Positions 1-39,152 are shown, counted from the stretch's first letter. The stretch: DNA of 39,152 bases from Spirochaetales bacterium (GCA_016929605.1 JAFGIM010000142.1:1-39152); one strand, 5' to 3'. Translations and numbers: made by a program. The notes: a model not told the origin generated them from the sequence alone.

Positions 1-609
1 AAGGATCTTGGCGTTACTCTCGAGATCAAGGATATGGACTTTGACGGTCTTCTTGCCGCCCTTGCCTCGGGTAACGTCGATTTTGTTATCGCAGGGATGA
101 CGCCATCGGAAGAGCGGCGTATGAATGTCGATTTTTCCGATATCTATTATTTTGCCGAGCATGGGGTGGTAATCCGTACAGCCGACGAGTCCCTATACAG
201 TGTTGCTCCCGATTCTCTCAAAGACCGGATGATCGGAGCCCAGAGAGGCGCCATTCAGGTAAACCTGGCAAAAACTCGTATCAAGGGTGTCGGCGAAGAA
301 GAAGCGGAGAACCCCCATCCACAGGTTAAAGAACTGGGTAAGCTGCCCGATTTGATTATGGAACTCAAGAATAAAAAAATCGACGCGGTTGTTGTGGAGC
401 TTCCGGTGGCCCGCTCCTATCTTAAGGCGAATTCTGACTTAGTGCTTGCTTCTTACACCTTCCAGGACGATGACGGCGGCTCTGCCGTTGCGGTCAAGAA
501 AGGAGAGAAGGCGCTTGTGGAGGCGATAAACAAGACTATTCTCCGTCTTCAAGATGAAGGTCGAATAGAAGCCTTTGTGGCAGAAGCAAGCGAGCTTGTG
601 GAATACTAA
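1..609 (+). CDS. Amino-acid ABC transporter substrate-binding protein (5' end outside window)
   Basis: Frame open from base 1 (KDLGVTLEIKDMDFDGLLAALASGNVDFVIAGMTPSEERRMNVDFSDIYY), typical of family 3 solute-binding proteins; stop at 609. Confidence 0.9.
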   Translation, partial: KDLGVTLEIKDMDFDGLLAALASGNVDFVIAGMTPSEERRMNVDFSDIYYFAEHGVVIRTADESLYSVAPDSLKDRMIGAQRGAIQVNLAKTRIKGVGEEEAENPHPQVKELGKLPDLIMELKNKKIDAVVVELPVARSYLKANSDLVLASYTFQDDDGGSAVAVKKGEKALVEAINKTILRLQDEGRIEAFVAEASELVEY

Positions 610-615
610 GGTTTA

Positions 616-644
616 TTGACATTTGTTTCCTTCTTCACCATATT
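616..644 (+). promoter_or_regulatory. Putative sigma70-like promoter for SDR gene
   Basis: TTGACA (616-621), 17 nt, CATATT (639-644); AAGGAG SD precedes ATG at 686. Confidence 0.5.
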
Positions 645-685
645 AAGGTCAGTTAGTACCAGTATGGTATGCGCAAGGAGTTACT

Positions 686-1396
686 ATGAAGAAAAAGCTC
701 ACGGGTAAAACCGCCTTAGTTACCGGCTCAAGCCGCGGGGTTGGGCGTTTGGTTGCCATTGCTCTGGCGGATCTTGGCTGTTCTACCATTTTTTGTCATG
801 GCAGGAGCGAGGCCTCATGCAGGGAGACAGCCCGTCAAATCGAGAGTCGGGGAGCCAAGGCGGTTATTCTTCCCGCCGAGCTTTCCGATCCCGCTCAGGT
901 TGAATCTTTGGCCGATCGGGTCCTTGCCGCAGGCGGTGTAGATATTCTTTACAACAACGCGGCCGTCATGCATCCCTGGAGGGATTCCCCCGAGGAGCTT
1001 TCTTTTGAGGACTGGGCCTGGTCATTTCAGGTTAATGTGTTCGCTCTTGTCATGCTTACGGTACGGCTTCTTGCTCCGATGAAGCTAAAAAAGTGGGGAA
1101 GGATTATCAATCTGACGAGCGGTATCGACAAGACTCCCCAGTTGGCCGCCTATGGCGCGTCTAAATGGGCGGTTGACAAGTGGACGGACGATCTGGCGGC
1201 AGCCCTTGCGGGATCCGGGGTTATTGTGAGCCGCCTTGATCCGGGTTGGCTCAAAACCGATTTGGGGGGACCTAATGCCGATCATGAGCCGGAAGCGGTT
1301 CTTCCCGGGGCACTTGTGCCCTGCCTCCTTCCTGACGACGCGCCCGGGGGCAGTTTTTTTCGCGCTCAGGAACTTCGAAATTTCTCTCTGGATTAG
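686..1396 (+). CDS. Short-chain dehydrogenase/reductase (SDR) family protein
   Basis: TGSSRGVGR nucleotide-binding motif, NNAA, YGASKWA catalytic motif; good SD. Confidence 0.88.
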   Translation: MKKKLTGKTALVTGSSRGVGRLVAIALADLGCSTIFCHGRSEASCRETARQIESRGAKAVILPAELSDPAQVESLADRVLAAGGVDILYNNAAVMHPWRDSPEELSFEDWAWSFQVNVFALVMLTVRLLAPMKLKKWGRIINLTSGIDKTPQLAAYGASKWAVDKWTDDLAAALAGSGVIVSRLDPGWLKTDLGGPNADHEPEAVLPGALVPCLLPDDAPGGSFFRAQELRNFSLD

Positions 1397-1417
1397 ACAT
1401 TTTTGGTTTCTTTATGC

Positions 1418-1445
1418 TTGATTTTTTTGCTATTCGTGGTACACT
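1418..1445 (+). promoter_or_regulatory. Putative promoter of lipoprotein gene
   Basis: TTGATT (1418-1423), 16 nt, TACACT (1440-1445); followed by a ~150-nt leader. Confidence 0.5.
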
Positions 1446-1598
1446 TAAGAAAAGTTACAGGTAATAATGTAACGGGGTGTTCTGTATGGAATACTCAAAG
1501 AAAAACGTACCGTGAATCTGCCCGCTTGACCGCATATCAGGCACCAAGATAACACGCAGGTTAAAAAAGGTTAATTCACTAATACGGAGGAATTTTTT

Positions 1599-2276
1599 AT
1601 GAAGAAAGCACTTTGGCTTATCGCCGCGCTCGTCCTCGCCCTGGTTCTGGTAACCGGATGCGAACAGGAATCCATCGAAATCAGCAAGCTCCCCCAGGGA
1701 TCTGACAACTTCGACTTCGAAGGCAAGACTCTTGTTCAGCTCATACCTACCTATGGGAATGCCATCACCAAGTTCAGTATTGCTGGAGCTTCAACCACAT
1801 CAAGCACCATCTATCTGACTCAAGAGACTGGTACTTTTGTTTTCGGGGAAGACGGTAACTATACCTATAGTTCTACTGAAACTTATACTCCTGCCGCAGA
1901 TGGACAGTATGTTGACGGAGTTGTACCTGGTGTAAGCTACTCTACAGAGTATTATCTCAGCGGATTTGCTGGTAAGACTATAAGCACCTATGTAACTACC
2001 GGAACCTGGTATCAGTATAAGGACAAGAAGTCAGATGCTACTGATGTTACCAAGATTCTTATGACGGACAGTGTAACCACCACAAGCACCTATACTCCTG
2101 ATAACTTTGCTTCTTCTGTAGTTATTCGCACCTACGCAGCCGGTACTACCTCTACTACCATAAGTAATCAGTATGTTGGCGATCCCTCTGGCCTTACCTA
2201 TTCCTACGGTGGCGAAACCGCTGACGGACGAGATGTATGGATGATTGGCGGAGAGGCCTACGTTGAACAGGAATAA
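1599..2276 (+). CDS. Hypothetical Thr/Ser/Tyr-rich lipoprotein
   Basis: Signal peptide and lipobox LVTGC; strong SD (GGAGGAA); no recognised domain. Confidence 0.8.
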   Translation: MKKALWLIAALVLALVLVTGCEQESIEISKLPQGSDNFDFEGKTLVQLIPTYGNAITKFSIAGASTTSSTIYLTQETGTFVFGEDGNYTYSSTETYTPAADGQYVDGVVPGVSYSTEYYLSGFAGKTISTYVTTGTWYQYKDKKSDATDVTKILMTDSVTTTSTYTPDNFASSVVIRTYAAGTTSTTISNQYVGDPSGLTYSYGGETADGRDVWMIGGEAYVEQE

Positions 2277-2306
2277 TCCCGCGTAAGCGCGTTTTCTGTT
2301 CTGATC

Positions 2307-2340
2307 GGGCTGCCGGCTTTGGCCGGTGGCCCTTTTTTTT
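2307..2340 (+). terminator. Rho-independent terminator
   Basis: GGGCTGCCGGC-TTTG-GCCGGTGGCCC stem (two G-U pairs) followed by T8. Confidence 0.9.
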
Positions 2341-2360
2341 GGCCCGCTTCGCTAAACCGC

Positions 2361-2390
2361 TTAACCAAGGATGCCGGACTCGGGTATAGT
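2361..2390 (+). promoter_or_regulatory. Putative promoter, leaderless configuration
   Basis: TTAACC (2361-2366), 18 nt, TATAGT (2385-2390), 6 nt before ATG 2397. Confidence 0.45.
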
Positions 2391-2396
2391 AAGGGC

Positions 2397-3089
2397 ATGG
2401 ATTTTAGTTTTCTTTCCAAGTACTGGCCCTACTATGTGATTGGGGCCAAAAATACGATTTTGCTCGCGTTTTTTGCGGTTATTATCGGAGTGGCAATCGG
2501 GATGCTTATTGCCGTGTGCCGTATCGGCAAGGATAAGCCCCTTCGGTTTGTGTCGGCAGCGTATGTGGAGTTTATCCGCGGCACACCCCTGTTGGTGCAG
2601 CTTTTTATAATCTACTACGGGCTACAGGCAATCGGCATACGCTTTCCCGATATACCCTTGGCGTCCCGGGTGCTGGGCATCAATTTTGCCGACTTTATGG
2701 CAGGCGTAATCACCATGGGCATCAACTCAGGTGCCTATGTAGGAGAGATTTTCCGGGCAGGAATACAGTCCATCGACAAGGGACAAACCGAAGCCGCCCG
2801 CTCGCTCGGCCTTTCCTGGCCAAAAACGCTCCGATATGTAATCCTCCCACAGGCAATACGCAACGTACTTCCCGCCCTGGGTAACGAATTTGTTGTTATT
2901 ATCAAGGAATCTTCTATCGTTTCTATAATCGGTATCGCGGATTTGATGTACAAGGCGAATACAGTACGCGGCAATACCTTCAAGCCCTTTGAGCCCCTCC
3001 TGGTGGCCGCTCTCGTGTATTTTATGCTCACCTTCCCCCTCTCCAAGTTCCTCGCTCGCGTAGAAAAAAGGATGAGAACCCATGACTGA
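2397..3089 (+). CDS. Polar amino-acid ABC transporter permease (HisM/GlnP type)
   Basis: [19 protein letters not shown] and [34 protein letters not shown] motifs. Internal ATG 2397 preferred over 2319, which lies in the terminator. Confidence 0.93.
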
Positions 3090-3843
3090 CACACCGGCTT
3101 TTGGACCGATCGTAAAAATTGAAAACCTTCATAAGCACTTTGGCGCCCTAACAGTCCTTAATGGCATCGATGAACACATCTCGGCCGGAGAGGTTGTAGT
3201 CCTTATAGGGCCCTCAGGATCGGGAAAAAGCACCTTTCTCCGCTGCCTCAACCTGATGGAAGAACCCACCTACGGAAAAATTTACTTTGATGGCAACGAG
3301 ATAACCAACCGGGAATCCTGGAAAAAGGGCGGACTGGACCGCGTGCGGCAAAACATGGGAATGGTGTTTCAGCATTTTAACCTCTTTCCCCACATGAGCG
3401 TTATGGAAAACATAACCCTTGCGCCCATGAAGGTTCACTCGCTTTCCAAAAAAAGCGCCGAAGAGCAGGCGTTTGACTTACTCGATCAGGTCGGTCTTAC
3501 CGACAAGGCCCATGCCCACCCAGCCCAGCTTTCCGGCGGGCAAAAACAGCGAATCGCTATAGTCCGGGCCCTGGCCATGGAGCCAAAACTGCTCCTTTTT
3601 GACGAGCCCACGAGCGCACTGGACCCGGAAATGGTTGGCGAAGTCCTGCAGGTAATGAATAATCTTGCCAAGCGAGGCATGACCATGGCCGTGGTAACCC
3701 ACGAAATGCGTTTTGCCCGGGAAGTGGCAAGCCGGGTGCTTTTTATGGATGAAGGGATTATCGTGGAAGAAGGGAGTGCCCAGAAGCTGTTTAGCGCGCC
3801 GGAGAATCCCCGTACACGCGAGTTCCTTGCTAAAGTGTTGTGA
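3082..3843 (+). CDS. Polar amino-acid ABC transporter ATP-binding protein (GlnQ type)
   Basis: Walker [18 protein letters not shown], Walker [15 protein letters not shown]. Confidence 0.95.
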
Positions 3844-3868
3844 GTGCTCGCAGGATTGTTGGTAGCTT

Positions 3869-4522
3869 TTACGCTTTAACGTGAATAAAGCGGACTATCG
3901 GCTGTGTTCGGGTGCTATCCAGCTCCAGCAGGGCGCACGAAGGGTGGGAGTTCCCCCGCGGTCGGGACACACTGCCGGGGTTCAAGGCGGTTAAGTGACT
4001 TACTTCTTCGGTAAAGGGTATGTGGGTATGTCCATAGATGGCTATATCGCAGGCCGTTGCATGAGCCGATGCAAGCAGGATATCCAGGGACACGTCCACC
4101 GAATACCGGTGTCCATGCGTTAAAAACACCTGGTAGCCGGAGGCTTGAACGATAAGCCGGTCGGGTACGGTAAGCGAAAGGCCGGGGGCCTCCTCCGGAG
4201 CGGCATCGGAAGGCAGGGTTATGCGGTATTCATCCCCGTCCCCGTTACCCGCTACCAGCGCTACTACCGGGGGGAGGGCATCCCTGAGCCGGCTGGAAGT
4301 AAAGGTATTTTCCACATATTGAACGATATCCCAAATGCCGTCTCCGGCAAAAAGGAGCGCATCGCACAAGGGTCCTTGTTTTTTGATTATCTGTTCTACC
4401 GCCTGATAGTGTCCATGGGAATCCGAGATAACAAGCAGCCGGGAACTGTCGCGTCGCTTAAGGCGATCCAGATCGGCCTCGCCCCCCAGTATTCCCGGTA
4501 GCGGTCGCTCAAGGCAATTCAT
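3869..4522 (-). CDS. YfcE/MJ0936-family metallophosphoesterase
   Basis: ISDSHGH, GDGIWD, GNGD, THGH, YGHTHIP and NPGS motifs. Confidence 0.88.
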   Translation of the reverse strand: MNCLERPLPGILGGEADLDRLKRRDSSRLLVISDSHGHYQAVEQIIKKQGPLCDALLFAGDGIWDIVQYVENTFTSSRLRDALPPVVALVAGNGDGDEYRITLPSDAAPEEAPGLSLTVPDRLIVQASGYQVFLTHGHRYSVDVSLDILLASAHATACDIAIYGHTHIPFTEEVSHLTALNPGSVSRPRGNSHPSCALLELDSTRTQPIVRFIHVKA

Positions 4523-5256
4523 GGCTCGCCTTGTCCTCCAGCAGGTACAAATATCAGATGATTCTTTGATTTAAGGGAGTTTTCCGGATCTCGCCAGGCG
4601 GTAAAATGCCAGTTTTTTCCCGCATCCTTTTGTTTAACGCGCTTTCGTACAATGTCGAGCACCTGCGGCATTCGCGTTTCCGCAAGGCCCGTAGCTCCTT
4701 CCTGCTCCAGATACAGGGCCGAGGCCAATAAAAGAAGGGACAGTTCCCCGGGTTCTAACAGCTGTTCACTGCCTTCCTGGGCCAGGGGTTCGTCGCTCTG
4801 CGTTATATTTACTACCAGGTCGGAGATTTCTTCCACGGCAAGTGAGTCTTCCTGGGGCATCAGGGTTGCAACACGGAGGGTCGGGAAGGTGTCGTGTAGA
4901 CGAACGATGTCCCGTACGGTGCCTTCGGGGGCTCCTATGGTAAGGATGATCGAGCGATCGGGGAGGTAGGAGAGATCGCGAAGCCGTTCAACGCGGCTGT
5001 ACATGCCGCCCCCTGACTCTGCTCCGAATTCTTTGGTTAATTCTTCGTCTATTCCGGTCAGGGCTATGTATTGCGGGCCCGCTACCAGAAGTACCCGGTA
5101 GCCCTGATGATGGCGGCGGGGAGAGCCAATCGATGCCTTTTGGGGTGTCGATAATCCTTCTGTATGCGGGAAGAATGCGGGTTCCCCTCTGGCGGTACAC
5201 GAAAGAAAGAGGCAAAGAGAACAGGCTAGAGCAATAAAAGTCGCGACTAATTTCAT
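4519..5256 (-). CDS. Hypothetical lipoprotein, possibly periplasmic-binding-like fold
   Basis: Signal peptide with LFLSC lipobox; 4-nt overlap with downstream phosphoesterase. Confidence 0.7.
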   Translation of the reverse strand: MKLVATFIALACSLCLFLSCTARGEPAFFPHTEGLSTPQKASIGSPRRHHQGYRVLLVAGPQYIALTGIDEELTKEFGAESGGGMYSRVERLRDLSYLPDRSIILTIGAPEGTVRDIVRLHDTFPTLRVATLMPQEDSLAVEEISDLVVNITQSDEPLAQEGSEQLLEPGELSLLLLASALYLEQEGATGLAETRMPQVLDIVRKRVKQKDAGKNWHFTAWRDPENSLKSKNHLIFVPAGGQGEP

Positions 5257-5265
5257 CGTTTGTCC

Positions 5266-5294
5266 ATCATAACCGGTAATTCGGGCATTGAAAA
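5266..5294 (-). promoter_or_regulatory. Putative promoter for the lipoprotein gene (divergent)
   Basis: Minus strand: TTTTCA (rc of 5289-5294), 17 nt, TATGAT (rc of 5266-5271), 9 nt to ATG at 5256. Confidence 0.45.
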
Positions 5295-5316
5295 GGGCAT
5301 ACTATTCTGGTATTGT
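5288..5316 (+). promoter_or_regulatory. Putative promoter for Na/Pi symporter, leaderless configuration
   Basis: TTGAAA (5288-5293), 17 nt, TATTGT (5311-5316), 6 nt to ATG 5323; no SD. Confidence 0.55.
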
Positions 5317-5322
5317 CGGTTT

Positions 5323-6984
5323 ATGCAAATCGCCTCCACCATCTTTCAGATAATCGGCAGCCTTGGGCTTCTCCTGTACGGGATGAAGTTAATGAGCGAC
5401 GGAATTCAAAAAAGCGCGGGGGACTCTCTCCACCGTATTTTGAACTTTATGACCGGCAATCGCCTTTCTGCGGTGCTTACCGGCGTTGGTATCACTGCGA
5501 TTGTTCAATCTTCCAGCGCGACTACGGTTATGACCGTCTCGTTTGTTAATGCAGGGCTTTTAAGCCTGCAGCAGTCGATCGGGGTTATCTTTGGCGCCAA
5601 TATTGGTACAACGATTACCGCATGGATTGTATCGCTCTTTGGCTTTAAGTTTAAGCTTGCGGTCTTTGCCATCCCGGCCTTTGGAATCGGCTATTTTATC
5701 ACCTTTTTTAAGCGGCTCCATCGGGAAGGTCTTGGCGAGGCGATTATGGGCTTTGGACTCCTTTTTGTGGGTCTTGAGATTCTTTCTTCGGCCATGCCCT
5801 CTGTCTCCGCAGACCAGCTCCATTTTGTTGAATACTTTACTGACCGGGGAGTGTTGGGTTTATTTGCCGGGGTCTTGCTGGGTTTAGTGGTTACTATGAT
5901 TGTCCACTCGTCGAGCGCGGCAACGGCAATTATCCTGACGATGTCCCACAACGGCCTTCTTCCCTGGGAGTTTGCCGCGGCAATGGTTCTGGGAAGCAAT
6001 ATTGGTACGACCATTGATGCGGTCCTGGTATCTATCGGGACCAAGCTTAATGCCCGCCGGGCTGCCGCTGTTCACGTTCTTTTTAACATAAGCGGTACGG
6101 TTATCGCGATGATTGTGTTCCATCCTTTTTTACGTCTGGTGGATCTGATTGTTCCCGGAAGTCTCTGTCCCGATAACATTACCACCCATCTTGCGATGCT
6201 TCATACGGTGTTTAACGTCATGAACACCCTGATCTTCCTTCCGTTTGTTAAGCAAATTGCGTCTTTTGTTGAAGTAATCGTTAAACCGGGTGAACACGAG
6301 CCGCCCGAGCAATACCGGTTGGTCTTTCCCGCCTCTGCCTTCCGCGAAAACGCCGAATCCTTTATCTTCTTTGCAGAAAAAGAAATTCTTTCTATGTCCG
6401 GCGTCGTTAACCGGATGTTTACCACCCTGACTACCCTCCTTAAAGACGATGATCCGTCCAAGGCAGGGTTCATCCTGGAACAACTGGGTAATCAGGAGGA
6501 CTATGCAGATCAGATGCAGGAAGAGCTCTCCCAATACCTGGTCAAGACCTCGCAGCTCCCCCTGTCCGACCGTACCCGCGAGAACGTGCGGCTTATGCTT
6601 CGTATTGTGGACGATCTTGAAAGCATGACTGATGACATCTTCTCCATTTCCATGCTGATTCAGCGGAGCCGCGACAAAAAGATGAACTTTAGGGGAGACG
6701 ATATTGAACTTCTGACTCCCTACATTGGTCTGGTTGAACGCTTCCTCAATTTTGTCTACGAAAATCTTAATAAGCCCCTTAGTAAGGATAAGCTTGATTT
6801 TGCCCACGAGATGGAAGATCAAATAGATTTGTTCCGGAAGAACTTGAAAAAAACCGCCCGAAAGCGGCTTGAGGAAGGAGCGAATGTTAAGGCCGAGCTA
6901 CTCTATATCGATATTGTCCGCGGTATCGAAAAGCTTGGCGATCACGCCTTTAGTATCTCAGAGGCTCTGGCCGCCACGAAGTAA
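5323..6984 (+). CDS. Na/Pi cotransporter family protein (NptA/YjbB type with PhoU-like C-terminus)
   Basis: GLLLYGMKLMSDGIQKSAG, QSSSATT, GANIGTT and HSSSAAT repeats. ORF track opens at 5260, but MQIASTIFQIIGSLGLLLYGMKLM is the likely N-terminus. Confidence 0.93.
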   Translation: MQIASTIFQIIGSLGLLLYGMKLMSDGIQKSAGDSLHRILNFMTGNRLSAVLTGVGITAIVQSSSATTVMTVSFVNAGLLSLQQSIGVIFGANIGTTITAWIVSLFGFKFKLAVFAIPAFGIGYFITFFKRLHREGLGEAIMGFGLLFVGLEILSSAMPSVSADQLHFVEYFTDRGVLGLFAGVLLGLVVTMIVHSSSAATAIILTMSHNGLLPWEFAAAMVLGSNIGTTIDAVLVSIGTKLNARRAAAVHVLFNISGTVIAMIVFHPFLRLVDLIVPGSLCPDNITTHLAMLHTVFNVMNTLIFLPFVKQIASFVEVIVKPGEHEPPEQYRLVFPASAFRENAESFIFFAEKEILSMSGVVNRMFTTLTTLLKDDDPSKAGFILEQLGNQEDYADQMQEELSQYLVKTSQLPLSDRTRENVRLMLRIVDDLESMTDDIFSISMLIQRSRDKKMNFRGDDIELLTPYIGLVERFLNFVYENLNKPLSKDKLDFAHEMEDQIDLFRKNLKKTARKRLEEGANVKAELLYIDIVRGIEKLGDHAFSISEALAATK

Positions 6985-7605
6985 AAACTCCCGGGCGATG
7001 GTGGTATCCTCCCCGTGTCCACACAGGACGCGGGTTTGACCGGGCAGCTTCGATAGCCGGGTAAGGCTTTCAAACAGGGCTGCATCGCTTCCGCCGGGGC
7101 TATCCGTACGACCCCATCCTGCATTAAACAGGGTGTCTCCCGAAAACAGTACCTGCTCAGAGGGGGCATAGAGGCAAACCGAGCCGGGGCTATGACCGGG
7201 GGTATGTAAAATAGTGAACTCCCCGAGCGTCTGTCCCTCTTCCAAAAATTCATCCGCTTGCGGGATATGCTCCGGAATAAACCGGGAAACAAAATCCGCT
7301 CCAATCTGTTCAAAAAAGGAGCGATGGCGCTCTACTGCCCCCTCTCCCAAAAAAAACGCGTCATCCCGATGGCAGTAGACCTTAGCCGAGGGATACTGGG
7401 AGGTAAGTTCCGCAATTGCGGTTATATGATCGAGATGCCCATGGGTCAAGACGATGGACAGGGCCTCGATGGCGTTTTGTTTAAGGTGTGCTATAATCGA
7501 GTCGGCGCTTACCCCCGGGTCTATCACCATAGCCGATCCATCCGTATTAAAGACGAACCAGGTATTAACCGCCAGCGGACCGCCAGTAAGTTTTGATATC
7601 TTCAT
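6958..7605 (-). CDS. MBL-fold metallohydrolase (glyoxalase II-like)
   Basis: THGHLDH motif, HTPGHSPGSVCLY, FSGDTLF. Confidence 0.92.
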   Translation of the reverse strand: MKISKLTGGPLAVNTWFVFNTDGSAMVIDPGVSADSIIAHLKQNAIEALSIVLTHGHLDHITAIAELTSQYPSAKVYCHRDDAFFLGEGAVERHRSFFEQIGADFVSRFIPEHIPQADEFLEEGQTLGEFTILHTPGHSPGSVCLYAPSEQVLFSGDTLFNAGWGRTDSPGGSDAALFESLTRLSKLPGQTRVLCGHGEDTTIAREFLLRGGQSL

Positions 7606-7615
7606 AAGTAGGGCG

Positions 7616-7621
7616 AGTATA
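7616..7621 (-). promoter_or_regulatory. -10 element of MBL gene
   Basis: AGTATA on plus = TATACT on minus, 10 nt from ATG 7605; CTGTCA-like -35 at 18 nt; no SD. Confidence 0.4.
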
Positions 7622-7638
7622 CCGCGAAAGGAGGATTC

Positions 7639-8388
7639 ATGACAGTCCTTGTTTCCCTGATCATCCTGACCGCTCTATTATTTTATGTGGCCCTACCCCT
7701 GCTTTCGCGCGAGGCGCAAAAAAAGCACTACAACGGGATTCTGACCGACATTGACGAGCATGTCGGTATTTCCGGCAGTGTTACCACTGTCCGGGATGGA
7801 AGAATATGGATTACAGCCGATCACCGTCAAGAAGATTCTGATACCCCGCTTGTTCTGGTTCCCCAACAAACAACGTTTATGTCCGTCAGCTCAGATGGGG
7901 TAACCGAATGGATCCCCTGGAAACGACTTCTTGCAGTGGAAACCGGCTCTACGGTTATGGTGTATCTTCCGGCAAGCGGTAAGCGTCGCACCTACTGTGT
8001 ATTTCACGAAGAGAAAAATGCCAAAGCGTTCCGCGAGCGCCTGAGAGAGCGGCGGATGCATCATCATCTGTCGGATCCCGCCACTCCCTTTTTTGTAGCT
8101 CTTGGCGCCTTTTTAGAGTTTGCCTTTTTTCTTTCTGCCTTTACCGGGGGGGAACTTGATACGGCGAGCTCGTTGGCCCTGATCGCTATCTTTGGCAAGG
8201 CCCTTCCCTGGGCACCACCAGGACTTGCGCTTACCTTATGGTCGCATCGGATACAGGATAGGGCTCAGGACAAAAAAAAACGCCGACAGTCACTGACCGT
8301 CGGCTATGTGTTAACAGGATTGGGCGTCCTTTTAAACGGAGCTCTGATCCTCTTCGTTATCCGGGGTATCGCTTTCTCCGTCCGATAG
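7639..8388 (+). CDS. Hypothetical membrane protein
   Basis: SD AAAGGAGG before ATG; N- and C-terminal hydrophobic segments. Confidence 0.75.
   Translation: MTVLVSLIILTALLFYVALPLLSREAQKKHYNGILTDIDEHVGISGSVTTVRDGRIWITADHRQEDSDTPLVLVPQQTTFMSVSSDGVTEWIPWKRLLAVETGSTVMVYLPASGKRRTYCVFHEEKNAKAFRERLRERRMHHHLSDPATPFFVALGAFLEFAFFLSAFTGGELDTASSLALIAIFGKALPWAPPGLALTLWSHRIQDRAQDKKKRRQSLTVGYVLTGLGVLLNGALILFVIRGIAFSVR
8272..8304 (-). terminator. Rho-independent terminator for the minus-strand gene, embedded in the plus-strand CDS
   Basis: Minus strand reads GCCGAC-GGTCAGTGACT-GTCGGC-G-TTTTTTTTT (plus: A9 CGCCGACAGTCACTGACCGTCGGC). Confidence 0.75.
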
Positions 8389-9153
8389 GTAGGTATCCTG
8401 CTCGGAATAGTCATCCTGGGCAAAGCTATCATCGGTGGATGAATCTGCCTCTGTATATTCGTCAGTTTCCTGTTCGGCCGATTCTTCCTTTTTCTTGGAA
8501 TAGCTGACTACGAGTTTTCGTCCCCGATATTCCATCTCGTGTAAGCCTTCTATTACCCGATCAGCGTCCTCGGTTATTACTTGGACGAATGAGTAGTTAT
8601 CCAACACGCGAATATCTCCGATATGATCGCGGTCAATCTCCACATTCTGCATAATCAAGCCAATAAGATCACGGGGGAACACACGCCGATTGCGTCCAAT
8701 GCTCACAAAGAGGGTGGTCGCCAATTCTTCGGGAAGTACTACCCGCTCTACCGGACGATTTTCTGTAGAAGGTCGCTCACGGCTTGCCCGTTCTGTCTTC
8801 TCCGCTCTTGCTCCCTTGTCGGCCCGGGGAGCTTTTTCACCACGATTTCCCCGATCACTGCGTTCGCTTCGATCGCTACGTTCGCTTCGATCACTGCGAT
8901 CTCGTTTATCCCGAAATGAACGACCCGTTCGAAGGGCTGAGCCAAATGAGCCAGGGAAGGCTCCATCATCAATCTGCTTGAGCAGGTATGCCGCAAGATA
9001 TGACCGCAATGTTAAGGGTACTGACGAGCGGAATAAACGGCGATACTGATTGAGCAGGAGGGGATCTTCTTCCGTCCTGATCTTTTTAACAACGTCCTGA
9101 AGATATTCGGTAATCTGATCTGCATTCAGGGCGCTTTTTCTCTTTTCTGACAC
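8332..9153 (-). CDS. DbpA-type RNA-binding domain protein with R/S/D/E-rich linker and acidic tail
   Basis: VFVSIGRNRRVFPRDLIGLIMQNVEIDRDHIGDIRVLDNYSFVQV resembles the DbpA C-terminal RRM; RSDRSERSDRSERSDRGNRG linker; GTG start with AGGAG SD. Confidence 0.8.
   Translation of the reverse strand: MSEKRKSALNADQITEYLQDVVKKIRTEEDPLLLNQYRRLFRSSVPLTLRSYLAAYLLKQIDDGAFPGSFGSALRTGRSFRDKRDRSDRSERSDRSERSDRGNRGEKAPRADKGARAEKTERASRERPSTENRPVERVVLPEELATTLFVSIGRNRRVFPRDLIGLIMQNVEIDRDHIGDIRVLDNYSFVQVITEDADRVIEGLHEMEYRGRKLVVSYSKKKEESAEQETDEYTEADSSTDDSFAQDDYSEQDTYLSDGESDTPDNEEDQSSV
8853..8906. repeat. 18-bp tandem repeat (~3 copies) encoding RSERSD units
   Basis: gatcactgcgttcgcttc / gatcgctacgttcgcttc / gatcactgcgatctcgtt. 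Confidence 0.8.
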
Positions 9154-9199
9154 GATAACATTCTCCTGTAGTCAATAATGCCATAATTATGACGCTTAC

Positions 9200-11481
<2,282 letters not shown>

Positions 11482-11506
11482 GGGAACCAACATACAATAA
11501 CAACAT

Positions 11507-11547
11507 AAAAAAAGGCTGTCCGACACGGTTGTGTTGGGCAGCCTTTT
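11507..11547. terminator. Bidirectional rho-independent terminator between eno and clpP
   Basis: AAAAGGCTGTCCGACAC-GGTT-GTGTTGGGCAGCCTTTT; 17-bp stem with two G-U pairs, A/T flanks. Confidence 0.92.
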
Positions 11548-11571
11548 GTATTACCAGCTCATGGAAAAAAA

Positions 11572-12213
11572 TCAAGACAGGCTTTCAAGCTCAGCTCGGG
11601 TAGTAATCACCTTGGACACAAGGCCATATTCCTTTGACTCGCCAGCGCTCATCCAGAAATCTCGATCGGTGTCCCGGGCTACCCGATCTACCGCCATACC
11701 GGTTTCTTCGGCAATAAGCTCATTGATTCTGACCCGCATTTTTTCTAGCTCAAGGGCATGAATTTCAATCTCGGTAGCAACACCCTTAATCCCCGACAAG
11801 GGTTGATGAATAAGGTAATGGCTATTGGGAAGGGCTAAACGTCGGGCTTTGGGAGCGGCGAGCAGGATAATCGAGCCTGCGCTTGCTACTAGTCCCATCC
11901 CAATGGTATACACCGGTGCCTTGATAAAGCGAATCATGTCAAATATAGCAAAGCCAGCGTCGGCATCCCCGCCAGGAGAGTCGATAAAGAGCTTGATTGG
12001 CTCATCTGAATCGGCTTCCAATACGAGTAATTGTCTGATAATCCGTTCGGCCAGGGCCTTGTTTATCTCGCCCGAAAGCAAAATTTGGCGTGTTTTTAAG
12101 AATTTATGTGCCAGAGGATCAATTTCCGCGGGAGCCTTATTCTCCTGCTCGTCTTCTTCTTCCTCTTCGTTGCGCATTGCACGGCGTATATCGGTATATC
12201 TGGCTTGTTTCAC
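11572..12213 (-). CDS. clpP: ATP-dependent Clp protease proteolytic subunit
   Basis: FIDSPGGDADAGFAIFDMIRFIKAPVYTIGMGLVASAGSIILLA, NSHYLIHQP. GTG start with AAGGAG SD. Confidence 0.95.
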   Translation of the reverse strand: MKQARYTDIRRAMRNEEEEEDEQENKAPAEIDPLAHKFLKTRQILLSGEINKALAERIIRQLLVLEADSDEPIKLFIDSPGGDADAGFAIFDMIRFIKAPVYTIGMGLVASAGSIILLAAPKARRLALPNSHYLIHQPLSGIKGVATEIEIHALELEKMRVRINELIAEETGMAVDRVARDTDRDFWMSAGESKEYGLVSKVITTRAELESLS

Positions 12214-12246
12214 TCATCTCTCCTTATGTTGTATCTTGAATGTAGC

Positions 12247-12291
12247 AAAAAAAACGGCAACCGTACAGGGTTTACCCTTTTTTCTGCCGTT
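12247..12291 (-). terminator. Rho-independent terminator of mazG, overlapping its 3' coding end
   Basis: Minus strand AACGGCA...AGGGTAAACCCT...TGCCGTT followed by T-tract; outer stem enters the mazG stop region (12272). Confidence 0.65.
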
Positions 12292-13114
12292 CCTGCTGTT
12301 TTGCCTCGTCCCAAAACACATCCATTTCCCCTAAATGGGCCTTGTCCAGAGGAAGTCCCGCCTTTTTCATCGCATGTTCCACATAGGTAAAGCGCCGGGT
12401 AAATTTGGCGTTGGTACGGGTTAGGGCTACCCCCGGGTCTACCTTAAGATGACGGGCGATATTCACGATGGCGAACAAAAGGTCTCCCAGTTCATCCTCT
12501 ATCGCAGAGGTGTCCCCGGATAATACGGCTGTGCGTAATTCGGCAAGCTCTTCGTCTACCTTGGGCCACACATCATCGAGTGTCTTCCAGTCAAAGCCGG
12601 ATTTTGAAGCCTTTTTTTGCAGTTTATTCGCCCGTTCAAGGGCGGGCATCCCGCGGGAGACTTCATCCAAAATAGATGCGCCCCGACGGCCTTCTACACC
12701 ACGCTTTATAACGTCCCATTGGGCTAATACCTTTTCCGCTGTATCACTTGCTCCCTCGCTACCCGGTCCGGCAAAACCCTCGGTCTGGCCAAACACATGT
12801 GGATGACGGCGAATAAGTTTGTCCGACACCGACTCCAGGGAATCGGCAACGGTAAAGGTTCCTTCTTGCTCATACATATAGGCGAGCATCGCCGCATTAA
12901 GAAACACATCCCCGATTTCTTCTTTTACGTGTTCCGGATCTTCGTCGGTTATGGCCTCTACGGTCTCGTAGGCTTCTTCTATAAGCGTTTCCCTAAGGGT
13001 CTTGGGTGTTTGCTCTATATCCCAGGGACAGCCCCCTGGGGCGCGTAAACGTATGATCGTTTCGTACAATCGGTTAAAGGCGCTCATCGTTTCTGCGGAA
13101 AGCGGAGTATTCAT
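12272..13114 (-). CDS. mazG: Nucleoside triphosphate pyrophosphohydrolase MazG
   Basis: LRAPGGCPWDIEQTPKTLRETLIEEAYE and EEIGDVFLNAAMLA motifs, plus second MazG domain ELGDLLFAIVNIAR. Confidence 0.95.
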   Translation of the reverse strand: MNTPLSAETMSAFNRLYETIIRLRAPGGCPWDIEQTPKTLRETLIEEAYETVEAITDEDPEHVKEEIGDVFLNAAMLAYMYEQEGTFTVADSLESVSDKLIRRHPHVFGQTEGFAGPGSEGASDTAEKVLAQWDVIKRGVEGRRGASILDEVSRGMPALERANKLQKKASKSGFDWKTLDDVWPKVDEELAELRTAVLSGDTSAIEDELGDLLFAIVNIARHLKVDPGVALTRTNAKFTRRFTYVEHAMKKAGLPLDKAHLGEMDVFWDEAKQQERQKKG

Positions 13115-13126
13115 AACAGTATTCCT

Positions 13127-13720
13127 TTACGGCTCCACAAGCCGTTTTTTAGCCCATTCAGGCAGAAGCTGCTGCGGTTCCGAGCTGAGTGTGCGGGTAA
13201 AAAGATCCTCGCTTAAGGACCACACCTGAGACATCAGTATCTGTTCGTCGCCGGTAAAATCCGAAAGTACAAAGGAGGCAACGTCTCCATGGACCGGGCG
13301 GCCAATTCCAAATCGTAGCCGCCAAAAGTCTGCCGTACCGAGCGAGGCCTTAAGAGACCTCAGTCCATTATGCCCGCCAAGTCCGCCTGACCACTTAAGG
13401 CTCACTGTTCCCGGGGGAAGTTCAAGTTCATCGTGCACCACCAGGATGTCGGCGGGTGGTATGCGGTAAAAGGCGGCGGCTTCGGCCACGCTTTCCCCGG
13501 AAAGATTCATAAAGGTTTCCGGTTTAAGAAAATGAACAACCCGGCGTGGCCCTCCGTCCAGGGGAGCGATAGAGCAAGAGGCATAACGGCCCTTGAACTT
13601 GGACTGCCAGGAAAGAGAAGCGGCAAGAGACAGGCTATCGGCAAAAAGCCAGGCGACATTGTGACGGTTGTGACGGTAGGTTTTTCCGTGGTTTCCCAGG
13701 AAGGCAACAAGCGAGATCAT
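13127..13720 (-). CDS. pth: Peptidyl-tRNA hydrolase
   Basis: FLGNHGKTYRHNRHNVAW, PETFMNLSGESV, LVVHDELELPPG, GGHNGLRS. Confidence 0.95.
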   Translation of the reverse strand: MISLVAFLGNHGKTYRHNRHNVAWLFADSLSLAASLSWQSKFKGRYASCSIAPLDGGPRRVVHFLKPETFMNLSGESVAEAAAFYRIPPADILVVHDELELPPGTVSLKWSGGLGGHNGLRSLKASLGTADFWRLRFGIGRPVHGDVASFVLSDFTGDEQILMSQVWSLSEDLFTRTLSSEPQQLLPEWAKKRLVEP

Positions 13721-13786
13721 GATGTGGCCATTGTACCGAAAACTTCCGTTTTAGTGTATACTTCCAGCAACGTGAAAGACACACTC

Positions 13787-15439
13787 ATGAAGAAAACCTA
13801 TATCATCGGGCACCGTAATCCCGATACCGACTCTATTGTCTCAGCCGCCGCCTACACCGCGCTTAAAAAGGCGCAAGGATACTCAGGCTGTGTCGCCGCC
13901 CGCGCGGGTAAACCTACGCCGCAAACTGAATATATCTTTAACCGTTTTAAGGTTCCCCTTCCAGAGTTTGTCTCGGATCTGGTACCCAAGGTTGCCTACC
14001 ACTATAATCCGGACATCACCACCATCGGCGAAGAAACATCCCTGTGGGAAGCCATGGAAATACTGGGATCGGGTACGGTTCGGGTACTCCCCGTTGTGGA
14101 TGGCGAGGGCAAGTACCGTTCGCTGCTCCATTACAGCTTTCTTGCCCAAAAAGTCTTCAAGATGATTAACCCCAAGCAAAAAACCGTTATTCAGACAAGC
14201 ATAGAATTGCTTTCCTCGGTATTACATACCCAGGCCCTGGTAGTTCACAATGAGAAGGAGATCCGCAAAAGCCCCATCATTATTGCTGCTGCAGAATTTG
14301 ATACCTTTCAGGAACATCTTGGATCCCATATTCCGGAAAACACCATTTTAATAACCGGTAACCGGGTGGACATCCAGAAGTACGCTATAGAGTGCGGAGT
14401 GCGCGCCCTTATTATTACCAATGGAACGATGATCGATAAGGATCTGCGGGAAAAGGCCGAGAAACGCGGTGTTTCCGTATTAATCAGTCCCTATGATACC
14501 GCATCTACCTCCTTGCTCATTATCTATTCAATGCCGGTCTCTTCCATGGCTAACGATCAGGTTAAGCCGGTTAACCGAAGCGACACCACACGGAAGATTG
14601 CCCCCCTTTTGGCCCTGGCTCCGGGGAAAAGCCTCCCCGTGGTTGATGACGATGGCAGGGTTGTTGGTATTGTCTCCGAAGGAGACCTGTATCGAGAGCC
14701 GAACATCAACGTTATTCTCGTAGATCACAACGAGCAAAGTCAGGCGGTTGAAGGACTCGATCATTATCGCATTCTGGAAATTATCGACCATCATCGCATC
14801 GGCACTCTGGCGACCAGAGATCCCATCACCTTTATCAATAAACCCGTTGGAGCGACGAGTACCATCATAGCAGGCTTGTTTCAGGAAAACCGGATTCCCC
14901 TCTCCCTGGAGACCGCCTCGATTTTATTATGCGGTATCCTTGCCGACACCCTTGTCCTTCAGTCCGCTACCACAACAGGGGACGATCGAGCTCAGGCGGA
15001 ATACCTTGCAAACATAACAAACCTGGATATAGAGGCCCTTGGTCGGGATTTACTTGCCGCGGCAAGCAACATCGCCGGGCGGAGCGTCGAAGATTTGATC
15101 AAGCAGGACATGAAGGAATATACCGAAGCCGGTCATACCTTTACCGTAAGCCAGATAGAGGTGGAAGATCCCCACGAAATTCTTTCGCGTAAGGAAGAGT
15201 TTATCTCCGCCCTTGAAGCCTACCGTCAGCAGCGCGGGTATTTGTTAAGCGCCTTGATGGTAACCGATATTACCGAACTGTCGAGTCTTTTATTGGTCGC
15301 CTCCGATCGCGAGTTTGAGCAAACAATATCCCTGCCACGAATGGAAAATTCCTTATACATGATGCGGGATGTTGTGTCGCGGAAAAAGCAGCTTATGCCC
15401 ATCCTTTCGGAAATCGTTGAAACCTACGGAGAGAAGTAG
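13787..15439 (+). CDS. Putative manganese-dependent inorganic pyrophosphatase with CBS/DRTGG regulatory insert
   Basis: IGHRNPDTDSIVSA, DHNEQSQAVEG, IIDHHRIG, GILADTL; CBS-like segments in an N-terminal insert. Start could be in-frame GTG 13772. Confidence 0.92.
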   Translation: MKKTYIIGHRNPDTDSIVSAAAYTALKKAQGYSGCVAARAGKPTPQTEYIFNRFKVPLPEFVSDLVPKVAYHYNPDITTIGEETSLWEAMEILGSGTVRVLPVVDGEGKYRSLLHYSFLAQKVFKMINPKQKTVIQTSIELLSSVLHTQALVVHNEKEIRKSPIIIAAAEFDTFQEHLGSHIPENTILITGNRVDIQKYAIECGVRALIITNGTMIDKDLREKAEKRGVSVLISPYDTASTSLLIIYSMPVSSMANDQVKPVNRSDTTRKIAPLLALAPGKSLPVVDDDGRVVGIVSEGDLYREPNINVILVDHNEQSQAVEGLDHYRILEIIDHHRIGTLATRDPITFINKPVGATSTIIAGLFQENRIPLSLETASILLCGILADTLVLQSATTTGDDRAQAEYLANITNLDIEALGRDLLAAASNIAGRSVEDLIKQDMKEYTEAGHTFTVSQIEVEDPHEILSRKEEFISALEAYRQQRGYLLSALMVTDITELSSLLLVASDREFEQTISLPRMENSLYMMRDVVSRKKQLMPILSEIVETYGEK

Positions 15440-15442
15440 CAC

Positions 15443-16240
15443 ATGGAAGGGCGTGGAAAAAGACTCGAGGTCGTCTATGAGGATCAATGGATTGTGGTTA
15501 TTTCCAAACCGTCAGGAATGTTATCCGTTGGATATCCGGGATACCGGGGAAAAAGCGCGCAAGATGTTCTTTCCCAGATGTTCAAGAGTAAGGGAAAGCG
15601 GCAGATAACCGCAGTCCATAGACTCGACAAGGACACCTCCGGAATTATGATATTTGCCCTGTCCGCGGCGGTATCCGAACGTTTTATGAATGACTGGCAA
15701 GACATTGTGAGCGAACGAATCTATCGCTGTGTGTGCGAGCGGGTTAAGGGGAGAGATGACCTTGAGGACGCGGCAACGATCGATCTTCCAATTGCCTATA
15801 ACCGGCAACACGTCGGCTTTGTTCCCTCGGGAAAGGAGCCAAAGCTCCTGAAAGCGGCGGAACGGGCGGTAACCAGGTACAAGGTGCTTGCCCGGGGAGA
15901 GCGTTACGATTTACTTGAATGCGAGTTGGAAACAGGCAGAAAAAACCAAATACGAATTCATCTTGCCCATCTGGGCCATCCTATAGTGGGGGATGAGGTG
16001 TATGGACTACAGAAGGCGCCACCTTCGGGCCTCTCCCGTCTTGCCCTGCATGCCCGCGTTATTGCCTTTCGCCATCCCTTTACCGCAGACCTGCTTAGAT
16101 TCGAAAAGAGCGAACCGGCAGAGTTCCTCTCGGTAACAATGAAGGCAAAGGCACCCCGTCCGATCCGTAACCGCGAAAGTGCATCGTGCCCCCTTGCCGC
16201 GCGATCAAACCTGCGACGGCCAGGGAAAAAGAAACGTTAG
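15443..16240 (+). CDS. RluA-family pseudouridine synthase
   Basis: VHRLDKDTSGIMIFALS catalytic motif, GRKNQIRIHLAHLGHPIVGDEVYG. Confidence 0.95.
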   Translation: MEGRGKRLEVVYEDQWIVVISKPSGMLSVGYPGYRGKSAQDVLSQMFKSKGKRQITAVHRLDKDTSGIMIFALSAAVSERFMNDWQDIVSERIYRCVCERVKGRDDLEDAATIDLPIAYNRQHVGFVPSGKEPKLLKAAERAVTRYKVLARGERYDLLECELETGRKNQIRIHLAHLGHPIVGDEVYGLQKAPPSGLSRLALHARVIAFRHPFTADLLRFEKSEPAEFLSVTMKAKAPRPIRNRESASCPLAARSNLRRPGKKKR

Positions 16241-17022
16241 TTTTTCCAGGGGAAGATAAAATGCTTAAAGCTGCGATCCCCCAGGGTTTCTTCGTCATGG
16301 GCAAGTAAATCATCCCAAGGCACCTGTTTTCTCGCGACGCGCCAATCCATAAGCGGATGAGCCTCGGCCCAATCATACTTGTACAGTAAAAGCCGGAAGG
16401 CTTCGTTATACGCAAGGATAAGACCGGAAAAACCGGGCAAGAGGAAAAGGGTTATCAGGGAAATAAAAATGCACAACAGTGAATAGAGGGCCATAAAAAG
16501 AGATAGCCCCGGATTGTCAAAAAAAATCACAAAGCATTTTTGGACCGATCGAATAAACGACACCTTAAGCTGCGAACGAATGGGATAAAACCATTGGAGC
16601 GACAGTATTACCACCAAGGCAATCCAAATGAGCACAAGGGCAAAGGCCAAACCGATACCATTTCCCCAGCGCGCATACCAGGGCACCGACACCAAAAGGA
16701 TCAGAGCCGCAAGCAAGGAAAGGGCTGCGCATAAGATTCCATATATACTTTCGGTTTTAAGATGAGAGACAAGAGACTTCCACGAGAACGACTTAAAAGA
16801 CGCCACCCGATAACATTCAGCCGAAACTGCGGCTAAAAGGCCTCCCGTTACCAACCAGGCAAGAGAAAGCAAAAGCCAGGCCAGGGCCTGATGTGACGAA
16901 AGGGAAAGCGCGCTAAACAAAAAAAGAGCATTGACCACCAATAAAAGCGCGTTAATCGCTAATAAGGTCAACACATTATCCCAGCCATCATAGAGGTTCT
17001 TTTTCAAAAAAAATCCGGTCAT
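16237..17022 (-). CDS. Hypothetical multi-pass membrane protein (YesL/DUF624-like appearance)
   Basis: Multiple hydrophobic helices; N-terminal MTGFFLKKNLYDGWDNVLTLLAINAL. Confidence 0.7.
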   Translation of the reverse strand: MTGFFLKKNLYDGWDNVLTLLAINALLLVVNALFLFSALSLSSHQALAWLLLSLAWLVTGGLLAAVSAECYRVASFKSFSWKSLVSHLKTESIYGILCAALSLLAALILLVSVPWYARWGNGIGLAFALVLIWIALVVILSLQWFYPIRSQLKVSFIRSVQKCFVIFFDNPGLSLFMALYSLLCIFISLITLFLLPGFSGLILAYNEAFRLLLYKYDWAEAHPLMDWRVARKQVPWDDLLAHDEETLGDRSFKHFIFPWKN

Positions 17023-17067
17023 GTTTCTACGGTAGCATATTCCGCGTGTATTTACTATATTTTATTC

Positions 17068-18117
17068 ATGAAACATTCTGTATATAGAATCATGGTATCT
17101 GCCATCGCATTAACCCTACTAAGCGCTCTTCCGCTGTTTTCAGCTGGCCGCACAGAGCCATCTACTTCGGAACTATCGATTGCCGTTTTTGTACCCGGCG
17201 TGGTTTCCGGAAGCCCGGTATACGAGATGCTTGTGGCAGGCGCGCAAAACGCAGTGAACGAGGCAGTTGCCGCCGGTACAAAGGTAAGCCTTACCGTTAT
17301 TGAAGCGGGGACCCGACAAGCTGACTGGGGAACCAAGATGGTTTCCACCGCAGCAGAGGGCGGCTATTCCCTTATCATCACCTCCAATCCAGCAATGCCC
17401 GAGATAATAGAGCCAATAACCCTGTTATTTCCCAAGCAGGACTTTCTGGTCTTTGACGCCAAACATGAGGGAAATCCAGCCATCACGACCTTCCGCTACA
17501 ATCAGCGAGAGCAAGCCTATATTTCAGGCTACATGGCAGCCCTGGTAAGCTCAAGCTCAATGACCCATGCAAACAAGGCTAAAAAAATTGGCTTAATCGC
17601 CGGGCAGGAATACCCTGCCATGACGGAGATTATCCTTCCCGCCTATACAGAAGGAGCCCGGGCAGTTGACCCATCTTTTGAGATTGATTTTAGGGTTGTG
17701 GGTAACTGGTATGACGCCTCTCGTGGCTCAGACCTCGCGCGAGCGATGCAAAACGCCGGATGCGACGTTATTATGCCAATCTCGGGAGGGGCGAATCAGG
17801 GCGTTATCGCGGCGGCCAAGGAGCTGTCCTTTTATATAGCCTGGTTTGACGACAACGGTTACGGAAAGGCTCCCTCCCTTGTCATATCAAGTGCCATCAT
17901 GGCACAGGAAAAACTCGTTCATGAGCAGGTGGCTGCCTACATAAACGGAACGCTCAAAAAGGGCGTTCACACCACCGTTGGCATGACAGACGGGTATATC
18001 GCCTTTGTCAGCGAGGACGAGCGATACATAGAAACGGTTCCGCTTGCTTTGCGACAGCAAATGAAGGCGATGCTCGCCCGCATTGCCGATGGATCGCTCG
18101 CTCTTCCATCCCGATAA
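17068..18117 (+). CDS. BMP/Med-family substrate-binding protein of nucleoside-type ABC transporter
   Basis: IAVFVPGVVSGSPVYEMLVAGAQNAV, DAKHEGNPAITTFRYNQREQAYISGYMAALVS, ISGGANQGVIAAAKE. Confidence 0.9.
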   Translation: MKHSVYRIMVSAIALTLLSALPLFSAGRTEPSTSELSIAVFVPGVVSGSPVYEMLVAGAQNAVNEAVAAGTKVSLTVIEAGTRQADWGTKMVSTAAEGGYSLIITSNPAMPEIIEPITLLFPKQDFLVFDAKHEGNPAITTFRYNQREQAYISGYMAALVSSSSMTHANKAKKIGLIAGQEYPAMTEIILPAYTEGARAVDPSFEIDFRVVGNWYDASRGSDLARAMQNAGCDVIMPISGGANQGVIAAAKELSFYIAWFDDNGYGKAPSLVISSAIMAQEKLVHEQVAAYINGTLKKGVHTTVGMTDGYIAFVSEDERYIETVPLALRQQMKAMLARIADGSLALPSR

Positions 18118-18129
18118 TTCGGCCATACG

Positions 18130-19581
18130 ATGGACCAACACTCAACCGTTGCCCTGGAAGGTGTTTCCCTGGTATATGAATCCCCCGGAGACGAGGCGGG
18201 AGGTATTGTCACCTTTACCGCCCTGGACGAGGTTGATATCATTTTCCAGTCGGGATCTATCCATGTGCTTCTGGGAGAAAACGGGGCGGGAAAGTCCACC
18301 CTGGTTCATATCCTTTCGGGCCTTCTGGCCCCAACACGCGGCAGACTCTCCCTTAACGGAGAACCCCTTTATTTAAAAGGGCCAAAAGACGCGCTGAGAC
18401 GGGGAATCGCTATGGTTCACCAACGTCCGCTTCTTTGCGACGAACTTTCTGCACTGGACAATACCCTGTTGTCGGCGAGCGGTTTCTTGCTACAAAGGAA
18501 AACCGCAACAGAGCAGGTAAGACGAATCAATGCCGAATGGGGAAGCGAACTCAATCTGTCGGTAAAGGCAAAAAACCTATCCCCATCCGACCGGCTTAAA
18601 ACAGCCCTCTTTGGAGCCTTACTCCAAGACCCCGCCTTCTTAATCCTTGATGAGCCAACGGCGGTACTCTCCCCTGCCGATCGCACTTCATTTATGGAAG
18701 CAGTCCAAAAAGAAGCCGCTCGGGGACGGGGCATAATCCTGATTACCCATCATCTTGAAGAAGCGGTACGCTGGGCAGACCGGATTACCGTACTAAAAAA
18801 AGGCCGCGTCAAGCTCACCGAAAACAAGGTGTTTAACCAGGAAGCCATCCTTGCTGTTATGCGCGCAGAGATAGCGACAGAGGGCAATCAGGGACTCTGG
18901 ACGGACACACCGGAAGAGAAGTCGGCAAGCGGCGCGCCGTGTACCTTTGCGGTCAAAGATCTTTGTGCGGTAGATGGAAACCGCCCTCCCCTTGTCAACT
19001 TTTCCCTTACCGCCCACAAAGGTGGTATTACCGGTATCTTTGGCTATCCAGGAAGTCCGCTTGGTACACTGGAAGACGCTCTGTGCGGTATGATCTCGCT
19101 AACAAGCGGAACAGTTACCGTCCATGGCTCCTGTGGTCGCATTGAGCTAACCCGCCATACACTTACACCACGCGCTCTACGCGCCTGCTCAGTCGCCATG
19201 GTACCCTCAAATAGAGCGTTTCGCGGTTCCAATCCTGTGCTAACAATACAGGACATACTGCGCGCCACGGATACGGAATATGGTACCCCGAGTACAAAAG
19301 AAGGCATTCCCGCACAGATACACCGCTTGGCGGGAACCCTGTCGGGAGGGCAATTACAACGGCTCATTGTGGCAAAAGAGCTTTCCAGCAAACCCCACAT
19401 TATTATTCTGTGCGAACCGGAGTGGGGTCTTGATATGCAAAGCACTTATTTGTTGCGAAGACGACTTATTCAAGAAGCCGAGCAGGGAGCTACCATTATT
19501 ATCCTGACCGATACACCGGAGACCATGACCATACCACACTTTTACACCAAGACTGTTTACCTTGAAGGAGAGCTTCGCTGA
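18130..19581 (+). CDS. Tandem-domain ABC transporter ATP-binding protein (sugar/nucleoside type)
   Basis: NBD1 Walker A GENGAGKST and LILDEPTAVLSP; NBD2 LSGGQLQRLIVAKEL. Confidence 0.93.
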   Translation: MDQHSTVALEGVSLVYESPGDEAGGIVTFTALDEVDIIFQSGSIHVLLGENGAGKSTLVHILSGLLAPTRGRLSLNGEPLYLKGPKDALRRGIAMVHQRPLLCDELSALDNTLLSASGFLLQRKTATEQVRRINAEWGSELNLSVKAKNLSPSDRLKTALFGALLQDPAFLILDEPTAVLSPADRTSFMEAVQKEAARGRGIILITHHLEEAVRWADRITVLKKGRVKLTENKVFNQEAILAVMRAEIATEGNQGLWTDTPEEKSASGAPCTFAVKDLCAVDGNRPPLVNFSLTAHKGGITGIFGYPGSPLGTLEDALCGMISLTSGTVTVHGSCGRIELTRHTLTPRALRACSVAMVPSNRAFRGSNPVLTIQDILRATDTEYGTPSTKEGIPAQIHRLAGTLSGGQLQRLIVAKELSSKPHIIILCEPEWGLDMQSTYLLRRRLIQEAEQGATIIILTDTPETMTIPHFYTKTVYLEGELR

Positions 19582-20615
19582 TGACGATTCAACGAGCAGC
19601 CCCCATCGCAGCCTTTGTTAGCGCAATCGCGATTACCGCCTGTTTCCTGGCCCTATCAAGCGCGGACAGCGGAACTACCCTTTACCGGTTTTTTACCAGA
19701 CCGTTTTCCTCCTGGTGGCATATAGGCAATATGCTCAATCTATTCTCCCTTCTGCTCTGCGCTGCTCTTGGCTCAGCTATATCGCTTACATCTGGAGAAT
19801 ATAATCTGGGTGGAGAAGCGCAAATATATGCTCCCGCCCTGGTTACCGCGGTTATGCTCGCTCCATATTCGCCGCTCTCCTTTTTACCCCTTCCCCTTCA
19901 ACTCATGGCGGCCCTCTGCCTTTCGTGCCTGTCCGGAGCCCTGCTGGCCGCGATTCCTGCGATTCTGTCGGTAACACGGGGGATAAGTGCCCTGTTAACC
20001 AGTTTCTTACTCTCTGCAGCATCGCTCCCCGTCCTGGATTACCTGGTGGGCGGGCCCCTACGGGATCAGGCAAAGAATCTTCTGGCAACCGAGGCTATTG
20101 TCCAGGGAGCACGGCTTAGGCCCTTTCTTGCCCCCTCGTACCTAAATGCAAGTTTTCCCCTTATCCTGGCCCTCTCAGTTTTTCTTGCTGTATACCTGCA
20201 TACCAGCAGGGGGGGGTATCGTTTGGGGATAACCGGAACAGCTCCCGAATTTGCCCGTTTTAGCGGATTTGCCGTATCTCGCATTAAAATCGCGGCTATG
20301 TCCGCCTCGGGGGCCCTACATGGCCTAACCGGTTTCTTTGCCGTTACCGGTACCTGGTACCTCTGTCATCAGGGGATGAGTGGCGGAATGGGCTGGAGTG
20401 CCCTTACTATTGCCCTTATCGCAGGCAAAAATGTCGGCGCGGTAGTACCCGCGGCCCTGCTCTTTGCCTGGCTGGAAACAGCAACGGATACGGCCCTGCT
20501 TTCCACACAATTCAGTTTTGATTCAACTGCGCTCATTCAAGCGGTCGTCTTGCTTCTTATCTCGGCACGAACACTGCCACACCTAAGGCGGGGGAGGAAG
20601 AAGGAATGGAAGTGA
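19581..20615 (+). CDS. ABC transporter permease (nucleoside/sugar type)
   Basis: Overlaps the upstream ATPase gene by one base; hydrophobic, GEYNLGGEAQIYAPALVTA motif. Confidence 0.9.
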   Translation: MTIQRAAPIAAFVSAIAITACFLALSSADSGTTLYRFFTRPFSSWWHIGNMLNLFSLLLCAALGSAISLTSGEYNLGGEAQIYAPALVTAVMLAPYSPLSFLPLPLQLMAALCLSCLSGALLAAIPAILSVTRGISALLTSFLLSAASLPVLDYLVGGPLRDQAKNLLATEAIVQGARLRPFLAPSYLNASFPLILALSVFLAVYLHTSRGGYRLGITGTAPEFARFSGFAVSRIKIAAMSASGALHGLTGFFAVTGTWYLCHQGMSGGMGWSALTIALIAGKNVGAVVPAALLFAWLETATDTALLSTQFSFDSTALIQAVVLLLISARTLPHLRRGRKKEWK

Positions 20616-21433
20616 ACATCATAGCCTTTATCGCTTCCTCTACACCGCTTTTATTTGCGACCCTTGGAGCTCTGGTATCCGAGCGGGCAGGAGTCCTGGC
20701 AGTGTGTATGGATGGAGCGATAAACATTGCCGGTTTTCTGGCGATTGCCTTTACCATCTATACCGGAGATCCAGTGATGGGATTTATCATCGCGTGCGCG
20801 ATAACCATGGCAACGCTCGCCCTTCTCGCCCTGTTTTCCGAAAAAACAGGAGCGAACCCTTTTTTGGTCGGCCTTTCGGTAAATCTTTTTTCGGCAGGAC
20901 TTACCTCCTGGCTTTCATCATCACTGTTTGGAACACGCGGGGTTATCGCACTTTCGGAGTTTTCCCGGCAGATCATCCTTCCTCATCATGTTTCTATATG
21001 GGGAGCCTGGATCTGTGTCGGGATTGTATACTTTTTTTTCTATTACACCCCGCAGGGTATGCGCCTTAGGGTTAGCGCGAATGCTGCAGAGGCACTCAGG
21101 GCCAGGGGCTTTTCTCTCCAAGTTTACCGCATTATCGCGTGGACCGTAGCGTCCTTCTTTGCCTCGTGCGCAGGAGGAGTGATTGCCTTTAGTCTAGGAG
21201 CATATGTGCCGAACCTGAGCGCCGGAAAGGGCTGGACGGCGCTTGCCGTTGTCTTTTTAGGACGACGGAGCATACTTCCGTCCATTGCCGCAGTCTTTCT
21301 TTTTACGCTTGCCGAATATCTTACAAACACCCTGCAGGGGGGACTGGGACTACCCTCTACGGTAATCCTGGGCCTCCCCTATGCTATTGCTTTTATCGTA
21401 CTGGTTCTTTCTTCCCCAAAGGTTCGCCACTAA
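20606..21433 (+). CDS. ABC transporter permease (nucleoside/sugar type)
   Basis: ERAGVLAVCMDGAINIAGFLAIAF, VSANAAEALRARGFSLQVYRIIAW. Confidence 0.9.
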   Translation: MEVNIIAFIASSTPLLFATLGALVSERAGVLAVCMDGAINIAGFLAIAFTIYTGDPVMGFIIACAITMATLALLALFSEKTGANPFLVGLSVNLFSAGLTSWLSSSLFGTRGVIALSEFSRQIILPHHVSIWGAWICVGIVYFFFYYTPQGMRLRVSANAAEALRARGFSLQVYRIIAWTVASFFASCAGGVIAFSLGAYVPNLSAGKGWTALAVVFLGRRSILPSIAAVFLFTLAEYLTNTLQGGLGLPSTVILGLPYAIAFIVLVLSSPKVRH

Positions 21434-21440
21434 TCCCGTC

Positions 21441-22403
21441 TTAGGGATTGATTGTAACGATAGAACCGTCTGCGCGGTATTCCAGAGAGGTGAACTTGAC
21501 GTTACGCTTGTGGTTTACGCCGCCGGAGAGTTCGCAGTCGTGATAAAACAGATACCATTTACCCTGGTACTCTACGATTGAGTGGTGTGTTGTCCAGCCC
21601 AATACCGGAGTCAGGATAACGCCTCCCCAGGTGTATGGACCATAGATATTCTTGGAGGTAGCGTACACCAACTGATGAGTGTCGCCGGTAGAGTAAGAGA
21701 AATAATAGGTGCCATTATACTTATGGAGCCAAGGTCCTTCGAAGAAGCGGCGAGTACGGTCACCAGCCTTAAGGGCTTTCCCGGCATCGTCGGTTATGAC
21801 CAGGTCCCGCGGCTTTTCTGCGAACTCAAGCATATCGGCGGTGAGCTTGGCGATTTTGGGATACACCGCATCAGCTTCATCTGGTGGCTCGCCTCCATTT
21901 GGATCGAAGGTGCCCGTCTTCCATTTGTCGAGCTGTCCGCCCCAAATACCGCCAAAGGTAAGGTAGGAAGAGCCATCATCGTCGGTAAAGACGCAGGGAT
22001 CTATGCTAAAGCTCCCCTTTATCGGGTCTTTTTGCGCCTTAAACGGCCCCCAGGGCTGATCGCCTACGGCTACGCCAAGGCGGAATATGCCTTCTTTGTC
22101 GCGTGCGGGAAAATAGAAATAGTACTTGCCGTTTTTTTCGCCACAGTCCGGTGCCCACACCTGCTTGGAAGCCCACGGGATATCCTTAATGTGCAGGGCA
22201 ATACCGCAATCACGGGGAGGTGTATTCATATCCTCCATCTCGTACACATGATAATCTTCCATGTCGTACTGATCGCCGTTATCGTTGGACTCCATCTCGA
22301 TGTCGCGGTCGTGGGAAGGATAGATATACAGTTTTCCATTAAACACATTCGCCGAAGGATCGGCGCTGTACAAATCGGTAATAAGTGGTTTTTTCTCAAG
22401 CAT
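21441..22403 (-). CDS. Glycoside hydrolase family 43-like protein
   Basis: SADPSANVFNGKLYIYPSHD, VWAPDCGEKNGKYYFYFPA, SIDPCVFTDDDGSSYLTFGG, FEGPWLHKYNGTYYFSYSTG. Confidence 0.9.
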   Translation of the reverse strand: MLEKKPLITDLYSADPSANVFNGKLYIYPSHDRDIEMESNDNGDQYDMEDYHVYEMEDMNTPPRDCGIALHIKDIPWASKQVWAPDCGEKNGKYYFYFPARDKEGIFRLGVAVGDQPWGPFKAQKDPIKGSFSIDPCVFTDDDGSSYLTFGGIWGGQLDKWKTGTFDPNGGEPPDEADAVYPKIAKLTADMLEFAEKPRDLVITDDAGKALKAGDRTRRFFEGPWLHKYNGTYYFSYSTGDTHQLVYATSKNIYGPYTWGGVILTPVLGWTTHHSIVEYQGKWYLFYHDCELSGGVNHKRNVKFTSLEYRADGSIVTINP

Positions 22404-22432
22404 GGTGTTATACCCCCTGTAAATTATACCTT

Positions 22433-22446
22433 GTAGTATACACTAC
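22433..22446. promoter_or_regulatory. Palindromic candidate operator upstream of GH43 gene
   Basis: GTAGT-ATAC-ACTAC inverted repeat upstream of minus-strand -10 TATAAT (rc of 22423-22428). Confidence 0.4.
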
Positions 22447-22468
22447 CCGGCGTTTTGATGCTAACGAT

Positions 22469-24055
22469 TCAATACGAAGCAAGGATAGAAGCGATTCGCT
22501 CCTTACCAATAATCTTCATAAACGAGGCAAGCCGTGGCCCTTGGTCCTTGGCAATAAGCGCCTGATACACGGCGGTAAACAGGGCCTTTGGCTCAAGGCC
22601 AGCCTCCTGGGCAACAGCATAGACCAGCTCGGACAAGCCCTTTTCATCCACGCCGTCCATCTTGGGAAGCACCTCATCGCGAATCTTCCGAACTGCGGTC
22701 AGTTCGTTAACTCCTAAAGTGGCGACTGAACCATCCTTCCTGAGCGCGAAACGGAAGTCTTCTGGTGCGCATTCGGTAATCCAATACCAGGCGCAGCGAG
22801 AGCGAGTCTGTAACCGTTCAACTTGATCGGGGTGAACATCCCCAAAGGAGGCAATAACCGCATCTATATCTCCATCGTTGGTTTGTAAAAGATTGCATAA
22901 ATGACGGAAGGGAACCTGATACGAAGCCATGGTGGGCAACTCGCCAACCTGGGATAACTCCCAAATACGGCGTTCTTTTGCGTACACCTCTTCGTTCTTG
23001 GCCTTTTCCAGACCCCAGGCAATACGCTCGGTCTTGTCGTAATCCTCGTAAATCTTGATAACATCAAGGTCAAAGCTGATAACAAACTCGGTATTCGGTC
23101 GGGTTCCGGCAAACAGATAACGGGCGATTTCCGGCTGATACACGCGAAGGATATCCGGCAAATCGACAACCTTTCCCTTGGAGGAAGACATCTTTCCCGG
23201 GGTACCCTTAATACCAATAAAATCATAGCGGAAGGTTACCGGCGCCTCCCAGTCAAAAATTTCCTTGGATACAAGACGAGCGGTATCGAATGAACCTCCC
23301 TGGGAATGATGATCCTTCCCGGCCGGTTCAAAGACCGTTTTTTCATATTTCCAGCGCATAGGCCAGTCTACCCGCCAACCAAGCTTAACGCCCTTTGCAC
23401 TACGAATGTCCACGGTTTCGCTATGCCCGCATTCACATGAATAAGAAAGGCCCCATTCACCATCCCAGCCGGTAATCGAGGTTGTGTCCCGGTTACACGC
23501 ATTGCAGAATATGGAGACAGGCCAATACTCCTCGGCCTCAGGAATTTGATGAGCCTCATCCCGATAGCGATTAAGGCAATCCTTAATCCTGGCCCTGTTG
23601 TTTAGGGCAGTCTTCATCCCTTCGGCATACATACCGCTGCGATAGCGTTCAGCCTGATACAGGAATTCGGGTGTAATGCCGACAGTGGGCAACACTGATT
23701 CAACGTCCACCTCATGATGGCGGGCATAGCTTTCGTCGCGGCCAAAGGTATCGGGAACCATGGTAATGGGGAAGCGAAGAAACTTTTCAAGCTCCTCCGG
23801 TTTGGGCATATTGGCGGGAACCTTGCGGAATACGTCGTAATCATCCCATGAGTAGATAAAGCGAACCTGTTTGCCTCGGGCGCGAAGGGCGCGGACGACA
23901 AGGTCCACCGAGATAATCTCGCGGAAATTTCCGATATGAACGGTACCGGAAGGGGTGATGCCGGAAGCGCAGGTATACAATGGAAGGTCGCCGCGCTCGC
24001 GGATAATCTTGTCGGCGGTTTGATCCGCCCAGTGAATTGCTCTCGTGTTGTCCAT
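22469..24055 (-). CDS. lysS: Lysyl-tRNA synthetase, class I
   Basis: TPSGTVHIGNFRE (HIGH), GTPGKMSSSKG (KMSKS), CNAC/CECGH zinc-like cysteines. Start MDNTRAIHWADQ at 24055. Confidence 0.96.
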   Translation of the reverse strand: MDNTRAIHWADQTADKIIRERGDLPLYTCASGITPSGTVHIGNFREIISVDLVVRALRARGKQVRFIYSWDDYDVFRKVPANMPKPEELEKFLRFPITMVPDTFGRDESYARHHEVDVESVLPTVGITPEFLYQAERYRSGMYAEGMKTALNNRARIKDCLNRYRDEAHQIPEAEEYWPVSIFCNACNRDTTSITGWDGEWGLSYSCECGHSETVDIRSAKGVKLGWRVDWPMRWKYEKTVFEPAGKDHHSQGGSFDTARLVSKEIFDWEAPVTFRYDFIGIKGTPGKMSSSKGKVVDLPDILRVYQPEIARYLFAGTRPNTEFVISFDLDVIKIYEDYDKTERIAWGLEKAKNEEVYAKERRIWELSQVGELPTMASYQVPFRHLCNLLQTNDGDIDAVIASFGDVHPDQVERLQTRSRCAWYWITECAPEDFRFALRKDGSVATLGVNELTAVRKIRDEVLPKMDGVDEKGLSELVYAVAQEAGLEPKALFTAVYQALIAKDQGPRLASFMKIIGKERIASILASY

Positions 24056-24065
24056 AATAGCGATA

Positions 24066-24094
24066 AGTATAGCGAATTCACCACAGGAGGACAA
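24066..24094 (-). promoter_or_regulatory. Putative lysS promoter, ultra-short leader
   Basis: Minus strand TTGTCC (rc of 24089-24094), 17 nt, TATACT (rc of 24066-24071), 10 nt to ATG 24055; no SD. Confidence 0.5.
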
Positions 24095-24103
24095 TCGGGC
24101 TGT

Positions 24104-25108
24104 CTATACCGTTTCGCGCTCCACAAGCTCGGGCATAATAATCAAATTCTCGCCCCGTCCGTTGATACAGGACTCAAGGGCCAGAACGAGAGCTCCAGCG
24201 CCGGCGATCATCAGTCGTTGACGGATTGTGGTTAGGGGGGGATGCATTAGTGAGGCGATTTTAAGATCCCCATAGCCCATAACCGCGATATCCTCGGGAA
24301 TCCGAAGTGAAGCGGAACGAGCAGCATTTATAAAGCCCATGGCATTCATATCACCAGATGCGCAGATAACCGCGTCGGGCATACTTTCAAAAGAAGAAAA
24401 ATAGTCAAAGGCTGCTATCCCGTCGTTTCCGTCCCAGTCTGCCGCTTCAAACACCAGGTTTTCGTCAAAATCAAGGGCGTTACGGTGCAGGGCGGTTACA
24501 TATCCCATCAGGCGCTCCGAAGCAACCGAGGTGCTGTCCCTACCCGAAGTAGGCGTATTGATAAGAGCAATTCTCTGCTTACCCTTATGAAACAGATGAT
24601 TTACCGCGATTGACATTCCCTTTTGATTTTCCAGTAATACCGACTGAGCCCCCTGAGCCGTTGACTGTAACAGGATCAACGGTTTCTTTTCTGCCTCGAA
24701 TTTTTCTACAATACCCAGGGAAGGAGACTGACTTATGACGATAACTGCCGAGACAACCGGATTATGCAAGGTACTAAAAAGGACTTCTTCCAAAAACACC
24801 GGTGAGTTTCTGGTTGGAAAGACGATCGTAGCCGTTTTAAGCCCAAGGGAAGACAAGGCCCGGTCAATCCCCCTGAATATTTCCACATAGTAGGGAGATT
24901 CAAGGGAAGGAACTGCGACAGCGATGGCTGACCGTTGTTCTCCTTTTTTCCAGTGAGAAAAGGTCTCCAAAAACCCGGAGGTTCTGATGGTTTGCATAAC
25001 AAACCGAACAACCTCCGGCTCAAGGGAGGACGGACTTATAAGCGCTTCAAGTATGCTTTCGCAGGACACCGAGGCGACCTTGGCGACATCCCGTATAGAA
25101 ACAGCCAC
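24104..25108 (-). CDS. LacI-family-like transcriptional regulator with divergent HTH
   Basis: MAVSIRDVAKVASVSCESILEAL N-terminus; periplasmic-binding-like effector domain; GTG start. Confidence 0.82.
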   Translation of the reverse strand: MAVSIRDVAKVASVSCESILEALISPSSLEPEVVRFVMQTIRTSGFLETFSHWKKGEQRSAIAVAVPSLESPYYVEIFRGIDRALSSLGLKTATIVFPTRNSPVFLEEVLFSTLHNPVVSAVIVISQSPSLGIVEKFEAEKKPLILLQSTAQGAQSVLLENQKGMSIAVNHLFHKGKQRIALINTPTSGRDSTSVASERLMGYVTALHRNALDFDENLVFEAADWDGNDGIAAFDYFSSFESMPDAVICASGDMNAMGFINAARSASLRIPEDIAVMGYGDLKIASLMHPPLTTIRQRLMIAGAGALVLALESCINGRGENLIIMPELVERETV

Positions 25109-25120
25109 GATTACACTTCC

Positions 25121-25537
25121 TTAAAACGGTGCGTCTTTATACAGACCGTGCTTGTTTACCATATCAAGGCCAAGGGCTATATCCTCTACCTTAAAAATAA
25201 TAACTGCGGTCTCTCCCGCCTTATTAAGGGCGGCATACAGGTATTCTATGTTGACCCCGTTTTTTTCGAATAACTCAAGCACGTCCGCAAGACTGCCTAC
25301 CTTGTCGGTAATAGTTACCGCCAGTACATCGGTGGTCTTGGTGGTAAACTGCGCTTTTTCCAGTATTGATATAGCCTTGGCCGGATCGTCGACAATAACT
25401 CTAAGGATGCCAAAATCTGCCGTGTCGGCAATCATGATTGCCCTAAGGTTAACCCCGCCGTCTTTAAGTTCTCGCGTAACCTCGGCAAGCCGACCGGCCG
25501 CGTTTTCCAAAAAAATCGAAATCTGTTGTATCTTCAT
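25121..25537 (-). CDS. ACT domain protein
   Basis: QISIFLENAAGRLAEVTRELKDGGVNLRAIMIADTADFGILRVIVDDP; tandem ACT repeat. Confidence 0.92.
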   Translation of the reverse strand: MKIQQISIFLENAAGRLAEVTRELKDGGVNLRAIMIADTADFGILRVIVDDPAKAISILEKAQFTTKTTDVLAVTITDKVGSLADVLELFEKNGVNIEYLYAALNKAGETAVIIFKVEDIALGLDMVNKHGLYKDAPF

Positions 25538-25551
25538 CCGGTTCCCCCTTT

Positions 25552-26856
25552 CTAGATTTGACGTTTGTCGATTACCCGCTTGGCTTTTCCGATTGAACGT
25601 TCGATGCTCTTTGGTTCAACCAGCTTAACCTTAAGTGTAATACCCAACTTGCTCTTCATGGTAGCCTCTATGCGATTTCGCAAAGATTCCATGTCCTTTG
25701 TCTCGTCCGAGAAAGCTGCCGGATTGACCTCTACATGCAATTCAACATCGTCAAGATGAGTCTGAGCACTGCGGTCAACGATAATCAGATAATTCGGGTC
25801 TACGCCCTGTATCTCGATAAGGGCATGTTCTATCTGACTGGGGAAGACATTTACGCCGCGAATAATCAATAGATCGTCGGTGCGACCAAAGAGGCGATGT
25901 ATTCGCCGGGTTGTTCGTCCACAACCACAGGTCTCGGGGATAATAAAGGTAATATCCCGTGTTCGATAGCGAATAAGCGGGGTGCCTTCCTTGGTAATCG
26001 TCGTTATTACCAGCTCTCCCTTTTCGCCGTCGGGAAGACTTTTACCCGTTGCAGGATCAATGATTTCCGGGAACCACAGGTCCTCGTTTACGTGCATGCC
26101 ATACTGCCCTTCGCATTCAAAGGCAACGCCAGGGCCGGTAATCTCGGTAAGGCCGTAAATATCGTAGGCCTTTATATGCCAGGCTTTTTCGATTTCCTTA
26201 CGCATGTTTTCGCTCCAGGGCTCGGCCCCAAAACAGCCAGAGCGGATACCGAGCGTTGACGGATCAATGCCCATTTCATGAGCCTGTTCTGCCATGTACA
26301 GGGCATATGAAGGAGTACAGGTAAAAATGGTAGACTTAAAATCGCGCATCAGCATGAGCTGCTTTTGTGTATTGCCGGAGGATATTGGAATAATAGTTGC
26401 GCCAATGCGCTGGGCGCCGTAATGAGTCCCCAGGCCTCCGGTAAATAAGCCATAGCCATACGCATTTTGAACAGTATCGCTGCGGGTTGCACCGGCGCCC
26501 GAAAGGGTGCGAGCCATACCCTCGGCCCAGTCATCCATATCGCGCTTGGTATACGCATCCACGACCGGTACGCCGGTTGTGCCGCTGGACATGTGAATCT
26601 CGACGATCTCCGCTTGGGGAACGGCAAGGAGCCCATACGGATAAGTCTCGCGTAAATCATCCTTGGTGGTAAAAGGGAGCTTGGCGATATCCGACAGACT
26701 TTTTATGTCGGATGGCGTAAGGCCCATCTCGTCAAATTTTTTCCGGTAATACGGAACGTTTGTATAGACCCGCTCCACAAGATTCTTGAGGCGGGCAAAC
26801 TGCAATGACTGCAGGGCAGTCGCTTCCATGCATTCGCTTTCTGGGTTCCAAATCAT
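25552..26856 (-). CDS. Phenylacetate-CoA ligase family protein (PaaK paralogue 2)
   Basis: [74 protein letters not shown]. Confidence 0.95.
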
Positions 26857-26919
26857 AATGAGCGATTATACACCGCTTTGGCAAGGAACGCCAGAAAAAG
26901 CTCCACCGGATTTCCTGAG

Positions 26920-28242
26920 TTACAGGGCGGTGCGGCGGTCCTCTACGCGTTTTGCCTTACCCTCGGAAACAGGAAGGCTTCCCGGTTGGCGAATTTCGAT
27001 TGCGGGGTTAATCGTTATAAGCGCCTGCATCTCGGCCTTAAGATGGTCACGCAGGGCATTGATAACACGAGCGTCGTCTGCGAACATCGCCGGGGTTATT
27101 TCTACCTGCACGGTCAGTTTATCAAGGGCTCCGGTTTTCTCGACTACAATCAAATAATTCGATCCTACCCCGGGGGTTTTAAGAAGCACTTCCTCGATCT
27201 GACTGGGGAATACATTTACCCCATTGATGATGAGCATGTCATCGGTGCGTCCGGTAAAGCGGGCAAGACGTCGATGCGTTCTGCCACAGGCACAGGGGCC
27301 GGGGATAAAGCGGGTAAGGTCGCGGGTGCGGTAACGGATGAGCGGCATAGCGTCCCGGCATAGTATTGTCAAAACGAGTTCACCGGTTTCTCCATCGGCA
27401 ACCGGCTCCATTGTATCAGGATCAAGTATTTCGGCAATGTAGCGATCTTCCCACACATGCATACCGCTTCGGAAGATACATTCAAAAGCGACACCCGGGC
27501 CATTCATCTCGCTCATACCAAAGCAATTGTAAACCTCTATCCCGAGCGCATCCTGGATTTTTTGCCTTAGTTCCTCCGAGTGAGGCTCGGCTCCGGTTAT
27601 CGCCTTCTGCAACCGCAGGTCTTCCCGCTTAAGCTCATCGGATTCTTCAATGGCAGAATGCAGGTGTAATAAATAGCTCGGTGTTGCATGAATCATCGTT
27701 GTGCCAAAGTCCTTCATGAACTTTAATTGGCGAAGCGTGTTTCCCGCACTTGTCGGGATAACCATAGCCCCCATCAACTCTGCACCATAATGAAAACACA
27801 AGCCCCCGGTAAAAAGGCCGTAGGTCATCATGTTCTGAATAATATCGTTTTTGGAACCGCCAGCTGCAGTAAGCGAGCGAGCCATGGTGTCGCTGGCGAG
27901 GTCCAAATCCTTTTGCGTAAGGTAAATAACCGTGGGAGTCCCGGTAGTACCGCTTGAGGCATGCACGCGCACTACCTCGCTTTGCGGAACAGCAAGTAAA
28001 CCAAAGGGATAGGCTTCGCGCAAATCTCCTTTGGTGGTAAAGGGCAGGCGACTGATATCAGAGAGTGTCTTGATGTCCTGCGGACCGGTAATGCCCGCCT
28101 TGGCAAAGCGCTTGGAATAGAAGTCAGTTTTAAGGGCATGTTCTACCTGTCGGCGAAGAGCTTCTAGTTGAATTGCCTCAATTTTTTCCCGACTCGCACA
28201 CTCAATCTCTTTATCCCTGAACGGAATACTCACCGTATCCAT
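26920..28242 (-). CDS. Phenylacetate-CoA ligase family protein (PaaK paralogue 1)
   Basis: [82 protein letters not shown] before ATG 28242. Confidence 0.95.
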   Translation of the reverse strand: MDTVSIPFRDKEIECASREKIEAIQLEALRRQVEHALKTDFYSKRFAKAGITGPQDIKTLSDISRLPFTTKGDLREAYPFGLLAVPQSEVVRVHASSGTTGTPTVIYLTQKDLDLASDTMARSLTAAGGSKNDIIQNMMTYGLFTGGLCFHYGAELMGAMVIPTSAGNTLRQLKFMKDFGTTMIHATPSYLLHLHSAIEESDELKREDLRLQKAITGAEPHSEELRQKIQDALGIEVYNCFGMSEMNGPGVAFECIFRSGMHVWEDRYIAEILDPDTMEPVADGETGELVLTILCRDAMPLIRYRTRDLTRFIPGPCACGRTHRRLARFTGRTDDMLIINGVNVFPSQIEEVLLKTPGVGSNYLIVVEKTGALDKLTVQVEITPAMFADDARVINALRDHLKAEMQALITINPAIEIRQPGSLPVSEGKAKRVEDRRTAL

Positions 28243-28261
28243 CGCGTAGCTCCTTATTTTT

Positions 28262-28831
28262 TTATTGAGCCTGTTCTCCAAGCTTAAAGGCCTTCATGTT
28301 AATCTCTACGAGTCGAGGATCTTTGCGGGCAAAGATATCATGGACACTTTTTTCCAAAGAGGCCTCGCTCACCGGAAGGTGGCGCGAAGCGGCTCCAATC
28401 AAGGCCATATTAACCGCCTTCAGGTTCCCCGCCTCGCGGGCAATCTGTTCGGCATGAACGATGGTGCTCCTCGGAAGGGCTCTGATCTTTTTGTACAGAT
28501 CTTCTGTGTCGGGGTAATCCGGAATATTAACAAAGGGTTCAGAGGCAGTTACCAAAATACCCTCTGCCTTTAAGAAAGATAGGTAGCGTAACGACTCAAG
28601 CGGTTCCATGGACAACAGCATATCTGCGCCCCCAAGCGGTATCAGATCGGAATGAATCTTTTTATCCGAAATACGCATGTGGGCTTGAACCCCTCCGCCC
28701 CGCTGACTCATTCCGTGTACCTCGGACTGTCGAACCTCAAATCCGTCAATCATAGCCCCACGGGCAATAATGGTCGCCAGAGAAAGAACTCCCTGTCCAC
28801 CAACTCCAGCAAGAATAATATCGTAGGTCAT
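28262..28831 (-). CDS. iorB: Indolepyruvate oxidoreductase subunit beta
   Basis: DIILAGVGGQGVLSLATIIARGAMIDGFEVRQSEVHGMSQRGGGVQAHMRISD. Confidence 0.92.
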   Translation of the reverse strand: MTYDIILAGVGGQGVLSLATIIARGAMIDGFEVRQSEVHGMSQRGGGVQAHMRISDKKIHSDLIPLGGADMLLSMEPLESLRYLSFLKAEGILVTASEPFVNIPDYPDTEDLYKKIRALPRSTIVHAEQIAREAGNLKAVNMALIGAASRHLPVSEASLEKSVHDIFARKDPRLVEINMKAFKLGEQAQ

Positions 28832-30690
28832 TGTGTATCTCCCCCATTATCGCGGCCAGATTGGCCTTCCACGAGTCGCTCAAATTCTTCTATCTTTTCT
28901 ATAAAGTGGTTAATTCCCTGCCGCCAAAAATCCGGCGATTCAATATCAAAACCGGCTCTGGCGGTTACCTTTACCGCATCCATTCTTCCCGTATCGAGCA
29001 AGATATCCTCATAGACACCGGCAAATGAAGAGCCCTCCTGACGGGATCGGCCGTACAGGGCAAGAGCAAATAGCTGTCCAAAGGCATAGGGGAAATTATA
29101 AAACGCAAGATCGCTTGAATAGTAATGTCCCTTTACCAACCACATATATGGATGAAGGGCCTGGCCATCAAGGCCGTCGCCATACGTTGCCTTTTGATTG
29201 GCAATCATCATCTGACATAGTTGCTCGACAGGAATTTCTCCCGAAGCGCGTGCGGCAAACACATCACGCTCAAAATAATAGCGGGAAAGTATGTCTACCA
29301 AAATCTGGCAACCGTCCTGCAAGTGCATTTCCAAAAGCCCCAATTTATCGGCTTCCTTCATGTGTTCCAATTCGGCGTCGAATACGAGGGTTTCCGCGAA
29401 AATTGAAGCGGTTTCTGCCAGGGTCATGGGAGATCCCATCAACAATCCGCTTTCATCCTTCATCACTTCGGCATGAAAAGCATGACCGAGCTCATGAGCC
29501 AGGGTGAGCACAGAACTGAATGTCCCGTCAAAATTGGCCAGAACCCTGCCCTGCTTAACCAGTGGCATAAAGGTAAAGTATGCGCCTCCCACCTTGCCTG
29601 CACGAGGTTCGGCGTCTATCCAGGATTCCGCAAAGGCCCTTTCGGCAAAGGCACCCATGCGTGGTGAGAAGTCGGCAAAGATTTCGCAAATCCTTTGTCG
29701 CGCCTTATCGAATGTCCATCGCGTGCCGGCGTTCCCGACCGGGGCAAACAAATCGTAAAAGGCACAGGAAGAAAGGCCCATGAGCCGAGCCTTGGCACCA
29801 AGATAGCGTCTCCAATGGGGCAGGGCTTCTTCCATTGCGTGAATAAGAGCAGAAAGAGATCGCTCGCTTAATAATCCCTGATGGGTGGATTTGGCAATTG
29901 CCGCTTCAAAAGAAGAGCCCTTCCAGGATCTTCGTCCGTTCAGCGTAATCGTCGCTCCCTTTATACCGTTAAGCGCACTGGCGACCGGCAAGGAAATCGT
30001 CTTGCAAAGCTCAATTTCTTTTTCCCATGCCCTTTTCCGAATCTCGCGATTGGCATCGTGAGCAAGGGCTCGTAACTCCACCAGGGTTTTTCGCTCTCCT
30101 GTCTTTTCATCCCATAGAGCCGAGGCGGTAGAGGTCATCTGCTCCTGAAGTCTGCTCCAGGCAGAAGCTCCGCTTCGCGCCAAATCGGCCGCAAGATCTT
30201 CCTCGGCTGGACTCATTTGCCTGGCCTGCCAAAAAATCTCGTCCTCTATAAGATGTTGATACTGCTGTAAATCGCCGCTACGAGTAAAAAGAGCGGTTAT
30301 GACGTCGGCATTGTCTTTTAGCGCATTCAGGTACAGCGTGAGCAGTCGATTAAAGGGAACCAGTAATTCCTCTACCCGATTAAGGTTGTTCATCGCCTGC
30401 GTATTGGTGGTATCGACTGAGTAACGTGCATAACAAAACGAGCTAAGCGTTTCGCTCAGGATATGAATCCTGCTGCGCAACTCTATCATCCGGGTGAGCC
30501 ATTCGGCAGCGGCGATGTCTCCGCCCTTGTGGGCAAAGCCTTCTTGAGGAACTTCGGCTAAGAGACGCTCGAACTTTTTAGCGCCAGAAGAAAGCTCCTC
30601 CAACGCCGAAAGATATACAGGATCGTCAAAACCGACAAAGATACTCTCAAGATTCCATCGGGGAACCATGGTGTCTGCGACTTCAGCCAT
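28828..30690 (-). CDS. M3 family oligoendopeptidase (PepF type)
   Basis: TLAHELGHAFH zinc motif; overlaps iorA (ATGGCTGA) and iorB (ATGA). Confidence 0.93.
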   Translation of the reverse strand: MAEVADTMVPRWNLESIFVGFDDPVYLSALEELSSGAKKFERLLAEVPQEGFAHKGGDIAAAEWLTRMIELRSRIHILSETLSSFCYARYSVDTTNTQAMNNLNRVEELLVPFNRLLTLYLNALKDNADVITALFTRSGDLQQYQHLIEDEIFWQARQMSPAEEDLAADLARSGASAWSRLQEQMTSTASALWDEKTGERKTLVELRALAHDANREIRKRAWEKEIELCKTISLPVASALNGIKGATITLNGRRSWKGSSFEAAIAKSTHQGLLSERSLSALIHAMEEALPHWRRYLGAKARLMGLSSCAFYDLFAPVGNAGTRWTFDKARQRICEIFADFSPRMGAFAERAFAESWIDAEPRAGKVGGAYFTFMPLVKQGRVLANFDGTFSSVLTLAHELGHAFHAEVMKDESGLLMGSPMTLAETASIFAETLVFDAELEHMKEADKLGLLEMHLQDGCQILVDILSRYYFERDVFAARASGEIPVEQLCQMMIANQKATYGDGLDGQALHPYMWLVKGHYYSSDLAFYNFPYAFGQLFALALYGRSRQEGSSFAGVYEDILLDTGRMDAVKVTARAGFDIESPDFWRQGINHFIEKIEEFERLVEGQSGRDNGGDTQ

Positions 30691-32338
30691 TGGTGATGGC
30701 GTCCTTTTTTTTACGCAGACGGAAAGCCTCAAGACATTCGCGAACCATAATTATAACCGAAGGTCCGCGATACTCCGCTTCTTCCACCAGGATACGTGTG
30801 TTTTCCTCAACGGTTCCCGGCTTTGTCTCGATAACCCGCAAGTGCTCGCGTTCAATGCCCAGTCCTAGCAGAACCTTTTCAAGTTGACTGGAGGGAAGCA
30901 TGGTGGGCTGGCAGCCGGTCATTGCGACGATGGAATTATCAAGAATGATTATGGTAACCGGCGTTTTAGTTGACACTGCGTCCACAATACCCGTAAGACC
31001 TGAATGATAAAAAGTTGAATCCCCGATAACGCCAAAGGCATACTTATATCCGGCAAGGGATGCGCCGCGGGCCATACCAATGGAGGCGCCCATACAGACG
31101 ATGGTTTCGATGGCCTTAAGGGGATTAGTCGCACCAAGTGAGTAACAGCCAATGTCGGCAGTAACCACGGTGGACACCTTTCCCTCTTTTTTATTAAGAA
31201 GCTCAACGGCGGCATTTAATGCGGAATAGGAATCGTGATGTGGGCAGCCCTTGCAGAGCTGAGGCGGACGACCCGGCAAGTCTGCGGGATTGAACGAAGC
31301 GCTCACGCTGTGATGAGCGGGAAGGCCAAGGGCAGTGCGTACCAAGTCGGGATTAAGCTCTCCGGTTCGGGGAAGATGGCCGGTAAACTTTCCGATTATT
31401 TGATTATGCGAGGGAACAAGGCCACGCAATTGGCGTTCAATAAAAGGCATGCCTTCTTCTATAACCAAAATTGTTTGGGCGGTTTGCGCAATGGCACGAA
31501 TGTGTTCCAGGGGCAGCGGAAGGGCTGCTATTCTAAGCACAGAGGGTAGACCCTTGTCTGCGCACAGAGCCGTATAATCGCTGCGGTTTTCCTCAAAGTA
31601 GTTGTGTCCAAGTCCACTGGTAATAATCGCAATATCCGTTCGCTTCGGATTAAGAGTCAAGTGTGTTCGCTCATAGCCGCACGACCAGGATACCAGCTCT
31701 TCTTGTTTGGAAATCATCTTGAGGTAGTTCTTGCGGGCCAAAGCGGGAAGAAGCATCCAGTCCGCAGGAGAGCCCTTCTCAAGATCGTTTTGGCTCCTGA
31801 TGTTGGCAACAGGATGAACAGGGGCGCGCGAGTGCGAAAGTCGGGTTACCATGCGCATAATAACGGGAACATGTAATCGCTCGGAAATTTCAAAGGCCTC
31901 TGCCACCATCTCGTACGCTTCTTGCTGGTTAATCGGCTCGAACAGGGGAACCATGGCAAAATCCGCATAGTAACGGGTATCCTGCTCGCCCTGGCTAGAA
32001 TGCATCGAAGGGTCATCGGCGACCACACAGATAAGACCGCCCTTGATTTGACAAAGGGATGAGTTCATAAAGGGATCGGCGGCGACATTAAGCCCAACGT
32101 GCTTCATGGTAACAATAGCGCGCTTGCCGGCAAAGGACACGCCAAGAGCAGACTCGTACGCGGTTTTTTCGTTCGCGCACCACTGAGCAACCGGACCGGA
32201 AGCACGCTCAAAATTATCAACCAGATACTCAAGAATCTCGGTTGACGGGGTACCAGGGTACCCGAAACAACCGGATACGCCTGAATGAAGCGCTCCAAGG
32301 GCAAGCGCCTCGTCACCTAAAAGAACAAGTTCGTTCAT
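30683..32338 (-). CDS. iorA: Indolepyruvate oxidoreductase subunit alpha, without C-terminal ferredoxin domain
   Basis: GCFGYPGTPSTEILEYL, VVTADIGCYSLGATNPLKAIETIVCMGASIGMARG, GDSTFYHSG, TGCQPT. SD GGAG; start 32338. Confidence 0.92.
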   Translation of the reverse strand: MNELVLLGDEALALGALHSGVSGCFGYPGTPSTEILEYLVDNFERASGPVAQWCANEKTAYESALGVSFAGKRAIVTMKHVGLNVAADPFMNSSLCQIKGGLICVVADDPSMHSSQGEQDTRYYADFAMVPLFEPINQQEAYEMVAEAFEISERLHVPVIMRMVTRLSHSRAPVHPVANIRSQNDLEKGSPADWMLLPALARKNYLKMISKQEELVSWSCGYERTHLTLNPKRTDIAIITSGLGHNYFEENRSDYTALCADKGLPSVLRIAALPLPLEHIRAIAQTAQTILVIEEGMPFIERQLRGLVPSHNQIIGKFTGHLPRTGELNPDLVRTALGLPAHHSVSASFNPADLPGRPPQLCKGCPHHDSYSALNAAVELLNKKEGKVSTVVTADIGCYSLGATNPLKAIETIVCMGASIGMARGASLAGYKYAFGVIGDSTFYHSGLTGIVDAVSTKTPVTIIILDNSIVAMTGCQPTMLPSSQLEKVLLGLGIEREHLRVIETKPGTVEENTRILVEEAEYRGPSVIIMVRECLEAFRLRKKKDAITNG

Positions 32339-32410
32339 GTGAAAAACTCCAGGTATGAATGTAGCCGATAGGCTCTCGATGCGTCTCAGCAGAGGTATGG
32401 TACCAGCAAG

Positions 32411-32431
32411 TCCCGCTTGTTGCAAGCGGGA
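32411..32431. other. Perfect hairpin between lipoprotein gene and iorA
   Basis: TCCCGCTTG-TTG-CAAGCGGGA; no T-tract on either side. Confidence 0.6.
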
Positions 32432-32437
32432 AACAAC

Positions 32438-33646
32438 TTAGAGCCCAAAGACGAGCGAGTCTACGAGTACCTCTCCAGCGAGTTTTTTTCGTGCGCTGTC
32501 GATCGCACGGGCAGCAGTAGGGCCTGCCTCGCTTTGCCGTAAAGACAAAGAAAGAACCTTTTGTCCCTTGGAAAAGTCCCATACAGATATCTGGGCCACC
32601 AGAGCGCATGACCACAGCTGATCCTCGCCCTGAGCAAGAGATTCAATGCGAACCGTCCCATAAATAAACCGTTGCACGGCTGTGCCAAATTGGGCCGTTG
32701 CGGCGCGTATCAAGGCCGCTTCGTCCCCAGAAGCAAGTTGATTGGGAAAGTCGGCCATACCAATTCGGGTAAACCCGCGTTGAACCAGGGGCTTAAGCAA
32801 TGTCGTCGCAGAAGGATTACTTGATTTGATAGGGGCGCCTGTCTGATTAAAATCAAGAATTGATATTGTGGTGGGAACGCTTCGTTGCGCAGTTCCTACT
32901 GCATGAGTAAAGGAAACAGATAGGCGACCAGACTCCCGGCGTGCGGTCAGGGATTCTTTGATAACCGGATCATCGCTGGTGAGTGCGCATGCAATATAGA
33001 GCTTGTTTTTGCCGGTTTGAGAAGGAACAGGTGCCGTAAATCGTACCTGCCCGTTTGCGTCCGTAACAACATGTTCCATTTTTGTACCAGGTGTTCCATC
33101 CTCTCCAACGAAGGGATACACCACTACACAGGGAGTATTCTGGACTGTAATTGCGCCACTGTCGCTGGTATGCACCAAACGTGCGATAAAATCTTTCTTA
33201 AACGCCTTACCGGACACGGTTTCGCTCGGAGCGGACAGCACTTCCATGGAAAGCTGATCAAGAACGCTCTCCATACGGGCCCTAAGGGCAGAAAGTCGCT
33301 CTGCTGCAGAAGTAACCGTGGAAAGATGATAGGCAGCCCTGTCAAAAGAAGCAAGGGCTACCTGAAACGAAAGACTCGAAATCGCGTTTTCCATATCCGC
33401 TTCGGCAATGGTAGCCTGGGCAAGAGCCTCTGAAGTCTTAAGCTTTTTGATACCGGCTGGAGGGGCAGCCTTCTTTTCGGTTGCCGGTCTATTCGCCGGA
33501 TTGGTTGACTCTTCCTCAATTCCGCCGGCGCCAAAGCGCTCAACCGTTCCAGATTCTTCGGTAGAAGAAGACGGAGAAGAAGCACATGAAAAGAAGATAC
33601 CCAGAATACTTACGCAGATAAGACTGCGAACTACGGCATAGTGCAC
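32438..33646 (-). CDS. Hypothetical lipoprotein
   Basis: Signal peptide, lipobox IFFSC; C-terminal domain resembles LPP20/FlgO-like lipoproteins (weak). Confidence 0.7.
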   Translation of the reverse strand: MHYAVVRSLICVSILGIFFSCASSPSSSTEESGTVERFGAGGIEEESTNPANRPATEKKAAPPAGIKKLKTSEALAQATIAEADMENAISSLSFQVALASFDRAAYHLSTVTSAAERLSALRARMESVLDQLSMEVLSAPSETVSGKAFKKDFIARLVHTSDSGAITVQNTPCVVVYPFVGEDGTPGTKMEHVVTDANGQVRFTAPVPSQTGKNKLYIACALTSDDPVIKESLTARRESGRLSVSFTHAVGTAQRSVPTTISILDFNQTGAPIKSSNPSATTLLKPLVQRGFTRIGMADFPNQLASGDEAALIRAATAQFGTAVQRFIYGTVRIESLAQGEDQLWSCALVAQISVWDFSKGQKVLSLSLRQSEAGPTAARAIDSARKKLAGEVLVDSLVFGL

Positions 33647-33762
33647 AATAGTTACCTCATGAGAAAGATTGATTGAGTGCTAACACGCAAATAAACAAAA
33701 TAAACTTTTTGTTGGCTACAGGATATCACCAAAACTCCAATAATTCCAGTGTTTTCGACATC

Positions 33763-33791
33763 TTGTCAGCCCGTGTGCGGGGTTGTAAGAT
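33763..33791 (+). promoter_or_regulatory. Putative alr promoter, leaderless configuration
   Basis: TTGTCA (33763-33768), 17 nt, TAAGAT (33786-33791), 5 nt to ATG 33797; no SD. Confidence 0.55.
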
Positions 33792-33796
33792 ACAGC

Positions 33797-34912
33797 ATGC
33801 ACCCAACACGAGCGATTATTCATCTAGGGAACCTTGCTCATAATATTGAGGAAATACGCCGCCTTGTCGGAGCACACCGACGCATCTGTGTGCCGGTCAA
33901 GGCAGATGCCTATGGCCACGGGGCTATCCGCATTGCGCGGGAGCTGTTGGCAGAAGGAGTAAGTCACCTTGCGGTTGCCACGGTCTCTGAAGCAGCAGCC
34001 CTCCGGGCAGCAGACATAACTGCTCCAATCCTCCTCCTTGGTCTGGTAATCCCCGAAGAATATCCCCTGCTTGTTCAAACCGGCTGCGAAGCCTTTGTAG
34101 CCGATAAAGATCAAATCGCTGGCCTTGCCTTACAGGCCAAACAGATGAATACCTCCCTGGCCGTGCACCTCAAGATAGACACCGGCATGGGCAGAATCGG
34201 ATGCGTGCCCCAAGAAGCGCCATCCCTTGCCCGTTACATCCTGGATTCAGGCCTTTCTCTTGCCGGAGTTGCAACCCACTTACCCGTCGCCGATTCAGCA
34301 AAACCTCAAGATATCGACTTTACCCATGCCCAGATCAAGCGATTTACGGACGCCGTTACTTCCATCCGCGATGCGGGCATTGATCCCGGCATCGTTCATG
34401 CCGCCAATTCAGGAGGGATTCTCCAATACCCCGAATCCTGGCTCGACATGGTGCGCCCCGGAATTATCGTATATGGATACCCAAGCGATCCGTCCTCTCT
34501 TACCGGACACACAATCGAGTTAAAGCCGGTAATGAAACTTGAAACCCGGGTAGTCCACATGAAAAAAGTACAAAAAGGAACCAGCATCTCGTACGGAAGA
34601 ACGTGGACTGCCGAGCGCGATACGGTAATCGCGACATTACCCGTTGGGTATGGAGACGGTTTGGCCAGATCTCTTTCCAATCGGCTTACCGTTCGCATCG
34701 CAGAGACTGATTATCCAATAGTCGGAAGAATTTGCATGGATCAATGCATGATCGATGTAGGGCCAGAACCTGCAGTACGCAGGTGGGATACCGCGGTTAT
34801 CTTTGGCCCCGGGCACGGAGCAGACGCGCTTGCCCGGATGATCGATACCATCCCCTACGAGATTACCTGCTCTATCGCACCCCGCGTACCCCGCGTCTAT
34901 GTAACCGAGTAG
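33797..34912 (+). CDS. alr: Alanine racemase
   Basis: VPVKADAYGHGAIRIA PLP-lysine motif, HLKIDTGMGRIGC, SYGRTW, GRICMDQCMIDVG. Confidence 0.96.
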   Translation: MHPTRAIIHLGNLAHNIEEIRRLVGAHRRICVPVKADAYGHGAIRIARELLAEGVSHLAVATVSEAAALRAADITAPILLLGLVIPEEYPLLVQTGCEAFVADKDQIAGLALQAKQMNTSLAVHLKIDTGMGRIGCVPQEAPSLARYILDSGLSLAGVATHLPVADSAKPQDIDFTHAQIKRFTDAVTSIRDAGIDPGIVHAANSGGILQYPESWLDMVRPGIIVYGYPSDPSSLTGHTIELKPVMKLETRVVHMKKVQKGTSISYGRTWTAERDTVIATLPVGYGDGLARSLSNRLTVRIAETDYPIVGRICMDQCMIDVGPEPAVRRWDTAVIFGPGHGADALARMIDTIPYEITCSIAPRVPRVYVTE

Positions 34913-35781
34913 CGCCGTTCCCAGCTAACCGCCTCGCCTCGTGCAATGGAAAAACTAAAAAAGACCTCGGGACTAATTACTCGCTTCCATCCCCACAGAT
35001 GAACGGCTGATGGAACAAATGATCCCGCTTCGCTGAGGGAAATTCCCAACCCGTCATGAGAAAGCGTCCAAAGGGCAACCGGAGAAGTGTGTCCATTGGA
35101 TAGACCTCCAAGATAAAACTGCTTGGAAGTTTTGCGTATACACTCAACCGTGTTCCCAGAGAGCGCCAAGGCCTTGTCTGGATTCACCTTTTCGCCAAGA
35201 AGGGATTCATTGATTACCCAAGGAAAAGAAAGCTTATATCCCCTGTCCATCCGTTTCCCGGCAAAACAGAGAAAGTTGTGAACATATTCGTCTGTTTGGA
35301 GGGGCCGCTCGCCCGTATTTGTAAGGGTATACGTAATGGCGAATCCCTTGTCGGCAAGGGATATGCGCTTTTGGTATTCATAGGCATAGCCATTCCGCTC
35401 CCCGGAGAGGCAAGAAAAGATAAGCGCGTTTGCCCCATCGCGATCTGCCGTAAAAGAAAGCGCTTCCATTTGATAATCGTTATAAAAAAAATACGGCTTG
35501 GCGTCCTTCTTGAGCCACCCAGTGCCTATCTTTGGAAACCACTGTCCAACTGCAACCTCGTCATAGCCGATGCACGTCTTTATCCCGAACTCGTTATGAA
35601 GCCCTCTCCCAAAGCGACTCGGGTCTCGGTGAAACAAGGGTTTCTCTTCCCCCAAAAGTTCAATACCCTTCCATCGCGCGGATGAGACAAGACCATTCCA
35701 GTCAAAGCGGCTTGAGCGATATCGCTCCCCGGCAAGTTCGCAGGTTAATTGCAGATTGTCGTGTGAAAGAATAATAGCCAC
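34897..35781 (-). CDS. Aldose-1-epimerase-superfamily-like protein
   Basis: Sequence pattern of galactose-mutarotase-like proteins (RFDWNGLVSSARWKGIELLGEE, YTLTNTGERPLQTDEYVHNFL); GTG start. Confidence 0.65.
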   Translation of the reverse strand: MAIILSHDNLQLTCELAGERYRSSRFDWNGLVSSARWKGIELLGEEKPLFHRDPSRFGRGLHNEFGIKTCIGYDEVAVGQWFPKIGTGWLKKDAKPYFFYNDYQMEALSFTADRDGANALIFSCLSGERNGYAYEYQKRISLADKGFAITYTLTNTGERPLQTDEYVHNFLCFAGKRMDRGYKLSFPWVINESLLGEKVNPDKALALSGNTVECIRKTSKQFYLGGLSNGHTSPVALWTLSHDGLGISLSEAGSFVPSAVHLWGWKRVISPEVFFSFSIARGEAVSWERRYSVT

Positions 35782-35783
35782 GA

Positions 35784-37979
35784 CTACCCCCGAACCCTTT
35801 CCAAAAGCGCAAAGAACTCTGCCGATTCTTTTTTTGCCGTTCTGATAAAACCGTTATCATCAACAGTACCCAATACCGCATCACGTTCTGCGGTATTTCG
35901 ATAGGTAATCATACGGTACGAGTTCTCAAAATCTTTTTTCTTGGTAATGTATACCTGCTCTTCGATATACGTTCGTATTCCTTTAGCTTCTTCAAGCAGG
36001 GCATTCCAGCGTTCCGGGGAAATATTGTCGCACTTACAGAGTAAGCGGAGAATCGCATATGCGTTCTCTGCCTTGTCGCGCGGATACAAAGTCCACCAGG
36101 ACTCATATTGTTCATGAATTTCCTTCCAGGACGAATACAATCCGGTTCTTATCGCAGAACGAAGGCCGTCTACCTTAGTCTCGGGAACAAGCTGCCCACC
36201 CAGATTAACCCATTCAAGGCTGATAGACTGAGGCACCTGCGCGCTAAAATATTCGTAATGGATGTTGTACTCATCCAGATATGAGGCAATCGTTTTGATC
36301 CCGTAAAAAAGGAGCATCTGTCGATAGGCATTCCAGGCCTGCACTACCTTGAGAATCCGAACCTCGCGATTCCCTCTCTCCATTGCCTCTCCAGAAACAA
36401 ATAGGCTCTTTACGATTTCCGGTTCACGGGTAATCAAGTCTCGCCCCTTTTCCGCCAAGACTTCTTCAGAAGGCATAGACCCCTGGGTGGACTCGGAGGA
36501 ATACCATGCCTTACCCGTCCATATTTCCAGCAAGCGCATTCCTTCGATCATTTCTCGGGCAGTGTCGGGGGCAAGGTGATCGGTTTCTATCCGTTGTACA
36601 ATATTCTTCCGTTTATCCCGGGTGCGGTATTTCCAGCTATTACGTTCCAGGGCATACATGTTGTACATCCAGTAATACGCAGGCATAACCTCAAGCCGAT
36701 CGCTTTTGCGATTTTCCAATACCATGGAAAAAGGAAGGCGGATATCCAGCTCGGCCGGATAGCTTCCCTTGGTAAGCAAGGTATAGCTCGCAAACCGGCA
36801 ATTGTGTTTAAGCGTGCTGGAAAGCCCGGGCCAAAAACCGCGACCGGCGATAATCTCTCCGTCATTACCCCGACTATTATGATTCGATCCAACAGTCGCT
36901 CCCGCGGCCATATTGGATTGGCCCATGATCAGGGTAGCAATTAAAAAGGAATTGTTGTGATGCTGTTCATGACCGGGGAACACCAGGTTATTGAGCACCT
37001 CGCAACACGAGATAGTAGAGTTGTCCCCCAATATTGAATGGATGAGCCGCGCCCCATATTTCAGGTTAGAGTTATTTCCAAGCACAAAGCGAACAGCCTT
37101 AACCCCATAAAAGATATGGCAACCGTACCCGATTATGCCATTAACCAATTCGCATCCTTCGCCAATTTGGGATGGTTCTGTTTCGCTTGACATGATCGTC
37201 AGGTTCTTGAGTTTATTCGCGCCCTTAATGTACGACCAGGGCCCAAAACGCACATCCTTAATAACCTGACAGCTTTTGATTATTGAGTTATCCCCTACCT
37301 CGCCATAAAACCCTCGACGCGAATCAACACCCGCTTGGGTGATATCCCGCAAGCGATCCATCAGATCGCTATCTTCTCGATAGGTAGCCCATATCCAGGC
37401 GTCTGCGCATATCATGCCATTAAAGGGAAGGACGGAGCGGCCCCCAGCCTCGTTCATGGGGTCTATCCAGACGCGGACATCCTCGCTCTCCCCCTCCTTG
37501 ATTATTCCCTCGCCGAATTTAGCGTGATTGGTCGTAGACATTTCGTCGATACGACTCATGATAACGGACTCACCGATGATGTAATGAGACAGATAGGCGC
37601 AATCATGGATGGCGCAATTAGCGCCTATATCGCAAGAAATAATGCGGCTATTGGAAATTCCCGCGGGAACCATAAAATCATGATAGCGAAGATACTGATT
37701 TTGCATGGATCCAATGCGAACCAAGCCGGCAAAAAGGTTGTTGCGAATCAAGGAAAAATCAAAGGGGTCTTCTACCAATATCTTTGACCAATCGGTACAG
37801 GTATTATCGTTCCAGACGAGTAACTCTATCTCGTCACGGGCAAGCGCCCTCCACGTGTGTGTGTCTGCCTTGCTTTGAATGTTCCGCAAATAATACTCAT
37901 CCTGGCCCTCCGGCAGGTACTCGGAAGGTATAAAACCATAGCCGAACTTGTCGGCAGAAAGAAGTTCAATTTTACTCAT
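35784..37979 (-). CDS. DUF4954 family protein (left-handed beta-helix, acyl/nucleotidyltransferase-like)
   Basis: Hexapeptide-like repeats (ISCDIGANCAIHDCAYLSHYIIGESVIMS, NNSNLKYGARLIHSILGDNSTISCCEVLNNLVFPGHEQHHNNSFLIATLIMGQSNMAAGATVGSNHNSRGNDGE). Confidence 0.85.
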   Translation of the reverse strand: MSKIELLSADKFGYGFIPSEYLPEGQDEYYLRNIQSKADTHTWRALARDEIELLVWNDNTCTDWSKILVEDPFDFSLIRNNLFAGLVRIGSMQNQYLRYHDFMVPAGISNSRIISCDIGANCAIHDCAYLSHYIIGESVIMSRIDEMSTTNHAKFGEGIIKEGESEDVRVWIDPMNEAGGRSVLPFNGMICADAWIWATYREDSDLMDRLRDITQAGVDSRRGFYGEVGDNSIIKSCQVIKDVRFGPWSYIKGANKLKNLTIMSSETEPSQIGEGCELVNGIIGYGCHIFYGVKAVRFVLGNNSNLKYGARLIHSILGDNSTISCCEVLNNLVFPGHEQHHNNSFLIATLIMGQSNMAAGATVGSNHNSRGNDGEIIAGRGFWPGLSSTLKHNCRFASYTLLTKGSYPAELDIRLPFSMVLENRKSDRLEVMPAYYWMYNMYALERNSWKYRTRDKRKNIVQRIETDHLAPDTAREMIEGMRLLEIWTGKAWYSSESTQGSMPSEEVLAEKGRDLITREPEIVKSLFVSGEAMERGNREVRILKVVQAWNAYRQMLLFYGIKTIASYLDEYNIHYEYFSAQVPQSISLEWVNLGGQLVPETKVDGLRSAIRTGLYSSWKEIHEQYESWWTLYPRDKAENAYAILRLLCKCDNISPERWNALLEEAKGIRTYIEEQVYITKKKDFENSYRMITYRNTAERDAVLGTVDDNGFIRTAKKESAEFFALLERVRG

Positions 37980-38063
37980 GATAATTCACTATACATCCAA
38001 ATTTGCACAAACAGCAATTCCCTGTTAGTATAAACAGTAGTTTGCCTCAAAAAGGAGCAGTCA

Positions 38064-38777
38064 ATGAGTACCCACATCGGCGCTAAACCCGGCGAGATTG
38101 CCGAATCAATCCTGTTACCCGGAGACCCCTTACGGGCAAAGTTCATTGCGGAAAACTACCTGGATAATCCTATATGTTATAACGAAATACGCGGTATGTA
38201 CGGCTATACGGGAACCTGGAAAGGCAAACGAGTCTCTGTTCAGGGCACCGGTATGGGACAGCCATCTCTTTCTATATATGTAAACGAATTGTTCCGTTTT
38301 TATGGCGTCAAGCGGGCTATCCGGGTAGGAACCACTGGCGCGGTTCAGGAGTCCACAAACCTCAGAGACATTATTATCGCTATGAGCGCCTCAACTGATT
38401 CGGCAATCAATACCCATCGTTTTGCCGGCCGCCACTTTGCCCCTACTGCGAATTTTAACCTGGTTAAAGCTGCCTATGATGCGGCGAATGCCAAGGGAAT
38501 AAAACCGCTTGTTGGACCAATTGTGTCGTCAGATATCTTTTACGACGACGGAGAGGCTTGGAAACTTTGGGCAAAATACGGTATTCTTGGCGTCGAAATG
38601 GAAGCCGCCGAGCTGTATACCCTGGCGGCCCAATTCAATCGGGAAGCCCTTGCGATTCTGACGGTCTCGGACCACATCGCTAAGGGAACCGCAACCACGG
38701 CCGAAGAGCGGCAAAGCACCTTCCGCGATATGATGGAAATTGCCCTCGAAGCCATTACCGGAGCTTCTGCCTCATGA
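38064..38777 (+). CDS. deoD: Purine-nucleoside phosphorylase, DeoD type
   Basis: [69 protein letters not shown]. Confidence 0.96.
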
Positions 38778-38995
38778 CTGAACTACAGCCAACCGAAATT
38801 GAGTTGACCGGGAAAAAACGTACTCCCCGGTCAATATCCCATCGCCGGATTATTGCCGCTATTGTCATCGCCGTTATTGTTATGGTTTTGGGTGCCCTTA
38901 CCGCCGTTATGGCCTATCGCGCCTCTACCACTCCTGCAGTCATGCAGCCCACCACGCTTCCCCCGGAAACAGCAGAGATAATCAGTTCAGACTGA
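38774..38995 (+). CDS. Small single-pass membrane protein, hypothetical
   Basis: ATGA overlap with deoD stop; single TM helix [23 protein letters not shown]. Confidence 0.6.
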
Positions 38996-39002
38996 GCTCA
39001 GC

Positions 39003-39031
39003 TTGACAGCCAAAAGCCTTTCCAGTACATT
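39003..39031 (+). promoter_or_regulatory. Putative tRNA promoter
   Basis: TTGACA (39003-39008), 17 nt, TACATT (39026-39031). Confidence 0.65.
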
Positions 39032-39061
39032 AAAAACCGCTCATCCAAACAGGCTGAGCAC

Positions 39062-39145
39062 CCCCGGATGGTGGAATTGGTAGACACGCTAGTTTCAGGT
39101 ACTAGCGCCTTCACGGGCATGGAAGTTCAAGTCTTCTTCCGGGGA
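39062..39145 (+). tRNA. tRNA-Leu (CAG anticodon), CCA not encoded
   Basis: Acceptor CCCCGGA/TCCGGGG, D-arm GGTGGAATTGGTAGACACG, anticodon arm CTAGT-TTCAGGT-ACTAG, long variable arm, TTCAAGT loop. Confidence 0.93.
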
Positions 39146-39152
39146 CAATAAA

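Follow-up and report, generated by a model that had tools for sequence, protein, structure and literature searches.

An M3 oligoendopeptidase gene between the subunit genes of a ferredoxin-domain-less IOR in Treponemataceae

In the window analysed here, a stretch of 39 152 nucleotides from a Spirochaetales genome, the gene for an M3 oligoendopeptidase (pepF) lies between iorA and iorB, the genes for the two IOR subunits, and these are followed by two PaaK-like genes and a gene for an ACT protein in a tight minus-strand unit (Table 1), as the sequence-only reading had it. The most economical reading of this arrangement is that a general oligopeptidase was caught by the operon and retained for co-expression: a general M3 pepF gene probably moved once into the iorA/iorB junction of an ior-paaK-paaK-ACT operon, and PepF would not be needed for IOR. 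The relocation is real and inherited but, as a change of gene order, fairly ordinary; of greater interest at this locus is the ferredoxin-less IorA, which is a known enzyme in variant form. Absences reported for the window genome rest on searches of a draft assembly that is 78% complete.

Table 1. Genes and start-stop overlaps of the ior operon region in the window
Feature	Position	Strand	Description
iorA	32338-30683	minus	551 aa; TPP-binding large subunit of an indolepyruvate/arylpyruvate oxidoreductase (IOR); POR_N and TPP_enzyme_C domains; TIGR03336 positions 4-538 of 595
iorA/pepF overlap ATGGCTGA	30683..30690	minus	8 nt; pepF start within iorA end
pepF	30690-28828	minus	620 aa; M3_fam_3 oligoendopeptidase; HELGH zinc motif at residue 399; TIGR02290
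pepF/iorB overlap ATGA	28828..28831	minus	4 nt; pepF stop and iorB start
iorB	28831-28262	minus	189 aa; small subunit; NF005324, Pfam POR
paaK1	28242-26920	minus	PaaK-like AMP-forming arylacetate-CoA ligase; AMP-binding and AMP-binding_C_2; TIGR02155, 480 bits
paaK2	26856-25552	minus	second PaaK-like ligase; TIGR02155, 558 bits
ACT-domain pair protein (ACT_8)	25537-25121	minus	PF19571, 92.9 bits
LacI-type regulator (Peripla_BP_3)	25108-24104	minus	Peripla_BP_3; synteny shared with relatives

Both pepF junctions are exactly as initially described: the TGA stop codon of iorA sits within the first overlap, and the first 8 nt of pepF are also the last 8 of iorA. Downstream of iorB, the genes are separated by 9-63 nt as calculated from the coordinates, and good Shine-Dalgarno-like stretches can be read directly before iorB (GGGGGAG) and paaK1 (AAGGAG). 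To judge from this layout, the unit is probably co-translated. In scans for promoters and terminators, the counts equalled those expected from shuffling, and neither a start nor an end of transcription was assigned on that basis. Among the gene calls in the window, the operon includes no gene for a transaminase, phosphotransacylase or kinase. The ACT-pair protein is a putative sensor of aromatic amino acids or aryl compounds. The product of the LacI-type gene contains the sensor domain, with no Pfam match for the LacI DNA-binding domain, so that its N-terminus may have diverged; 9 nt past this gene, positions 22469-24094 appear, by eye, to encode a class I (archaeal-type) lysyl-tRNA synthetase, and this neighbourhood is retained in several relatives.

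The order iorA-pepF-iorB is found in 11 of the 12 genomes of an uncultured Treponemataceae genus and in Brucepastera parasyntrophica, so that the arrangement, for which the sequence-only reading had proposed a search across spirochaetes, is not unique to this genome. The longer order iorA-pepF-iorB-paaK1(-paaK2-ACT-lacI) is shared across the same genomes; in one member of the genus (G083), the iorA-pepF-iorB set is divided between two contig ends. The overlap between iorA and pepF is -8 in 8 of the 10 genus genomes tested, the remaining two showing -4 and +2, and the spacing between pepF and iorB is -4 in 6 of the 12 loci compared, with +3 to +42 in the rest and +117 in Brucepastera. In the latter genome (L016, L168), which is closed and scored 88% completeness, frame changes break pepF and paaK1, reflecting either indel errors or gene decay; pepF is frame-broken in G072 as well.

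The adjacency of iorA and iorB, stated in the sequence-only reading to be the normal condition, is indeed the rule. Both ior genes are present at 59 named loci; pepF intervenes in 10 of these, and in 47 of the 49 others, the two genes are no more than 50 nt apart, with the 4-nt ATGA overlap in 37. Of the two that depart from this rule, one has a 279-nt gap and the other a 1041-nt insert, the latter in a termite-gut spirochaete (L073:1324-2364), where the inserted sequence resembles, by eye, a FitA/VapB-type antitoxin with a PIN-domain toxin and reads like a separate, independent invasion of the iorA/iorB junction. In five termite-gut Treponema loci (L039, L043, L044, L053 and L057), iorA is present without iorB in the fetched flanks.

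Two lineages show other states of the operon. In the sister genome G002 (96% complete), iorA and iorB are joined directly with a 4-nt overlap, no M3_fam_3 PepF is found, and the sole M3 protein is only 24% identical. In genus g5, pepF and iorB are adjacent in G025 and G005 (L151, L159, L160), with paaK1 alongside in G025, and iorA is located at another site, beside a sodium:solute symporter and a lipoprotein-like gene. In the PepF tree, the operon-borne proteins form one group (support 93/93, 94% of bootstraps), the sister of which is the standalone pepF of genus g15, a genus without a full-length IorA match; the IorAs of the genomes with the pepF operon likewise form one group (99/94), and g5 falls within both. 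This topology gives one origin for the pepF insertion, and the simplest history would include one insertion followed by one loss, in G002, and one split, in g5. Alternatively, G002 may never have gained pepF, the branching inside the group being not fully resolved.

PepF itself has the features of a general peptidase. It scores 584.4 bits against TIGR02290, above the curated cut-off of 561.7, contains the HExxH motif, and is the only M3_fam_3 copy in the genome. Proteins of this family are encoded in 67 of the 118 genomes of the Treponemataceae, and 37 of these 67 have no window-type IorA; outside the operon group, in the genera examined, pepF stands alone among unrelated neighbours, with or without IOR. 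Because the gene is standalone in related genera and absent in G002, PepF is better viewed as a relocated general oligopeptidase than as a dedicated aromatic-peptide enzyme. PepF is present in 30 of the 39 genomes with the window-type IorA compared with 37 of the 79 without it, a difference confounded by genus structure and not amounting to independent evidence because genus g3, in which that IorA is missing, dominates the sample; of the nine genomes with this IorA that miss PepF, two show partial matches. The protein evolves under purifying selection (dN about 0.12-0.19, dS about 0.8-1.2), with dN somewhat greater than that of IorA, and no other enzyme of the unit is so weakly conserved, those encoded by the ior and paaK genes included: within the genus, identity to the window proteins is 52-61% for PepF, 69-79% for IorB and 85-93% for PaaK2. 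No paper on pepF within ior operons was found in a literature search.

The IorA of the window scores 462 bits against TIGR03336, below the cut-off of 650.9, with the C-terminus missing. POR_N and TPP C-terminal domains are both found, but the match stops at position 538-541 of the 595 positions of the model, and in the alignment, the C-terminal 2x[4Fe-4S] ferredoxin domain, with its eight distal cysteine columns, is absent. Among 90 related ferredoxin-less IorA rows, Cys362, Cys365 and Cys398 are invariant and Cys535 is 98% conserved; in an alignment with the Sulfolobus OFOR beta chain 5b48_B (E 0.003), the first three fall on its Cys-x2-Cys pair and its third Cys. Cys535 is a candidate fourth ligand, and IorA would hold one proximal [4Fe-4S] cluster. 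The predicted structure of IorA has a mean pLDDT of 72 and is of low confidence near residues 343-365; with 8ys5_A as its best PDB match, it only supports the oxidoreductase fold and does not bear on cluster geometry. IorB scores 263.7 bits against NF005324 (cut-off 222) and 163 against TIGR03334, below the cut-off of 205.8.

All complete best matches of this IorA are ferredoxin-less, including those from Acidobacteriota, Calditrichota and Planctomycetota, and the ferredoxin-less form is widespread and independent of pepF. In the IorA tree, the window-type ferredoxin-less proteins stand well apart as a group, and a second such group, from Spirochaetota (L183-L197), is placed among the ferredoxin-bearing IorAs, so that the domain has probably been lost or gained more than once. 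In the loci of this second group, a PaaK-like ligase gene lies upstream of iorA-iorB, with an ACT-like protein encoded as well in L187. The possibility that the insertion of pepF caused the shortening of IorA was rejected, given that relatives without pepF have equally short IorA; so was replacement of the lost domain by a separate ferredoxin gene in the operon, with a nearby ferredoxin at only 2 of 80 loci. The window genome also encodes a second, full-length IorA (contig C96), which scores 698 bits, above the TIGR03336 cut-off; after its gene come iorB and the gene for a PaaK-like ligase.

The two directions in which the operon may run, fermentation and aryl-acid salvage, are not separable from sequence. 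Both ligases score below the TIGR02155 equivalog cut-off of 646.3 and can be considered members of the PaaK-like family, a match that does not assign their substrate. A reading in which, under ACT control, arylacetates are imported and activated by the two ligases, the ferredoxin-less IOR reductively carboxylates the products to give arylpyruvates from which Phe, Tyr and Trp are made, and the peptidase provides a general amino-acid supply has somewhat less than an even chance of being correct; it concerns the direction of the operon and is compatible with the relocation of pepF. It is favoured by the presence, in one operon, of genes for two AMP-forming ligases and for an ACT-pair protein, by the methanogen precedent and by the situation in Bacteroides, where IOR adjoins an AMP-forming ligase shown to be active on arylacetate (PMC13285125) and the authors reasoned, in 2026, that the pair may be biosynthetic because AMP-forming ligases favour CoA-ester formation (PMC13285125). 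In G002, G034, Brucepastera and g5, iorA is preceded by a sodium:solute symporter gene, consistent with import of either an aryl acid or an amino acid, but this gene is not beside the window operon, and its product resembles proline/pantothenate-type models with scores below their cut-offs. Furthermore, the genus encodes markers of de novo aromatic synthesis, namely EPSP synthase (aroA) in 12 of the 12 genomes, prephenate dehydratase in 11 of 12 and TrpB above the cut-off in 11 of 12, and because of these enzymes, salvage is not obligatory. On balance, we lean slightly towards salvage.

The sequence-only reading had also linked the peptidase to a route from peptides through aromatic residues to aryl-CoA; the coupled unit is a reasonable idea, given its tight packing and the order kept in relatives, whereas an aromatic-peptide role specific to the peptidase is not supported, PepF being a member of a general family that is standalone elsewhere. 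It is unlikely that a dedicated pathway of aromatic peptide fermentation operates in which the peptidase supplies aromatic residues for transamination, IOR oxidises the products to arylacetyl-CoA and the PaaK-like ligases work in reverse for release. The conserved coupling of the three genes, the retention of the pepF-iorB linkage in g5 after the operon split, the full set of proximal-cluster cysteines, suggestive of an active redox enzyme, and the established function of the Pyrococcus IOR in peptide fermentation (cited in PMC13285125) are all compatible with it, but the operon lacks the transaminase, phosphotransacylase and kinase, AMP-forming ligases usually favour formation of the CoA ester (PMC13285125), the peptidase is dispensable in G002, and dozens of related ior operons do without one. 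There is little probability that iorA-pepF-iorB is a selected functional unit in which PepF hands aromatic residues, through co-translational proximity or in a complex, to the single-cluster, ferredoxin-domain-less IOR. Nevertheless, the recurrent -8 overlap and the pepF-iorB pair of g5 count against simple relocation, so the linkage may mean more than chance. An assembly artefact or a decaying pseudogene arrangement, which the draft state of the genomes and the broken frames in Brucepastera and G072 could suggest, is already contradicted and extremely improbable: the order is repeated in 12 independent assemblies with mostly intact reading frames, and dN is much lower than dS.

Under the preferred explanation, a single relocation, the operon enzymes would interconvert arylpyruvates and arylacetyl-CoA or arylacetates, and the single general M3 oligoendopeptidase gene of the lineage would have moved once to the site between iorA and iorB. 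IorA and IorB would remain one oxidoreductase of two subunits, carrying thiamine pyrophosphate and only one [4Fe-4S] cluster, the proximal one. Lacking a ferredoxin domain of its own, the enzyme would pass its electrons straight to soluble ferredoxin. PepF would be translated from the ior message via the start-stop overlap and would act as an ordinary cytosolic oligopeptidase, dispensable for IOR.

Compared with known systems, the enzyme shares with IorAB (TIGR03336/TIGR03334) the subunits, TPP domains, proximal-cluster cysteines and PaaK-like neighbours, but differs in that IorA lacks the C-terminal 2x[4Fe-4S] domain and the subunit genes are split by pepF. The predicted single proximal cluster and direct use of external ferredoxin are shared with two-subunit 2-oxoacid:ferredoxin oxidoreductases, such as that of Sulfolobus tokodaii (5b48), although the order of subunit fusion differs and the sequence similarity is distant (E 0.003). 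As in the Bacteroides system of IOR and AMP-forming arylacetate-CoA ligase (PMC13285125), the IOR genes lie beside a ligase gene; no peptidase is reported there, whereas the window operon has a pair of ligase genes and one for an ACT-pair protein. Genes for both enzyme types of methanogen-type aryl-acid salvage, an arylacetate-CoA ligase and an IOR, are present, and the IOR may or may not work in the carboxylating direction that such salvage requires. Relative to the M3 oligoendopeptidases of TIGR02290, PepF is above the cut-off and has the HExxH motif, and only its location inside an ior operon is different.

The locus offers a dated example of the capture of a housekeeping gene by the operon of a two-subunit enzyme, complete with natural controls for the capture of pepF, namely a sister genome without pepF and a genus with the split operon. 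Also noteworthy is the widespread ferredoxin-less form of IorA, to which annotation tools give the name of ordinary IOR.
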